Positions 1-64,000 of a stretch of 64,000 nt of DNA are shown here, piece after piece (position 1 is the stretch's first letter; every line of letters starts with the position of its first letter). Made by a program: the position numbers and the translations under genes. The notes below the pieces were generated by a model. That model searched no databases. It saw nothing but the letters and a program-made list of their open reading frames with translations, and had not been told where the DNA came from. The DNA comes from Candidatus Nanopelagicaceae bacterium (GTDB lineage Bacteria; Actinomycetota; Actinomycetes; Nanopelagicales; Nanopelagicaceae): NCBI GenBank assembly GCA_018883365.1, contig VEQF01000003.1:1-64000 (forward strand). Reading direction: 5' to 3'.

Positions 1-2
1 AT

Positions 3-1271
3 ACCAAGGAAATTTTGCGGCGCATGGTTGAACTTCGGGCACAGCGAGCAAAACTCTTCGGCTTGAGTTCGCATGCTGAATACGTTCTGCAGGAACAAAC
101 AGCAGGACATCCCGACCGAGTGCATGCGATGCTGCGGAAAATTGCTCCGGCAGCGGTGGCAAATGCCCGGAGGGAAGCCGCTGATATTGAGAAAATCATT
201 GCCCAAAACGAGGAACATGAATTGGCAAGCTGGGATTGGGATTACTACACCGAGCAGGTGCGAGCTGAAAAATACGAGCTGGATACCTCCGCAATGCGAC
301 CATATTTTGAACTAGATAGAGTTTTAAATGATGGCGTGTTTTTCGCTGCAGAAAAACTTTACGGCATGAAGTTTAAATACCGCCCAGATTTGGTTACTTA
401 CCATCCAGAGGCGCGTGCTTTTGAAGTGTTCAATGAAGATGGTTCAACAATCGGTTTATATATCGGCGATTTTTATACCCGCGATTCAAAGCGTGGTGGT
501 GCTTGGATGAATTCTCTGGTTGACCAGAATCACTTGTTGGGCCAAAAACCAGTTGTGGTTAACAATATGAATATTCCGAAACCGCCAGCCGGTGAACCAA
601 CGCTTTTGACTTACGATGAAACAACCACTCTTTTTCATGAGTTTGGGCATGCTATTCACGGCTTGCTCTCTAATGTTAAATATCCTCGTTTTTCGGGAAC
701 TAGCGTGCAGCGTGACTTTGTTGAGTTTCCTTCACAGGTTAATGAGATGTGGATTCTTTGGCCAGAAGTTCTCGATAATTATGCTCGGCACTACAAAACG
801 GGAGAGCGACTTCCTCAAGCCTGGGTTGATAAATTGAATGAGTCATCTACCTTTAATGAAGGACATGCGACGACGAGCTATTTAGCCGCCGCGGTACTGG
901 ATTTGGCCTGGCATTCACTGTCTGATGTGGATTCAGTTAAAGATGTAGCAGAGTTTGAATCGAAAGCGATTGCCGATTATGGCTTGGACTTCGAACCCGT
1001 TCCAACTCGATATCGCTCAACTTATTTCTCGCATATTTTCGCTGGTGGATACTCTGCCGGTTACTACGGATACATATGGAGTGAAGTTTTAGATGCAGAT
1101 ACGGTGGAGTGGTTCAAAAACAATGGTGGGCTCACTCGCGCAAATGGCAATCATTTCCGAAATACGTTGATGAGTAGAGGTGGATCTCTAGATTCACTCC
1201 AGATGTTCCGTAATTTCCGAGGACGCGACGCTGATATAGAGCCTCTGCTTCGTAGGCGTGGATTGAATTAA
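3..1271 (+). CDS. M3 family metallopeptidase (dipeptidyl carboxypeptidase/oligopeptidase), 5'-truncated by window edge
   Basis: Zinc oligopeptidase of the M3 (thimet/Dcp) family, which degrades short peptides in the cytoplasm. The zinc site HEFGH is encoded at 636-650, and the glutamate ligand follows in FNEGHATT about 25 residues on, the usual M3 arrangement. The reading frame is open to the left edge (TKEILRRMVELRAQRA), matching the helical region that precedes the catalytic domain, so the true start lies upstream and only about 420 C-terminal residues are here. It ends 9 bp before uppP, so the two are probably co-transcribed. The family is clear; Dcp versus oligopeptidase A specificity cannot be decided from this part. 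Confidence 0.93.
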   Translation, partial: TKEILRRMVELRAQRAKLFGLSSHAEYVLQEQTAGHPDRVHAMLRKIAPAAVANARREAADIEKIIAQNEEHELASWDWDYYTEQVRAEKYELDTSAMRPYFELDRVLNDGVFFAAEKLYGMKFKYRPDLVTYHPEARAFEVFNEDGSTIGLYIGDFYTRDSKRGGAWMNSLVDQNHLLGQKPVVVNNMNIPKPPAGEPTLLTYDETTTLFHEFGHAIHGLLSNVKYPRFSGTSVQRDFVEFPSQVNEMWILWPEVLDNYARHYKTGERLPQAWVDKLNESSTFNEGHATTSYLAAAVLDLAWHSLSDVDSVKDVAEFESKAIADYGLDFEPVPTRYRSTYFSHIFAGGYSAGYYGYIWSEVLDADTVEWFKNNGGLTRANGNHFRNTLMSRGGSLDSLQMFRNFRGRDADIEPLLRRRGLN

Positions 1272-1280
1272 AGGCAATCA

Positions 1281-2114
1281 ATGTTAGAAGCCGTATTTTT
1301 AGGAATTGTTCAGGGCTTAACTGAGTTTCTCCCAATCTCATCTAGCGCACATGTCAGAATTTTCGGAGAGTTCCTCCCATCGGCAGGCGACCCAGGGGCC
1401 ACCTTTACTGCGATTATGCAGATCGGAACGGAAATTGCGGTGCTGCTCTTTTTTAGAAAGCAATTGCTAGCAATAGTTTCAGGCGCTGTTAAATACTTAT
1501 TCGGCAATAGAGTTGATAAGTCTTCCGACGAGTTCAAGAACGCCAAACTTGGTGCTTTGATATTGCTTGGTTCAATTCCGATTTTTGTCCTTGGTTTCCT
1601 GGGGCAAAGTTTTATTCGTGACAATTTCCGTTCTCTCTGGCTGATCAGTTTTACGCTCATTGGATTTGGATTACTACTGGGTCTTTTGGATCATTTGGGC
1701 AAAAAACAAAAAACCTTAGAAGACCTAAATAGCAAAGATGGGCTGATCTATGGCTTCGCCCAGTCGCTTGCCTTAATTCCAGGAGTTTCACGGTCTGGAT
1801 CAACCATTGCCATGGGTCGGTTACTTGGTTACAAGCGCGAGGCGGCGCTGCAATACTCATTTTTATTAGCCGTTCCTGCAGTTTTGGGAAGCGGATTTTA
1901 TGAGCTGATTAATTCTTTTTCGGAGCCAACAAATAGTTTTTCGCTGATTGAAACAGGAGTAGCAACGGTTATCGCATTTCTTGTTGGATATGCAGTTATT
2001 GCCTGGTTAATGAAATTTGTTCAGACTAGAAGCTTCATGCCCTTTGTTATTTATCGAGTTTGTCTCGGATTATTGATTATTGCCTTGTTGTCATCTGGAA
2101 CTATATCTAGCTAG
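1281..2114 (+). CDS. uppP: Undecaprenyl-diphosphatase UppP (BacA)
   Basis: Integral membrane phosphatase that converts undecaprenyl diphosphate to the monophosphate carrier used in peptidoglycan and polysaccharide synthesis. At 277 residues it has the usual family length. It shows both hallmark motifs: GLTEFLPISSSAH near residues 11-23, which carries the catalytic Glu and Ser residues, and PGVSRSG near residue 167. Between them lie hydrophobic stretches consistent with a polytopic membrane protein. It follows the M3 peptidase gene by 9 bp. Being near the start of the actinobacterial thrS/PIM block is common for this gene. Confidence 0.97.
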   Translation: MLEAVFLGIVQGLTEFLPISSSAHVRIFGEFLPSAGDPGATFTAIMQIGTEIAVLLFFRKQLLAIVSGAVKYLFGNRVDKSSDEFKNAKLGALILLGSIPIFVLGFLGQSFIRDNFRSLWLISFTLIGFGLLLGLLDHLGKKQKTLEDLNSKDGLIYGFAQSLALIPGVSRSGSTIAMGRLLGYKREAALQYSFLLAVPAVLGSGFYELINSFSEPTNSFSLIETGVATVIAFLVGYAVIAWLMKFVQTRSFMPFVIYRVCLGLLIIALLSSGTISS

Positions 2115-2132
2115 TGGATTAGGAGAAGATTT

Positions 2133-2498
2133 GTGAAAGCTCGAGTAACCACTGTTATGTTCAATAGCGAGCATCCAGAAGAACTAGTCAACTTTTGGTC
2201 AACACTTCTCGCGGTTCAAGCTCATCCCTTTAACGAACATACGGAGCATATTTGGTTGACTCCACAAGAGCCGAATGGTTTTAAACTCGGCTTTCAAAGA
2301 GTTTCCAAAAAAGTTTATAGCTCCCAAGAAACGCACATAGATATTGCGGTTGATGATTTGGATGAATGCCAAAACCTAGTTCTAAAGCTGGGCGGTAAAC
2401 ATATTAAAACCACAAAACTACAAAATGGTTTTGAATGGCGAGTTCTGGAAGATCCTCAATCCAACCCATTCTGCATTTACTTGGAGTTTCACTCATAA
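2133..2498 (+). CDS. VOC (glyoxalase/bleomycin-resistance fold) family protein
   Basis: Small 121-residue protein with the vicinal-oxygen-chelate pattern: an N-terminal strand RVTTVMFNSEHPEELVNFW, a central SSQETHIDIAVDDLDE segment and a C-terminal EDPQSNPFCIYLEF strand. The ETHIDIAV histidine and the CIYLEF glutamate sit where many VOC enzymes place metal ligands. The start is a GTG preceded by AGGAGA, one of the few strong Shine-Dalgarno sequences in the window. Substrate unknown; candidates include glyoxalase-type isomerisation or binding of a small toxic compound. It lies 18 bp after uppP, so it may be transcribed with it. Confidence 0.85.
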   Translation: MKARVTTVMFNSEHPEELVNFWSTLLAVQAHPFNEHTEHIWLTPQEPNGFKLGFQRVSKKVYSSQETHIDIAVDDLDECQNLVLKLGGKHIKTTKLQNGFEWRVLEDPQSNPFCIYLEFHS

Positions 2499-2514
2499 GC
2501 GAACTGTCAGATGT

Positions 2515-2673
2515 TTAATCGTTGAAGGTCAAAGCTTGTTGAGCTGGTATTTCACATGGTGCACCATCGCAACAATTGGTTTTCATGTGGCAATGCGGGC
2601 ATAACCATCTCGTTGCTACTGGGTCATATGGTTGTTGGCAAAAGTCACATGGCATCTGATTGTTCGCACTCAC
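2515..2673 (-). CDS. Cys-rich zinc-ribbon-like microprotein, 52 aa
   Basis: Unrecognised small protein read on the minus strand from GTG at 2673 to TAA at 2515-2517. It has cysteines at 9, 12, 25, 28, 34, 35 and 40 and histidines at 27 and 29: a PCDFC knuckle, then LCPHCH, then NCCDGAPC. Two CxxC pairs 12 residues apart look like a zinc ribbon, and the third Cys cluster may bind further metal. The GTG is preceded by TTTAAT and six bases, the same spacing seen before other genes here, which supports leaderless expression. ATG at residue 7 is an alternative start. Function unknown. It is divergent from the flavoprotein gene, with 59 bp between the starts. Confidence 0.75.
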   Translation of the reverse strand: MSANNQMPCDFCQQPYDPVATRWLCPHCHMKTNCCDGAPCEIPAQQALTFND

Positions 2674-2679
2674 GCAGGA

Positions 2680-2685
2680 ATTAAA
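2680..2685 (-). promoter_or_regulatory. Predicted -10 box for the Cys-rich microprotein (leaderless)
   Basis: TTTAAT on the minus strand, followed by TCCTGC and then the GTG start. The six-base spacing would put the transcription start at or next to the start codon. No clear -35 is seen. The same hexamer at the same spacing precedes mihF. Confidence 0.5.
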
Positions 2686-2720
2686 CCACTCGAAATCACG
2701 ATCTCCACAGAATCAGTTGA

Positions 2721-2726
2721 TATCCT
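2721..2726 (+). promoter_or_regulatory. Predicted -10 box for the flavoprotein gene (leaderless)
   Basis: TATCCT followed by AGAAAA and ATG at 2733. The N6 spacing implies a transcript starting at the initiation codon, and no Shine-Dalgarno is present. The -10 boxes of this and the divergent microprotein gene are 35 bp apart. Confidence 0.55.
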
Positions 2727-2732
2727 AGAAAA

Positions 2733-4028
2733 ATGTCTGGGATGAATCGCACGCTAATAGTTGGTGGTGGAGCCTCTGGGCTACTAGTTGCAATTCATTT
2801 GGCCAAGCTTGCAACAAGATCCAATTTGGTTCACCTAGCTGAACCTCGGGAAATACTTGGCCAGGGCTTGGCTTACAGCACCGACGATGGGGGACATCTC
2901 CTTAATGTTCCAGCTGGTCGAATGTCAGCATTTGCCGATGATTCAGAACACTTTGTCCGTTGGACTGGGAGAGATAGCAACTACTTTGCTCCAAGGAAAG
3001 ATTATGGCCAGTACTTGATTGATACTTTCGAAGAGCTGCGCGTTGCATCGAGGTCAACAACTTTTGAACATATTCGTAAAGAGGTTGATTCATTGAATTT
3101 GAAAGATGGGAAGTGGGTCGCCCGTTTTAAAGATGGCGACGTGATCGAATATGACGTTGTCGTATTAGCGATGGGCCACGGTAAACCGATTGAACTTGCT
3201 TCATTAAGTGAGATAGATTCTGATAAAAACTATGTTTCAGATCCGTGGCGTAATCTAAATGTCACTAAGGACGGAACGCTAATTGGAATTGGAACCGGGT
3301 TAACCTTTATTGACCTAGCTCTTTCGCATTTAAAGCGAAACAGTTCCAACAAGGTTATTGGAATATCAAGAAATGGACTTTTGCCGGAGGCTCACTTACC
3401 AAAGCGTGCTCAACCTTTACCGGTTCCAGCTGCAGCGAAAACCAGTCCAACAGAGATGAGAAAGTTCATTGACGAATCCTCGGATTGGCGAGCTGCACAG
3501 GATGGAGTGCGTCATGAGTTGCCAGATATTTGGCACAGTTGGTCAGTCGAATTGAAACAGGAATTTTTCACAAATCACCTGAGATGGTGGAACGTTCATA
3601 GACATCGAGTTTCTCCAGAAATTCAAGAGGAGGTCTCGCAAGCTTTGAATTCGGGAAGATTAACAATTCTTGCTTGCGAGATAGAAAGCATCGAGAAAAA
3701 TGAAGGTTCCTTTAATCTTAAAACCAAATCAGGGGAGAGGTTGATAGCCGATGCTTTGGTTAATTGCTTGGGCTACTCCGCTTGGGGTAAAGATTCGCTT
3801 CTCGGGCAGCTAATAGATTCAGGATTGGCTAAAGCAGCACCACTCTCCTTGGGCATTTGTTCTGATTTTCCAAAATTCAATGTAGTTGACGAGAACGAAA
3901 AACCACATCGCAACCTATTTGCCATCGGACCAGTTTTACTGGGTGAGAGATTTGAGACGACTGCGATTCCGGAGTTAAAGGAACAAGCGCAAGAGGTGGC
4001 CAAAGAGGTTTCTAAATTTGTACTTTGA
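2733..4028 (+). CDS. FAD/NAD(P)-binding oxidoreductase (YdhS-like, COG4529 type)
   Basis: 431-residue flavoprotein with an N-terminal Rossmann motif VGGGASGLL (about residues 10-18), a second nucleotide-binding segment around LIGIGTGLTFIDLAL, and the closing LVNCLGYSAWG and NLFAIGPVLLGE regions typical of FAD/NAD(P)-binding proteins. The LAYSTDDGGHLLNVPAGRMSAF region resembles uncharacterised YdhS-type proteins and amino-acid N-monooxygenases. Cytoplasmic and probably redox-active; substrate unknown. ATG at 2733 is chosen because TATCCT lies exactly six bases upstream; ATG at 2742 is an alternative. Downstream are only convergent tRNA genes, so it seems to be a single-gene transcript. Confidence 0.88.
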   Translation: MSGMNRTLIVGGGASGLLVAIHLAKLATRSNLVHLAEPREILGQGLAYSTDDGGHLLNVPAGRMSAFADDSEHFVRWTGRDSNYFAPRKDYGQYLIDTFEELRVASRSTTFEHIRKEVDSLNLKDGKWVARFKDGDVIEYDVVVLAMGHGKPIELASLSEIDSDKNYVSDPWRNLNVTKDGTLIGIGTGLTFIDLALSHLKRNSSNKVIGISRNGLLPEAHLPKRAQPLPVPAAAKTSPTEMRKFIDESSDWRAAQDGVRHELPDIWHSWSVELKQEFFTNHLRWWNVHRHRVSPEIQEEVSQALNSGRLTILACEIESIEKNEGSFNLKTKSGERLIADALVNCLGYSAWGKDSLLGQLIDSGLAKAAPLSLGICSDFPKFNVVDENEKPHRNLFAIGPVLLGERFETTAIPELKEQAQEVAKEVSKFVL

Positions 4029-4065
4029 GTTTGGCGGTTTGATTGTTCAAAATTTAGAATAAAAA

Positions 4066-4140
4066 TGGTGGACGATACTGGGATCGAACCAGTGACCCCT
4101 TCCATGTCAAGGAAGTGCGCTACCGCTGCGCTAATCGTCC
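4066..4140 (-). tRNA. tRNA-Val(GAC), CCA encoded
   Basis: Minus-strand cloverleaf: acceptor GGACGAT pairs with ATCGTCC, the anticodon loop TTGACAT sits on a CTTCC/GGAAG stem, and the T-loop is GGTTCGATCCC. Anticodon GAC reads Val codons GUC/GUU. Discriminator A73 and a genomically encoded CCA end (TGG at 4066-4068 on the plus strand). It is the last of three tRNA genes read leftward. Confidence 0.97.
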
Positions 4141-4168
4141 GTATTCAGTTCTGTAACAAAATCTATCG

Positions 4169-4239
4169 AGGTGGAGACGGGATTTGAACCCGTGTAGCGG
4201 GATTTGCAGTCCCGAGCCTCGCCTCTCGGCCACTCCACC
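4169..4239 (-). tRNA. tRNA-Cys(GCA)
   Basis: Minus-strand cloverleaf: acceptor GGTGGAG pairs with CTCCACC, the anticodon loop CTGCAAA on a CGGGA/TCCCG stem gives anticodon GCA, and the T-arm is ACGGG-TTCAAAT-CCCGT. Discriminator U73, the identity base of tRNA-Cys. The bases after it read CGA, so CCA is not encoded and must be added enzymatically. Confidence 0.97.
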
Positions 4240-4281
4240 AAACTTTTTCGTTGTTTTTACACAGTTAAAAATTCGTATCCG

Positions 4282-4354
4282 AGCGGACGACGGGGGTCGA
4301 ACCCGCGACCTGAACCTTGGCAAGGTTCCGCGCTACCAACTGCGCTACGTCCGC
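4282..4354 (-). tRNA. tRNA-Gly(GCC)
   Basis: Minus-strand cloverleaf: acceptor GCGGACG pairs with CGTCCGC, the anticodon loop TTGCCAA on a GAACC/GGTTC stem gives anticodon GCC, and the T-loop is GGTTCGACCCC. Discriminator U73 with no encoded CCA. First gene of the Gly-Cys-Val cluster, a common actinobacterial order. Its promoter must lie in 4355-4478, where I see no convincing boxes. Confidence 0.97.
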
Positions 4355-4478
4355 ATTCATCAGGGGCTGCTCTATTGGAGAGCTCCCGTTGAGAGAGCGA
4401 AATCTATCGCAACATGGACTGTTCGCCCAAGTCGATCTTCGCCTTAGGTGCAGGGGTAAACGCGATAGCGTCGGGGCT

Positions 4479-5498
4479 ATGGAGTCGATGTTCTGGATGG
4501 GTGGGAGATTGGCCACCGGCCTAGAACTCGTGACCGATGATTTAGAAGCATTACGCAGCCCTGGGTTCTGGGCGGTAGTTGGAAGTTTTGAATCAAAGTG
4601 GACCTTGGCCAAGTTTTCTCATGTGAGCGAAGAAACCAATTTGCTTCAAATAAAGCAAAACGTGGGTTGGAGTGCAATTACTAAGGATCGGTGGCAGAGC
4701 AATCTGAGCCAGCATGGGTATGTTGAGTATGTAGAAAAAATCAGAGAGCGCATTGCCGAGGGCGAGGTCTACCAAGTAAATGCCTGCCGAGTATTAAGTG
4801 CGGATAACAGAGAAAATGCGTCGCTAATTGGTCTCGCTAAGAGAATTCATTTGGCAAACCCTGCTCCATTCGCAAGCTACCTATCTTTGCCAAATTTGGA
4901 GTTAGCTTCTGCATCGCCGGAAAGATTTATATCTCTGCAAGATAGAAACATTTTATCGAGCCCAATCAAAGGCACATCTGCGAACGATAGATTTCTGGAA
5001 AAGGATGAGGCTGAAAATTTAATGATTGTCGATTTGATTAGGAATGATTTGGGCGCAGTTGCAAAAGTTGGAACGGTCACTACGCCGCGTTTGCTAGCCA
5101 CAGAGAAACATCCTGGACTTTTTCACTTAGTTTCGGATGTCTCTGCCCAACTAGCTGATGATCTAGATGTTGTTGATTTACTCCGGTCAGCAATGCCGCC
5201 TGGCTCGGTAAGTGGCGCTCCAAAAAGCTCCGCTTTGAGAATCATTCAGAGTCATGAAGGAGCTCGAGGTCCATACTGTGGTGCTATCGGATGGGTTGAA
5301 AACGGAAATGCAGAGCTTGCGGTAGGAATTAGAACTTTCTGGCAGGAATCTGAAGAAAGTCTTCACTTTGGTACGGGCGCTGGAATAACGTGGGGAAGTA
5401 ATGCAGAGCAGGAGTGGCAAGAAACTGAGTTAAAGGCGCAACGATTGATTGCAATTGCCGCTGGTGAGATTGAAGGCGTATATGAAGATTTGGCATAA
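4479..5498 (+). CDS. pabB: Aminodeoxychorismate synthase component I (PabB)
   Basis: Chorismate-binding enzyme that makes 4-amino-4-deoxychorismate for folate synthesis. It carries family signatures: GEVYQVNACR, the PIKGTS region, the DLIRNDLG helix and PPGSVSGAPK, followed by the GAIGW and FGTGAGITW motifs. ATG at 4479 gives 339 residues. The frame is open further left, but that extension would run into the opposite-strand tRNA-Gly gene, so I reject it; ATG at 4488 is also possible. The start has no clear Shine-Dalgarno or -10. It overlaps pabC by 17 bp. No glutaminase (PabA) domain is fused and none is nearby. Confidence 0.9.
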   Translation: MESMFWMGGRLATGLELVTDDLEALRSPGFWAVVGSFESKWTLAKFSHVSEETNLLQIKQNVGWSAITKDRWQSNLSQHGYVEYVEKIRERIAEGEVYQVNACRVLSADNRENASLIGLAKRIHLANPAPFASYLSLPNLELASASPERFISLQDRNILSSPIKGTSANDRFLEKDEAENLMIVDLIRNDLGAVAKVGTVTTPRLLATEKHPGLFHLVSDVSAQLADDLDVVDLLRSAMPPGSVSGAPKSSALRIIQSHEGARGPYCGAIGWVENGNAELAVGIRTFWQESEESLHFGTGAGITWGSNAEQEWQETELKAQRLIAIAAGEIEGVYEDLA

Positions 5499-6258
5499 CG
5501 GCTTATTGGTTGATGAATTAAAACTTCCAGCGATTGGTGCTGGCTGGCTAATGGGTGACGGCGCATTTGAAACCATCCGCACCTACTCCGGTATTCCATT
5601 TGCAATTGATTTACATCTGAAGAGATTGAATCACTCCCTGGAGCATTTGGGTATCGAAGCCGTTGATCCTGGCCAACTAGAAAAAGGTGTCCAGGAGGTT
5701 GTTTCTGCAAATCCAGCCGAACCTTATGGTCGATTAAGAATCACCGTTTTCTCGGATGGAGAAATTTTGATTACGCATATTCCTTATGAATCTCCAAGAG
5801 AAAACGCAACTCTCGCCAGATATCCGAATGTTAAAGACTCCCAGTATTCGATTTCAAATACTAAAAGTGCCTCATACGCCGAAAATTTCCGTGCCGTTAG
5901 GCTGGCTAAAGCAAGAGGCTTTTCCGATGCACTTTTCGTAAATGAGCGAAATGAAGTTGTCGAAAGCGCGGTGGCAAACATCATTGTGCATAGAGACGGG
6001 AAGTGGCTCACGCCAAAATTGGATAGTGGCTGTTTGCCCGGGGTCACTCGTTCGCTCTTAATTCGAAATTTCGAGGTTTTAGAGGCAACGGTTCTAGAGA
6101 ATGAGTTATCAGAGTGTGATGCGATAGCGCTGATTTCAAGTCTTCGGGAGATTGTGCCGGTTGAGAGATATGAAGGGAATTTCTATCCTTCTTTTAAGCC
6201 TTTGATTGAATTGCAGGCTTTATTTAGTAATTGGATTAGGGCTAAAATCCAACCATGA
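5482..6258 (+). CDS. pabC: Aminodeoxychorismate lyase (PabC), class IV aminotransferase fold
   Basis: PLP-dependent fold-type IV enzyme that splits aminodeoxychorismate into p-aminobenzoate and pyruvate. Family features are the GDGAFETIRTY segment near the N-terminus, the TKSASYAEN segment holding the likely Schiff-base lysine, and the VVESAVANI and CLPGVTRSLL motifs. ATG at 5482 (MKIWHNGLL) is chosen because it begins the conserved N-terminal strand and overlaps the end of pabB, implying translational coupling. Its place directly after pabB supports folate synthesis over branched-chain or D-amino acid aminotransferase, which have the same fold. Confidence 0.88.
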   Translation: MKIWHNGLLVDELKLPAIGAGWLMGDGAFETIRTYSGIPFAIDLHLKRLNHSLEHLGIEAVDPGQLEKGVQEVVSANPAEPYGRLRITVFSDGEILITHIPYESPRENATLARYPNVKDSQYSISNTKSASYAENFRAVRLAKARGFSDALFVNERNEVVESAVANIIVHRDGKWLTPKLDSGCLPGVTRSLLIRNFEVLEATVLENELSECDAIALISSLREIVPVERYEGNFYPSFKPLIELQALFSNWIRAKIQP

Positions 6259-6572
6259 ACATCCGGCAACAAATTAAGAGCACGCCATATGGATCGCTCA
6301 TTTGGCGCATTTTTGTTGGTGTTGTTGGTGGCTTGATTACGATTATAGGAACTGTCTTTTTATTTGCTCCTGGACCTGGCCTTCTTGTCCTGTTGGCTGG
6401 CCTGGGTATTTTGGCTTCAGAGTTTGCGTGGGCTTCCAGGGCGATGCTTAAGACTAAAACAATTGCAGCGAGCGCTGCTAATAAAGTCGGAGTTCCTTTG
6501 TGGGTTAAATACTTGATCGCCGCTGGATGTACGGCATTATCCATTCTGCTGATTGCCCATTATTTTTCTTAA
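6255..6572 (+). CDS. PGPGW (TIGR02611-type) small membrane protein
   Basis: 105-residue membrane protein with a hydrophobic segment around residues 17-50 containing the family hallmark FLFAPGPGLLVLLAGLGILASEFAWA, and a second transmembrane stretch near residues 80-102. Members of this actinobacterial family have no established function. Its ATG overlaps the pabC stop codon (ATGA), so it belongs to the pabB-pabC transcript. The thrS promoter follows within 34 bp. Confidence 0.85.
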   Translation: MNIRQQIKSTPYGSLIWRIFVGVVGGLITIIGTVFLFAPGPGLLVLLAGLGILASEFAWASRAMLKTKTIAASAANKVGVPLWVKYLIAAGCTALSILLIAHYFS

Positions 6573-6605
6573 GAGCATCTTTCTCAGATTTAGCAAGCTA
6601 TTTGG

Positions 6606-6611
6606 TAACCT
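6606..6611 (+). promoter_or_regulatory. Predicted -10 box for thrS (leaderless)
   Basis: TAACCT, then GCCGGC, then GTG at 6618. The exact six-base gap implies that transcription begins at the start codon. Confidence 0.55.
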
Positions 6612-6617
6612 GCCGGC

Positions 6618-8639
6618 GTGAGCAATCAGATTCAGGTGACTGTAGACGGTCAAATCAAAACGGTTCCTGCCGATTCCAAGCCAACTCTGATTCTCGAAGA
6701 ACTTTATGGCGATCGATTAAAGCCAGGGGCGAACGCCATTGTTGTATGCAAAATAAATGGCGTGTTGCGGGATTTATGGACCGATTTATCTGATGGCGAT
6801 GTCGTCGAATCAATTACCATCGATTCTGAAGAAGGATTAATGGTTTTGCGGCATTCCACCGCGCATGTTTTGGCACAAGCAGTTCAAGAACTATTCCCAC
6901 AAACTCGTCTTGGTATTGGACCACCGATTAAAGATGGTTTCTATTATGACTTTGATCCAGAGCGTCCATTTAATCCTGATGATCTAACAAAATTGGAATC
7001 TGCGATGAAAAAGATCATCAAAGATGGCCAAAGATTTAAGCGACGTCCAATAAGCGATGCTGATGCTCTAACTGAGCTAGCTAATGAGCCTTATAAGTGT
7101 GAGTTAGTAAAATTAAAATCATCAGATGCGGCTGAGGGAGCTAGTGTTGAAGTAGGCGCTGGTGAATTAACAATTTATGACAATTTAGGTCGTGATGGAA
7201 AAGCTGTTTGGGGCGATCTCTGCAGGGGACCGCATCTTCCATCTACCAAGTTCATCCCGGCATATAAATTGATGCGAAGCGCAGGTGCTTATTGGCGCGG
7301 CTCCGAGAAGAATCCAATGTTGCAAAGAATTTATGGAACAGCTTGGCCATCGCAAGAGGAGTTAGACAACTATCTGCATCTCTTGGCAGAAGCTGAAAAA
7401 CGGGATCATCGCCGCTTAGGTGCTGAACTTGATCTCTTTTCATTTCCTGAGGAAATTGGATCTGGACTTGCTGTATTCCATCCTAAAGGCGGAATAATCA
7501 GACGTGCGATGGAGGATTACTCACGCAAACGCCATGAAGAAGAGGATTATCAATTTGTTTACTCGCCACATTTAACCAAAGCTGCGCTTTTTGAAACCTC
7601 AGGTCATTTGCAATGGTACGCCGAAGGTATGTACCCGCCGATGGTTATGGATGAAGAGCTAAATGCAGATGGGACAGTGAAAAAAGCGGGACAGAAGTAC
7701 TACATGAAGCCCATGAACTGCCCATTCCACAATTTAATTTTCCAATCCTCATCTAAGTCATATCGCGATCTGCCTTTGCGCTTGTTCGAGTTCGGAACCG
7801 TCTACCGATATGAAAAATCTGGAGTGGTCCATGGAATTACTAGAGCTCGTGGATTCACCCAAGATGATGCTCATATCTACTGCACAAAAGAACAGATGGC
7901 AGGAGAGCTTGATAGCTTGCTGACCTTCGTTTTGAATTTGCTGCGTGATTACGGATTAGAAGATTTCTATCTTGAGTTATCAACAAGAAATCCGGAAAAA
8001 TCAGTTGGTTCTGATTCGGATTGGGAGGCAGCGACTGATGCGTTGCGACTTGCGGCTGAAAAACAAAAACTTGAGTTAGTACTTGATCCGGGCGGGGCCG
8101 CATTTTATGGACCAAAGATCTCGGTCCAAGCCAAGGATGCAATCGGAAGAACTTGGCAGATGTCCACGATTCAGGTTGATTTCCAATTGCCTCAGAGATT
8201 TGATCTTGGCTACACAGCTAGCGATGGATCCAGACAGCAACCGGTAATGATTCATAGAGCACTTTTTGGCTCGATTGAAAGATTTTTCGGTGTGCTTACC
8301 GAACATTATGCCGGCGCATTTCCTCCGTGGTTAGCTCCAGTTCAGGTTCGAGCAATTCCAGTTGCGGAAGCTTTCAATAATTATCTTGCTGAGATCGTTA
8401 CGGAGATGAAGCGAAGCGGAATCAGGGCTGAGCTGGATGCTTCCGATGATCGAATGCAGAAGAAGATCCGCAACGCGCAAACTGAGAAAATTCCATTCAT
8501 GTTGATTGCAGGCGAAGAAGACCAGAAAGCTGGAGCGGTTTCTTTCAGGTACCGCAATGGTGAGCAGAAAAACGGCGTTCCGATCAAAGAAGCAATCGCT
8601 GAAATATTAGATGCTGTAAAAAACAGAACGCAGATTTAA
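6618..8639 (+). CDS. thrS: Threonyl-tRNA synthetase
   Basis: Class II synthetase that charges tRNA-Thr. Domains in order: a TGS domain (about residues 1-65), an editing domain beginning with HSTAHVLAQ (H79 and H83), a catalytic core with MKPMNCPFH (zinc-ligand Cys) and motif 2 [17 protein letters not shown], motif 3 near ALFGSIERF, and a C-terminal anticodon-binding domain. At 673 residues it is full length. The GTG start follows a TAACCT box by six bases. It heads the thrS-HIT pair that precedes the PIM lipid genes in many Actinobacteria. Confidence 0.98.
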
Positions 8640-8642
8640 ATC

Positions 8643-9176
8643 ATGAGCTCAACGGAGATTACCGGTGGCGCTGGGATGCCAGATCGTTGGGAGCGGTTAT
8701 GGACGCCTCATCGAATGGCCTATTTAGCAGGAGAAAATCGGCCTAAGCCTGATAACGATGTGCCTTGCCCTTTTTGCTCTATCCCAAGCAAAAGCAATGA
8801 AGATGCTTTGATTGTTGCCAGAGGACAAGAGGTTTATGCCGTATTGAATCTGTATCCATACAACGCTGGACATCTATTAATTTGCACTACACGGCATGTC
8901 GCTGATTTAACTGAACTTACTGAATCTGAGCGAAATGAAATGCAAGCTTTTACTGCGCACGCAATGACAACTCTGCGCAAAGTTTCAAATTGTGGTGGAT
9001 TCAATATAGGACTCAATCAAGGGGCGCTATCTGGAGCAGGCGTCGCAGATCATATTCACCAGCATGTTGTTCCTCGTTGGTTTGGCGATGCAAACTTTAT
9101 GCCAATAATCGGTCAGACAAAGGTGCTTCCAAAGTTGTTAACTCAGACACGAGATGAAATTGCTAGTGCTTGGTAA
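8643..9176 (+). CDS. HIT family hydrolase/phosphorylase
   Basis: 177-residue histidine-triad protein that acts on nucleoside polyphosphates or adenylates, probably Ap4A-like substrates. The active-site triad is DHIHQHVV near residue 139, and an upstream CPFC segment probably supplies zinc ligands. The length and tail (VPRWFGDANFMP) match the longer actinobacterial HIT proteins encoded between thrS and pgsA. ATG at 8643 lies 3 bp after thrS, so the two are surely co-transcribed. The last 14 bp overlap, tail to tail, an opposite-strand gene. Confidence 0.93.
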   Translation: MSSTEITGGAGMPDRWERLWTPHRMAYLAGENRPKPDNDVPCPFCSIPSKSNEDALIVARGQEVYAVLNLYPYNAGHLLICTTRHVADLTELTESERNEMQAFTAHAMTTLRKVSNCGGFNIGLNQGALSGAGVADHIHQHVVPRWFGDANFMPIIGQTKVLPKLLTQTRDEIASAW

Positions 9177-9807
9177 CTGAGTTCAAATACCCCTGAATTT
9201 CTTTCACGCCAAAATTACGATTTGTTCCTAGGGGCAGTGCAGGCACAAATAATCCTTCAGATAATCCAGTCGCTCCGAACTCTTCAAACTGTTCATCAAA
9301 TTCCACTTTAAAATCAGCCACCAGGCTTTTCAATTCGTCGTCCGCAGGATACGACTTCATTTCCGAGTGAGAGTAATCATGAACAGTGAGATCAGATAGA
9401 GAAATCAGACCGGAAGGTTCTCCTACCTCATCATGTAGTACCAAATAGGGAGTTGAAACCTGTTCTAGTACGCGGTTTGCAATCAAAACCATGTCATCAA
9501 AGTCTGACTCACTTAATTCTAGGCCATTAACAATTACTAACCGAGGAAATTGACGTTCTGATAGGTATTGCCAGAAGTCGATCATGCTTTTTGAAACACC
9601 CGTTTTAGCGTTGATCAATAATGCCACCGCATCAATGTCGCGCATCACCGCTTCAAAATCATTATCTGAATCAGAGAGGATTGATGCTGTGATTGTTCCT
9701 GTGAATCTGAGAGCTACTTTCTCAGGATTTGCTGATTCATGTCCGGCAATCAACCAGCTGGGTGAAGTGCCCGCGGCGCTTCCTGGCTCAATATTGGTTG
9801 ACTGCAC
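9163..9807 (-). CDS. EF-G-like G-domain protein lacking the P-loop
   Basis: 214-residue minus-strand protein. Residues about 48-115 follow the second half of an EF-G/EF-G2 GTPase domain: FEAVMRDIDAVALLINAKTG corresponds to the segment after the DxPG motif, and PRLVIVNGLE takes the place of the NKxD strand. The C-terminal GLFVPALPLGTNRNFGV resembles the end of an EF-G domain I. There is no GxxxxGK[ST] P-loop, no DTPG, and NKxD is degraded to NGLE, so GTP hydrolysis is not expected. GTG at 9807 is preceded by TAGGCT-N6, which supports real expression. Homology is inferred by eye; function unknown. It sits between HIT and pgsA, which usually adjoin. Confidence 0.72.
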   Translation of the reverse strand: MQSTNIEPGSAAGTSPSWLIAGHESANPEKVALRFTGTITASILSDSDNDFEAVMRDIDAVALLINAKTGVSKSMIDFWQYLSERQFPRLVIVNGLELSESDFDDMVLIANRVLEQVSTPYLVLHDEVGEPSGLISLSDLTVHDYSHSEMKSYPADDELKSLVADFKVEFDEQFEEFGATGLSEGLFVPALPLGTNRNFGVKEIQGYLNSVTKH

Positions 9808-9813
9808 CCAGAA

Positions 9814-9819
9814 AGCCTA
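9814..9819 (-). promoter_or_regulatory. Predicted -10 box for the EF-G-like gene (leaderless)
   Basis: TAGGCT on the minus strand, followed by TTCTGG and then GTG at 9807. The hexamer and spacing are the same as before ruvC. The box ends 3 bp before the pgsA start, so the two divergent 5' ends share the same bases. Confidence 0.55.
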
Positions 9820-9821
9820 CG

Positions 9822-10427
9822 ATGAGCCCGATGATTCAGAATCGATTTAGAGCTCCAGTTACGGCATTTATTACACCCATAGCAAAGGGCATGCTCAAAC
9901 TTGGTCTAACTCCTAACTCTGTGACCGCCGTCGGTGCCATCGGTGGTTCAATCGCAGCTATTTATTTCTTTTCTATTGATGAGTTCTTTATCGGGACTCT
10001 AGTTGTTGCATTATTTGCATTGAGCGACTTGTTTGATGGAACCATGGCCAGACTCTCTAACTCTGGATCGACAAGATGGGGAGCATTAATTGATTCAACT
10101 TTGGATCGAATCACAGATGCCGCGATTTTCATTGGCATTTTGCTTTACGCGTATGAATCAAATTCGACGTTGATTTCATATCTGGCAATATATTCATTGG
10201 TCACCGGTGCGTTAATCCCTTATATAAGAGCAAAAGCTGAAAGTTTGGGAATTGATTGCAGTGTTGGCATTGCAGAGCGCGCGGAGAGATTGATAATTGT
10301 TTTGATTGGAACCGGTTTGTATGGTCTCGGCATTGATCAATCATTAGCCGGATCGCTGTTAATTATCTCTTTTGCTGGAACCATAACTATATTTCAGCGA
10401 ATGCACGTTGTTTATCGAGCGGGATAA
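9822..10427 (+). CDS. pgsA: CDP-alcohol phosphatidyltransferase, probable phosphatidylinositol phosphate synthase
   Basis: Membrane enzyme that transfers a phosphatidyl group from CDP-diacylglycerol to an alcohol. The full signature DxxDGxxAR-x9-GxxxDxxxD is visible from about residue 69 (DLFDGTMAR to GALIDSTLD), flanked by several hydrophobic helices. Its position before patA and pimA points to phosphatidylinositol-phosphate synthesis with inositol phosphate as acceptor. ATG at 9822 (or 9831) begins the protein; a longer reading frame to the left would overlap the opposite gene and lacks family similarity. Only 14 bp separate it from the divergent EF-G-like gene, so its promoter probably lies inside that gene. 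Confidence 0.92.
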   Translation: MSPMIQNRFRAPVTAFITPIAKGMLKLGLTPNSVTAVGAIGGSIAAIYFFSIDEFFIGTLVVALFALSDLFDGTMARLSNSGSTRWGALIDSTLDRITDAAIFIGILLYAYESNSTLISYLAIYSLVTGALIPYIRAKAESLGIDCSVGIAERAERLIIVLIGTGLYGLGIDQSLAGSLLIISFAGTITIFQRMHVVYRAG

Positions 10428-10429
10428 AA

Positions 10430-11314
10430 ATGGCTTGGTTAACTTATTTAATTTATAGTGCTTTGTGGCGGGTGGTTCGTTGGTTGCCGGAGCAAACTGC
10501 GTACGGGTTTTTCAACTTGTTGGCCAAAATCGCTCATCGGAGAAATGGAAAAAGAGTCCAGCGCCTTCGACTGAACTATCAGACTATTAAACCTAGTTTG
10601 AATGATTCTGAAATCGAAGTCTTAGTCGCTAGAGGTCTTAAAAATGCGATGCGCTACTGGTGTGAAACCTTCAGAATTTCAGATTGGGATTTTGAGCGTA
10701 TAAGCAGCACGGTAAAGACCGTTAATGAACGATATCTTTTTGATCCAGTAAAAGAAGGGCGTGGCGTAATTGTGGCGTTACCTCATGCTGGGAATTGGGA
10801 TCATGCCGGAGCTTTTTTCTGTTCTAGAGGCGTTAAAGTGAACACGGTTGCCGAGCATTTGAAGCCAGAGCGACTCTTTAAGAAATTTTTGGCACATCGT
10901 GAGCGCATGGGAATGCGGGTATTGGATCTTAACGCCGGCGTTTTAGGAGAGTTGGAAGAGATTTTGCATGAAGGTGGATTAGTTGCCTTGGTTGCCGATC
11001 GAGACTTAAGTAAATCTGGAATAAATGTGGATTTTTTCCAAAAAACAGCTCGCATGCCCGCTGGACCAGCGTTGCTGGCATATAAAACGGGGGCTGATTT
11101 AATCACCGCATTTGTTGCCTACACCGATAAAGGCATTGAGATTTTCTTCTCGCCCCCACAGAAGGTGAACCGAGAGTTAAAGCAGAGCATTGAAATTGAA
11201 CGGCTCACTCAAAGCTTGGCGGACCAGTTCGAATCAGACATCTCTAAAAATTTAGATTCTTGGCACATGCAGCAACGAATCTTTATTGATGAGAGTTTTG
11301 TGGAGCGATCATGA
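10430..11314 (+). CDS. Phosphatidylinositol mannoside acyltransferase (PatA-type)
   Basis: 294-residue acyltransferase of the LpxL/HtrB superfamily. The catalytic H-x4-D motif is HAGNWD at residues 119-124. A RMPAGPALLAYKTGADLI segment matches the acyl-acceptor region, and the N-terminal hydrophobic segment suits a membrane-associated enzyme. In Actinobacteria the homologue between pgsA and pimA acylates the mannose of phosphatidylinositol mannosides. It starts 2 bp after pgsA and overlaps pimA by four bases (ATGA), so the three genes form one translationally coupled unit. Confidence 0.92.
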   Translation: MAWLTYLIYSALWRVVRWLPEQTAYGFFNLLAKIAHRRNGKRVQRLRLNYQTIKPSLNDSEIEVLVARGLKNAMRYWCETFRISDWDFERISSTVKTVNERYLFDPVKEGRGVIVALPHAGNWDHAGAFFCSRGVKVNTVAEHLKPERLFKKFLAHRERMGMRVLDLNAGVLGELEEILHEGGLVALVADRDLSKSGINVDFFQKTARMPAGPALLAYKTGADLITAFVAYTDKGIEIFFSPPQKVNRELKQSIEIERLTQSLADQFESDISKNLDSWHMQQRIFIDESFVERS

Positions 11315-12480
11315 AAATAGGCTTTGTTTCGCCTTATGCCTGGGATGTTCCCGGAGGAGTGCAAGCGCACATCAAAGATTTAGCGCTTCATTATCGGAAA
11401 CAGGGCCACGAAGTTTCAGTTTTAGCTCCGGCCAGTGATGAGAGTTTGATCGAAGATGATTTTGTTGTCACAGCTGGCCGACCAGTTGCAATTCCATACA
11501 ACGGTGCGGTGGCAAGAGTTTTATTTGGTCCTCTTGCAGCATCTCGAGTGCGGCAGTGGATTGCGGGTGGGGATTTTGATGTTTTGCATTTACATGAGCC
11601 TGCAATTCCATCCTTATCTTTGTTAGCTTGCTCTATTGCCGAAGGACCGCTTGTCGGAACATTTCACGCGGCAGCACCAAGGCAGAAGGTTGCATTCGCA
11701 ATTGCTCCGTTACTAGAACCCGTGATTGAAAAATTGCGTGCGCGCATTGCGGTTAGTGAAGTCGCTCGAGAAACCTTACGCATTCATCTCGATACTGATG
11801 CGGTGGTGATTCCTAATGGAATCGATGTGGATTTTTTCGCTAACGCAGAAGCCAACCCAAATTGGAAAAGACCTCTAACAATGGGTTTCATCGGTCGATT
11901 TTCTGAGCCGCGAAAAGGGCTTGGAGTCTTGCTTAAAGCTTTGCCCAATATTGCGCGGGTCTTTCCCGATTTCAGGCTGATCATTGCCGGTCCAGGCGAA
12001 GGGTTAGAGGCGATGCAAAGCATTAATCCATCACTTCGCAACAGACTTGAATTCCTGGGGCGAATAAATGATTCCGAAAAAGCGGCGTTCCTTAAATCAT
12101 TAGATGTATATATCGCGCCTAATACTGGAGGGGAGTCCTTTGGCATAATTTTGGCGGAGGCGATGGCTTCAGGTGTCCCGATAGTTGCTAGTGACATACC
12201 TGCATTTAGATATTTGCTGGATGATGGTAAATACGGTGAATTGTTTGAAAACGAAAACTCTGACGAGCTAGCACGAAAAATAATTGAGTTTCTAAAATCT
12301 GAGGAAAAACGTCAAAGGTTCAGCCAGGCGGGCTCTGACCGGGCCAAGCGTTTTGATTGGAAAGAGGTAAGCGACGAGATCATGAACGTTTATCTACATG
12401 CTCGTAGTGAGAACGAGAAAGTAACTTTGGTTTCCGAATCGCGGAGCTGGAATCGGTTGTTTTCCAGAGAGGATGATTAG
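11311..12480 (+). CDS. pimA: Phosphatidylinositol alpha-mannosyltransferase PimA (GT4)
   Basis: GT-B fold glycosyltransferase that adds the first mannose from GDP-mannose to phosphatidylinositol on the inner membrane face. The N-terminal acceptor domain begins MKIGFVSPYAWDVPGGVQAH, with the glycine-rich loop typical of PimA. The C-terminal donor domain has IGRFSEPRKGL and the EX7E motif in GGESFGIILAEAMASGVP. At 389 residues it has PimA's usual size. It is coupled to the upstream acyltransferase and followed 5 bp later by a LemA-like gene. Confidence 0.94.
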   Translation: MKIGFVSPYAWDVPGGVQAHIKDLALHYRKQGHEVSVLAPASDESLIEDDFVVTAGRPVAIPYNGAVARVLFGPLAASRVRQWIAGGDFDVLHLHEPAIPSLSLLACSIAEGPLVGTFHAAAPRQKVAFAIAPLLEPVIEKLRARIAVSEVARETLRIHLDTDAVVIPNGIDVDFFANAEANPNWKRPLTMGFIGRFSEPRKGLGVLLKALPNIARVFPDFRLIIAGPGEGLEAMQSINPSLRNRLEFLGRINDSEKAAFLKSLDVYIAPNTGGESFGIILAEAMASGVPIVASDIPAFRYLLDDGKYGELFENENSDELARKIIEFLKSEEKRQRFSQAGSDRAKRFDWKEVSDEIMNVYLHARSENEKVTLVSESRSWNRLFSREDD

Positions 12481-12485
12481 GAATT

Positions 12486-12998
12486 ATGAACACTTATCTC
12501 TGGCTACCAATACTCCTGCTGTTAACTATTTGGTACTTGACCTTTAGTGCCAATCGGCTAGATCGGCTACATCATCGAGCGGAAACTTCATGGGCGAACC
12601 TTGATGCCATTTTGCAACGTAGGGCTGCTTTGGCTTTAGATATTGCCCACACTGGTGCAGTTGATCCGGCGACTGGTTTATTACTCACGGCGGCCGCGCA
12701 TCAAGCCCGTGAGGCCGATATCGCGGATCGAAGCGAAGCTGAAAGTGGATTGACGCAAGCTTTGCTTATCTTGGTGAAAGAAACTGATTTAACAGCAAGG
12801 TTTCCGGAGTTGTTTCAGGAGTTGGAGTCATTAACAGAGCGATTAAGAATCGCCATTTCGCTGCATGTTGAAGCCGTGAATGCAGCGCGCGCCCGCCGCA
12901 AAAAGCTGATTTATCGGATCTTTAGGTTGGCCGGCCATGCGCCTTTGCCCGTGAAATATGCCTTTGAAGATGATTCGTTAATGGAGATAACTAGATGA
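12486..12998 (+). CDS. LemA-like membrane-anchored helical protein
   Basis: 170-residue protein with one N-terminal transmembrane helix (about residues 3-22, WLPILLLLTIWYLTF) followed by long helices. The segment ANRLDRLHHRAETSWANLDAILQRR resembles the start of LemA family proteins, which have an anchored, mostly helical fold of unknown function. The rest diverges from canonical LemA, so the family call is tentative. It sits between pimA and a lipoprotein gene and overlaps the latter by four bases. Being co-encoded with PIM enzymes suggests an envelope role. Confidence 0.7.
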   Translation: MNTYLWLPILLLLTIWYLTFSANRLDRLHHRAETSWANLDAILQRRAALALDIAHTGAVDPATGLLLTAAAHQAREADIADRSEAESGLTQALLILVKETDLTARFPELFQELESLTERLRIAISLHVEAVNAARARRKKLIYRIFRLAGHAPLPVKYAFEDDSLMEITR

Positions 12999-13990
12999 AA
13001 CTTCGAGCGCTCTGCTCATTTCTTTTTGGGCTGTTCCTGCTTACTTCCTGCTCGAGTGTTGGCTTTGGCTCCAAGGAAGCGGAAGTTGAAATAGAGAAAA
13101 ACGTTTATACAAACCTACCCGGGACAAATGGCCCAATTTTGGCGGTGAAATTCGATGACACTAACTACGCGCATCCTCAACAAGGGGTTGAGTCTGCAGA
13201 TGTAGTTTTTGTAACTCAAGTCGAAGCTGGACTTACCAGGTTGATGGGAATTTATTCTTCAAATTATCCAGAGTTGCTTGGTCCGATTCGTTCGGCGCGA
13301 ATAAGTGATTTAGAAATCCTGGCACAGTTTGGCAAAGTGGGCTTTCTTTACAGTGGGGCGCAAAGCAAATTACGTCCAGTGATTGCCCAATCAAATCTAG
13401 TTAATTTAAGTGCTGAGCGAAATCCGCCTTCGATCTATTTCAATGACCCCGAGCGCAACGCGCCGTATGCGATGATGGTAAAACCTAATCTGTTATTGGA
13501 TAAAAAACCTGAACTCGATTTAGCTAACAGTGTGGGCTGGGAGCATGGTCCAAAATCCAGCTACGCGAAACGACTTACTTCAGCGAAAATCTCGTGGCCA
13601 AATGCGGAGTATGGCGTGCGTTGGAGTAAAAGTGAGAAAAGGTTTTTGCTACAACACAACGGTCGAGAAAATTTGGCATTCTCAGGGGTGCATCTTGGTT
13701 CACCAATGATGGTGATTCAGATTATCGAAATTACACCTTCGGAGTATGGCGACAAGTTTGGCGGAGTAACCCCCAAGTCTCATGTGGTTGGTTCTGGAGC
13801 CGCCTATTTGTTGCGCAATGGAAGCGTTACAAAGGTTTCCTGGTCTAGAGAGTCCGCTACCTCGCCAACAAAATGGCTTTTAGAGGATGGAACTCCGGCT
13901 TATTTTGCACCCGGCCAGGTTTGGATTTTTTTAACCGATCAGGAACCTGAATTCACATACCCTGCGAAGAAAATGGCTGAAAACCCTTAA
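12995..13990 (+). CDS. DUF3048-domain lipoprotein (YerB-like)
   Basis: 331-residue lipoprotein with a signal peptide and lipobox LLTSC (Cys19), so it should be lipid-anchored on the outer face of the membrane. The mature part follows the DUF3048/YerB pattern: an early PILAVKFDDTNYAHPQQGVESADVVF block, a GPIRSARISDL motif and a C-terminal block ending GQVWIFLTD. The biochemical function of this family is not known to me. Its ATG overlaps the stop codon of the LemA-like gene. A new promoter for pdxS follows. Confidence 0.9.
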   Translation: MKLRALCSFLFGLFLLTSCSSVGFGSKEAEVEIEKNVYTNLPGTNGPILAVKFDDTNYAHPQQGVESADVVFVTQVEAGLTRLMGIYSSNYPELLGPIRSARISDLEILAQFGKVGFLYSGAQSKLRPVIAQSNLVNLSAERNPPSIYFNDPERNAPYAMMVKPNLLLDKKPELDLANSVGWEHGPKSSYAKRLTSAKISWPNAEYGVRWSKSEKRFLLQHNGRENLAFSGVHLGSPMMVIQIIEITPSEYGDKFGGVTPKSHVVGSGAAYLLRNGSVTKVSWSRESATSPTKWLLEDGTPAYFAPGQVWIFLTDQEPEFTYPAKKMAENP

Positions 13991-14044
13991 AAGCGCTGTG
14001 ATGCATGGCCGTTGAGCTAGATTCGCGGTTCATGGGTTTATAAG

Positions 14045-14050
14045 TAGAAT
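14045..14050 (+). promoter_or_regulatory. Predicted -10 box for pdxS (leaderless)
   Basis: TAGAAT, then CCACCC, then ATG at 14057. The identical hexamer and spacing occur before def. Confidence 0.55.
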
Positions 14051-14056
14051 CCACCC

Positions 14057-14974
14057 ATGGCCCAAGAAACTGCGAAAAATAATAATTCAGCCCCGGTAAC
14101 CGGCACCTCGCGCGTGAAGCGCGGCATGGCCGAGATGCTTAAAGGCGGCGTGATCATGGATGTGGTTAACGCGGAACAAGCAAAGATTGCAGAAGATGCA
14201 GGTGCGGTCGCAGTAATGGCGCTCGAGCGTGTACCAGCCGACATCCGCGCTCAAGGTGGCGTCGCGCGCATGTCTGATCCCGACATGATTGAAGAGATCC
14301 AGCGAACAGTTTCCATTCCGGTAATGGCGAAAGCCCGTATCGGCCATTTTGTGGAGGCGCAGATATTGCAGGCTATCGGTGTTGATTACATCGACGAATC
14401 TGAAGTACTAACTCCTGCTGATTACACCCACCACATTGATAAATGGAATTTCACAATTCCGTTTGTGTGCGGAGCAACAAATCTTGGCGAGGCGCTTCGT
14501 CGCATAAATGAAGGTGCCGCGATGATTCGCTCAAAGGGTGAAGCGGGAACCGGTGATGTTTCAAACGCAACCACTCATATGCGTTCAATCTCGGATGAAA
14601 TCCGTCGTTTAACCTCCATGCGCGAGGATGAACTTTACGTAGCAGCGAAAGAGCTACAAGCTCCATATGAATTGGTTCGAGAAGTAGCACAAACTGGAAA
14701 ACTGCCAGTGGTTCTCTTCACCGCAGGTGGAATTGCAACTCCGGCTGATGCCGCAATGATGATGCAGCTTGGTGCAGATGGTGTGTTCGTCGGTTCAGGA
14801 ATTTTCAAATCTGGAGATCCGGCAAAACGTGCTTCTGCAATTGTAAAAGCCGTTACCTTCTTTGATGATGCCAAGGTAGTGGCAGAGCAGTCACGTGGAT
14901 TGGGCGAAGCAATGGTTGGAATCAACGTAGCTGATATCCCTGTTCCTCATCGACTTGCGGAGCGAGGCTGGTAG
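14057..14974 (+). CDS. pdxS: Pyridoxal 5'-phosphate synthase lyase subunit PdxS
   Basis: TIM-barrel subunit of the deoxyxylulose-independent PLP synthase. It joins ribose 5-phosphate, glyceraldehyde 3-phosphate and ammonia. Visible signatures are [20 protein letters not shown], the lysine region [14 protein letters not shown] and the second lysine in [13 protein letters not shown], plus the phosphate-binding GGIATPADA and GSGIFKS loops. The length (305) is usual. It is followed 5 bp later by its glutaminase partner pdxT. The thioesterase gene found between the two in mycobacteria is absent. Confidence 0.98.
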
Positions 14975-14979
14975 TTCCT

Positions 14980-15579
14980 GTGAAAGTTGGAGTCTTAGCG
15001 CTCCAAGGCGATGTGCGTGAACACATTCGCGCACTTGGGGATTGTGGCGTAGTCGCACAAGCTGTCCGTAGAGATTCGGAAATTCGCGCAGTTGATGCCC
15101 TAGTGATCCCGGGCGGTGAATCAACCACAATCGCCAAACTAGCGAGATCCTTTGGGGTATTTGAAATTATCGCCGAAAGAATTGCATCCGGTATGCCGGT
15201 TTATGGTTCATGCGCCGGAATGATTTTGCTTTCCAATCACGTACTTGATGCTATTGAAGGACAGGAAACCTTTGGTGGTCTGGATGCAACGGTGCGTCGA
15301 AATGCGTTTGGCAGGCAGGTAGATTCCTTTGAAGTTGATTTAGATTTTATTGGGATTACAGGGGTACCAGTAAAAGCGGTTTTTATTCGCGCGCCTTGGG
15401 TTGAATCTGTCGGATCGAATGTTCAAGTATTGGCCTCCGTTGATAATCATCCAGTTGCGATACGACAAAACCATATTCTGGCAACTTCTTTCCATCCAGA
15501 ACTTACAGCTGACAATCGAGTACACCGTTACTTTATCGAGGTGGTCTGCAAAGAAAGTATGAAAGTTGGTGTTGTTTAA
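14980..15579 (+). CDS. pdxT: Pyridoxal 5'-phosphate synthase glutaminase subunit PdxT
   Basis: Class I glutamine amidotransferase that feeds ammonia to PdxS. The start of the protein ([14 protein letters not shown]), the PGGEST loop, the nucleophile Cys in GSCAGMI and the SFHPELT His/Glu pair are all present, giving a complete triad. Starts with GTG. Its stop codon overlaps the ATG of the YebC gene (TAATG). Confidence 0.98.
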
Positions 15580-16340
15580 TGTCCGGACATTCCAAATGGG
15601 CAACAATCAAACGCAAAAAGGCGTTGATTGACTCAAAACGTTCTCGTGCGTTTGCAAAGTACATCAAAGCGATTGAGGTTTCGGCTCGCAATGGTGGAGC
15701 TGACCCAGATGGAAACCCAACACTTTACGATGCAATTCAGAAAGCTAAGAAAAATTCAGTTCCGAGTGACAACATTGATCGTGCCTTAAAAAGAGCTTCT
15801 GGTCAGGATGAAAGTTCGTCAAATTGGGAAACCATCATGTACGAAGGTTATGGACCAGGCGGCGTAGCGCTCTTAGTTGAATGCTTATCCGACAACAGAA
15901 ATCGAGCAGCTTCAGAGGTGCGAGTAGCAATAACACGCAATGGCGGCACAATGGCTGATCCCGGATCAGTTTCATATTTGTTTAATCGCAAAGGTGTTGT
16001 AATCGTGAAAAAAACCCAAGGCCCGGTTCAGCTAACTGAAGATCAAATTTTGGAAGCGGTTTTGGAGGCTGGAGCAGAAGAGGTAAATGATTTAGGGGAT
16101 AACTTTGAAGTTGTCTCTGCAGCTACGGATATGGTTGCAGTGCGCACCGCTTTGCAAAATGCCGGCTTGGATTACGAATCCGCAGATGTTTCTTTTTTGC
16201 CAACCATGTCGATACCGGTCAATGCCGAGGATGCCAAAGTGTTGTTTGAACTTATCGATGCGATAGAAGAGTGCGATGATGTGCAAAATGTTTATGGCAA
16301 TTTCGATGTTTCCGAAGAGGTAATGGCGAGCCTTTCCTAG
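15579..16340 (+). CDS. YebC/PmpR family protein
   Basis: 253-residue member of the YebC/TACO1 family. Members have been described as DNA-binding regulators and, more recently, as factors helping ribosomes through difficult peptides. The N-terminus [21 protein letters not shown] is the family hallmark. The three-domain layout with [11 protein letters not shown] in the middle and a C-terminal ferredoxin-like domain is intact. It is coupled to pdxT upstream and precedes ruvC, its usual neighbour. Confidence 0.96.
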
Positions 16341-16358
16341 GTTGCATTTCGAGGCGAT

Positions 16359-16364
16359 TAGGCT
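16359..16364 (+). promoter_or_regulatory. Predicted -10 box for ruvC (leaderless)
   Basis: TAGGCT, then TCTGAA, then GTG at 16371: six-base spacing and no Shine-Dalgarno. Confidence 0.55.
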
Positions 16365-16370
16365 TCTGAA

Positions 16371-16913
16371 GTGCGAGTTTTAGGTGTGGATCCGGGTTTA
16401 ACGCGCTGCGGTATAGGCATCGTTGAATCTGTTGGACATCGCGAATTGAAGATGGTTGATTGCGGTGTGATCCGAACTGATGTGGACGCATCTTTGGAGT
16501 TACGACTTTTGGAATTGAATAATGAACTCGAACTTTGGATAAGCAAGTTTCAACCCGATGTAATTGCAATCGAACGGGTGTTTTCGCAATTAAATGTACG
16601 GACCGCAATGGCTACCGGACAGGCTGCCGGCGTAGCACTGGTGTTGGCTGCGAAGTCAGGTCTGCCAATTGCGCTACATACTCCGAGTGAGGTTAAAGCT
16701 GCGGTATCAGGCTCTGGTCGCGCGGACAAGAAACAGGTAGCCCTAATGGTTACAAAAATTCTTGGATTAGCAAGTGCGCCAAAACCAGTGGACACAACTG
16801 ACGCATTAGCACTTGCCATCTGTCATCATTGGCGGGGAAATAGTTCAAAGCGAATCGCGTCGGCAGCAGCAAAGGAGCGTCAACGCTTGAAAGTGTTGAA
16901 GAAAAACTCATGA
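16371..16913 (+). CDS. ruvC: Holliday junction resolvase RuvC
   Basis: Endonuclease that cuts Holliday junctions in the RuvABC complex. The four acidic metal ligands can be followed: Asp in VDPGLTRCG, Glu in AIERVF, and the Asp pair in DTTDALALAICHH. At 180 residues it is complete. Starts with GTG and overlaps ruvA by four bases. Confidence 0.97.
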   Translation: MRVLGVDPGLTRCGIGIVESVGHRELKMVDCGVIRTDVDASLELRLLELNNELELWISKFQPDVIAIERVFSQLNVRTAMATGQAAGVALVLAAKSGLPIALHTPSEVKAAVSGSGRADKKQVALMVTKILGLASAPKPVDTTDALALAICHHWRGNSSKRIASAAAKERQRLKVLKKNS

Positions 16914-17503
16914 TTGCACAGTTGCGTGGCTCAGTTTTAGAGGTTCGACTCAACTTGATAACTCTGGATGTAAACGGAGTGGGTTATGAAGTAATTGTTG
17001 CGCCAGATCTGGCTGCCAACTCAAGAATGGGAGAGTCAATCTCTCTTCATACTTCTTTGGTTGTTAGGGAAGACTCTTGGACCTTGTATGGATTTGAATC
17101 AAATGAGTCCAAAACACTTTTTGAGCAATTGCAATCAGTCACGGGAATTGGTCCAAAGGTAGCGAGCGCATTGCTTTCGGTTTATGGTCCTAATGATTTG
17201 AGAGCGGCAATTGCGAATCAAGACAATGCAGCGCTGGAAAAAGTTCCAGGAATAGGTAAAAAGGTAGCTTCCCGGATTATCTTGGAGCTCAAAGATAAAT
17301 TTGGTGGAAGTTATAAATCAAAATCATCTCTGTCAGGTCCATGGCGCAGCCAAGTTCTAGGCGCGTTAACTGGTCTTGGCTATTCAGCTAAAGAAGCGGA
17401 GTTAGCTCTAGATTCTGCGGTTGAAAGCTATGGAAAAGTGCCTAATGAGAGCGATTTGCCGGAAATCTTGAAGCTGGCATTAGCCCAATCAAGAAAAGCT
17501 TAG
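16910..17503 (+). CDS. ruvA: Holliday junction branch migration protein RuvA
   Basis: DNA-binding subunit of the RuvAB branch-migration motor. It has an N-terminal OB-fold (MIAQLRGSVLEV onward), two helix-hairpin-helix motifs (VTGIGPKVASALLS and VPGIGKKVASRII) and a C-terminal domain that contacts RuvB (LTGLGYSAKEAELAL). 197 residues; its ATG overlaps the ruvC stop codon. Confidence 0.97.
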   Translation: MIAQLRGSVLEVRLNLITLDVNGVGYEVIVAPDLAANSRMGESISLHTSLVVREDSWTLYGFESNESKTLFEQLQSVTGIGPKVASALLSVYGPNDLRAAIANQDNAALEKVPGIGKKVASRIILELKDKFGGSYKSKSSLSGPWRSQVLGALTGLGYSAKEAELALDSAVESYGKVPNESDLPEILKLALAQSRKA

Positions 17504-17511
17504 GTAAGTAG

Positions 17512-18540
17512 ATGAGCGACGAAATAATGAACGCAGGCATGTCGCCGGAGGAGATCACCGCTGAACAGGCGTTGAGGCCTAACTCATTAACTGAATTTGT
17601 CGGACAGCAAAGAGTGAAGGACCAGGTAGATCTTTTATTGCGCGCTGCTCGAGAGCGCGGAACTCCATCGGATCACATATTGCTTTCTGGACCTCCGGGA
17701 CTTGGCAAAACAACTTTAGCGATGATTGTTGCAAGTGAAATGAACGCACCAATAAGAGTGACCAGCGGACCTGCGATTACACACGCCGGGGATCTGGCAT
17801 CGATTCTTTCATCACTTGTCGAGGGTGAAATTTTGTTTCTTGATGAAATTCATCGAATGGCAAGACCAGCAGAAGAAATGTTGTACATGGCGATGGAGGA
17901 TTTTCGGGTTGATGTTGTGGTTGGAAAAGGGCCTGGTGCCACCGCGATTCCGTTAAGTCTTCCTCATTTCACTTTGGTTGGTGCAACTACGCGTGCCGGA
18001 TTATTGCCAGCACCATTGCGTGACAGATTCGGGTTCACAGCCCATCTGGATTTCTATGATGAAGTAGATATAGCGCAAATTGTTTTACGAAGTGCGGCAC
18101 TTCTGGACGTAGAAATAGACAAAGCTGCGATTTCGGAACTCGGAAAAAGATCAAGGGGTACCCCAAGAATTGCCAATCGACTTTTGCGCCGAGTAAGAGA
18201 TTATGCGCAGGTTCATGGACAGGGAAGAGTTGATTTGGCTGTAACGAAATCAGCGCTTGATATGTATGAAGTCGATGAGATTGGGTTGGATCGGCTCGAT
18301 AAATCAATTTTGCGTGCTTTGGTGGATCAATTCGGTGGGGGACCTGTAGGTCTGAACACTCTGGCCATGGCAGTGGGCGAGGAACGAGAAACTGTGGAGT
18401 CAATGGCTGAGCCCTTCTTGGTTCGGGCTGGATTCATAGTGAGATCACCCCGGGGTAGGTCGGCGACCGCGGCGGCCTGGCGACATTTAGGCAAGACACC
18501 ACCGGCTCAAAGCCTTGGGCTTTTCGACAGTCTCGAATAA
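17512..18540 (+). CDS. ruvB: Holliday junction helicase RuvB
   Basis: AAA+ motor for branch migration. Walker [10 protein letters not shown], Walker B FLDEIHRM, sensor 1 in [20 protein letters not shown], and a C-terminal winged-helix domain ending in [13 protein letters not shown]. 342 residues. Eight bases separate it from ruvA. The next gene is secD; no yajC reading frame lies between them. Confidence 0.98.
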
Positions 18541-18546
18541 CGGCCC

Positions 18547-18552
18547 TAGACT
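18547..18552 (+). promoter_or_regulatory. Predicted -10 box for secDF
   Basis: TAGACT eight bases before the ATG of secD at 18561. The spacing is slightly longer than the usual six here, giving no leader or a one- to two-base leader. Confidence 0.45.
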
Positions 18553-18560
18553 CTCGCCTC

Positions 18561-20093
18561 ATGTCTTACGCAAATAATCAACGTAACTCGGGTGAAGTAA
18601 AAAAGGCGCGCCCTGCTCGCACCTTGACCGTGACCTTACTTATTACCGCAATCTTTTATGGTGTAGCGATTGTTATTGGCGCTACCTCGATCAACCTTGG
18701 CTTAGATCTAAGGGGCGGAACAAGTGTCACTCTGCAACCGAGATTAGAGGCTGGGCAAGAGGGCCAAGTTACTCCTGAGTCAATTGACCAAGCTGTAGCG
18801 ATTATTCGCCAACGCGTTAACTCACTTGGCGTTGTTGAGGCTGAAGTAACCGCGGAAGGAACTGGTACAAATCGTCAGATTGTTATCTCTGTTCCTGGAG
18901 AAACCGGTCGTCGCATTGTCGATCTTGTTGGACAAACCGCGGAGTTAAGATTTAGACAGGTTCTAGTTGAGGCCGGTGCGGTGCCGACTAGTGAAGATGA
19001 TTCATTGTTACAAGGGTCTGCATTAACGTCAGATCAGATCGCTGCATTTAAAGCATTAGATTGTTCAAAACCAGAGTCATTGGCTGGCAGAAACGGTGAT
19101 GATGCTAATTCGCCTCTAGTAACTTGCGATCGCGAAGGCGGTGCTAGATATGTTTTGGCTCCGGCGCAGGTCATTGGTAGTGACATAAAAGGTGCAACCG
19201 CAGCCATCGACCAACAATCTGCAAGCGGTTGGTTTGTCTCTCTAGATTTCACCGGAGATGGAACCAAGAAGTTTGGAACTCTCACACAAAATGTGGTCAA
19301 CCTTCCCGCTCCACAAAATCAGGTGGCGATTGTGCTTGATGGAGTTGTTGTTTCAGCGCCACGAATCAATGAAGCAATTCTTGGCGGCAGTGCACAAATC
19401 ACCGGCAGCTTCTCACAACTTGAAGCCCAAGATTTGGCCAATGTATTGAAATATGGATCTCTGCCACTTGCCTTCGATCGCGGAGAGGTGCAACAAGTTT
19501 CTCCAACTCTTGGAAATGATCAATTAGTAGGCGGTCTGCTTGCTGGTGGACTTGGACTTTTGTTAGTTGTTTTGTACTCACTCTTCTATTACAAGGCTCT
19601 AGGTTCAGTAGTGATCGGATCCCTAGCTCTAGCCGCAGCCCACGTGTTCTTGCTGCTGTTCTTGCTCGGGGAGTGGGTTGGTTTTACCTTAACTTTGGCT
19701 GGAATCGCGGGAACAATCGTGGCGATTGGTGTCACGGCTGACTCCTTCATTGTTTATTTTGAACGTATAAGAGATGAAATGCGCGAAGGAAAGCCTTTCC
19801 GTGTCGCCGCAGAGACTGGTTGGCAAAGAGCGCGCCGCACAATCATTGTGGCGGACTTGGTATCGGTTATCTCTGCAGTTGTTCTCTATATCGTTTCTGT
19901 CGGAAGCGTGCGTGGATTCGCATTTACTCTTGGTTTAACCACAGTTATCGATTTGATAATCATCTTCTTCTTTACCAAGCCGATGGTCTCCTTGCTAGCG
20001 AAGTCGAAGTACTTCCAGTCTGGAGCTAAATGGTCTGGACTTTCTCCACGAAGCGTCGGCTTAGTTACAGCGGTTGAAGGAAAGGTGGCATAG
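18561..20093 (+). CDS. secD: Protein translocase subunit SecD
   Basis: Membrane subunit of the SecDF complex that helps pull preproteins through SecYEG using the proton gradient. It has an N-terminal transmembrane helix (about residues 25-45) followed by the LGLDLRGGTSVTL motif, a large extracytoplasmic region, then five C-terminal helices with GVTADSFIVYFERIRDE. 510 residues, in the normal range. secF starts 2 bp later. Its usual partner YajC is not encoded upstream. Confidence 0.97.
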   Translation: MSYANNQRNSGEVKKARPARTLTVTLLITAIFYGVAIVIGATSINLGLDLRGGTSVTLQPRLEAGQEGQVTPESIDQAVAIIRQRVNSLGVVEAEVTAEGTGTNRQIVISVPGETGRRIVDLVGQTAELRFRQVLVEAGAVPTSEDDSLLQGSALTSDQIAAFKALDCSKPESLAGRNGDDANSPLVTCDREGGARYVLAPAQVIGSDIKGATAAIDQQSASGWFVSLDFTGDGTKKFGTLTQNVVNLPAPQNQVAIVLDGVVVSAPRINEAILGGSAQITGSFSQLEAQDLANVLKYGSLPLAFDRGEVQQVSPTLGNDQLVGGLLAGGLGLLLVVLYSLFYYKALGSVVIGSLALAAAHVFLLLFLLGEWVGFTLTLAGIAGTIVAIGVTADSFIVYFERIRDEMREGKPFRVAAETGWQRARRTIIVADLVSVISAVVLYIVSVGSVRGFAFTLGLTTVIDLIIIFFFTKPMVSLLAKSKYFQSGAKWSGLSPRSVGLVTAVEGKVA

Positions 20094-20095
20094 CC

Positions 20096-21115
20096 ATGAA
20101 ATATTCAGGTTTAGGTGGACGTCTATATCGTGGTGAAACTTCATTAAACATTATTGAAGCTCGCAGAAAATGGTATGCGCTCTCTGCGGTGTTCATTATT
20201 ATTTCTATGTTCTCGCTGGGAATCCAGGGGCTAAAGCTTGGAATCGAATTCAAGGGTGGCTCTTCATTTATTGTTACAACCACATCAGGAACAGTTGAAG
20301 AAGCCAGACAAACTGTTGCCGAGGCGGGATATCAAGGAAACACAATCGTTCAAACTATTGGAAATGACAAGATAAGAATTCAGACCGGAGTTCTCGAAAC
20401 CGCGCAATCCAATGCCATCCAAGATGCTTTGGCGGCAAAATTTGGCGTAACCGTTGAGTCAATTGATACCCAAAACGTCGGTCCTTCATGGGGAGAAGAG
20501 ATTTCCAAGAAGGCTTTGCAAGGTTTGTTGGCCTTCTTGATTTGTATCATGATTTACCTAGCGCTCACCTTTGAACCAAAAATGGCGATCGCAGCTATCG
20601 TCGCGGTGATTCACGATGTGTTCATCACAATCGGAATTTATGCTTTGGTTGGTTTTGAAGTAACACCTTCAACCGTTATTGGTTTCTTAACGATTTTGGG
20701 CTACTCGCTTTATGACACTGTGGTTGTTTTCGACAAGGTCCGGGAAAACACTCGGGCAATTACCAGCACTGGTAAAGCAACTTACGCTGAGGCCACAAAC
20801 CTGGCGGTAAATCAGACCATCATTCGCTCGCTCAATACCTCGCTTATTGCATTGTTGCCGGTTGCGGCAATTCTCTTTGTTGGCGCAGGCCTATTGGGCG
20901 CGGGAACTCTTAAAGATCTTGCCCTTTCATTGTTTATTGGTCTCATTGCTGGTACTTACTCATCAATCTTCATCGCCGCACCAATCCTTGCTGCGTTGCG
21001 GGAAAGAGAACCGGCGATTAAAGCTCATAATCAAAGAGTCCTAGCTCGTAAAGGTGGCGCAGCACCTGCGGTAGCTGCTAATCCCGTGGCACGCAAAAAG
21101 AAGCGACGTAAATAA
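20096..21115 (+). CDS. secF: Protein translocase subunit SecF
   Basis: Partner of SecD. First transmembrane helix near residues 30-47, then LGIEFKGGSSFIV (the SecF version of the GG motif), a short extracytoplasmic loop, and a five-helix bundle containing LGYSLYDTVVVFDKVREN. The C-terminus is basic (ARKKKRRK), cytoplasmic and ribosome-tail-like. 339 residues. The apt gene often found between secF and relA is absent. Confidence 0.97.
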   Translation: MKYSGLGGRLYRGETSLNIIEARRKWYALSAVFIIISMFSLGIQGLKLGIEFKGGSSFIVTTTSGTVEEARQTVAEAGYQGNTIVQTIGNDKIRIQTGVLETAQSNAIQDALAAKFGVTVESIDTQNVGPSWGEEISKKALQGLLAFLICIMIYLALTFEPKMAIAAIVAVIHDVFITIGIYALVGFEVTPSTVIGFLTILGYSLYDTVVVFDKVRENTRAITSTGKATYAEATNLAVNQTIIRSLNTSLIALLPVAAILFVGAGLLGAGTLKDLALSLFIGLIAGTYSSIFIAAPILAALREREPAIKAHNQRVLARKGGAAPAVAANPVARKKKRRK

Positions 21116-21123
21116 GCTTCAAG

Positions 21124-21129
21124 TAGCCT
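21124..21129 (+). promoter_or_regulatory. Predicted -10 box for relA (leaderless)
   Basis: TAGCCT, then AGGGGC, then GTG at 21136. The spacer is G-rich but touches the start codon, so it is unlikely to act as a Shine-Dalgarno. Confidence 0.55.
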
Positions 21130-21135
21130 AGGGGC

Positions 21136-23310
21136 GTGAGCACCTTAATCGCACCAGTAATTCAACGATTGCGTGATGCGAATAAACAGCTCGACACTGA
21201 AATAGTTGCCCGCGCATTTGCGACCGCTGATGCGGCTCATGAAGGTCAACTGCGCAAAAGCGGCGATCCCTACATTACCCATCCAGTGGCGGTGGCGGAG
21301 ATTTTGGTTGAGTTTGGCTTGGATCCCGCGACAATCGCAGCAGCATTACTTCACGATACAGTGGAAGACACTTCATACTCGGCCGAAAAATTAAGAGCCG
21401 ATTTTGGTGATGAAGTGGCCAATCTCGTTGAGGGAGTCACAAAACTAGATCGACTAACTTATGGTCCAACCGCTGAGGCTGAAACAGTTCGAAAAATGGT
21501 GGTGGCAATGGCGAAAGATATTCGTGTCCTAGTCATAAAACTTGCCGACCGACTTCACAACGCACGAACCTGGCAATTTGTTTCACCTGAATCAGCCGCC
21601 CGCAAAGCCCGCGAAACCTTGGATATTTATGCCCCGTTGGCGCATCGATTGGGTATGAATGCGGTCAAATGGGAGTTGGAGGACCTTTCATTCAAACATC
21701 TTGAACCAAAGAAATATGATGAAATCGAAAGATTAGTTATTGAGCGAAATCCTTCAAGAGAGAAACTAACCAACGAGGTTATTTCTGTCGTCGAGGAAGA
21801 TTTAAAGACAGAGGGAATTTCAGCTCTAGTTTCGGGTCGCCAAAAACATCTTTACAGCGTCTATCAAAAGATGGTGGTCCGCGGCCGTGAGTTCAATGAT
21901 ATTTACGACTTAGTTGGAATTCGTGTTTTGGTTAATGATGTTCGAGATTGTTACGCAGTGCTTGGTTCAATTCATGCGCGCTGGAATCCAGTCCCAGGTA
22001 GGTTTAAAGATTACATCGCGATGCCGAAGTTCAATCTGTATCAGTCACTGCACACGACGGTGATTGGCCCAAATGGCAAAGCGGTTGAGATTCAGATCAG
22101 AACTCATGACATGCATCGTCGCGCCGAATACGGAATTGCAGCGCACTGGAAATACAAATCGGGGTCAGGTGCTCGATCCTCTGAGTCGCCTGACATGTTA
22201 TGGCTTAAGCAACTCCACGAGTGGCAGCAAGAAACCTCAGATGTAACTGAGTTCCTGGATGCATTGCGTTTTGATTTGAGAACGCCGGAAGTCTTCGTAT
22301 TTACGCCGAAGGGAAGCGTGATTGCTCTTCCTGCGGGATCTACACCAGTTGATTTTGCATATGCGGTGCATACAGAAGTGGGCAATCGTTGTGTTGGTGC
22401 AAAGGTGAATGGCAAATTAGTTTCGCTTGAAGCACCGCTTTCTAATGGCGATGTAATCGAGGTTGTCACAAACAAAGGCGAACATGCTTCGCCATCCCGT
22501 GATTGGTTGAACTTTGTTAAGTCTCCGCGTGCAAGATCTAAGATCAAAGCCTGGTTTACCAAAGAACGCAGAGAAGAAGCGATAGATGCTGGCAAAGAGT
22601 CAATTGCCCGCCAGATGAGAAAAGCGGGTTTGCCAATCCAAAAGATTTTAGCGGGGCAGACACTGCTGCAACTTGCTCATGATTTGAATTACCCAGATAT
22701 TGACGCGCTCTATGCCGCCGTAGGGGATGGGCACATTTCAGCCGGGCATGTGATTGAAAAATTAGAAAGTTTTATGGGGCTTGAGGAAACTCATGAAACG
22801 CCGGTAGTAGCCAGTCTCATAAATAGTGGAGTAAACGCCCGAGCTTCAAGAAGAAGCGCAAATGGCGTGCAGGTCGAAGGTGTAGATGATGTTTTAGTGA
22901 AATTGGCTCGTTGTTGCACGCCAGTGCCTGGTGATGCGATAACTGGTTTTATAACTAGAGGCAATGGAGTTTCTATCCATAGAACAGACTGCATCAATGT
23001 TGCGGATCTAAAGTTTCATCAAGGTGATCGCATAGTTAAAGTGAAATGGGATTTAACGGCGAAATCAGTGTTCCTAGTAAATATTCAGATTGAAGCTCTT
23101 GATAGATCGCGATTGTTATCTGACATAACTAGGACACTTTCAGATCAACAGGTCAATATTTTGCATGCTGCAGTGAACACAACCAAAGATCAGGTAGCTT
23201 TTTCACGCTTCACTTTTGAAATGGCAGATGCAACCCATCTAGATTCCGTACTAGCAGCGGTTCGCAAAATCGAAGGTGTTTACGACGTATACCGAATCAC
23301 AAACAACTAG
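21136..23310 (+). CDS. relA: Bifunctional (p)ppGpp synthetase/hydrolase Rel
   Basis: Stringent-response enzyme that makes and degrades (p)ppGpp. It has an HD hydrolase domain with LLHDTVEDT, a synthetase domain starting near SGRQKHLYSVYQKM and including FKDYIAMPKFNLYQSLHTTV, a TGS domain (VFVFTPKGSVIALPAGSTPVDFAY), a Cys-rich zinc/helical region (LARCCTPVPGD) and a C-terminal ACT domain. With 724 residues and both catalytic sites apparently intact, it should be a bifunctional Rel. It is convergent with the DUF349 gene, 15 bp away. Confidence 0.97.
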   Translation: MSTLIAPVIQRLRDANKQLDTEIVARAFATADAAHEGQLRKSGDPYITHPVAVAEILVEFGLDPATIAAALLHDTVEDTSYSAEKLRADFGDEVANLVEGVTKLDRLTYGPTAEAETVRKMVVAMAKDIRVLVIKLADRLHNARTWQFVSPESAARKARETLDIYAPLAHRLGMNAVKWELEDLSFKHLEPKKYDEIERLVIERNPSREKLTNEVISVVEEDLKTEGISALVSGRQKHLYSVYQKMVVRGREFNDIYDLVGIRVLVNDVRDCYAVLGSIHARWNPVPGRFKDYIAMPKFNLYQSLHTTVIGPNGKAVEIQIRTHDMHRRAEYGIAAHWKYKSGSGARSSESPDMLWLKQLHEWQQETSDVTEFLDALRFDLRTPEVFVFTPKGSVIALPAGSTPVDFAYAVHTEVGNRCVGAKVNGKLVSLEAPLSNGDVIEVVTNKGEHASPSRDWLNFVKSPRARSKIKAWFTKERREEAIDAGKESIARQMRKAGLPIQKILAGQTLLQLAHDLNYPDIDALYAAVGDGHISAGHVIEKLESFMGLEETHETPVVASLINSGVNARASRRSANGVQVEGVDDVLVKLARCCTPVPGDAITGFITRGNGVSIHRTDCINVADLKFHQGDRIVKVKWDLTAKSVFLVNIQIEALDRSRLLSDITRTLSDQQVNILHAAVNTTKDQVAFSRFTFEMADATHLDSVLAAVRKIEGVYDVYRITNN

Positions 23311-23325
23311 ATTTAGTAAGAATCT
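23309..23325. terminator. Weak hairpin between convergent relA and DUF349 gene
   Basis: AGATT-TAGTAAG-AATCT forms a five-base-pair stem spanning the 15-bp gap, with further ACAAC/GTTGT complementarity outside it. There is no long U-tract on either strand. It could act as a weak bidirectional terminator; support is slight. Confidence 0.25.
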
Positions 23326-24636
23326 TTAAGCTGTTGTGAAATCCGCTAAGCCCTTTTGAGCTTCACTTAACCACATGCGACGCGCGGCAGCCGCTTCGCG
23401 ATGTTCCGCAGCCTTCTTGGCATCTCCAGATGCTTCTGCACGAGCAGCTTTTGCCTCGTAATCTGTAACTGCGGCCATTAGTTGGTTAACAACATCATTT
23501 GCTCGAGCTCGTGCACCAGGGTCGCTACGACGCCACTGCTCTTGCTCCGCCTCTTTGATTGTCATTTCAACGATATCAACTCGCTTGTCTAGTGAACCGC
23601 GCTTCTTGCGATCCACCATTCCAACCTTTGAAAGCTTATTGCGCAGGTCTCGGAACTTACGACGAGTTTCATCAAGGTTAACGATCGGCAGCAAAGCTTC
23701 AATTTCGGTGACAATTGCTTCACGTTTTTCGAGATTTGCGGCCATTGATTCGCCGCGCTTTTCTAGATCCGCGTTCTTTGCAGCAAAGAAGTTGTCTTGT
23801 GCGGTTTTGAAGCGATTCCATAATTTTGCGTCATCATTCTTTTTGCCGCGGCCAGTGGCCTTCCATTCATCCATTAGCGCCTTATATCGGCGTGCGGTCG
23901 CAACCCAATCAGTTGATGAAGCAAGTGATTCAGCTTCTGCAACAATGCGTTCTTTGGTGCTCTTAACCTGAGTTTGCTGTTGAGTTAAGGATGCAAAGTG
24001 AGTGCGGCGACGCTTATCAAATTTGTTGCGAGCACTTGAAAATCTCTTCCATAGCTCTCCATCAGTTTTCTTATCTAGGCGAGGAGCTTTTTTCCATTCA
24101 TCAAGCAATACCTTTAATCTCTCGCCAGTAGTCTTCCAACTTGTGGAGTCAACCAAAGATTCGGCCTCTGCAACCAAAGCTTCCTTTGCGGCGATACTTG
24201 CGGCGCGTTGCGCTGCCTTTGCCTCTGCTGCTGCGGCCTTCTTAGCCTCATAAGCGGGACGATGTTCATCAATAAGTGGAGGAATTTGCTCTAACGAGCT
24301 GCGCAAAGCTTCAAGATTTCCAACCCCGTTTAAATGTTCAACTTGATTGCGAAGTTTGCGAACCGCTTCATGTGCATCTTCTGGAACCATTGCACCGCTG
24401 ATGATGCGAGCTGCTAGAAGGGCAACCTCTGAGGCGACGATCTCAAACTTTCGAACGAAATATGCCAAAGCTTCTTCGGCGGTCTTGCCGGGGTATGAAC
24501 CTACGACCTTTTCGCCATCGCCAGTTCGAACATAAACAGTTCCACTCTCATCCACTCGACCGAACTTTGCAGGATCTCCAATAAGTGCTGCAGCTGCAGA
24601 GTTGGGAAGTGTTGCTTGATTATCGAGTGATTCCAT
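23326..24636 (-). CDS. DUF349 repeat protein
   Basis: 436-residue, Lys/Ala/Glu-rich, mainly helical protein. It contains at least three tandem DUF349-type repeats: blocks of the form AESLxxSTxWxxTxxRxKxLxDEWKxxxR followed by LWxRFxxAxxxFxxxR. No catalytic motif or membrane segment. The family is widespread in Actinobacteria; its function is not established to my knowledge. Starts at ATG 24636 with a possible AGCAGG Shine-Dalgarno, so unlike many neighbours it should have a leader transcript. The leader contains an inverted repeat at 24663-24685. Confidence 0.9.
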   Translation of the reverse strand: MESLDNQATLPNSAAAALIGDPAKFGRVDESGTVYVRTGDGEKVVGSYPGKTAEEALAYFVRKFEIVASEVALLAARIISGAMVPEDAHEAVRKLRNQVEHLNGVGNLEALRSSLEQIPPLIDEHRPAYEAKKAAAAEAKAAQRAASIAAKEALVAEAESLVDSTSWKTTGERLKVLLDEWKKAPRLDKKTDGELWKRFSSARNKFDKRRRTHFASLTQQQTQVKSTKERIVAEAESLASSTDWVATARRYKALMDEWKATGRGKKNDDAKLWNRFKTAQDNFFAAKNADLEKRGESMAANLEKREAIVTEIEALLPIVNLDETRRKFRDLRNKLSKVGMVDRKKRGSLDKRVDIVEMTIKEAEQEQWRRSDPGARARANDVVNQLMAAVTDYEAKAARAEASGDAKKAAEHREAAAARRMWLSEAQKGLADFTTA

Positions 24637-24852
24637 GATGGCCTGCTTTCTCGAACGTTGCGCGTTGTCATATTGCCTGACAGCGTTGTGGGTTCAGCGA
24701 TTGGTAAGGGGCTACACGTTACCCCGAGCGGGCTAGCTCTGTAAAAGGCTGCCCTCTATCAATTGCTCGGGCCCGCGGCTCATTTGCGAAAAATTGAGCT
24801 GATTAGGCCATTTGAACCGGGCAAAAAGTTGCTCGATTGGGAGAATCGGCTC
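24637..24852. other. Structured intergenic region between divergent DUF349 and MBL genes
   Basis: 216 bp with no convincing reading frame. It holds an 8-bp inverted repeat (CGTTGTCA/TGACAGCG, 24663-24670 and 24678-24685, one G-U pair), then a nested structure: outer arms CCCGAGC (24723-24729) and GCTCGGG (24765-24771) enclose an inner GGGC-T-AGC / GCT-GCCC stem (24730-24754) with loop TCTGTAAAAG. There is no poly-U after it. It may be an mRNA leader, a small RNA or protein-binding sites. Confidence 0.5.
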
Positions 24853-25560
24853 ATGAGCCTTCTAGTCGACCGAGTGGTTGCCGAGTACTACCAAACCAAC
24901 TGCTGGATTGTTGCGCCAGGGCCCAATAGCGAGTGCGTGATCGTTGATCCGGGTATCGCGATACCAAGTTTGAACCCAGCTATCCAAGCCAAGTTGAATG
25001 AGTACAACCTTAAGTTGGGTGCGGTTTTGATAACTCACGGACACCTAGATCACACCTTTTCTTTAATAACAGATTCAAGTGATTTTCTGGAAATAGATTG
25101 TTATGTTCACGAGAAAGACCGAGATCTGTTGAATCACCCCGAGCGTGCGATGGGGCCGCAAAGCCAAGAGTTGGTCAAGCAATTGCGGGCGCAGGTGGAT
25201 CCAAACTTAACTTTCAGGGAACAAACTCGAACTTGGAATGTTGAAGATGGTGCGCGATTGAAATTAGGTGAAATGAATTTTGAGATTAAGCACACCCCAG
25301 GGCACACACCGGGCTCCATAGTTGCGATGATTAATGATGAATTATTGATTTCTGGAGATGTTTTGTTTAAAGGTTCAATTGGTCGAACTGACTTGCCGAG
25401 GGGATCAATGTCCGACATGGAGCTTTCACTTCGTGAGAAAATTGCGCTCTTGCCAGAAGCCCTACGCGTGCTTCCTGGCCACGGAGATGAAACGACGATC
25501 GGTATGGAGTTAAAAACAAATCCGTATCTTCAAGCGGCAATTGATGGGAGATTGGCATGA
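24853..25560 (+). CDS. MBL-fold metallo-hydrolase (glyoxalase II-like)
   Basis: 235-residue metallo-beta-lactamase fold hydrolase. Metal ligands: THGHLDH (H62, H64, D66, H67), the HTPGHTPGS histidine, the SGDVLF aspartate and the LPGHGDET histidine. The set matches the glyoxalase II-like subgroup, which hydrolyses thioesters such as S-lactoyl conjugates; the true substrate is not known. The homologue in this position, between relA and hisS, is conserved in Actinobacteria. ATG 24853 (MSLLVDRVV) is chosen because it begins the fold and has GAGAAT six bases upstream; a longer frame upstream would cross the structured region. Overlaps hisS by four bases. Confidence 0.9.
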
Positions 25561-26834
25561 GCGGGCGGTATCAAGCACCCAAGGGAGTGTCTGAATATTT
25601 TCCGCCACGCTCCAACATTTTTGCTTTCGTGGGCCAAAAATTAACTGCGCCAGCCTTGGCTGCGGGCTATGAATTAATCGAATTGCCGATATTTGAAGAT
25701 ACTGAGTTATTCACTAGGGGTGTAGGTGAGTCAACCGATGTAGTTTCAAAGGAGATGTATACCTTTGAAGATCGGGGCGGTCGCTCTATCACTTTGAGGC
25801 CGGAAGGTACCGCCGGGGTAATGCGCGCGGTTATTGAACACAATCTTGATCGTGGTCAACTGCCAGTAAAACTTCATTATCGCGGGCCATTTTTCAGGGC
25901 TGAGAGACCGCAGGCGGGTCGATACCGCCAGTTCTACCAATTTGGCGTCGAAGCGATCGGATTAAATGATCCTTTCATAGATGCTGAAGTTATTGGTATC
26001 GCATACCAAGGATTCAAAAGTTTAGGTTTGAATAATTTCAAATTGGAAATCACATCACTCGGCGATTCTGATTCTCGCGCTGCACATAGAACTGATTTAG
26101 TTAAATATATATCCGGGTTAAAGTTGGATGAGGAAACCAAGGTTAGAGCGGAAAAGAATCCACTTCGCCTATTTGATGACAAGCGTGCTGAAGTAAAAGC
26201 GTTTATGAAAGATGCTCCCTTGCTTCTTGATTACCTTAATGCTGAGAGCCAAGAAAATTTCGCTAATGTCCAATCAGCTTTGCAGAGCATTGATATTCCC
26301 TTTGAAATTAACCCCCATATGGTTCGAGGACTTGATTACTACACGGGAACAACCTTTGAGTTTGTTCATTCTGGGCTGGGGGCGCAATCAGGTATTGGTG
26401 GGGGCGGGCGTTATGACGGTTTGATGCAAACTCTAGGCGGACAGGATCTATCGGGCATCGGATTTGGATTAGGTATTGATCGAGTAATACTTGCAATGGA
26501 AGCTGAAGGCGTAGTTCCCTCAGATTTGAAGTACATCGATTTATATGTGATTCCACTTGGAGCTAGCTTTAGAACCGCCGCTTTCGAAATGGTTAACAGA
26601 TTGAGGCAGCATGGATTTGTTGTCGAGCAAAGTTTTGGAGATCGCGGGTTAAAAGGCGCCATGAAAGCCGCTGATAAATCTGGCGCAAGATTCAGTTTAG
26701 TTTTGGGGGAGGCTGAGATTTCCAGCGGTAGTGCTGAATTGAAGGATATGAGCAGTGGCGAGTCGGTATCAGTTACCCTTAGCGCTCTTGCGTCTACCCT
26801 GGCTGAAAAGGTTAAAGCAAGCAACAAGGCTTAA
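25557..26834 (+). CDS. hisS: Histidyl-tRNA synthetase
   Basis: Class II synthetase for tRNA-His. N-terminal [14 protein letters not shown], motif 2 in [26 protein letters not shown], the histidine-binding motif [15 protein letters not shown] and the [13 protein letters not shown] segment, then a C-terminal anticodon-binding domain. 425 residues, normal length. Its ATG overlaps the upstream hydrolase stop codon. Confidence 0.98.
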
Positions 26835-26844
26835 ACTTACGACT

Positions 26845-26850
26845 TAGTCT
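26845..26850 (+). promoter_or_regulatory. Predicted -10 box for aspS
   Basis: TAGTCT 17 bases before the GTG of aspS. A transcript starting about seven bases after it would have a short leader with GAAAGG as Shine-Dalgarno, in contrast to the leaderless arrangement before many other genes here. Confidence 0.4.
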
Positions 26851-26867
26851 GATGAAAGGTTTTAAAG

Positions 26868-28610
26868 GTGCTTCGAACACATGGTGCCGGCTCACTGCGA
26901 GCTAGCGATATTGGCGCTTCAGTAACACTTGCGGGTTGGGTTGCGCGCCGTCGCGATCACGGCGGTGTTGCCTTTATCGATTTGCGCGACTCTTCGGGCA
27001 ATGTTCAGGTAGTTATTTCAGATGAGAAGGTCGCGGGTTCATTGCGCGCCGAATGGTGCGTTTTGGTCAAAGGAACTGTCTCCAAGCGCCCTGCTGGAAA
27101 TGAAAATTTAGCAATACCAACCGGTGAAATAGAAGTTGTATGTGACTCTTTAGAGGTTTTAAGTGAAGCGGCCGCGCTTCCGTTTCCGGTCGATAGCGGC
27201 GAGAATGTAAATGTCAGCGAAGAAATCAGACTTAAGTACCGATATTTAGATCTTCGAAGAGAACAACCAAGCAAGGCTCTTCGCTTGCGATCCAAAGTTA
27301 CTTCAGTGATTCGCTCGGTTATGGATAGCGAGAACTTCTTAGAGATTGAAACCCCTTATTTAACTCGCTCGACTCCAGAAGGGGCGCGGGATTTCTTAGT
27401 TCCAGTGAGATTGCAGCCAGGTTCTTGGTACGCCCTTCCTCAATCACCGCAGCTCTTCAAGCAGTTATTGATGGTTGCTGGAATGGAAAAGTATTACCAG
27501 ATTGCGCGCTGTTTCCGGGACGAAGATTTTAGAGCTGATCGTCAACCAGAATTTACCCAACTCGACATCGAAATGTCTTTTGGAGATCAAGCAGATGTAA
27601 TTTCTGTTGCGGAGAAAATTCTTCATTCAGTTTTTAAGCAAACTGTAGGTTATGAAATCCCATTACCAATTCCGCATATGACTTATCACGAAGCAATGCG
27701 CAGATTTGGATCAGATAAACCAGATTTGAGATTTGGAAACGAACTTGTCGATGTAACTGAATTCTTCAAGGACACCACTTTCCGTGTGTTCCAAGCGGAG
27801 TTTGTTGGTGCTGTTGTCATGCCTGGAGGCGCCAGTTCGCCTCGCCGTGAGCTAGATGCTTGGCAAGATTGGGCAAAAGCACGTGGCGCAAAAGGCTTGG
27901 CTTACATCTTGGTGGGAGAGGATGGTTCCCTTTCTGGGCCAGTTGCTAAGAATTTGTCTGAAAAAGAAACCGCCGGGATAGCGGCTATCGCAGGTGCTGC
28001 CAATGGTGACGCCATCTTCTTCGCTGCCGGAGATAGAACTTCCTCGTTGAACCTACTTGGTGCGGTAAGGCTGGAAATTGGAAATCGTTGCAATCTAATA
28101 GATAAGTCTGCTTGGAAATTTTTGTGGGTGGTTGATGCTCCGATGTTTGAAAAAACAGATGACGGAGGTTGGACCGCAGTCCATCATCCATTCACCGGAC
28201 CAAAACCAGAGTTTGAGAAGAGTTTTGTAAACGATCCTGGTTCGGCTCTCGCATACGCCTATGACATTGTCCTTAATGGAAGTGAAATCGGTGGGGGATC
28301 AATACGTATTCACAAACGAGACATACAACAAGCAGTTTTCGATGTCATCGGCCTTACGAAACAAGAGGCTGAGAGCAAGTTTGGTTTCTTACTTGAAGCA
28401 TTTAATTACGGACCTCCACCACATGGCGGAATCGCACTCGGGTTAGATCGTCTTTGTGCACTACTTGCTGGGGCTGAATCCATTCGAGAGGTAATTGCAT
28501 TCCCCAAGACCGCAAGTGGCGGAGATCCGCTTACCGGAGCTCCAACCCCAATCACTGACGCGCAGCGTAAAGAAACCGGCGTTGATTTCAAACCTGAAGA
28601 CAAAGCGTGA
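26868..28610 (+). CDS. aspS: Aspartyl-tRNA synthetase
   Basis: Class IIb synthetase. N-terminal OB-fold anticodon-binding domain ([19 protein letters not shown]), motif 1 region with [11 protein letters not shown], motif 2 [24 protein letters not shown], an inserted GAD-type bacterial domain, and motif 3 [16 protein letters not shown] (begins ALEAFNYG). 580 residues, typical of bacterial AspRS. GTG start; its stop overlaps the start of the following AAA protease gene (GTGA). Confidence 0.98.
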
Positions 28611-30901
28611 GCTTAGAGAATAACTCTCGCCCCCGAGATGCAGAACGCAAAACTCGGGTTCATTTGTCTTTGTATGACCGGGGTAAATTCCTACTTTTCT
28701 TTGCCGCCGTGTTCTTTGTACTCGTTTGGTCCGATATGGCCGGCGATGAAAATTTGGGTTTTAACCAAGCGGTTATAGATAGTAGTTATCAGCGATGGTG
28801 GATATTCCCGTTGATAGCAATAGAAACTTTGCGTCAAACACATTTTCTAATCTCTGAACTTGCCACTAATTATCATGGGTTTTGGCAAAAGTATTTTTCT
28901 TTTGTTGATCGTTTAATACACAAACTAAGCGATTGGACTCGATTCCGGCTATCCCGAGTTATTAAATGGATTGTTGTTATCGCTCTGCTCTCTGTTGTAC
29001 TTGGCGCGATATACGATGAAACCCCCGTCCGCGCCTTGTTTTATGCACCTCAAGCTTTATGGAGCGCACTTCCGATCATCGGGCAGCTCATGTTCGCGGT
29101 TGTGTTTGTAATAATTCAATTTGTCGCAATCTTTTGGTTTCTTAGTCGCGGTGGAATCGATACCTATTTTCCTGATGACATAAAGACCCGCTTTACTGAT
29201 GTGTGGGGTCAGGACCATGTATTGGCGCGAATTCGAGAGAATTTGGTTTTCCTTGAAAACCCAGAGAGTATTGAAAAGCTCGGCGGTTATGTCCCGGGCG
29301 GAATTCTTTTGTGGGGACCGCCGGGAACTGGAAAAACACTAATGGCTGAATCCATGGCTGGAGAAACCGGTAAACCCTTCGTGTTTGTAGATCCGGGTGC
29401 CTTCAACAACATGTTTTTTGGTATTGGCATTCTTAAAGTAAAAAGTTTGTTCAGAAAGTTACGTAAATTGGCGTTGCGCTATGGCGGCGTTGTGGTTTTC
29501 TTCGATGAAGCGGATGCTTTAGGAAACCGCGGAATAATGACCAATCGTGGTCCTGGCGCGTATGCAACAGATAATTGTCATGGTGCGGGATATTTATCAG
29601 AGAGGGCTAATTCACTCATAACTGTTTCGAATCTGATCTCTAAAAAGGATTCAGCAGTTCTAAACAAAACATTGCCAACTAAGGCACCTCTAATAAATAG
29701 ATTCATGATGGGTGCTGGAGGTGGTGGAGGAGCGGGCACGGGCACGCTACAAGCATTACTTACCGAGCTTTCTGGTTTAAAAAAACCGCGTGGCTTCTTC
29801 AATAGAGTGGTGCGACGAACTCTGGGCATGCGTCCTAAAAATCCACCCAAGTATCGAATCTTGGTTGTTATGGCAACGAATATGCCGGAGTCTTTAGATG
29901 AAGCATTGTTACGCCCGGGTCGAATCGATCGAATGTACCGAGTTGGATATCCGAGCAAAGCCGGCCGAATTAGAACTTACGAAGGATACTTCGCCAAAGT
30001 TGCTCACGAGCTAACTAAAGAGGAAATCGAAAAACTCGCAATCATTACTCCTTACGCAACGGGTGCGACTATTAAGGACTTAGTTAACGAATCTTTGATT
30101 ATGGCTATTCGCAATGGCAGAACTTCAGTCACATGGTCGGATGTTCTTAAAGCGAAGCAGCTAAAACAACTTGGTCCATCCGAAGATGTCGAATACATCG
30201 AGCGGGAACGACATGCCACGGCGGTACATGAAGCGTGTCATGCGGTTATGGCTTACCGAGTTCGCAGACACATGGAGATTGATATTGCAACAATTGAGAA
30301 AGGTGCTGAGTACCTAGGAATGGTTGCGTCAATTCCACCAGATGATCAGTTCACTCACTGGAAGAGTGAGTACGAAGGGGACATTTTGGTATCACTTGCC
30401 TCTCTTGCAGGCGAGCGAATGTTTTTTGATGGCGATAACTCATCTGGAGTCTCTGGCGATTTGGAATCCGCTACAACTATTGCAGGATTGATGGAGGGCT
30501 ATTGGGGAATGGGTTCAACCGTTTCTTCCTATGCTTCAGGTCGCAGGATGGAGATAGGTGCTCCTGGTGGTGTTAAACCAAATGATGCGAAGCAGGAGAT
30601 GAGAAGAGCTTTGTCCGACCGGATCGAAGATAACTTGTTAAATCTGCTACAGAAGGCAGAGAAAATCTTGGTCGAAAACCGAGAGCATGTTTTAGCTGTA
30701 GCTCACGCGTTAGAAACCCACAAAACGTTGTCTGGCAATGATGTCCACGCGGTTATAGAAGGTCGAAAAGGCGATGTTGTAAATGGTGAGCACTACTTGG
30801 ATCCGGAGAATCGCAAGGCAATTGAGGAATATCACCTTTCCGCGTTGGAGGCCCACAAAGAACACCGCAAACCGAACCTGGCTCTTCCGGTTCTCAATTA
30901 A
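28607..30901 (+). CDS. FtsH-like membrane AAA+ zinc metalloprotease with a glycine-rich insertion
   Basis: 764-residue protein with about four hydrophobic segments in its first 180 residues (near 27-42, 64-80, 119-137, 157-178), then an AAA module: Walker A GPPGTGKT (237-244), Walker [12 protein letters not shown] (~296-304) and sensor/arginine region [20 protein letters not shown]. The C-terminal part is an M41-type peptidase with HEACH (541-545) and a likely third zinc ligand in SGDLESAT. Compared with FtsH, some 50-60 extra residues ending in a GAGGGGGAGTGT run lie between Walker B and the next helix, and the N-terminus has more membrane segments. Probably a membrane quality-control protease distinct from canonical FtsH. 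Overlaps aspS by four bases. Confidence 0.9.
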
Positions 30902-30929
30902 GGAATCACTGAATTAAATGGATATTCGG

Positions 30930-30935
30930 TAGGCT
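30930..30935 (+). promoter_or_regulatory. Predicted -10 box for the DUF948-alaS unit (leaderless)
   Basis: TAGGCT, then ACCGGC, then ATG at 30942, matching the N6 pattern. Confidence 0.55.
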
Positions 30936-30941
30936 ACCGGC

Positions 30942-31340
30942 ATGTCAGCAGGGGGAATCGCAGCGATAATTGCTGCCAGCGGATTACTTATTATCAGTTT
31001 TGCTATTGCGTACGCCGTTGTGCGACTTGGTAGAGCGATTGATCAGGTTGGAAGCGCAATCAAAGATATTTCCAATGAAACAACTCCGCTTTTGAACGAG
31101 GTAACCACCACAGTCGAGCTGGTTAATGGACCTTTGCAAAGCATCAATAAAGTTACCAAAACCATGGAAGAGTTAAGCTCGAAAATAACCGAGAACACCT
31201 CCTCTTTCCTTGATAAAAATCAGATGGCGATGAAAGCGGCCGGTGCAGTACTTACTGCCGCACAAATGCGGAAAAAGAAGAAAACTAAACCAAACAAAAA
31301 ATCGAAATCTACTCGCTACGTTGATGATGAGGAGTTCTAA
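30942..31340 (+). CDS. DUF948 membrane-anchored protein
   Basis: 132-residue protein with one N-terminal transmembrane helix (about residues 5-27), a following helical region with heptad-like hydrophobic spacing (VGSAIKDISNETTPLLNEVTTTVELVNGPL), and a very basic C-terminus (RKKKKTKPNKKSKSTR). This is the DUF948 pattern. Function unknown; being encoded 6 bp before alaS is common in Actinobacteria. Confidence 0.87.
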   Translation: MSAGGIAAIIAASGLLIISFAIAYAVVRLGRAIDQVGSAIKDISNETTPLLNEVTTTVELVNGPLQSINKVTKTMEELSSKITENTSSFLDKNQMAMKAAGAVLTAAQMRKKKKTKPNKKSKSTRYVDDEEF

Positions 31341-31346
31341 GCCCTC

Positions 31347-34022
31347 GTGAACTCTGCAGAAATCAGATCTCGTTGGCTTAAATATTTCGAGTCTGGAAAT
31401 TCTTTTGGTCTGAATCACACCATCGTTCCATCGGCATCTTTGATTGCTGATGATCCAAACCTTTTGCTGGTTAACGCTGGAATGGTGCCTTTCAAACCCT
31501 TCTTTTTGGGCGAGATGACACCGCCCTACCAAAGAGCAACATCGGTGCAGAAATGTGTGCGTACTCTTGATATCGATGAAGTTGGAAAGACGACGCGCCA
31601 TGCCTCGTTCTTTCAGATGTGCGGAAATTTCTCCTTTGGTGATTATTTCAAAGAAGGGGCTATCTCTTTAGCTTGGGAGCTTTTAACAAAACCGGTGAGC
31701 GATGGAGGCTACGGCTTTCCAGAGGACAAGCTCTGGGTAACGGTTTATCTCGATGATGACGAGGCTGCTGATATTTGGCATAAAAAAGTGGGAGTTCCCA
31801 AAGATCGAATTCAACGCCGCGGGATGGCGGATAATTTTTGGTCGATGGGTGTACCTGGACCTTGCGGTCCATGCTCTGAAATCTACTTTGATCGTGGTCC
31901 GGCTTATGGAAAAGAGGGTGGTCCGATAGCTGATGAGGATCGCTATCTGGAGATTTGGAATCTTGTTTTCATGCAGAATATTCGCGGAGATGGTCCGGGC
32001 AAAGAAGGCTATCCGATACTAGGTGAGTTACCCGCAAAAAATATTGACACAGGGCTTGGTCTCGAAAGAACAGCCGCACTACTTCAAGGTGTTGAAAATA
32101 TCTATGAAATAGACACAACTCGTCACATACTTAATAAAGCAAGTGAAATTACCAACGTTAAATACGGTAAAGAAAATCGAGCAGATGTCTCACTTCGAGT
32201 AATAGCTGACCATGCAAGAACCGCAACGATGTTAATTGGTGACGGAGTAACCCCTGGAAATGAAGGTAGAGGGTACGTTCTGCGTCGCATGATGAGACGC
32301 ACCACCCGCAATATGAGATTACTCGGTTCTCAAGATCACAATATGAAAGATCTAATCCTTTCTTCAATCGAAGCTATGGGTCCGCAATACCCAGAATTGG
32401 TCAGTGATCAGGAACGAATTTTGAAGATCGCTGTAGCTGAAGAGGATGCATTCCTCCAAACACTTAAGAGTGGAACGCAGATATTTGACCAGGCTAGTGC
32501 ATCTTTAAAGAAATCTGGCGGCTCGCAACTGTCGGGTGAAGATGTTTTTAAGCTTCACGACACATATGGATTTCCCTTTGATTTAACACTTGAGATGGCA
32601 AATGAACAAGGGCTTGCTATCGATGCAGATGGATTTAGACGTTTGATGAAAGAGCAGCGTGATAGAGCAAAAGCTGACGCAAAGGCAAAGAAGAGCGGCC
32701 ACACGGATGTTTCCGAATATCGCAAAATCGCCGAATCCGGTAAGAAGTTAGAGTTCATCGGTTATTCAAATTTGGAAAGCGAAAGCAAGATAGTTGGCTT
32801 GTTGATAGATGGAAAGATTTCTCAACATGCTAATGAAGGTGATGATGTAGAGGTTGTCCTAGATCGAACCCCGTTTTATGCAGAGGGTGGCGGTCAATTA
32901 GCTGATGGCGGATTTATCAAATCCTCCGACGGATCATTAATTGAGATTGATGATGTACAGGCGCCAATCCCTGGCGTCTTTGTACATCGAGGCCGGGTTG
33001 TAAAAGGATCATGGGAATCAGGTTTAGATGTATTTGCACAGATCGATGTTGAACGACGACGAGGAATTTCTCGCGCTCACACCGCAACTCATATGGTGCA
33101 TAAAGCATTTCGCGAAGTTTTGGGAGAAACCGCAACTCAAGCCGGATCCGAGAATGCGCCGGGTCGTTTCAGATTTGATTTCCCTTCAGCAGGCGCGGTG
33201 TCGCCAAATGTCCTAAATGATGTAGAGGCTCGCGTTAACGCTTTGTTGCTTGAAGATCTCGAGGTAACCGCACAGCAAATGTCGCAAGCAGAAGCCAAGG
33301 CCATCGGAGCGATGGCGCTTTTTGGTGAGAAATATGGCGATGTGGTTCGAGTGGTTAGTGTTGGCGATTGGGCTAAAGAGTTATGCGGCGGTACCCATGT
33401 CGCGAGATCTGGGCAACTGGGAGTTGTAAAGCTTCTCGGTGAATCATCAATTGGAGCAGGGGTTCGGCGTGTTGAGGCACTCGTAGGTGTTGATGCTTAT
33501 GCATTTTTAGCCCGTGAACATATCTTGCTCAACTCTTTGACTGACTTGATAAAGGGAAGTCGAGTTGAAGAGTTGCCGGAGAGAATTTCACAGCTGCTTG
33601 GCAAGATGAAAGAGATCGAGAAGGAACTAGGAAATTTAAAGACTCAGCAGGCGCTGCGTGAATCAGCGACTCTTTTAACTAAGGCAGAAAAATTCGGCGA
33701 ACTTTCTGTGATTGCACACAATATGCCAGCTGGTTTGACTGGAGAGGAACTTCGAACTGTTGCCCTTGATTTACGTGCAAAACTGCCAAATTCAGTAATC
33801 GCCCTATCGAGCGCGGGCACTGAAAAAGTTGTCTTGGTTGTGGCTACTGATGAGTCAGCTCGAGCAGAAGGCGCAAAAGCTGGAGCGTTGGTGAAACTGG
33901 CTTCTGGAGTTTTAGGCGGCGGCGGCGGAGGTAAAGATGATTTCGCCCAGGGAGGCGGGGTAAATGCTGCTGCGATTCCTGCTGCGCTGCAGGCCATCAA
34001 GGATTCGTTGCGTAAGAGTTAA
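31347..34022 (+). CDS. alaS: Alanyl-tRNA synthetase
   Basis: 891-residue class II synthetase with editing function. N-terminal catalytic domain ([24 protein letters not shown] and later [18 protein letters not shown]), an editing domain with the zinc motifs [13 protein letters not shown] (HxxxH) and CGGTH, and a C-terminal DHHA1 domain ending in a glycine-rich [15 protein letters not shown]. Starts with GTG. ruvX begins 2 bp after its stop codon, so they share a transcript. Confidence 0.98.
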
Positions 34023-34024
34023 TC

Positions 34025-34468
34025 GTGCTTCCTAAAGGGCGCCGGATGGCCATCGATTACGGAGATGTGCGAATTGGTGTCGCCTTAAGTGATTCACAAG
34101 GCATTTTGGCCTCACCTTTAAAAACGATTTCTGCAAATTCTGCAGTAAGTGAGATTGCTGGATTGGTGATCGAAAATGAAGTTTCCGTTATCTATTTAGG
34201 TTTACCGCTGCATCTTTCAGGTTTAGAGAGTCCATCTTCCAATAAAGCAAAGGATTTTGGATTGAGACTTAAAGCAGCTTTGAATGGCGATTCTCAGCTG
34301 CGGGTTATTGATGAAAGATTAAGTACTAAAAGCGCAGCATTGCGCAGTTCAATTACTGGAAGGAAAGTTAGCAAGGACGACATCGACCAATTAGCTGCGG
34401 TAGAAATTTTGGAATTCGCATTGCAAATTGAGGAGAAAACAAAAGGGCTTGGCGGCCATGAAATCTAA
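34025..34468 (+). CDS. ruvX: RuvX/YqgF putative pre-16S rRNA nuclease
   Basis: 147-residue RNase H-fold protein of the YqgF family, implicated in 16S rRNA 5'-end maturation. Conserved features: MAIDYGDVRIGVALSD with the first catalytic Asp, VIYLGLPLHLSG, the DERLST motif and a late Asp in KDDIDQLAA. GTG start. Its 3' end overlaps mltG by 11 bp, the usual actinobacterial neighbour. Confidence 0.93.
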   Translation: MLPKGRRMAIDYGDVRIGVALSDSQGILASPLKTISANSAVSEIAGLVIENEVSVIYLGLPLHLSGLESPSSNKAKDFGLRLKAALNGDSQLRVIDERLSTKSAALRSSITGRKVSKDDIDQLAAVEILEFALQIEEKTKGLGGHEI

Positions 34469-35510
34469 TTTCGCATCTGTAAAAGCTAGATTTGATTCAA
34501 GCCCCCTTCTTAGAGTCGCGCTTGCGGGCTTGTTTGTCATTTTGCTTACGTTAAGTCTTAGAGAGTTGAATTCTGGACCCACAAAAGCGCCAGATTTTGA
34601 AATCGGTATTTCTGGCAAAGAGGTCATTGTTGAAGTGGTGCCGGGTGAAAGTGGAGCGGAAATTGCCGAGAAGCTCGAAGCCGCTGGCGTCGTGAAGTCC
34701 GCATTGGCATTTTTCAGGGTAGCGGTGTCTGATGAGAGATCAAATCGAATAGCGCCTGGCGAGCATCTCCTGGAGACCCGAATTCCAGCAAAAATGGCGC
34801 TTGATCAATTGCTCGACCCGAACCGAATTCCCAATTTAATCAAGGTTCGTGATGGCGCAAGATGGAGTGAAATAAAAGAGCAGTTAATTGACTTCGGTTT
34901 ATCGCAAGAGGATCTGGATGCTGCCGTCAGGTCAATAGAGATTCCAGCCATATTTGAAACCGATGCGATCGAAGGTTTCTTGTATCCAGCGCAATATTCA
35001 TTCAATAAAGAGATCACTGCTGCGCAAGCAGTTCAAAAGATGTTTGAGAAGTTCGAATGGGTTACCGCTGACTTCAATTGGGATGCAATTGATGGATTTA
35101 CACCGTACGAGGTCCTAACTATTGCATCTCTGGTTGAAACTGAAGGAACCCCTGATGTGTTTGGCAAAGTTGCGCGGGTGGTTCTGAATCAGTTGAAAAT
35201 TGGCATGCCTTTGCAGTTCGACTCCACAGTTCACTATGCACTCAATCGCAGGGGAGAGATACGAGTTTCTCTCTCGGAAACAAAGGTGCGCAGCAAATAC
35301 AACACCTTTATAAATGTGGGTTTACCTCCAACGCCAATAGGAAGTCCTACCATCAAAGCTCTTGAGGCTGTGGCGAAACCTGATGCTGGGGATTGGCTCT
35401 ATTTTGTTACGGTAAAACCAAAGGAAACAAGATTTACCAGTTCCTATCAAGAATTTCTGAAGTGGAAAGCGGAGTACAAGCGCAATTTCAGAGCAGGGTT
35501 ATTCGAATGA
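34458..35510 (+). CDS. mltG: Endolytic murein transglycosylase MltG
   Basis: Membrane-anchored lytic transglycosylase that cuts nascent peptidoglycan strands. N-terminal transmembrane helix (about residues 17-36), a LysM-like subdomain (VEVVPGESGAEIAEKLEAAGVV), then the YceG core with EGFLYPAQY and the catalytic Glu in IASLVETEG, ending with the FDSTVHYAL and NVGLPPTPIGSPT motifs. ATG 34458 is preferred over an in-frame TTG ten codons upstream. Overlaps ruvX upstream and aroE downstream by four bases. Confidence 0.95.
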   Translation: MKSNFASVKARFDSSPLLRVALAGLFVILLTLSLRELNSGPTKAPDFEIGISGKEVIVEVVPGESGAEIAEKLEAAGVVKSALAFFRVAVSDERSNRIAPGEHLLETRIPAKMALDQLLDPNRIPNLIKVRDGARWSEIKEQLIDFGLSQEDLDAAVRSIEIPAIFETDAIEGFLYPAQYSFNKEITAAQAVQKMFEKFEWVTADFNWDAIDGFTPYEVLTIASLVETEGTPDVFGKVARVVLNQLKIGMPLQFDSTVHYALNRRGEIRVSLSETKVRSKYNTFINVGLPPTPIGSPTIKALEAVAKPDAGDWLYFVTVKPKETRFTSSYQEFLKWKAEYKRNFRAGLFE

Positions 35511-36334
35511 GAAAAACCGCAGCGGTATTGGGATCTCCTATTAATCATTCTCTTTCGCCAATTATTCATAATCTTGCCTATCGGCACCTGGGTTTGCCAA
35601 TGGAATACATAGCCGTAGAGGTGAAGGAAGCAGAGTTTCTCGAATGGATTCGTGCTGCATTATCGAAATCCGATCAATGGTTTGGCTTTTCACTAACCAT
35701 GCCATTGAAAGAGGTGGTCTGTAGCGAATCATTGAGTGATCTAATCAATCTGGATGATTTATCAAACCGGATTAACTCTGCCAACACCTTGTATTTAAAG
35801 GATGACAAATGGCATGGGTGTTCAACGGATGTAATAGGTTTTCGTTCTCTTCTGCAAAAGCGCAACTTCAAGAGTGTAGCGATTTTGGGCGCTGGTGGAA
35901 CTGCGCGAGCTGCAGTTGGTGCGCTTACTGGAGGTTCGTTTTCAGATATAGAAAAGATTGAAGTTTTTCGCAGGGATGGCAAGAGGGATGCTGGAATTAC
36001 TAAGGCATCTTCGGAGAAGAAAATTAATATTCGAGAGTGGTCTGAGTTTGAGCATTCAGGACCATATGACCTGCTGATCAATACCGTTCCTGACAGCGCG
36101 TTGCATGAAGTGGCAAAAAAGTATTCCGGAGCTAACTTGCTGCTGGATGCGGTTTACTCGCCGTGGCCCACTCACTTAATGGCTCGACAATCATCTGATG
36201 GCGCAGCGTTTATTTCCGGACTTGAACTTCTGTGCGCCCAAGCAATTCCGCAGGTTGAGCTTATGTGTAACGCCCAACTAGATCATGATGAGTTCTTTAC
36301 TTTGGCACTTGCGGAGGTAAGTAAGCATATTTAA
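35507..36334 (+). CDS. aroE: Shikimate dehydrogenase AroE
   Basis: 275-residue NADP-dependent reductase that converts 3-dehydroshikimate to shikimate. The substrate-binding SPINHSLSPIIHN motif lies near the N-terminus, catalytic Lys in FGFSLTMPLKE, the glycine-rich loop GAGGTARAA in the middle, and GLELLCAQAIPQVEL near the C-terminus. ATG 35507 overlaps the mltG stop codon. It is separated from aroC-K-B-Q by a prepilin peptidase gene. Confidence 0.95.
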   Translation: MRKTAAVLGSPINHSLSPIIHNLAYRHLGLPMEYIAVEVKEAEFLEWIRAALSKSDQWFGFSLTMPLKEVVCSESLSDLINLDDLSNRINSANTLYLKDDKWHGCSTDVIGFRSLLQKRNFKSVAILGAGGTARAAVGALTGGSFSDIEKIEVFRRDGKRDAGITKASSEKKINIREWSEFEHSGPYDLLINTVPDSALHEVAKKYSGANLLLDAVYSPWPTHLMARQSSDGAAFISGLELLCAQAIPQVELMCNAQLDHDEFFTLALAEVSKHI

Positions 36335-36357
36335 CCTGTGGATATGGCGGTCCGGTA

Positions 36358-36795
36358 TTGTGGCTGCTCTATCTTCACTGGGTGTTTTTACATTTAATTG
36401 TCTGCGCGATTTGGTTCAGTTTTTACGACTTTAGGTATCACCTAATTCGTAATAGAGACCTCAAAGTGGCTCTTATCTGTCTGGCGCCCTTCGTTGAGTT
36501 GAATGGATTAATTCTAGGAATTTCCAATTTCATTCTCTATTTGCTGGTTTTCTTGTTCAGTCGAGGAGCAATTGGGTTCGGGGATGTAAAACTTTCCTTT
36601 ATGCTCGGTATTTACTTAGGAAATAACGGTTTTGATATCAGTAAGCTTTTCTTGGCAAATTTCATAAGTTGGCTTGTAGCTCTAGCTGCCATTGTTCTAT
36701 TTCTATTTTTAGATCGGCAGATGCAACAAGGTCGAATAGCTTTTGCGCCCTTCCTATTTATTGGAACGGGTATAGAGCTAGTTTTTCGACTTTGA
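36358..36795 (+). CDS. Short A24 family prepilin peptidase
   Basis: 145-residue polytopic membrane protein with the two aspartates of type IV prepilin peptidases: one in YDFRYHLIRNR (D24) and one in GFGDVKLSFMLG. It lacks the N-terminal methyltransferase domain of long PilD proteins, like TadV/FppA-type enzymes. It should cleave the leader of type IV pilin-like or competence pseudopilins, but none is encoded here. The start is uncertain: TTG 36358 or GTG 36382; no ATG is in frame nearby. Sitting before aroC is a familiar actinobacterial arrangement. Confidence 0.85.
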   Translation: MWLLYLHWVFLHLIVCAIWFSFYDFRYHLIRNRDLKVALICLAPFVELNGLILGISNFILYLLVFLFSRGAIGFGDVKLSFMLGIYLGNNGFDISKLFLANFISWLVALAAIVLFLFLDRQMQQGRIAFAPFLFIGTGIELVFRL

Positions 36796-36818
36796 AGCGA
36801 GAACGGGGGTAAATCTGC

Positions 36819-36824
36819 GATACT
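36819..36824 (+). promoter_or_regulatory. Predicted -10 box for aroC-aroK-aroB (leaderless)
   Basis: GATACT, then TCGGGC, then ATG at 36831. The first base departs from TANNNT, but the spacing is the standard six. Confidence 0.45.
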
Positions 36825-36830
36825 TCGGGC

Positions 36831-38012
36831 ATGCGTTGGTTAACGGCAGGAGAGTCACATGGGCCAGCTTTGGTGGCTATTTTGGAAGGGATGCCTGCTT
36901 CAGTTGAAGTTACCACCGCAACAATCGATGAAGATCTTCGCCGTCGTAGATTAGGTTTTGGACGAGGCGCCAGGCAGAATTTTGAAGCTGACAAAGTAAC
37001 AATTATTGGTGGCATAAGACATGGGCTTACTCAAGGTGGTCCGGTGGCGATTGAAATCGCAAACTCGGAATGGCCAAAATGGGAGAAGGTAATGTCCGCC
37101 GATCCGGTCCCGGAAAATGAAATCTCAAATCTCGGAAGAAATGCGCCACTAACCAGACCTAGACCTGGACATGCGGATCTTGTCGGAATGCAGAAATATG
37201 ATTTTTCAGATGCTCGCCCAGTTCTTGAGCGTGCATCCGCGCGAGAAACTGCTGCCAGAGTTGCGCTCGGTGCGGTTGCTCGAGCTTATTTATTACAGGT
37301 AGCTGGTATCGAAATTCTAAGCCACGTTGTGTCAATTGGGAAAGTATCACTACCGGATAGTTATGAAATCCCAAATGGAAATCAGAGAAACTCAATAGAT
37401 GCGAATGAAGTTCGATGCGTTGATGAAAAAACATCACAACTTATGATTGATGAGATTAATGATGCTCATGCAAATGGCGATACATTAGGTGGAGTTGTTG
37501 AGGTTGTGGTTCACAATCTTCCACCCGGACTTGGGTCTCATGTTCATTGGGATCGTCGAATAGATGCGCGCCTGGCAGGTGCATTGATGGGAATTCAAGC
37601 AATCAAGGGTGTTGAAATTGGAGATGGTTTTGTCACAGCTACTCGCCGCGGTAGCCAAGCTCATGATGAAATTGAGAGAAACTCGGATGGAAAAATCGTG
37701 CGACGTTCCGGAAGAGCTGGCGGAACTGAAGGCGGCATGACTACTGGAGAAGTTTTACGTGTGAGAGCAGCTATGAAGCCGATATCTACCGTTCCAAAGG
37801 CTCTGGACACTATTGATACTTCAAATGGAGAGCCAGCAAAGGCTATTAACCAAAGATCTGATGTGTGTGCCGTACCCGCTGCAGGAATTGTCGCAGAAGC
37901 AATGGTGGCGCTGGTTTTAGCCGAGGCTTTCGCTGAGAAATTTGGCGGAGATAGCATTGGTGAAGCAAAGCGAAATCTTCAAAGCTACCTCCAAAATATG
38001 TCCATTAAGTAA
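36831..38012 (+). CDS. aroC: Chorismate synthase AroC
   Basis: Last enzyme of the shikimate pathway; it converts EPSP to chorismate with reduced FMN. Signatures: [17 protein letters not shown] at the N-terminus, [29 protein letters not shown], and near the C-terminus [15 protein letters not shown]. 393 residues, full length. Followed 2 bp later by aroK. Confidence 0.98.
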
Positions 38013-38014
38013 AG

Positions 38015-38518
38015 ATGACAACGATAGTTTTAATCGGACCACCGGGGGCTGGTAAATCAACGGTGGGCAAAGCCCTCTCCAAGCGATTAAACCTTAATTT
38101 CATTGATACAGATCAACTGGTCGAAGAAAGATCCGGGAAATCAATCACAGAAATTTTCTTGGATTCAGGTGAAGCCGAATTTAGATTCTTAGAACGAGAG
38201 GTAGTTCTTGAATCGTTGAATAAAACTAATTTGGTAGTTGCACTTGGTGGTGGATCGGTTTTGGATGCCGAAGTTCAATCTCAACTCAGCGGAATGGGAA
38301 ATGTGGTTTTCCTAGATGTTTCGATTTCAAATGCAGCCCCCCGAGTTGGTTTCAACCGAGAGAGACCGTTGCTTTTAGGAAACCCAAGACAGCAATGGTT
38401 GGCCCTGATGGAGAAACGTCGCCCCATATACGAGTCTTTGGCGAAAATTGTTGTTAACACTGATAACAAGAAGGCAAATGAGATAGCAGATTCGCTAGTC
38501 GGGGAGTTTGATAAATAA
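38015..38518 (+). CDS. aroK: Shikimate kinase AroK
   Basis: 167-residue P-loop kinase. Walker A GPPGAGKST, shikimate-binding Asp in FIDTDQLVEERSG, ALGGGSV, and the lid arginine in NRERPLL. Its stop codon overlaps the aroB ATG (TAATG). Confidence 0.97.
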   Translation: MTTIVLIGPPGAGKSTVGKALSKRLNLNFIDTDQLVEERSGKSITEIFLDSGEAEFRFLEREVVLESLNKTNLVVALGGGSVLDAEVQSQLSGMGNVVFLDVSISNAAPRVGFNRERPLLLGNPRQQWLALMEKRRPIYESLAKIVVNTDNKKANEIADSLVGEFDK

Positions 38519-39540
38519 TGTCTATCAAAGTCAAAGCGGAGCGAGAATACGAAGTTAAGTTTGTTTCAAACTTCCAAGCTGAATTGGAGTCGGCAATTCA
38601 CGAACGTGAAGCGGTCCTAATAGCTCCACAAAGTTTGAAACAATATCTGGGTAATTTTCCTCAGCATTGGCACCTGATAACCGTGCCTGAGGGAGAATCG
38701 CAAAAATCAGCGGATGTTTATGTTCAGTTACTAAATCAGCTATCGGATTTATCTCTTGGTAGAGGAGCTGTGATTGTCGGCATCGGGGGCGGTGCGACGA
38801 CTGATCTCGCTGGTTTTCTTGCCGCGACCTACCTTCGAGGGGTCGAATGGATTGCGGTCCCCACTTCACTAGCTGGGATGGTAGATGCATCCATTGGTGG
38901 TAAAACCGGCATTAATCTCGACGCAGGTAAGAATTTAGCAGGGGCTTTTTACTCTCCTAGTCTCGTATTTATTGACCAAACTTTCCTGAGTTCACTAGGT
39001 GAGAAAGATTTGCGGGCGGGTTTAGCGGAGGTAGTTAAGTGCGGGTTTATTTCAGATTCAATAATTCTTGATCTGATCGAGCGAGGCTGGCGGGAAAACC
39101 TTTCAGAATTGATTAGGCGCTCGGCACAGGTTAAAGCGGATGTGGTTTCAAATGATTTCAAGGAATCCTTCACTCGCGAGATTTTGAATTATGGTCATAC
39201 CTTGGGTCATGCCATTGAGAAACATTCGAAATACACACTACGTCACGGTGAGTGTGTATCAATAGGAATGGTTTTCGCTGCCGAAATTTCGGCATCCTTT
39301 TCTGGATTACCCAGCAAAGTTGTCGAAAAACATTATGAAATTTTGAAGTCACTAAAGCTTCCGACCAAATACGACAAGACCGCATGGCCCGATTTATATG
39401 AGTTGATGCAAAGCGATAAGAAGAAAAAAGGCAATTCGCTTCGTTTTGTAACCTTGACTGACCTCGCCAGCCCCACCAGATTAGAAAATGTAGCCCAGGA
39501 TGCGTTGCAAAATATCTATTTAGAGAAAATTGGAGAGTAA
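38518..39540 (+). CDS. aroB: 3-Dehydroquinate synthase AroB
   Basis: 340-residue NAD- and zinc-dependent cyclase acting second in the shikimate pathway. Nucleotide-binding GIGGGATTDLAGFLAATYLRGV and PTSLAGMVDASIGGKTGIN; metal ligands in RAGLAEVVKCG, LNYGHTLGHAIE and RHGECVSIGM. Co-transcribed with aroK and probably aroQ. Confidence 0.98.
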   Translation: MSIKVKAEREYEVKFVSNFQAELESAIHEREAVLIAPQSLKQYLGNFPQHWHLITVPEGESQKSADVYVQLLNQLSDLSLGRGAVIVGIGGGATTDLAGFLAATYLRGVEWIAVPTSLAGMVDASIGGKTGINLDAGKNLAGAFYSPSLVFIDQTFLSSLGEKDLRAGLAEVVKCGFISDSIILDLIERGWRENLSELIRRSAQVKADVVSNDFKESFTREILNYGHTLGHAIEKHSKYTLRHGECVSIGMVFAAEISASFSGLPSKVVEKHYEILKSLKLPTKYDKTAWPDLYELMQSDKKKKGNSLRFVTLTDLASPTRLENVAQDALQNIYLEKIGE

Positions 39541-39543
39541 ATT
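39538..39543 (+). promoter_or_regulatory. Possible -10 box for aroQ
   Basis: TAAATT overlaps the aroB stop codon and lies six bases before ATG at 39550. A GGAGAG stretch just upstream could instead act as a distant Shine-Dalgarno, so the call is weak. Confidence 0.3.
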
Positions 39544-39549
39544 AACCCT

Positions 39550-39984
39550 ATGAAAATTTTGGTTTTGAATGGCCCAAATTTAAATCGACTTGATTTAAGA
39601 GAAAAAAGCTATTACGGCGATGTCACTTATAGCGACATAAGCAATGCAATCACCAGCCATGCTTCGAAATTGGGTCTTGAGGTAGATATTCGGCAAAGCA
39701 ATGATGAAGCAGAACTCATTTTCTGGTTGCATGAAGCTGCAGATCAAAAGTTGCCAGTTATATTCAATCCCGCCGCATTCACTCACTACTCTTATGCGAT
39801 CAGAGACGCGGTTGTCATGTTGAAGGCTCCCAGTATTGAGGTGCATTTATCCAACCCGCTATCGAGAGAAGAGTTTCGGCACACCTCAGTAATATCGGGA
39901 GTAGTCAACGGGACTATTGCTGGTTTTGGAGTTAATTCCTACTTGCTAGCCCTTCAGGCAATGTCCGACCTTGTGACGGATTAG
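39550..39984 (+). CDS. aroQ: Type II 3-dehydroquinate dehydratase AroQ
   Basis: 144-residue dodecameric dehydroquinase. Signatures: [19 protein letters not shown] at the start, [36 protein letters not shown], and [11 protein letters not shown] near the end, containing the Tyr/Arg lid and active-site His residues. With aroB, aroE, aroK and aroC here, much of the shikimate pathway is in this window; aroA and the DAHP synthase gene lie elsewhere. Confidence 0.97.
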
Positions 39985-40005
39985 TAAGAAAACACTCTCT
40001 ACCGG

Positions 40006-40011
40006 TAATCT
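40006..40011 (+). promoter_or_regulatory. Predicted -10 box for efp-nusB
   Basis: TAATCT eight bases before ATG at 40020. No Shine-Dalgarno is visible, so a leaderless or nearly leaderless transcript is likely. Confidence 0.45.
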
Positions 40012-40019
40012 TCGCGCTC

Positions 40020-40580
40020 ATGGCTACTACAAATGATCTCAAAAATGGCATGACCCTCGATATCGAAGGTCAACTTTGGAATGTTGTTGATTTTCAACAT
40101 GTAAAACCAGGCAAAGGTCCAGCTTTCGTAAGAACTAAATTAAAGAATGTTCTCTCTGGAAAAGTTGTTGAGAAGACCTTTAATGCTGGGGTCAAGGTTG
40201 ACGTAGCTATTTTGGAAAAAAGAGACATGCAGTTCCTGTATAAAGATGCGACCGGTTTTGTATTTATGGATTCATCTACCTATGATCAAATCTCAATTGC
40301 GCCTGAAACGGTCGGCGAAGCGGCGAACTATATGCTCGAGAATACCGATGCAATTGTTGCGATTCACGAAGGCAATCCTCTATACGTTGAGCTTCCAGCA
40401 AATGTTCCGCTGAAGATCACTTACACCGAACCAGGATTGCAAGGAGACAGATCATCCGCAGGTTCAAAGCCGGCCACTTTGGAGACTGGCATCAATATTC
40501 AAGTCCCTCTATTCATAAAGCAGGATGAAGTTGTTCTAGTAGATACTCGTACTGGCGAATACCTAGGGCGCGCAAACTAA
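40020..40580 (+). CDS. efp: Translation elongation factor P
   Basis: 186-residue three-domain factor that relieves ribosome stalling at proline runs. The N-terminal KOW-like domain has [19 protein letters not shown], where a basic residue sits at the tip loop; two OB domains follow. The C-terminus has the EFP signature ([23 protein letters not shown]). The next gene, nusB, begins immediately after the stop codon. Confidence 0.98.
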
Positions 40581-40991
40581 GTGAGCGCTCGCTCGAAGGC
40601 CCGAAAAGCGGCGCTTGATCTCCTTTATGAGGGCGATATTCGTAAGACTTCGCCAATTAGCATTTTGAATCAAAGAAGCGGTGATCTTGAATTCGTCATT
40701 CGTGACTTCACCAAAGAGTTAGTTCAAGGAGTCGATGAAAATCGTAGAAAGATTGATGAGCTAATCACGACCTATTCTCAAGGTTGGGACATGGATCGCA
40801 TGCCAGTAATTGATAGAAATATTTTGCGTCTAGCTATCTACGAAATTCTATGGTCAAAGGATGTTCCACCAGCGGTGGCAATTGATGAGGCGATTGAATT
40901 GGCTCAAACCTTGTCCACTGATGACTCAAGTAAGTACATCAACGGCGTGCTGAGCAAGATCATTGAAATTAAAGCAGATCTAGTTTTTTAG
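40581..40991 (+). CDS. nusB: Transcription antitermination factor NusB
   Basis: 136-residue all-helical RNA-binding protein that works with NusE in rRNA antitermination. N-terminal ARSKARKAALDLLYEGDIR and C-terminal VPPAVAIDEAIELAQTLSTDDSSKYINGVLS are diagnostic. GTG start directly after efp. The last 12 bp overlap bldD tail to tail. Confidence 0.96.
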   Translation: MSARSKARKAALDLLYEGDIRKTSPISILNQRSGDLEFVIRDFTKELVQGVDENRRKIDELITTYSQGWDMDRMPVIDRNILRLAIYEILWSKDVPPAVAIDEAIELAQTLSTDDSSKYINGVLSKIIEIKADLVF

Positions 40992-41468
40992 TATCAGCCC
41001 TCTAAGAACTAAAGCTTGCTTCAGATCTGGCTCCGATTTCTGTGTCAATAGAGCGAGCAGTTCGATGTCTGAACGTCGGATTGATAAGAGTTCGCCATTC
41101 CAGTCATCACGTTTAATCGCAAGATTTTGCAAGAAGCTATGAACATTATTCACGATTGAGTCGGGATGAGAGTTAAAAGCTCGGATTCGCCGCAAATCAA
41201 ACCGCCAAACTTCGTTAGGTCTAGGAGTTGTCGAAATGGAAGTGTTGATTTCAGAGGCATTAGCAAATAACTGGGGTAGAGGAACTCCATAGAAATCACA
41301 GAGCTCTTCTGCTTTTTTGATGCTCAGAGAGCGGGTTCCGCGTTCGTAGGAGCCCACTACGACCGCCTTCCATCTGCCTTTTGATTTGATTTCGACCTGT
41401 TTTAAGGTCAGACCCTGCTGGACTCTTATCTGTCGCAAGCGGGCTGAGATTTTTGGCGGTGTAGACAT
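40980..41468 (-). CDS. bldD: BldD-like transcriptional regulator (XRE HTH plus c-di-GMP-type domain)
   Basis: 162 residues: an N-terminal helix-turn-helix (about residues 8-65, LRQIRVQQGLTLKQVEIKSKGRWKAVVVGSYERG) and a C-terminal domain. Streptomyces BldD binds c-di-GMP through RGD-x8-RxxD. Here residues 120-134 read RDD-x8-RRSD with the same spacing, so only the glycine is replaced. The location between nusB and pyrR matches bldD of Streptomyces. ATG 41468 is preceded by TAGCCT-N6. In streptomycetes it represses development; this lineage presumably does not sporulate, so the targets are unknown. Confidence 0.9.
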   Translation of the reverse strand: MSTPPKISARLRQIRVQQGLTLKQVEIKSKGRWKAVVVGSYERGTRSLSIKKAEELCDFYGVPLPQLFANASEINTSISTTPRPNEVWRFDLRRIRAFNSHPDSIVNNVHSFLQNLAIKRDDWNGELLSIRRSDIELLALLTQKSEPDLKQALVLRGLILKN

Positions 41469-41474
41469 GTGGGC

Positions 41475-41480
41475 AGGCTA
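41475..41480 (-). promoter_or_regulatory. Predicted -10 box for bldD (leaderless)
   Basis: TAGCCT on the minus strand, then GCCCAC, then ATG at 41468. The same hexamer and spacing as before relA. Confidence 0.55.
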
Positions 41481-41548
41481 ATCTGCAATAAAAGTCTCAT
41501 GATCCGATATCCACAAGAGCCCATCCATGATCAACCTGAAACAAATGC

Positions 41549-41554
41549 TAGGGT
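41549..41554 (+). promoter_or_regulatory. Predicted -10 box for the pyr operon
   Basis: TAGGGT preceded by TGC (an extended -10 feature). A transcript starting near 41561 would have a leader of about 40 bases containing the PyrR-binding motif. Confidence 0.4.
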
Positions 41555-41572
41555 TGGCCAACCTTTAACGAT

Positions 41573-41596
41573 CCGTCCTGTGAGGCGGCGAAGGAG
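41573..41596 (+). promoter_or_regulatory. PyrR-binding RNA hairpin adjoining the pyrR ribosome-binding site
   Basis: The leader reads UCCUGUGAGGC at 41576-41586, an exact match to the core UCCNGNGAGGY of the PyrR-binding loop consensus. Flanking CCG (41573-41575) and CGG (41586-41588) close a stem. The Shine-Dalgarno AAGGAG (41591-41596) follows after two bases, so bound PyrR would probably block ribosome entry. No terminator/antiterminator pair is visible. This fits the translational repression by PyrR known in mycobacteria rather than Bacillus-type attenuation. Confidence 0.75.
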
Positions 41597-41601
41597 TTTA
41601 A

Positions 41602-42135
41602 ATGAGCGTTGTCTTAAATGGCGCGGAAATAGCGCGGGCGTTAAAACGCATTTCTCATGAAATCTTAGAGCGCAACCATGGCTCATCCGATTTGATCCTA
41701 CTTGGGATTCCGACAAGAGGCGTGGCCATCGCCGAGCAAATAGCTAGCGATATTAGCGGTATTGAAAATTCCGAAATCGAATGCGGCACCTTAGACATAA
41801 CTATGTATCGTGATGATTTGCGACTAAAACCACCGCGAAATCTTTTTCCAACTCGGATACCAGCCTCTGGCATAGATGGAAAGAATGTGGTTTTAGTAGA
41901 TGATGTTCTTTATTCCGGTCGAACGATCCGAGCGGCGTTGGATGCATTAAATGAAATCGGTCGCCCACGCACCGTGCAGTTGGCTGTTCTAATTGATCGC
42001 GGGCATCGTGAATTACCTATCCGCGCTGACTATGTTGGAAAGAACATTCCAACCTCGAAAAATGAGAACGTAAAGGTTCATATTTCGTCAGTCGATGGGA
42101 TCGATGAAGTGACAATTGAGAGCGATTTGAAATGA
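41602..42135 (+). CDS. pyrR: Pyrimidine operon regulator/uracil phosphoribosyltransferase PyrR
   Basis: 177-residue RNA-binding regulator with uracil phosphoribosyltransferase fold. The PRPP motif [21 protein letters not shown] is intact, and [14 protein letters not shown] and [22 protein letters not shown] are characteristic. UMP-bound PyrR should bind the hairpin just upstream of its own start. First gene of an eight-gene UMP operon; overlaps pyrB by four bases. Confidence 0.97.
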
Positions 42136-43097
42136 AGAATCTTCTTTCAATCGATGATTTAACCAAAGCAGAAGCCATCGAGATACTTGATACCGCAGTT
42201 ACTTTATCGAATCTATCAGAAACGGGCGTTAAGAAGTTTCCTACACTTCGTGGTCGAACCGTAGTGAATCTTTTCTTTGAAGATTCGACGAGAACCCGAA
42301 TTTCTTTTGAAGCTGCAGCTAAACGTTTATCAGCTGATGTGATTAATTTTTCTGCAAAGGGATCAAGTTTAAGCAAGGGTGAGAGTTTGAAAGATACCGC
42401 CATGACCTTGCAGGCCATGGGAGCTGATGCGGTGATCATCAGACACAACTCCTCTGGAGCGGCGCACCGTTTGGCTAGTCAAAAATGGATCGATGGTGCA
42501 GTTATCAATGCCGGCGATGGAACGCGAGAGCACCCAACACAAGCTTTGCTTGATGCCTTCACAATTCGAAGAAATTTGAAGAATGATCAGGGTGATTTAA
42601 AGGGATTGAAAGTTGGAATTGTTGGGGACATTCTTCACTCTCGAGTCGCGAGATCCAATGTTCTATTGCTAAGCAAACTCGGCGCCGAGGTTGTATTGAT
42701 TGCGCCTCCTACGTTACTTCCAGTCGGAGTTGATAGCTGGGGGACATCTGTTAGCTACTCCTTCGATGAAGTAATTGGAGATTGTGACGCGGTAATGATG
42801 CTGAGAGTTCAAAAGGAACGGATGGAGGATCTCTTTTTCCCAACCGAGCGTGAATACTCCCGAGCTTTTGGTTTAACTAAGGATCGAATTGCCATGATGA
42901 AGGAATCAGCAATCGTTATGCATCCTGGCCCCATGAATCGCGGACTAGAGATTAGCGCGGATAGTGCGGAGTCTAATAAATCTGTAATCGTAGAACAGGT
43001 TGCAAATGGTGTTAGCGTGAGGATGGCGGTTCTTTATCTTCTTATTGGTGGGGCAACCACACGTGATTTGGAAACACATCTGGGGGAGAACAAATGA
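42132..43097 (+). CDS. pyrB: Aspartate carbamoyltransferase catalytic chain PyrB
   Basis: 321-residue ATCase catalytic chain, forming carbamoyl aspartate. The carbamoyl-phosphate site is [12 protein letters not shown], the 80s-loop equivalent is [13 protein letters not shown], and the aspartate site includes MMLRVQKER and [12 protein letters not shown]. No regulatory chain (PyrI) gene is present. Overlaps both neighbours by four bases. Confidence 0.98.
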
Positions 43098-44365
43098 ATA
43101 CCTGGCAGATAAAAAACCTCTTTGATGTTCATGGCAAAGAAACTGAACTCAATGTCGAAGCTGGTTTATTTGTTGACCAATTTTCGCAAGACGCTCAACC
43201 TCAAACGATAGATGCTCGAGGTTTAACAGTTATTCCCGGCTTGGTAGATCTTCACACCCATTTACGGGAGCCGGGGCGAGAGGATGCGGAGACCGTATTA
43301 ACAGGCGCGCAAGCCGCAGTGGCCGGTGGTTACACCGCAATATCGGCGATGCCCAACACGCTACCTGTTGCTGATACTGCGGGGGTTGTGGAGCAGGTTT
43401 ATCGCTTGGGCAAGCTGCACCAGCTTTGCGATGTTTATCCAATTGGTGCGGTCACTGTCGGACAAAAAGGTGAACAATTAGCAGAGTTAACCGCGATGAA
43501 TCAATCAGAGGCTAAAGTCAGAATTTTTAGCGATGATGGTCATTGTGTAGCCGATCCATTAGTCATGCGTCGTGCCTTGGAGTACGTAAAGTTGTTTGAT
43601 GGCGTTATTGCACAGCATGCGCAAGATCCGCGTTTGACAGAAAATGCACAGATGAACGAAGGTGAAGTTTCTAGCAAATTAGGTTTGAAAGGCTGGCCAG
43701 CGGTAGCTGAGGAAGCCATTATCGCCCGAGACATTTTGTTGACTGAGCATGTTGGAAGTCGTCTACATGTTTGTCATCTAACAACTGCTGGTGGAGTAGA
43801 GCTAATAAGAGATGCTAAGAAAAAAGGGTTGAATGTTACTGCGGAGGTTACACCGCATCATTTACTACTGACTGATGAATTAGCTGGCAGTTTTGATCCA
43901 GTTTATAAAGTTAATCCACCGCTAAGAACGAATAAGGATGTAGCTGCATTGCGAGCAGGCTTGGCGGATGGAACGATCGATATTGTTGCAACCGATCACG
44001 CTCCGCACCCGCAGGAATCTAAAGATTGCGAATGGTCAGCTGCGGCATTCGGCATGCTAGGACTTGAGACCGCATTTTCTATTTGTTACATGACTATGGT
44101 TAAAAACGAATTAATGAGTTTGTCTGAATTGGTTGATCGCATGGCTTTACGTCCAGCCCAAATTGCCAGGTATGAGAATCAAGGTGAGATTAGAACTGGA
44201 AACAGGGCGAATTTTGCGCTTGTTGATTTGAACTCATCCTGGACAGTCGAGCCGGAACAGCTCAAATCGAAGAGCAAAAACACACCTTTTGCCGGCATGG
44301 AGTTGCCCGCCGTTATTGAAAAGACCTTCCATAATGGCGCACTGGTCTTTGATAGGAGGGGATAG
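43094..44365 (+). CDS. pyrC: Dihydroorotase PyrC
   Basis: 423-residue zinc amidohydrolase that cyclises carbamoyl aspartate. Metal-binding [10 protein letters not shown] near residue 54, later histidines in HAQDPRL and [10 protein letters not shown], and the catalytic Asp in VATDHAPH. The length and motifs place it in the longer type I class common in Gram-positives. Stop overlaps the carA GTG start. Confidence 0.98.
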
Positions 44366-45480
44366 TGGCTAACGCTTTTCTTGTCCTTGATGATGGCCGA
44401 ATTTTCGAGGGTGAATCCTGGGCGTGCGAAGGAGAGAGCTTTGGTGAAGCTGTCTTTTCTACCGGCATGACCGGGTATCAAGAAACGCTCACTGATCCTT
44501 CATATTACAAACAGATCGTAGTTATGACCGCACCACATATCGGAAACACCGGAATGAATACCTCTGATGAAGAATCCCGAAAGATCTGGGTGAGCGGATT
44601 TGTGGTTAGAAATCCTTCTCCGGTTGTTTCAAATTGGCGGGCCGAACGTTCCTTAGAAGATGACTTGGTTAAAAATGGAGTTGTTGGGATTCGTGGCGTG
44701 GACACCAGAGCGCTCACCTTGCATTTGAGGGATAGAGGCGCGATGCGCATGGGGATATTTTCCAATTCCTCTTTAAGCCAGGATCAAATGCTAGAACGGG
44801 TACGAAACAGCTCCGAAATGAACGGTGCTTATTTAGTTGATGATGTGACTACTGACCATCCTTATATTTTGCCGGCGAGCCAAGAGCTGAGATTCAAAGT
44901 TGCTGCGCTTGATCTTGGCATTAAAGCGGCCACACCACGCAATATGGCGGCGCGCGGAATTGAAGTACACACGGTTCCGTCGAGTACTTCGTATAGCGAT
45001 TTAAAGTCGATGGGGTATGACGGGTTATTTCTATCAAACGGACCAGGTGATCCATCAACCATGGACAGCGTCGTTGCTTTGGTGAAATCAGCTCTGAACG
45101 ATGAGTTACCGATCTTTGGAATTTGCTTTGGTCATCAGATTCTGGGAAGAGCGCTTGGACTTTCAACTTATAAATTACGTTTTGGTCATCGCGGTATTAA
45201 TCAACCAGTGATGAATAAGTTTAAAAATAGAGTGGAGATCACCGCACAAAATCATGGATTTGCGGTGCAAGCACCAACTGAAGGTGAATTTTCAACACCT
45301 TACGGTCCGGGGGTAGTTACACATATCTGCCTTAATGATGGAGTTGTGGAAGGTTTGAAACTGGTTGGCAAACCAGCCTTTTCGGTTCAATACCATCCGG
45401 AAGCCGCCGCCGGACCGCATGATGCCAATTACCTCTTTGATGATTTTGTAGAAATGTTGGAGAAGCATGCCAAGAGATAA
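44365..45480 (+). CDS. carA: Carbamoyl-phosphate synthase small subunit CarA
   Basis: 371-residue glutaminase subunit. N-terminal domain with [22 protein letters not shown]-terminal class I amidotransferase with nucleophile Cys in [15 protein letters not shown] and the His/Glu pair in QYHPEAA. GTG start. It overlaps carB by 14 bp. Confidence 0.98.
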
Positions 45481-48400
45481 GTCAATAGATAGCGTTTTAG
45501 TTATCGGAAGTGGTCCTATTGTCATTGGCCAGGCCTGCGAATTTGATTATTCAGGAACACAAGCTTGTCGCGTTTTAAAGGCAGAGGGAATAAGGGTAAT
45601 TCTGGTTAACTCAAATCCTGCCACCATCATGACAGATCCTGAGTTTGCCGATGCAACATACATCGAACCAATTACTACCGAGTTTTTAGAAGAGGTTATT
45701 GCCAAGGAAAAACCATCTGCAATTCTGGCAACGCTGGGCGGGCAAACCGCGCTGAACGCTGCGATTGCATTGCATGAAAAAGGAATTTTAGAAAAGTACA
45801 ACACACGTTTAATCGGCGCGGATGTTGCTGCGATTCGCCGAGGTGAGAATCGTGAAGAATTTAGGGCTATTGTTGAAAAGGTCGGCGGTGAGTCTGCGCG
45901 CTCGATTATCTGTCACACCATGCAAGAGTGTTTAACTGCGGCAGAAGAATTGAATTATCCTGTAGTTGTAAGACCCTCATTTACTATGGGTGGTTTGGGT
46001 AGTGGAATCGCGCACAGTAAGTCGGAGTTGGAGTTGATTGCGGGGGCTGGACTTAGATATAGCCCGGTCAATGAAGTACTACTTGAGGAATCCATTATCG
46101 GATGGAAAGAGTACGAGCTTGAAGTTATGCGTGATAATCACGATAACGTAGTAATCGTTTGCAGTATTGAGAATTTTGATCCGATGGGTGTTCACACGGG
46201 TGATTCAATAACGGTTGCTCCAGCGTTAACTTTAACCGATGTCGAATTTCAGAGATTGCGTGATCTCAGTATCGAAATTATTAGAGAAGTTGGGGTTGCG
46301 ACCGGCGGTTGCAACATCCAGTTCGCGGTAAATCCCAAAAATGGGCGAGTGGTTGTTATTGAAATGAATCCACGCGTTTCCCGTAGTAGCGCCCTGGCAT
46401 CTAAAGCAACCGGTTTTCCGATTGCGAAGATTGCGACAAAACTTGCTATTGGTTATTCATTGGATGAGATTCCAAATGACATAACAAAAAAGACTCCGGC
46501 CTCATTTGAGCCGACACTGGATTACATAGTGGTCAAGATTCCCAGATTTGCCTTTGAGAAATTCCCCGAGGCGGACAATCGACTCACAACCACAATGAAA
46601 AGCGTTGGTGAAGCGATGGCCTTTGGTAGATCTTTTCCCGAGGCGCTTCAAAAAGCTATGCGTTCCTTAGAAAAGAAGGGCTCAAGTTTTACCTGGAATA
46701 TCAAGGAAGAAAAGGCATTCCTCCTGGAACAGATTAAGACGCCTACAGAACATCGGCTCGTGCAGGTGCAGAAAGCTTTGGCTCTTGGCGCAACTGTCGC
46801 AGAGGTTCATGAAATATGCGGAATAGATCCATGGTTCCTTCAACAAATTGTGGAAATTAATGTCACCGCAAAAGAGATCAAAACCGCTTCTAATCTGGAT
46901 ACAAAGCTGTTAAGGCATGCCAAGCAAATGGGTTTCTCAGATCTACAGATAGCAGAGTTGCGTAATACGAATCGCGAAGCGATAGCCACTCAACGAACCG
47001 CTTTTGGAATTCATCCGGTTTATAAGACTGTTGACACCTGCGCAGGAGAGTTTGAAGCATTCACTCCTTATCACTATTCAACTTACGATTTAGAAACCGA
47101 AGTTAAGCCACGTACCAAGCCAGCAATCTTGATTTTAGGCAGTGGGCCAAATCGAATTGGGCAAGGTATTGAGTTTGATTACTCATGTGTGCATGCTTGC
47201 TTCGCCTTGAGTGCGGCTGGTTACGAAACTATTATGGTGAACTGCAATCCCGAGACTGTCTCAACTGATTACGACACATCAGATCGACTGTATTTTGAAC
47301 CGTTAACGTTAGAGGATGTATTGGAGATCCATCGGGCTGAATCCCTAGCTGGGCCGATAGCCGGTGTAATAGTCCAACTTGGTGGACAAACGCCGCTGGG
47401 GTTAGCCGCAGGTTTGAAAAAAGCTGGAATTAATATTCTTGGAACAACCCCAGAAGCTATCTCGATGGCTGAGGATCGCGGGGAGTTTGGTTTGGTTCTA
47501 GCGAACACAAAATTGCAAGCACCTGAGTTTGGAACAGCATTTTCTTTTGAAGATGCTTTAAAAGTTGCAACTCGAATCGGTTACCCCGTGCTGGTTAGGC
47601 CATCTTTCGTTCTGGGGGGCCGCGGTATGCAGATTGTTTACGATGACGCAGAGTTAGCCGAATTCATTGAGATTGCAACCCAGATTAATCCCGAACATCC
47701 CGTTTTAATTGATAAGTTTTTAGATGATGCGATGGAGCTAGATGTAGATGCGTTATTTGATGGGCAGGAGATTTATATAGCCGGCATTATGGAGCACGTT
47801 GAAGAGGCTGGCGTTCACTCTGGGGACTCGGCATGTGTTATACCGCCGCAAAGCATTACTGCTTCGTTGCAGTCGGAAATTGTTATCGCGGCGAAAGCTT
47901 TAGCCCAGGAAATTGGCGTGAAAGGCTTGATAAATATCCAATTCGCAATTTCTCAATCAAAGCTCTACGTGATTGAAGCCAACCCACGAGCTTCGCGCAC
48001 TGTTCCATTTGTTAGCAAAGCCACCGGTGTACAAGTTGCTAAGGCTGCCGCACTCATTGCGTGTGGGAAATCTATTTCAGATTTACGCTCGGGCGGATTA
48101 CTACCTAATGGCGAGATCGGCATTGGGAAGGGAATCGCTGTTAAAGAAGCGGTACTTCCATGGAATAGATTCCGACGTATAGATGGTCAGGGAGTTGATT
48201 CAGTGCTGGGTCCTGAGATGAAATCAACCGGCGAGGTTATGGGTATAGCAGCAAACTTTGGTGCTGCTTTTGCAAAAAGCCAAATAGCCGCCTTTGGACC
48301 ATTACCGCGAACTGGAGCAATCTTTATTTCACTCTCTGATAAGGATAAAGATGGAGCTTTGCTATCGGTAAAGGAGTTGTCACAACTGGGTTTCGAACTC

Positions 48401-48724
48401 TATTCAACAAGCGGCACCCATGCTTTCTTGTTAAAACACGGGATCAACACTTTGGAAGTTGCTAAACATTCTGAGAAAGAGGTTTCTGTTGAAAAAGTTT
48501 CAGCGGTCGACCTGATAAACGAGGGCAAAATTTCCCTAGTTATAAATACCCCTTTTGGTAGAGGCGCTCAAAAAGATGGAAGGCAGATTCGCACCGCAGC
48601 AGTTCAGCGCGGGGTCTCGTGTATCACCACGGTAGCTGGAATGAAGGCTGCTGTTGAGGGAATCCGAGAGTTGCAAACCGGAAAATTGAGTGCGAAATCT
48701 ATCCAGAGTTGGCATTCAGCATGA
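45467..48724 (+). CDS. carB: Carbamoyl-phosphate synthase large subunit CarB
   Basis: 1,085-residue subunit with two homologous ATP-grasp halves: first half [25 protein letters not shown] and [21 protein letters not shown], second half [22 protein letters not shown] and [20 protein letters not shown]. It ends in an MGS-like allosteric domain ([15 protein letters not shown] onward). Its product supplies both pyrimidines and arginine. ATG 45467 overlaps carA; the stop overlaps pyrK. Confidence 0.98.
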
Positions 48725-49575
48725 GCAAAATAAACCGTAAAGCTATTCAGGCCGATGTTGAGGTCCTCTCAAATAAGAAGGTAGGCGCCTACCATCATAT
48801 GGTTTTTGCAGTAGGAGACATGGCCTTGCATGCTCGCCCCGGTAATTTTGTTGCAATCTCTGTTGGTGGAAATAATTCATCGATGATTTTGCGACGTGCT
48901 TTCGCAATTTATCGCTCTAGCGATCGAGGTCAATATGGAGGCACCATTGAGTTAGTGGTTGCACCTCACGGTCAAGGAAGTAAGTGGTTAACAGGACTAC
49001 AAATTCATGACCAGGTAAACATGGTTGCCCCACTAGGCACTAGTTTCGGCATTCCAACCGAACCGGTAAATGCTTTGTTAATTGGTGGTGGATATGGTTC
49101 CGCTCCGCTTTTTGGTTTAGCAGAGGTTTTAAAGGAACGTGGTTGCAGAGTAGATATGATTTTAGGCGCCTCAACCGCTGGGAAGATTTATGCGCCTCTT
49201 GAGGGTAAGCGATCTGTCAACTCTTTAACAGTTACCACTGAAGATGGCGCAACTGGAGTAAAGGGTCGCGTTACCGATGTGATGAGCGAACTCATTGACA
49301 AACATAACGCAGAGATTGTTTATTCATGCGGTCCGATGGCCATGCTTTCAGCGGTAAATGAAATCGCGCGAACTCACAACCTGGTGCATCAATGCGCGGT
49401 TGAAGAATCTATGGCCTGTGGAATAGGCGTATGCATGACCTGCGTTTTGCCGGTCAAAGATAATGATGGCGTTGTGAAAATGCTTAGATCCTGCATTGAT
49501 GGACCGGTAATGGATGGCGAGAGAGTCATTTGGAACTCGTCACGAAAGATTCCAGAAGGAACATGGGGATCGTGA
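48721..49575 (+). CDS. pyrK: Dihydroorotate dehydrogenase electron-transfer subunit PyrK
   Basis: 284-residue FAD- and iron-sulfur protein that passes electrons from the class 1B dihydroorotate dehydrogenase to NAD. Ferredoxin-reductase-like FAD/NAD domain ([30 protein letters not shown]), then a 2Fe-2S motif [17 protein letters not shown] with a fourth Cys in [11 protein letters not shown] 48721 overlaps the carB stop codon, and the stop overlaps pyrD. Confidence 0.95.
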
Positions 49576-50513
49576 TGTCGCAAGATTTTGATTTCGACAT
49601 GAGTAGCAAGTTCGGTCAAAAAACCTTCCTCGCACCAGTTTTTACGGCTAGCGGTTGTGCTGGTTCAGGTAAAGAACTCGCTCAGTTTTTTCCGTTGACA
49701 GAGCTTGGAGCGGTAATTACCAAGTCAATCGCCTTAAAGCCAAGATCTGGCCGCGCTACACCTCGAATGGCTGAAACACCAAGCGGAATGTTGAATTCCA
49801 TCGGGCTTCAAGGTCCAGGCATTGATCAATTCTTACAAGATGACATTCCGTGGCTGTTAGCTAACAAAGCAAATGTAATTGTTTCAATATCCGGTGAAAC
49901 AGTTGAAGAGTACGCATCACTAGCTCGAAGATTGAGATTGGTACCCGGTATAAGTGGAATTGAAGTCAATATCTCCTGTCCAAATGTAGAGAATCGTGGA
50001 TTGGTTTTTGCCTGTGATCCAGTCGCATCGAAAGAGGTAATCGATGCGGTTAGAAGAAATATTGGTGGGGAACTTCCAATTATTGCCAAATTGTCTCCAG
50101 ATGTTACTGACATTGTTTCTATTGCAGGGGAGGTGATTTCTGCCGGCGCTGATGGTCTGGCTTTAATTAATACTCTGTTAGGAATGGTGATTGATATCGA
50201 CACTCAAAAGCCAAAACTGGCGGGCAAAACTGGCGGATTATCAGGACCGGCGATACGTCCTGTTGCAGTTCGCGCAATTTATCAAGTTCATGCAGCTTTC
50301 AGAAATATACCGATTTTAGGAATGGGCGGAGTCGCCTCCGGCAAGGATGCCCTAGAAATGATTTTCGCGGGTGCGAGTGCAGTTTCTATCGGTACTGCCA
50401 ATTTTGGAAATCCAACCGCCGCGATGAAGGTTAAAGAAGAGTTGCGGACTTTGCTGCAAGCAAGAGGTTTTAATTCGGTTCGTGAAGCGGTAGGAGTTGC
50501 GCATCGTGAATAA
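49575..50513 (+). CDS. pyrD: Dihydroorotate dehydrogenase catalytic subunit PyrD, class 1B
   Basis: 312-residue FMN TIM-barrel enzyme. The active-site base is the Cys in EVNISCPNVENRG, diagnostic of class 1 enzymes; the neighbouring pyrK makes it class 1B (NAD-linked). Other motifs: SGCAGSGKEL, KLSPDVTDI, GLSGPAIRPVA and GMGGVASGKDALEMI. ATG 49575 overlaps the pyrK stop (TGATG); an in-frame ATG four codons upstream is less likely. Confidence 0.96.
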   Translation: MSQDFDFDMSSKFGQKTFLAPVFTASGCAGSGKELAQFFPLTELGAVITKSIALKPRSGRATPRMAETPSGMLNSIGLQGPGIDQFLQDDIPWLLANKANVIVSISGETVEEYASLARRLRLVPGISGIEVNISCPNVENRGLVFACDPVASKEVIDAVRRNIGGELPIIAKLSPDVTDIVSIAGEVISAGADGLALINTLLGMVIDIDTQKPKLAGKTGGLSGPAIRPVAVRAIYQVHAAFRNIPILGMGGVASGKDALEMIFAGASAVSIGTANFGNPTAAMKVKEELRTLLQARGFNSVREAVGVAHRE

Positions 50514-51195
50514 GCAATCGCGGATAATCCTGGCTTTGGATTCTACCGATATCCAATCGGTTAAATCGATGATTAAAATCACGGAGCATGAAATTGGTAT
50601 TTACAAGTTAGGTTTAGAGTTTTATCTTTCAAATGGCTTGCCTGGAGTTCTTGAAATTCAAAACACATTTCCGGATATCGATATCTTTCTTGACTTAAAA
50701 CTTCATGACATCCCAAACACAGTAAAAAGATCCGCCGCTACAGTTGCTAAATCAAAACCAAGATTTTTAACAGTCCATGCAGCTGGTGGATCAGAGATGA
50801 TTAAGGGCGCAGCGCAGGAGTTGCCTCATACTGAGATTACTGCGGTAACAGTTTTAACTTCATTGGATGAAATAGCTTTATCTAGCATGGGGTTGCCAGC
50901 CGATCCGCTGAAGTTAGCGGTTGATTTGGCGGTGAATGCAACTAAGAATGGTGCGCGCGCCGTGGTGTGTTCTCCACTGGAAGTTGCTGCAATCCGTGCT
51001 GCAGTGGGTCCTGAGATTACTTTGATTACGCCTGGCGTGAGACCGGGGTCAGCTAAAGCTGATGATCAAAAGCGTGTCGCGACGCCGAAAGAGGCGATTT
51101 CTCTAGGCGCCGACCTGGTGGTGATCGGCCGACCTATAACAGAATCTCCAGATCCAGCGCGAAGCGCGAAAGAGATTTCTTCATCTTTGAAATAA
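50506..51195 (+). CDS. pyrF: Orotidine 5'-phosphate decarboxylase PyrF
   Basis: 229-residue TIM-barrel decarboxylase. IILALDST with the first catalytic Asp/substrate loop, FLDLKLHDIPNTV with the D-K-D catalytic array, LITPGVRPG and LVVIGRPIT phosphate loop. GTG 50506 overlaps the pyrD stop codon. It belongs to the short single-domain class of OMP decarboxylases rather than the longer mycobacterial type. Completes UMP synthesis apart from pyrE, which is not in this window. Confidence 0.94.
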   Translation: MNKQSRIILALDSTDIQSVKSMIKITEHEIGIYKLGLEFYLSNGLPGVLEIQNTFPDIDIFLDLKLHDIPNTVKRSAATVAKSKPRFLTVHAAGGSEMIKGAAQELPHTEITAVTVLTSLDEIALSSMGLPADPLKLAVDLAVNATKNGARAVVCSPLEVAAIRAAVGPEITLITPGVRPGSAKADDQKRVATPKEAISLGADLVVIGRPITESPDPARSAKEISSSLK

Positions 51196-51200
51196 CTTGC

Positions 51201-51206
51201 TTTAAT
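51201..51206 (+). promoter_or_regulatory. Predicted -10 box for mihF-gmk (leaderless)
   Basis: TTTAAT, then AGGGCG, then GTG at 51213. Confidence 0.5.
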
Positions 51207-51212
51207 AGGGCG

Positions 51213-51530
51213 GTGACATTACCGCCAAAGTTATCGCTAGAGCAGCGTCGTGCCGCACTTGAGAAGGCGGCGCAGTCACGAAAGACCAGAGCCGCTTTCA
51301 AATCCGAAGTTAAAAATGGGGTTCGTAATTGGACCGAAGCCTTCGCAAGTAATGATGAAGCCATTAAGAAAATGAGAATCAAAGAACTGCTTCTGAGCCT
51401 TCCAGGATATGGCGAGGTGCGTGTACTTAATCTAATGGAGCGCGCAGGAATTTCCTTTTCAAGAAGAGTGCAGGGAATCGGCAAGTCACAGTACGAGTCC
51501 TTGTTGAAGCTATTGAAAGAAGATTTATGA
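51213..51530 (+). CDS. mihF: Actinobacterial integration host factor MihF
   Basis: 105-residue nucleoid-associated protein of the mycobacterial-type IHF family, unrelated to the proteobacterial IHF fold. The family core is seen: LSLEQRRAALEKAAQSRKTRA, then LLLSLPGYGEVRVLNLMERAGIS, then RRVQGIGKSQYESLL, forming a helix-two-turn-helix-like DNA-binding region. Usually encoded between pyrF and gmk, as here. GTG start, overlaps gmk by four bases. Confidence 0.95.
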   Translation: MTLPPKLSLEQRRAALEKAAQSRKTRAAFKSEVKNGVRNWTEAFASNDEAIKKMRIKELLLSLPGYGEVRVLNLMERAGISFSRRVQGIGKSQYESLLKLLKEDL

Positions 51531-52075
51531 AAAAGGGAAAACTAATTGTTTTGTCTGGTCCTGGCGGGGTTGGAAAAAGCACAATCGTGGTTGAGCTTAA
51601 AAAGTTAGATCACTTCTATTTTTCTGTTTCCGCAACAACTAGAAAACCACGACCAGGAGAGATAGATGGTGTTGCTTATCATTTTGTAAGCGATCTTCAA
51701 TTTCAAGAAATGATCGAAAACAAAACGTTTTTGGAATGGGCTGATTTTGCCGGCGCAAGATATGGAACTCCAAAGGCACCAGTTGATAAAGCTCTTGCCG
51801 AGGGAAAAAATGTTTTATTGGAGATCGAGATTTCTGGAGCACGTCAGGTAAAAGAGGCGATGCCTGAAGCGATTATGGTCTTTTTGCAGCCTCCTTCCAT
51901 GCAGGAGCTGGAAGCCCGTATTACCAATCGAGGAACTGACTCTGCTGAGCGGATAGCTGCTCGTTTGGCGCTGGCTCGTGCCGAAATGGCAGCAGCGGGG
52001 GAGTTCGATCACTTATTGACTAACCATCGAGTCGAAGAGGTTATAGAGGCGCTGGTATCCTTAGCGGCCTCATAG
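51527..52075 (+). CDS. gmk: Guanylate kinase
   Basis: 182-residue GMP kinase. P-loop GPGGVGKST, GMP-binding SVSATTRKPRPGEIDGVAYHFVS and EWADFAGARYGTP, then VLLEIEISGARQVKEAMPEA with the catalytic Asp region replaced by EIEISG as in many actinobacterial enzymes (usually DIDVQG). It is short at the C-terminus but otherwise complete. An inverted repeat follows immediately. Confidence 0.95.
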   Translation: MKKGKLIVLSGPGGVGKSTIVVELKKLDHFYFSVSATTRKPRPGEIDGVAYHFVSDLQFQEMIENKTFLEWADFAGARYGTPKAPVDKALAEGKNVLLEIEISGARQVKEAMPEAIMVFLQPPSMQELEARITNRGTDSAERIAARLALARAEMAAAGEFDHLLTNHRVEEVIEALVSLAAS

Positions 52076-52095
52076 GACCAGAAGGCCTTCAGGTC
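52076..52095. repeat. Near-perfect 20-bp palindrome between gmk and rpoZ
   Basis: GACCAGAAGGCCTTCAGGTC is its own reverse complement except for one A-A mismatch position. It begins directly after the gmk stop codon. As RNA it would form GACC/GGTC and GAA/TTC stems with a GGCC loop. T-rich sequence (TTTTGAATTTTT) follows after 8-10 bases, so it may be a weak terminator/attenuator or a protein-binding dyad. Confidence 0.5.
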
Positions 52096-52136
52096 TGCGA
52101 AGGTTTTGAATTTTTCCATGTAACGAAGGAGTAAGC

Positions 52137-52394
52137 GTGGCGACACTAGACGGAATCACTAATCCACCGATTGATGAGTTGTTGGATAAGAGCGGTTCAA
52201 AGTATTCATTAGTGCTGTACGCAGCAAAGCGTGCTCGTCAGATCAATGCTTACTACTCACAACTTGGTGAAGGATTACTCGAGTACGTTGGTCCATTGGT
52301 TGAAACTCATGTGCATGAAAAACCATTATCCATTGCCATGCGTGAGATAAATGATGGGTTGCTAACGATCGAGAATCTGGAGCCACAAAACTAG
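52137..52394 (+). CDS. rpoZ: DNA-directed RNA polymerase omega subunit
   Basis: 85-residue assembly subunit of RNA polymerase. [40 protein letters not shown] is the conserved core, ending [19 protein letters not shown] start with a good Shine-Dalgarno (AAGGAG) eight bases upstream, consistent with a true 5' leader containing the palindrome upstream. Confidence 0.96.
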
Positions 52395-52403
52395 TAGCTA
52401 TCC

Positions 52404-53624
52404 ATGGCTGGCTCGCCAATTATTTTTCCCCGCGGCCGTGAAATTGTCTTAGGCGTTAGCGCGGGAATTGCTGCCTACAAATCCTGTGACGTCTTACGTC
52501 GCTTGCAGGATCATGGATTCTTAGTAACGGTTGTTCCAACTGAGTCCTCTTTAAATTTTGTCGGTAAAGCAACTTGGCAAGCATTATCGGGTCGAAATGT
52601 TCACACATCAGTTTGGGAAAATAGCGCCGAGGTTTCACATGTTGCTCTTGCGGATAGGGCAGACCTGATTGTTATCGCACCTGCGACCGCTGATTTAATC
52701 TCCCGACTTGCTCAGGGTAGGGCTGATGATTTACTAACCACAACCGTTATCGCTTCCGGTTGCCCCGTACTTATTGTTCCTGCGATGCATCCTCAAATGT
52801 GGTTAAACCAAGCTACGGTTGCAAATGTTGAGCTACTTCGGAAACGTGGATTTACAGTGCTAGATCCTGCGGTTGGAAGGTTAACTGGCAAGGATTCTGG
52901 AATCGGAAGGTTCCCGGAGACAAAGATTATTATCGATAAAGTTTTGGAGCTTTCTAATTCTGTTGCTGTATTGATGAATCGAAAGGTGCTAGTAACCGCT
53001 GGCGGAACTATTGAACCAATCGATCCGGTTCGGTACATAGGAAATCGTTCCAGTGGTCGACAAGGACTGGCCGTTGCTTACGAGGCTTTAAGAGCGGGTG
53101 CGGAAGTTACGGTAATTGCTGGACAAACTGATTATTTTGAATTGGAAGGTGCGCGGGTTCTAGAGGTTGAAACCGCCGAAGAGATGCTCGAATTAGTCGA
53201 AGCTGAATTTTCCAGTCATGACAGCTTGGTTATGAGCGCTGCTGTGGCCGATGCGCGTCCAGTTTCTTCCGCTGAAGGCAAGATAAAGAAGGAATCTTTC
53301 ACCAAAATTGAACTTCTTGAAAATCCTGACATCTTGGCCAGCATCGGCAAGTTGAAACGGGCAAATCAGGTGGTCGTCGGATTTGCAGCTGAAACAGAAT
53401 CAAATCTTGTTGAACTTGGTCGAGATAAGTTGGTGCGTAAGGGCGCAGATTTACTTTATGTAAACAACGTTGCGCAAGGGGCGGTTTTTGGAAGTGATTC
53501 CACATCTGGGGCATTACTTTCGGTGGATGGCTCTAGTGAGTTTTTTGATAACGTGAGTAAGCACGAAGTCGCACGAAGGATCGTTAACGGTATCGCGAAA
53601 AGACTGGAGCTAGTAAATGGCTAA
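52404..53624 (+). CDS. coaBC: Bifunctional phosphopantothenoylcysteine decarboxylase/synthetase CoaBC
   Basis: 406-residue fusion for two steps of CoA synthesis. The CoaC flavoprotein half includes [19 protein letters not shown], the active-site His region [29 protein letters not shown] and VPAMHPQMW. The CoaB half begins about residue 190 with [24 protein letters not shown] and includes FAAETE. No clear Shine-Dalgarno; TAGTAG lies six bases upstream of ATG. Overlaps metK by eight bases. Confidence 0.97.
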
Positions 53625-54810
53625 GCGACTATTCACCTCAGAATCAGTGACCGAGGGACACCCGGATAAGATTGCCGACGCGATTTCTGATTCGGTTTTA
53701 GATTCATTACTTGAACAAGATCCTAAGAGTCGCGTGGCCTGTGAAACTTTAATTACAACTGGTCAAGTTCACGTTGCTGGAGAGGTAACGACAAATGGTT
53801 TTGCCGATGTCAATGAACTAGTTCGGCAGACCGTGTTAAGAATTGGCTATGACAGTTCGGATAAGGGTTTTGACGGAAATAGTTGCGGCGTTTCAGTTTC
53901 CATTGGTCAACAATCACAAGACATTGCAGTTGGCGTAGATCACGCAGTAGAAGAGAGAATAGCCAGATCTAGCGACCCACTTGACCTTCAAGGCGCGGGA
54001 GATCAAGGCTTGATGTTCGGATACGCAACCACAGACACCCCCGAGTTGATGCCTTTACCAATTGCGATGGCACATAGATTGGCTCAGAAGCTTTCAGAGG
54101 TTCGAAAATCTGGATTACTTGACTACCTGCGCCCCGATGGAAAAACTCAGGTAACAATCGAATACGACGGCGATAAACCAGTTCGTTTAGATACTGTTGT
54201 TATTTCATCGCAACATGCGGCACACGTTGATTTGGATAAGACACTTTCACCAGATATACAAAAGCATGTGATCCAACCAATCATTGATTCCTTCGAGATC
54301 CCAAGTGATGGCGTTCGAATCTTGGTCAATCCCACTGGAAGATTTGTGATTGGTGGACCCATGGGAGATGCAGGTTTAACTGGTCGAAAGATCATTGTCG
54401 ATACCTATGGCGGCATGGCACGGCATGGCGGAGGTGCTTTCAGCGGTAAGGATCCTTCGAAGGTAGATAGATCAGCGGCGTATGCAATGAGATGGGTAGC
54501 GAAGAATGTTGTAGCAGCAGGGCTTGCATCTCGTTGCGAAGTTCAGGTTGCCTATGCGATTGGCAAAGCCCAACCTGTCGGTCTGTTCGTAGAAACTTTT
54601 GGAACTGAGGTTGTTCCGGTTTCTCAGATTTCCGATGCGGTTCTTGCAACTTTTGATTTGCGCCCCGCAGCAATAATCCGAGATTTAGATCTTTTACGTC
54701 CCATTTATGCTAAGACAAGCTCTTACGGCCACTTTGGTCGAGAGCTACCCGAGTTCAATTGGGAGAAAACTGATCGAGCAGCTTCATTAAAAGCAGCGGT
54801 AAAAGGTTAA
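53617..54810 (+). CDS. metK: S-adenosylmethionine synthase MetK
   Basis: 397-residue enzyme making SAM from methionine and [23 protein letters not shown] at the N-terminus, [13 protein letters not shown] in the centre, and [19 protein letters not shown], the phosphate-binding P-loop-like motif. All are intact. It overlaps coaBC and is followed 6 bp later by priA. Confidence 0.98.
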
Positions 54811-54816
54811 CGGACT

Positions 54817-56655
54817 GTGGCTCAAGTAAAGCCACTTGCCTTAAGGCGTCAAAAATCTTCGACGTCCTACGCTAGAAATACTGGAGTGCCCGAAGAAGGT
54901 CTTCAGGCTGAAGTCTTAGTAGATTCTGAGATCTACCACCTAGAACAAAGCTTTACCTATCTAGTTCCAAAAGAGCTAGAGCATTTAAGTATGGGCTCAA
55001 TAGTTAAAGTTCCTTTCAAAGGGGAAACAGTAAAAGGAGTTGTCACCGAGATATCTCCGGCAACAAAGACCAATTTGCTAAGCATCATTAGCGTGCTGCA
55101 AGAACGAGTCTTAACAAAAAATCACTTCGATTTTGCTCAATCGGTTGCGGCGCGTTATGCATGCAATTATCCCAGCGTTGTTCACGCCTTTCTAAATGGA
55201 TTTGAAGCAAAAAAGGTTTTTGAATCAACCTGGTCAGAATTGGAACCTTCTGGCGTAAAAAGGGTTAAGCGAAGTTATGTTGACACGTCAATGTCTTCAA
55301 GATTGCAAACCTACCTGAGCGACAGAGTTGAGTCTGCATCATCTGGAAGCTTGCTCATAGTATTCCCGGACCAAAGTCAGCTCGATGTATTTACCGACTT
55401 GAATCGTGAATCGATAGGGGATCGTTTAGTCGAATTTGGCTCACATTTAACGGCTACAAAGAAGAAGTTGGGTTATGCTCGAATTATTTCGGAATCCAAT
55501 TTAATTATCGCGGGTTTGCGAAGTTCGATTTTCACTCCGATCCGTTACCTAACCGAGATCATTGTGGTTGACGAATTCTCATCGAATTATTTTGAACAAC
55601 GTGCTCCGTTTTGGAATTTGCGCGATTTGGCTTTACTGAGATCTGAAAGCGACAAGTGTGACATCACTTTTGTTGGAACTTCATGCTCCTTGGAGCTTGC
55701 AAGGTTAATTGATGCAGGATGGGTTAAAACAGATGAGATTTCAAAGATGGCAAAAAATCGGCCTGACAGAACCAGTTTTTACCCTGACAGTTTTCATGGA
55801 GTTATCCGAGAAGGTTTGAGGAGCGGGCCAGTATTGGTTTGTGTTTCATCCAAGGAATATGCCAGCGGATTTGTGTGCGCTAATTGTCGTAATCGCGCTA
55901 ACTGCAAATGTGGCGGTTACCTCAAAATAGTCGAAAAAGGACGAGCGGAATGTACAACCTGCGATTTTCAGAGCTCTGACTGGCGTTGTTTGGAGTGTGG
56001 CAATAATCGAAGTTTAATCTTCAAGAGCGGTGCCAAGAAATTGCTAGAGGAGATAGGAAAAGCGTTTCCAAGAGAAGCAATCAGAATCAGCACAACAGAC
56101 AAGCCGATACAGACTATGGATGGTTACACAGGGATTGTCGTTGCCACTTATGGTTCTGAGCCGGATTTAAAGGGTGGGTATGGCGCCGTCGTGCTTTTAG
56201 ATGGAGAGTTCCTCGCCTCACGCTCATCGGTACGTGCCGAGGAAGAAACGTTTCATAAATTCATGAAGTCTGTTGCTAAATTACAATTAAAGGGGAGTGT
56301 GTTCATTTCCCTGTTTGCTAAACATCCGATTTCTCAAGCGATTTCTTCGGGGAAAAACTCGTTGTTTTTCCAAACCGCATTGCGTGAACGTCAAGAGACA
56401 GGTCTTCCACCGTATATTCGGGTAATTAGAATTTCCGGCGAAGCTCGGAGCATCTCTTCTTTGCGAATGAAATTAATGCAGCAATTTCCAAAGACCCTAG
56501 AAGCATTTTTATCCCATTCTGGGATGGTTTTAACGTTAAAAGTTCAACATGATTCGGTATCGGCTGTATTGGCCGCCTTAAAGGCGCTTCAAAAGCTCCG
56601 ATCGACAACCAACAAGCAGCTGTATCGAATTCAAGTAGACCCACTAGAGTTCTAG
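54817..56655 (+). CDS. priA: PriA-like primosomal protein without helicase motifs
   Basis: 612-residue homologue of PriA (replication restart). The N-terminal DNA 3'-end-binding domain is present (EVLVDSEIYHLEQSFTYLVP and VKVPFKGETVKGVV). A zinc region has FVCANCRNRANCKCGG, CTTCDFQSSDWRCLECG, and the C-terminal RERQETGLPPYIRV motif is conserved. However, there is no GxxGxGKT Walker A, and the DEEH box is replaced by VVDEFSSNYFE. Actinobacterial PriA proteins are known to lack an active ATPase. It probably serves as a structural or loading factor. GTG start. Confidence 0.9.
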   Translation: MAQVKPLALRRQKSSTSYARNTGVPEEGLQAEVLVDSEIYHLEQSFTYLVPKELEHLSMGSIVKVPFKGETVKGVVTEISPATKTNLLSIISVLQERVLTKNHFDFAQSVAARYACNYPSVVHAFLNGFEAKKVFESTWSELEPSGVKRVKRSYVDTSMSSRLQTYLSDRVESASSGSLLIVFPDQSQLDVFTDLNRESIGDRLVEFGSHLTATKKKLGYARIISESNLIIAGLRSSIFTPIRYLTEIIVVDEFSSNYFEQRAPFWNLRDLALLRSESDKCDITFVGTSCSLELARLIDAGWVKTDEISKMAKNRPDRTSFYPDSFHGVIREGLRSGPVLVCVSSKEYASGFVCANCRNRANCKCGGYLKIVEKGRAECTTCDFQSSDWRCLECGNNRSLIFKSGAKKLLEEIGKAFPREAIRISTTDKPIQTMDGYTGIVVATYGSEPDLKGGYGAVVLLDGEFLASRSSVRAEEETFHKFMKSVAKLQLKGSVFISLFAKHPISQAISSGKNSLFFQTALRERQETGLPPYIRVIRISGEARSISSLRMKLMQQFPKTLEAFLSHSGMVLTLKVQHDSVSAVLAALKALQKLRSTTNKQLYRIQVDPLEF

Positions 56656-56662
56656 TTCACAG

Positions 56663-56668
56663 TAGAAT
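56663..56668 (+). promoter_or_regulatory. Predicted -10 box for def-fmt-rsmB-rpe (leaderless)
   Basis: TAGAAT, then GCGGCT, then ATG at 56675. Confidence 0.55.
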
Positions 56669-56674
56669 GCGGCT

Positions 56675-57235
56675 ATGGCAATTCAACCAATACGCTTTTT
56701 CGGCGATCCAGTATTAACGACTCCAGCATCTCCGGTACTAGATTTTGATAAAGAATTGCGCACATTGGTAAAGGATCTAACTGACACCATGATCGACGCT
56801 CCAGGTGCTGGTTTAGCGGCTCCACAAATTGGAGTTCCGTTGAGAGTATTCGTTTGGCATGTTGATGATGAGTTTGGCCATTTGGTTAACCCAACTTTGG
56901 ATCTGAGTGAGGAACTTCAAGATGGCGAGGAAGGATGTCTGTCTTTTCCGGAACTCAGCTATGACACACCTCGCGCGTATCGAGCCATTGCAAAAGGTTG
57001 GAATATGCACGGGGAGCCAATAACCGTTGAAGGCACAGAGTTTTTAGCCCGGGCACTACAGCATGAAACGGATCATTTGAATGGGGTTCTTTTCATTGAT
57101 CGCCTTCCGGCGGAGTTGCGAAAAGAGGCAATGAAAGAGATTCGGGCTTCGGAATGGTTCATGGAGGCTCGAGACTCGGGCTTGAACCCGCAAATTAAAA
57201 CGTCACCACATTCAACCTTCGGGCTAAATATTTAG
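56675..57235 (+). CDS. def: Peptide deformylase
   Basis: 186-residue metallo-enzyme that removes the formyl group from nascent proteins. All three motifs: GAGLAAPQIGV, EGCLSFPE (metal-ligand Cys) and HETDHLNG (HExxH, with Asp in the fourth position). Followed with no gap by fmt, so start and end of the formyl-Met cycle are encoded together. Confidence 0.97.
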   Translation: MAIQPIRFFGDPVLTTPASPVLDFDKELRTLVKDLTDTMIDAPGAGLAAPQIGVPLRVFVWHVDDEFGHLVNPTLDLSEELQDGEEGCLSFPELSYDTPRAYRAIAKGWNMHGEPITVEGTEFLARALQHETDHLNGVLFIDRLPAELRKEAMKEIRASEWFMEARDSGLNPQIKTSPHSTFGLNI

Positions 57236-58162
57236 TTGGCTAATTTGAGGATATTTGTTGCATCATCATCAAAGGTAGGAATACCGGTTTTGCAGCATTT
57301 AATGCAAACAAAAGCTGTTTCGGGGGTAATAACCTCGCCTGACAAACCCTCGGGTCGAGGTCAAAAACTTTCCGAAAATGATTTCGCTCGATTCTGTTCA
57401 GAATTGAATCTCTCGGTCTTCAAACCTGCTTCGCACGCCGAGTTGAATGAAATACTCAATTTACAGAAGCCAGATTTAGTCATCACCGTTGCATATGGAA
57501 GATTGATAAAGAAAGCTGAGTTGCAGATCCCTAAATATGGTTGGTTGAATATTCATTTTTCTCTTCTACCACGATGGCGCGGGGCTGCACCGGTTCAGTA
57601 TGCGATTTTGAACGGGGATCAAGAAACCGGCGTAACAGTTTTCAAATTAGATGAGGGCATGGACACCGGTCCTATTTATTCTCAGAGTGCCTATAAATTG
57701 TTAGGAAAAGAAAGTACGCAGGAGCTCCTGGAAGCTCTGAGTTCAAATGCCAATTACCCTTTGGATCGTGCCTTGGAAATGATTGGTGATGGAATTATGC
57801 CAACACCACAATCTGATCACGGAGCAACGCTAGCTCCGAAATTCTCGAAACTCGCCGGAAAGATTGACTGGGATAATACAGCTATTGATATTGATAGGAA
57901 GGTTAGGGCGTTAAATCCATGGCCGGGTGCCTGGACGAGCTTTGAGGGATTAAAGCTCTCTGTTTTGGAGGTTAGCCTCGATGATACTGATGAATCTATG
58001 AAATTAAGCGCTGGAGAATTCGCTCTCGCAAAGGAATTAAATGTTGGAACAGCTTCCGGAAACATCGCAATTATGAACGTTAAACCCGAGGGAAAACGGG
58101 AAATGACAGCTAAAGAATGGCTCCGTGGAGTTCAGGATAAATCTAAATTGAGTTTTAACTAA
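57236..58162 (+). CDS. fmt: Methionyl-tRNA formyltransferase
   Basis: 308-residue enzyme that formylates initiator Met-tRNA. The catalytic-domain motif NIHFSLLPRWRGAAPVQYAIL with conserved His, GVTVFKLDEGMDTGPI with conserved Asp, and a C-terminal tRNA-binding OB-like domain (KVRALNPWPGAWTSF). Starts with a rare TTG, either at 57236 directly after the def stop, or at 57245; no ATG/GTG candidate fits. Overlaps rsmB (TAATG). Confidence 0.95.
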   Translation: MANLRIFVASSSKVGIPVLQHLMQTKAVSGVITSPDKPSGRGQKLSENDFARFCSELNLSVFKPASHAELNEILNLQKPDLVITVAYGRLIKKAELQIPKYGWLNIHFSLLPRWRGAAPVQYAILNGDQETGVTVFKLDEGMDTGPIYSQSAYKLLGKESTQELLEALSSNANYPLDRALEMIGDGIMPTPQSDHGATLAPKFSKLAGKIDWDNTAIDIDRKVRALNPWPGAWTSFEGLKLSVLEVSLDDTDESMKLSAGEFALAKELNVGTASGNIAIMNVKPEGKREMTAKEWLRGVQDKSKLSFN

Positions 58163-59457
58163 TGCGTGAGATAAGTAATCCTCGCTTGCTGGCCTTCGAG
58201 GTTCTTGCTGAAGTAGAGAATAACGGAGCGTATAGCAACTTGATTCTTCCTAAATATTTCTCGGCTTCCAAACTTTCTAAAGCTGATAAAGGTTTAGCGG
58301 CTGAATTGGTTTATGGAAGTTTGCGGTTAAAGGGATTGCACGATCAATTTATAGCCAAAGTGAGTAATCGACCGCTCTCGGAAATTGAAGTTAAAACTTT
58401 GATTCTTTTGAGATTAGGGGTGCATCAACTAAAACAGATGCGAGTGCCCTCACACGCAGCCATTTATGAAACCGTTGAGTTGGCAAAGAGAGTTGCTGGC
58501 AGATCAGCTAGTAGCTTTGTTAATGCTCTGTTAAGAGCTATTGATTCTCTAACTTTTGAGGAGTTACCTAAACCTTTAGATGCGATAGAAAGATTATCGT
58601 TGGAGTACTCACATCCGGAGTGGATTGTTAGCGCCTATTTCGATTTGTTAAAGTCCGAGTCTGAAGTGTCGGCTCTATTGCAGAGCAACAATCAACCAGC
58701 CAGGCCAACTTTGATCGCCTGGCCAGGCCGCAGTACATTAAATGAATTGATGGATCTAGGCGCTGTTCCAATATCAGGATCGGCGGTAGCGGCTGATTGG
58801 GATGGCGATCCCGGCGATTTAGAACCTGTTAGAAATAGAAGGGCAGGCGTGCAAGATCTAGGTTCGCAAATAACTGTGGAGATGTTTTTCAAAACCTATG
58901 AGCCGAATTTGCGCTGGTTAGATATGTGTGCTGGACCGGGAGGAAAGGCTGCGTACCTATCGGCTTTAATTAATCAAAACACAGGGGAGCTTGTTGCCAA
59001 TGAAATCTCTGCCGAGCGGGCCAAATTAGTAAAACAAGTTTTAAGCACCGGAACTGTGGTCAATTTTGATGCACGAAAGTTGCCCGAAGAGCTGGGGAGC
59101 TTTGATCGAATCCTTCTGGATGCTCCGTGCACTGGAATTGGAGCTCTGCGCCGAAGACCAGAGGTGCGCTGGAGGAGATCGCTTCAGGATTTGAAAAACT
59201 TAACTGCCCTACAACAGGAACTTCTCGACTCAGCAGCCGAACGTCTTAATCGTGAGGGAATAATCGCGTATGTAACCTGCAGTCCTCACCAGGCTGAAAC
59301 TACTTTTCAGATTCGTTCCTTCTTGAAGCGTTTCCCAGGTTTTGAACTTATGACCATTGATAATCCACGTGCCCGCGGCGAAAAGACCTTACAATTATTA
59401 ACACATACCGATGGCTGCGATGCGATGTTTATGGCGTTGTTAAGAAAAAAGGATTGA
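58162..59457 (+). CDS. rsmB: 16S rRNA m5C967 methyltransferase RsmB
   Basis: 431-residue protein with an N-terminal NusB-like RNA-binding domain (NPRLLAFEVLAEVE, LAAELVYGSLR, VPSHAAIYETVELAKRVAG) and a C-terminal SAM methyltransferase domain: LDMCAGPGGKAAYLS, DAPCTGIGALRRRPEVRW and TCSPHQAE. The Cys residues of DAPC and TCS form the release and catalytic pair of m5C enzymes. Coupled to fmt. Confidence 0.96.
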   Translation: MREISNPRLLAFEVLAEVENNGAYSNLILPKYFSASKLSKADKGLAAELVYGSLRLKGLHDQFIAKVSNRPLSEIEVKTLILLRLGVHQLKQMRVPSHAAIYETVELAKRVAGRSASSFVNALLRAIDSLTFEELPKPLDAIERLSLEYSHPEWIVSAYFDLLKSESEVSALLQSNNQPARPTLIAWPGRSTLNELMDLGAVPISGSAVAADWDGDPGDLEPVRNRRAGVQDLGSQITVEMFFKTYEPNLRWLDMCAGPGGKAAYLSALINQNTGELVANEISAERAKLVKQVLSTGTVVNFDARKLPEELGSFDRILLDAPCTGIGALRRRPEVRWRRSLQDLKNLTALQQELLDSAAERLNREGIIAYVTCSPHQAETTFQIRSFLKRFPGFELMTIDNPRARGEKTLQLLTHTDGCDAMFMALLRKKD

Positions 59458-59463
59458 CACTAG

Positions 59464-60126
59464 ATGATTCGGATTTGTCCCAGTATCTTGAACGCTAATT
59501 TCGAGGATTTGCCCGGCGAAATAGCGCGCGTAGCGATGTCCGCTGATTTACTCCATCTCGATGTGATGGATAATGTCTTTGTTCCGAACTTTACCTTTGA
59601 TTTGAACAAATCAAAGGAGATTATCGAAGCATCTGCGTTGCCGGTTGATGTTCATCTGATGATTGCCGAGGCTGATAAGCATGCCGCGCATTACGCATTT
59701 GAAAATACGGCAAGCATCACAGTCCATTACGAAGCTTGTGAGGATCCAAGAAATACTTTGTTAAATATTAGAGCTCAAGGCAAGAGGTCGGGTATAGCGG
59801 TTAAACCCAATACGCCTATTGAAGTGGTTGAGGAGTTGCTTGATGCTATCGACATGATCCTGGTTATGACGGTGGAACCTGGATTTGGCGGCCAAAGTTT
59901 TATGGAAAATATGATGCCTAAAGTAGCCAAAGCCCGTCACTGGTTACAGCAAAAGGGATTGAGTGATACTTGGTTACAGGTAGATGGTGGTATCGCACTT
60001 CCAACCATCAGAACCGCTTACTTAGCGGGGGCGGACACATTCGTCGCAGGCTCAGCGGTCTATAAACATTCTGACCCAGCGGAGATGGTTGAAATGTTGC
60101 GTCGCGAAGCATTGAGAACCGAATAA
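59464..60126 (+). CDS. rpe: Ribulose-phosphate 3-epimerase
   Basis: 220-residue TIM-barrel epimerase of the pentose-phosphate pathway. PSILNANFEDL at the N-terminus, DLLHLDVMDNVFVPNFTF with metal-ligand His/Asp, DVHLMI, MTVEPGFGGQSF and VDGGIALPT. Six bp after rsmB. The riboflavin genes that commonly follow rpe in Actinobacteria are absent; hisE comes next. Confidence 0.97.
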   Translation: MIRICPSILNANFEDLPGEIARVAMSADLLHLDVMDNVFVPNFTFDLNKSKEIIEASALPVDVHLMIAEADKHAAHYAFENTASITVHYEACEDPRNTLLNIRAQGKRSGIAVKPNTPIEVVEELLDAIDMILVMTVEPGFGGQSFMENMMPKVAKARHWLQQKGLSDTWLQVDGGIALPTIRTAYLAGADTFVAGSAVYKHSDPAEMVEMLRREALRTE

Positions 60127-60154
60127 TTACCCGCTTTTGAAGATTCTGCTTCGG

Positions 60155-60160
60155 TAGACT
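60155..60160 (+). promoter_or_regulatory. Predicted -10 box for hisE-hisG
   Basis: TAGACT nine bases before ATG at 60170. The transcript would have a leader of only about two to three bases. Confidence 0.4.
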
Positions 60161-60169
60161 TGGAGTCTT

Positions 60170-60439
60170 ATGTCGAGCAAATCTTTCGAAACACTATGGA
60201 GTGAACTACAGCGAATCTCACAAGAACGTCCTGCTGATTCATCTACCATCTCTCAACTTGATGCCGGCATTCATGCAATTGGCAAAAAGATCGTGGAAGA
60301 AGCGGCCGAGGTATGGATGGCTGCGGAACACGAAGATGATGAAGCGTTAGCACTAGAGATAAGTCAGCTTATTTATCATCTTCAGGTGTTAATGCTGGCA
60401 AGAGGGATTTCTTTAGACCAAATTTATAGAAAGTTGTAA
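60170..60439 (+). CDS. hisE: Phosphoribosyl-ATP pyrophosphatase HisE
   Basis: 89-residue MazG-like pyrophosphatase, second step of histidine synthesis. The helix with [35 protein letters not shown] carries the metal-binding ExxE and ExxD residues. Standalone, not fused to HisI, as in other Actinobacteria. hisG starts 2 bp later. Confidence 0.95.
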
Positions 60440-60441
60440 TC

Positions 60442-61284
60442 GTGGATTCAAATTTGAAGGTCGCACTACCCAACAAAGGTTCTCTTGCAGAAGCGGCAAT
60501 GCAGATACTTAGAGAAGCGGGATACAGACAAAGATCCGACGCTCGAGATTTGACCTTTATCGATCCAGCAAACGGGGTTGAGTTTTATTATCTGCGGCCC
60601 AGGGACATAGCTACATACGTAGGATCCGGTGAGTTGAACTTGGGTATTACTGGACGAGACTTGTTAATTGATTCTGGGGCATCAGCTCAAGAGATTATGG
60701 CATTAGATTTTGGTAAAAGTGTTTTCAATTTTGCTTCAATTAATGGTGATCCGAATCTTGATGGCAAGAGGATAGCTACGGCATATCCTAATTTGGTAAC
60801 ACAGTACCTAGACAAGCAAACAATTTCAGCTCAGGTTGTGCCGCTTGATGGGGCAGTGGAGGGTGCAATAAAGCTAGGGGTTGCAGATGTCATCGCCGAT
60901 GTTGTCTCGACCGGAAACACTCTTAAACAAGCTGGATTAAAAGTTTTTGGAGCTGAAATATTGCAAAGTGAAGCAATTCTTATTGAACGCAATGGCGCCA
61001 AACGCAGCAACACCGCTGAAACTTTGATTCGAAGGGTAAGCAGCGTTGTTATTGCTAGACAGTATGTTTTAGTTGATTACGATGTAAGAAAATCTGAATT
61101 GGAAGCAGCTTGTTTACTGACCCCAGGATTGGAATCCCCAACAATTTCTCCGCTGCAAAAGGAGGACTGGGTGGCGGTCCGAGCAATGGTTCCACGCGCA
61201 AAGGTGCATGGAGTTATGGATGAGTTATGGAACCTTGGAGCACGAGGAATCCTTGTGACTGATATCCACTCATGTCGCCTCTAA
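60442..61284 (+). CDS. hisG: ATP phosphoribosyltransferase HisG (long form)
   Basis: 280-residue first enzyme of histidine synthesis. VALPNKGSLAEAAMQIL at the start, GITGRDLL, DVSTGNTLKQAGL-type PRPP loop (VVSTGNT), and a C-terminal ACT-like regulatory domain (ISPLQKEDWVAVRAMVP) that gives the long, histidine-inhibited form; no HisZ is needed. GTG start. Its end overlaps the opposite-strand serB gene by four bases. Confidence 0.97.
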   Translation: MDSNLKVALPNKGSLAEAAMQILREAGYRQRSDARDLTFIDPANGVEFYYLRPRDIATYVGSGELNLGITGRDLLIDSGASAQEIMALDFGKSVFNFASINGDPNLDGKRIATAYPNLVTQYLDKQTISAQVVPLDGAVEGAIKLGVADVIADVVSTGNTLKQAGLKVFGAEILQSEAILIERNGAKRSNTAETLIRRVSSVVIARQYVLVDYDVRKSELEAACLLTPGLESPTISPLQKEDWVAVRAMVPRAKVHGVMDELWNLGARGILVTDIHSCRL

Positions 61285-61910
61285 TTCAGGAAATCTAACA
61301 CCTGTAATAAATTGCGATCTCGTATAACAACATCTGCTGCTTGCTCCAGAATAGGCTTTCCGCAGAAACTGATTCCAAGACCGGCTGCTTGAATCATCTC
61401 AAGATCGTTTGAACCATCGCCGACGGCAACCGTCTCATCTAATTTAGCTGAAACTGCGGATGCAAATTCAATAAGCGCCTTTGCTTTCAAAGCTTTATTT
61501 ACAATGGAACCAGACACTTTTCCGGTTAGCTGGCCATTTTCTACCGCCAAAGTATTGGCTTTAACATAGTCAAGGTTTAGATCTTTCAATAGAACATCCA
61601 GTACATTATGAAAACCGCCGGAGACGACTCCAACCGCGATTCCTTGTTCTTGCAGAGTAGAAATAAGTTCTATTGCTCCTGGGGTAAAAGTTATCTCTTG
61701 GATAACATCTGAAAATACCTGTTCTGGAAGACCGGAAAGCAAGCTCACCCTCTCAGCTAAAGCCTGATCAAAATCAATCTCTCCACGCATGGCTCGTTCT
61801 GTAATGCTGGCAACAAGTTCATGACTGGCGGTACGTTTAGCGATTAGATCTATAACTTCTTGGTTTATCAGGGTGGAGTCAACATCAAAAAGAACTAATT
61901 TGTATTTCAT
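61281..61910 (-). CDS. serB: Phosphoserine phosphatase, HAD catalytic part only (SerB)
   Basis: 209-residue HAD phosphatase that releases serine from phosphoserine. Catalytic aspartates D9 and D11 in LFDVDSTLI, GVVSGGFHNVLD (motif II Ser), the lysine of motif III in KAKAL, and VGDGSNDLEM (motif IV). Mycobacterial and many actinobacterial SerB proteins carry fused N-terminal ACT domains. Here the HAD part starts on its own ATG, 11 bp after a separate ACT-domain gene. Confidence 0.92.
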   Translation of the reverse strand: MKYKLVLFDVDSTLINQEVIDLIAKRTASHELVASITERAMRGEIDFDQALAERVSLLSGLPEQVFSDVIQEITFTPGAIELISTLQEQGIAVGVVSGGFHNVLDVLLKDLNLDYVKANTLAVENGQLTGKVSGSIVNKALKAKALIEFASAVSAKLDETVAVGDGSNDLEMIQAAGLGISFCGKPILEQAADVVIRDRNLLQVLDFLN

Positions 61911-61921
61911 TTGCTGGACAA

Positions 61922-62191
61922 TCAGATAACTTCTATTGCAACATCGAGATCTAACTTGCCCAACTCTTGTCGCAACTCATCCTCGATAGCTGGGACATGT
62001 GCGGGATCACAATCAATCAGAATTGCCAAAATCAATCGACCAGCCATTGAAATGCTTTGATTATCAGCGATGTTTAGGTTGTACGAGCTCAGGATTTTTT
62101 TTGCAGTATCCGATGCCGCAGGAGAATCGACCCCGCTGATTAAAACTATTGCCTGAGCTTTGAAATTCGCATTTGCTGTATTTGCGTTCAC
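61922..62191 (-). CDS. Stand-alone ACT-domain protein, likely SerB regulatory part
   Basis: 89-residue protein: after a short N-terminal tail, AIVLISGVDSPAASDTAKKILSSYNLNIADNQSISMAGRLILAILIDC matches the beta-alpha-beta pattern of an ACT domain, ending LDVAIEVI. It resembles the N-terminal ACT domain of SerB proteins and lies immediately upstream of the HAD-only serB with 11 bp between. It is probably a serine-sensing partner that acts in trans. The stop codon TGA is clean, and the downstream start is independent, so this seems to be a split rather than a sequencing error. Confidence 0.8.
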   Translation of the reverse strand: MNANTANANFKAQAIVLISGVDSPAASDTAKKILSSYNLNIADNQSISMAGRLILAILIDCDPAHVPAIEDELRQELGKLDLDVAIEVI

Positions 62192-62227
62192 CGAGCTGAG
62201 TTTAGCTACAGGAAGCGGGTTAGCAGG

Positions 62228-62233
62228 TATCTT
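62228..62233 (+). promoter_or_regulatory. Predicted -10 box for the ABC ATPase gene
   Basis: TATCTT eight bases before ATG at 62242; no Shine-Dalgarno is visible. Confidence 0.4.
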
Positions 62234-62241
62234 TGCTCCCT

Positions 62242-63027
62242 ATGGAACCGGTCCTGGAGGTAAACGCGGTAGAGGTGTACCGCTCAAACAAGCGCATCCT
62301 GGGGCCAGTTAACTGGCAGGTTTTCGAGGGCGAACGTTGGGTAATTCTCGGACCCAACGGCGCGGGAAAGACCACTCTCTTGCAACTTCTTGCGGCGCTG
62401 ATTCATCCTTCCAAGGGAGAGGTAAAAATACTTGGCGAGAAGATGGGCGCGGTTGATGTCTTTGAGTTAAGGCCCCGTATTGGTTTCACCTCTAGCGCGA
62501 TGATGGACTTGTTGCCGGCGGATGAAAAGGTTATGGATGTTGTACTTACCTCGGCGTATGCAATCGCTGGGAGATGGCAGGAAGACTATGACCTTTGGGA
62601 TGAATCTCGCGCTAAAGCATTGTTAACCACATTTGGAGTAAAGGATCTCAGTGATCGATTTCTGGGAACTTTGAGTGAAGGTGAAAAGAAGCGAGTTCAG
62701 ATTTCTAGAGCCCTGATGTCAGATCCCGAAGTCTTACTACTAGATGAACCTGCAGCTGGTTTGGATCTAGGTGGTCGAGAAGATATCTTGGCGAGAATCA
62801 CGCAATACACCAGCGAAGAACATTCTCCAGTCACGATTATTGTCACCCACCATATTGAAGAAATTCCTGCCGGTACAACTCATGCCCTTTTACTCAAAGA
62901 TGGTCAAGCTCTTTATGCCGGACCAATTTCACAAACCCTCACTAGCGAGAACATCGCGGAGGTATTTGGCGTTAATGTTGATTTATCCTTCGATGGAAGA
63001 CGTTATTTTGCAGCGGCGAAGAGTTAA
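62242..63027 (+). CDS. ABC transporter ATP-binding protein (ModF/MolC-like family)
   Basis: 261-residue ABC ATPase. Walker A GPNGAGKTT, the Q-loop region around VFELRPRIGFTSSA, signature LSEGEKKRVQISRAL, Walker B VLLLDEPAAGLD and the switch histidine in VTHHIEE. No permease or binding protein is nearby, so the transported substrate, if any, is unknown; the IVTHHIEEIPAGTTH tail resembles soluble-type ATPases near serB in other Actinobacteria. ATG 62242 is preferred over a TTG three codons upstream. Overlaps ung (TAATG). Confidence 0.87.
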   Translation: MEPVLEVNAVEVYRSNKRILGPVNWQVFEGERWVILGPNGAGKTTLLQLLAALIHPSKGEVKILGEKMGAVDVFELRPRIGFTSSAMMDLLPADEKVMDVVLTSAYAIAGRWQEDYDLWDESRAKALLTTFGVKDLSDRFLGTLSEGEKKRVQISRALMSDPEVLLLDEPAAGLDLGGREDILARITQYTSEEHSPVTIIVTHHIEEIPAGTTHALLLKDGQALYAGPISQTLTSENIAEVFGVNVDLSFDGRRYFAAAKS

Positions 63028-63677
63028 TGCTTTTTGATTTAATTCCCAGGCCATGGCAGCCAATTCTTGAAACCCACAAAGATCTAATCAATGAAATTGG
63101 GATTGAGCTTCAGAAGCGTGCAGATTCGGGTGAGAGAGTGTTGCCCGATAAGAAATTTGTATTCCGGGCATTAGAGTTGAACCCAACAGAGGTAAGAGTT
63201 GTGGTTTTAGGTCAAGATCCCTATCCAAACATCACAGATGCAATCGGACTGGCTTTCTCTGTCGCACCGCGCAAATCAGGGTTGCCAGGCTCATTGATGA
63301 ATATCCAAAAGGAAATAATGACCGATATTGGATCTACCTCGACCGCCGATGGGGATTTATCAAGATGGAGCTCTCAGGGAGTTATGTTGTTAAACCGGGT
63401 TTTGACGGTGAGCGCCGGTGAAAGCGCATCACATTCAAATTTAGGATGGCAAGAAATTACGCATACGATCGTTAAACATTGTGCTTTGAATGGAGCAATT
63501 GGAGTACTTTGGGGAAATTCGGCAAAGGAATTGGCAGACCTTTTCGAACCGGCAAAATTGATTCAAGGGGTTCATCCGAGTCCATTGTCAGCGCATCGAG
63601 GTTTTCTCGGCTCTAAACCATTCTCGCAAGTCAACAATCTTCTAAAGTCATCGGGGCACGCAGAAATCGTTTGGTAA
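63027..63677 (+). CDS. ung: Uracil-DNA glycosylase, family 1
   Basis: 216-residue base-excision repair enzyme that removes uracil from DNA. Motif A GQDPYP with the catalytic Asp, motif B HPSPLSAHRGF with the catalytic His, and the LLNRVLTVSAGESASH uracil-recognition segment. The frame starts inside the stop codon of the ABC gene. A strong bidirectional terminator follows. Confidence 0.97.
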   Translation: MLFDLIPRPWQPILETHKDLINEIGIELQKRADSGERVLPDKKFVFRALELNPTEVRVVVLGQDPYPNITDAIGLAFSVAPRKSGLPGSLMNIQKEIMTDIGSTSTADGDLSRWSSQGVMLLNRVLTVSAGESASHSNLGWQEITHTIVKHCALNGAIGVLWGNSAKELADLFEPAKLIQGVHPSPLSAHRGFLGSKPFSQVNNLLKSSGHAEIVW

Positions 63678-63683
63678 TCAATT

Positions 63684-63720
63684 AAAAAAGGGGCCCGTTT
63701 GCACGAGCCCCTTCTCTTTT
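63684..63720. terminator. Bidirectional rho-independent terminator
   Basis: An AAAAAA run, then stem AAGGGGC (63688-63694) and GCCCCTT (63707-63713), with inner CGT/ACG pairs, then a T-rich tail (TCTCTTTT). It serves ung on the plus strand and the permease gene on the minus strand, since both converge here. The clearest intrinsic terminator in the window. Confidence 0.88.
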
Positions 63721-63728
63721 GAATCTAT

Positions 63729-64000
63729 TTATGAAACCCAGGTATTAATTGGGTTATTCAAGAAGTAGATCATGAACAAACCAGCGGTAATCAAAAGCAA
63801 AGGATGAATATCCTTACGACGACCCTGAAGTACTCGGATCACTACGTAGGAGACAAAACCTGCTCCAATTCCAACTGAGATGTTGTAGGTGAATGGCATC
63901 AAGATGATGGTTAGGAATGAAGGAATCGCAATTCCATAATCTTCCCAATCAATTGACTTAATCTGAGTCATCATCAAGAAGCCAACAACTATAAGTGCTG
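63729..64000 (-). CDS. AzgA-like guanine/hypoxanthine permease, C-terminal part
   Basis: C-terminal 90 residues of a nucleobase permease; the frame stays open to the right edge (ALIVVGFLMMTQ), so the 5' part is beyond the window. AIPSFLTIILMPFTYNISVGIGAGFVSYV is diagnostic of the AzgA-type NCS2 branch, followed by a final transmembrane helix and short tail. It would import purine bases, which a streamlined cell can use for nucleotide salvage. It is convergent with ung across the terminator. Confidence 0.9.
   Translation of the reverse strand, partial: ALIVVGFLMMTQIKSIDWEDYGIAIPSFLTIILMPFTYNISVGIGAGFVSYVVIRVLQGRRKDIHPLLLITAGLFMIYFLNNPINTWVS

Follow-up and report, generated by a model that had tools for sequence, protein, structure and literature searches.

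The closest described relatives of the gene studied here are the actinobacterial EF-G2 proteins (also EFG II or FusA2; NCBIfam NF009377; PDB 9k0z, 9k10), which consist of five domains and retain the P-loop and the DTPG motif intact. According to statements in two papers that both cite Seshadri 2009 (PMC3150367, PMC3832671), the EF-G2 of Mycobacterium smegmatis binds guanine nucleotides and is without ribosome-dependent GTPase activity. Three glutamates of the G' insert were reported to touch L7/L12 in M. tuberculosis, and these residues are mostly conserved in EF-G2 (PMC8446442). The window analyzed here, which is the whole stretch of 64,000 nt from a Candidatus Nanopelagicaceae bacterium, contains a gene that we denoted as X and that corresponds to a single EF-G2 domain (Table 1). 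Its frame of 214 codons is uninterrupted, as a preliminary description of this DNA had stated, and lies on the minus strand, which that description did not name. The 3' ends of X and the HIT gene overlap convergently by 14 nt, and the 5' end of X lies near that of pgsA, which is transcribed in the opposite direction and for which the start at 9831 is favored over 9822.

Table 1 Features of the X locus, with positions counted in the window.
Feature	Position	Strand	Remarks
HIT-family gene	8643..9176	+	Convergent with X
X	9163..9807	-	Lone EF-G2 domain I that lacks a P-loop; 214 aa, starting with GTG and ending with TAG
G' insert region	9343..9507	-	Residues 101-155; most constrained part of X (pooled dN/dS 0.054)
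Former NKxD box	9517..9528	-	Residues 94-97; NGLE in X, TKLD in EF-G2
Former P-loop	9709..9744	-	Residues 22-33; GHESANPEKVAL where EF-G2 has GHSGAGKTTLVE (alignment with full-length EF-G2)
TAGGCT	9814..9819	-	Candidate -10 box for leaderless transcription of X, 6 nt upstream of the GTG
TACGAT	9818..9823	+	Putative -10 box of pgsA, 7 nt before ATG 9831
pgsA	9831..10427	+	CDP-alcohol phosphatidyltransferase; divergent from X

Residues 50-166 of X matched positions 94-210 of the NCBIfam EF-G2 profile (NF009377) with an E-value of 5.5e-10, at a score of 38.3 bits that is below the equivalog cut-off of 890 bits, and Pfam GTP_EFTU gave only 16 bits, under the Pfam cut-off. The EF-G2 model was the best family match for 29 of the 30 X-family members in the alignment set, and a profile-profile comparison of the X family with full-length EF-G2 gave a probability of 99.7 (E-value 1.3e-25). 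When the predicted structure of X was compared with the PDB using Foldseek, the top match was 9k0z, in which EF-G2 of M. smegmatis is bound to the 70S ribosome (E-value 4.7e-11), with other EF-Gs next. A sequence-profile search with X also ranked 9k0z first (E-value 7.4e-12), followed by 1wdt, an EF-G homologue of T. thermophilus. The family, profile-profile and sequence-profile searches establish X as homologous to EF-G2 domain I, of which the core and the G' strands can be aligned, and the likeness to EF-G/EF-G2 noticed in the preliminary description is thereby upheld.

A further alignment set the X family against domain I of nine full-length EF-G2 proteins. In X, the former P-loop can still be made out by its strand and loop, but the lysine and the Ser/Thr of the motif are missing. 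The stretch spanning switch I and DTPG is deleted, approximately 24 residues are deleted from the G' helices, and the protein stops after domain I, with domains II-V absent. The missing P-loop and DxPG box and the altered NKxD box had been pointed out before, and the alignment agrees on all three. The AF2 model of X, built from an alignment of relatives, had a pLDDT of 89.4 and a pTM of 0.86; together with the Foldseek matches to EF-G, it confidently predicts that the GTPase fold is kept. Judging from its sequence, X is presumably unable to bind or hydrolyze GTP.

Taken together, X is very probably a nucleotide-free pseudo-GTPase, a binding module that arose from EF-G2 by being cut in place to one domain. 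A pseudo-GTPase had already been suggested, and it appears to be the best reading of a predicted GTPase fold with degenerate motifs that is maintained by selection. X would thus be an EF-G2 G domain that has lost its nucleotide site and kept a shortened G' insert, and would act as a constitutive protein-binding module, mainly via the G'/beta-sheet face. That X is preserved though apparently GTP-dead suggests that it does a useful job needing no GTP. Less firmly, its partner might still be the translation machinery, inherited from EF-G2, and X might modulate ribosomes or another factor without needing nucleotide.

The narrower proposal that X binds the ribosome or a translation factor independently of nucleotide through the G' face of EF-G2, acting perhaps as a brake or a competitor, is possible, although its chances are somewhat short of even. 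It fits with the ribosome-bound EF-G2 of M. smegmatis being the top match, and with the strongest constraint on X falling in G', the stalk-facing part of EF-G. However, the three glutamates by which G' reportedly touches bL12 (PMC8446442) are not conserved in X in the alignment, where they were mapped by motif and not by structure, and the G' helices are shortened. All switch-region contacts are gone as well, including those with the sarcin-ricin loop. The unconserved glutamates and the lost switch contacts weaken the case for a ribosomal target, and ribosome binding is put forward here as a hypothesis because of the former.

Upstream of X, the putative -10 boxes of X and pgsA share a TA on opposite strands, and 43 of 45 X loci preserve this overlapping divergent arrangement. 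The TAGGCT-N6-GTG start given in the preliminary description is present, but a -10 box driving leaderless transcription would account for TAGGCT better than a ribosome-binding site does. A sample of 118 genes from the genome of X had TANNNT exactly 6 nt before the first ATG/GTG 18 times, versus about once per position elsewhere. This peak, which was found again in four sampled relatives and was weakest in G024, is the signature expected of leaderless transcripts, and it displaced a Shine-Dalgarno reading of TAGGCT. Across the samples of G000, G022, G024, G032 and G162, TANNNT peaks lay 6-7 nt before starts, indicating that leaderless transcription is common in Nanopelagicales; the papers searched for this study included none that names Planktophila together with leaderless transcription, and none on 9k0z. 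In enterobacteria, bidirectional promoters are described whose -10 elements are reciprocal (PMC10268837). It should be noted that the 10-mer ATCGTAGGCT at 9814-9823 is conserved in 43 of 45 related loci, inner NNN included, far beyond the need of two TANNNT boxes. The same 10-mer, followed by N6-ATG, occurs in G022 (C25:35885-35903, L142) upstream of a PAC2-like gene that diverges from a metH-like one (both names read from translations), which raises the possibility that this 10-mer is a promoter core used repeatedly between divergent genes.

The promoter-like element in common with pgsA, and a slot beside pgsA that is kept across the class, could be taken to mean that X serves the neighboring phospholipid operon, perhaps as a regulator of PgsA or of the acyltransferase. 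We regard this as unlikely. The position beside pgsA is a weak argument, since the slot was inherited from EF-G2, and pgsA persists where EF-G2 has been lost. Furthermore, in genus g6 of the same family another gene lies between pgsA and the reduced EF-G2, and there the pgsA box is kept and the X box is lost.

X is under strong purifying selection. Pairwise dN/dS, obtained by simple counting and with dS near or above 1 in many pairs, was 0.04-0.15 for X, 0.01-0.04 for HIT and 0.04-0.07 for pgsA. Within X, dN/dS was highest at the N-terminus with the former P-loop (0.19), followed by the C-terminus (0.083) and the core (0.064), and was lowest in the G' residues listed in Table 1; constraint has shifted away from the nucleotide site. 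A slowly decaying EF-G2 pseudogene, caught at an intermediate stage of genome reduction, might be expected from the shortening or loss of EF-G2 in other families and from the fast evolution of the P-loop region. However, dN/dS stays low across pairs rich in synonymous changes, frames are intact in all 30 extracted loci and in nearly all order genomes listed, and the start, upstream motif and length of X are conserved across genera. Decay is thus very improbable and was ruled out on dN/dS and intact frames. The earlier statement that the gene is not random decay holds, its relatives having intact frames. The profile relationship to EF-G2, whose absence would have spoken against the preliminary description, is strong.

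A family search across the order found strong matches to X in 266 of the 296 genomes of Nanopelagicales, where a strong match means an E-value of 1e-8 or below and weaker ones around 1e-5 fit fusA. The remaining 30 genomes of the order gave no strong match. HIT was looked for in 18 of these: 17 were without the HIT gene of this locus and in one the contig ended inside it, which points to unassembled loci, and a true absence of X in some relatives was not accepted. The X frame was open in single-contig genomes too. The genome of X gave no match above the EF-G2 cut-off, which was exceeded in 15 genomes, all in other families. Reading from sizes and neighbors, the genome of X appears to encode a standard EF-G with an EF-Tu-like frame after it, plus LepA/TypA-like frames.

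The gene order at the compared loci, some of them clipped by contig ends, was thrS-HIT-X (opposite strand)-pgsA-acyltransferase-pimA-like. A full-length EF-G2 (~700 aa), its P-loop and DTPG intact, occupies the slot of X in the majority of the other actinomycete families examined, and it is encoded on the same strand. Within the family of X, genus g39 (G096) still has a 749-codon EF-G2 frame in the slot, with all five EF-G domains by Pfam, and genus g6 has forms of 354-363 aa without the P-loop. A phylogenetic tree of 183 columns, in which the EF-G2 backbone was poorly supported, placed the X sequences in a clade with a support of 100, joined to the g6 forms at 96, with G096 next at 68. Since slot and strand hold full-length EF-G2 in most families examined and in G096, and the g6 form has no P-loop, X is the EF-G2 gene of its lineage, reduced in place to domain I, and EF-G2 is its direct ancestor.

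HIT and pgsA are adjacent where EF-G2 is gone (L144, L146, L149, L153, L154, L155), which is best read as loss. The preliminary description called the pair normally adjacent, which is true only where EF-G2 was lost altogether; elsewhere EF-G2 lies between them. That a foreign gene was newly inserted between HIT and pgsA, as the title of the preliminary description implies and as this adjacency might suggest, is extremely improbable and was ruled out by synteny and the tree, the slot being that of EF-G2 across the class and X that gene shortened.

Several other arrangements were seen around the slot. Approximately 1 kb separates HIT from pgsA in L147 and L148 (G357, G498), with no EF-G2 detectable there. 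In genus g6 (L036, ~4800-5380), the frame between pgsA and the reduced EF-G2 is small and membrane-protein-like with a charged C-terminal tail. A 567-codon EF-G2-like frame with P-loop and DTPG adjoins HIT in L037 (G051 C171), and a full-length EF-G2 is found elsewhere in that genome. We do not claim that the g6 form retains domain V, as a single-comparison E-value of 0.033 is a weak hint without a Pfam match, and the model there had a pLDDT of 47 (low confidence).

EF-G2 has also been shortened elsewhere. In family f34, the slot holds EF-G2 forms of 232, 262, 391 and 423 codons (stop to stop) with lost or degenerate P-loops, beside full-length ones of 757-795 codons; dN/dS in this family comes from one pair with saturated synonymous sites. 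Family f39 has one form of 344 codons and one loss (L144). A 533-codon EF-G2 frame occupies the slot in L117 (G385), in a genome of 7 Mb, suggesting that shortening is not limited to small genomes unless this is a sequencing error. EF-G2 has been fully lost in other actinomycetes, so its function is dispensable there. One tentative and rather doubtful idea is that EF-G2 has, in its G'-bearing core, an ancestral function independent of GTP, which is a main selected activity of EF-G2 in actinobacteria, and that several lineages shed the GTPase and translocation parts and kept this core. X, with ~200 residues kept order-wide without GTP motifs and domains II-V, isolates the part of EF-G2 that selection keeps, and bears on the role of EF-G2 in actinobacteria, mycobacteria included. 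Because X is small enough for pull-down, crystallography and expression in a model actinobacterium, this role is directly testable.

Compared with known systems, the EF-G2 of M. smegmatis, as presented in the two papers cited above (PMC3150367, PMC3832671), is without ribosome-dependent GTPase activity, yet it is nucleotide-binding and full length, whereas X is a single domain presumably unable to bind nucleotide. X also resembles the pseudoGTPase domains without nucleotide binding, such as those of p190RhoGAP (PMC5593906), which keep a GTPase fold with degenerate motifs and are presumed binding modules. However, those are eukaryotic small-GTPase-like domains within larger proteins, whereas X is a stand-alone bacterial translation-factor domain that is predicted not to bind nucleotide. 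The archaeal aSelBL (PMC4342817) is, like X, a paralogue of a translational GTPase with a disrupted G domain, but it belongs to the SelB lineage and, unlike X, is not described there as a lone G domain.
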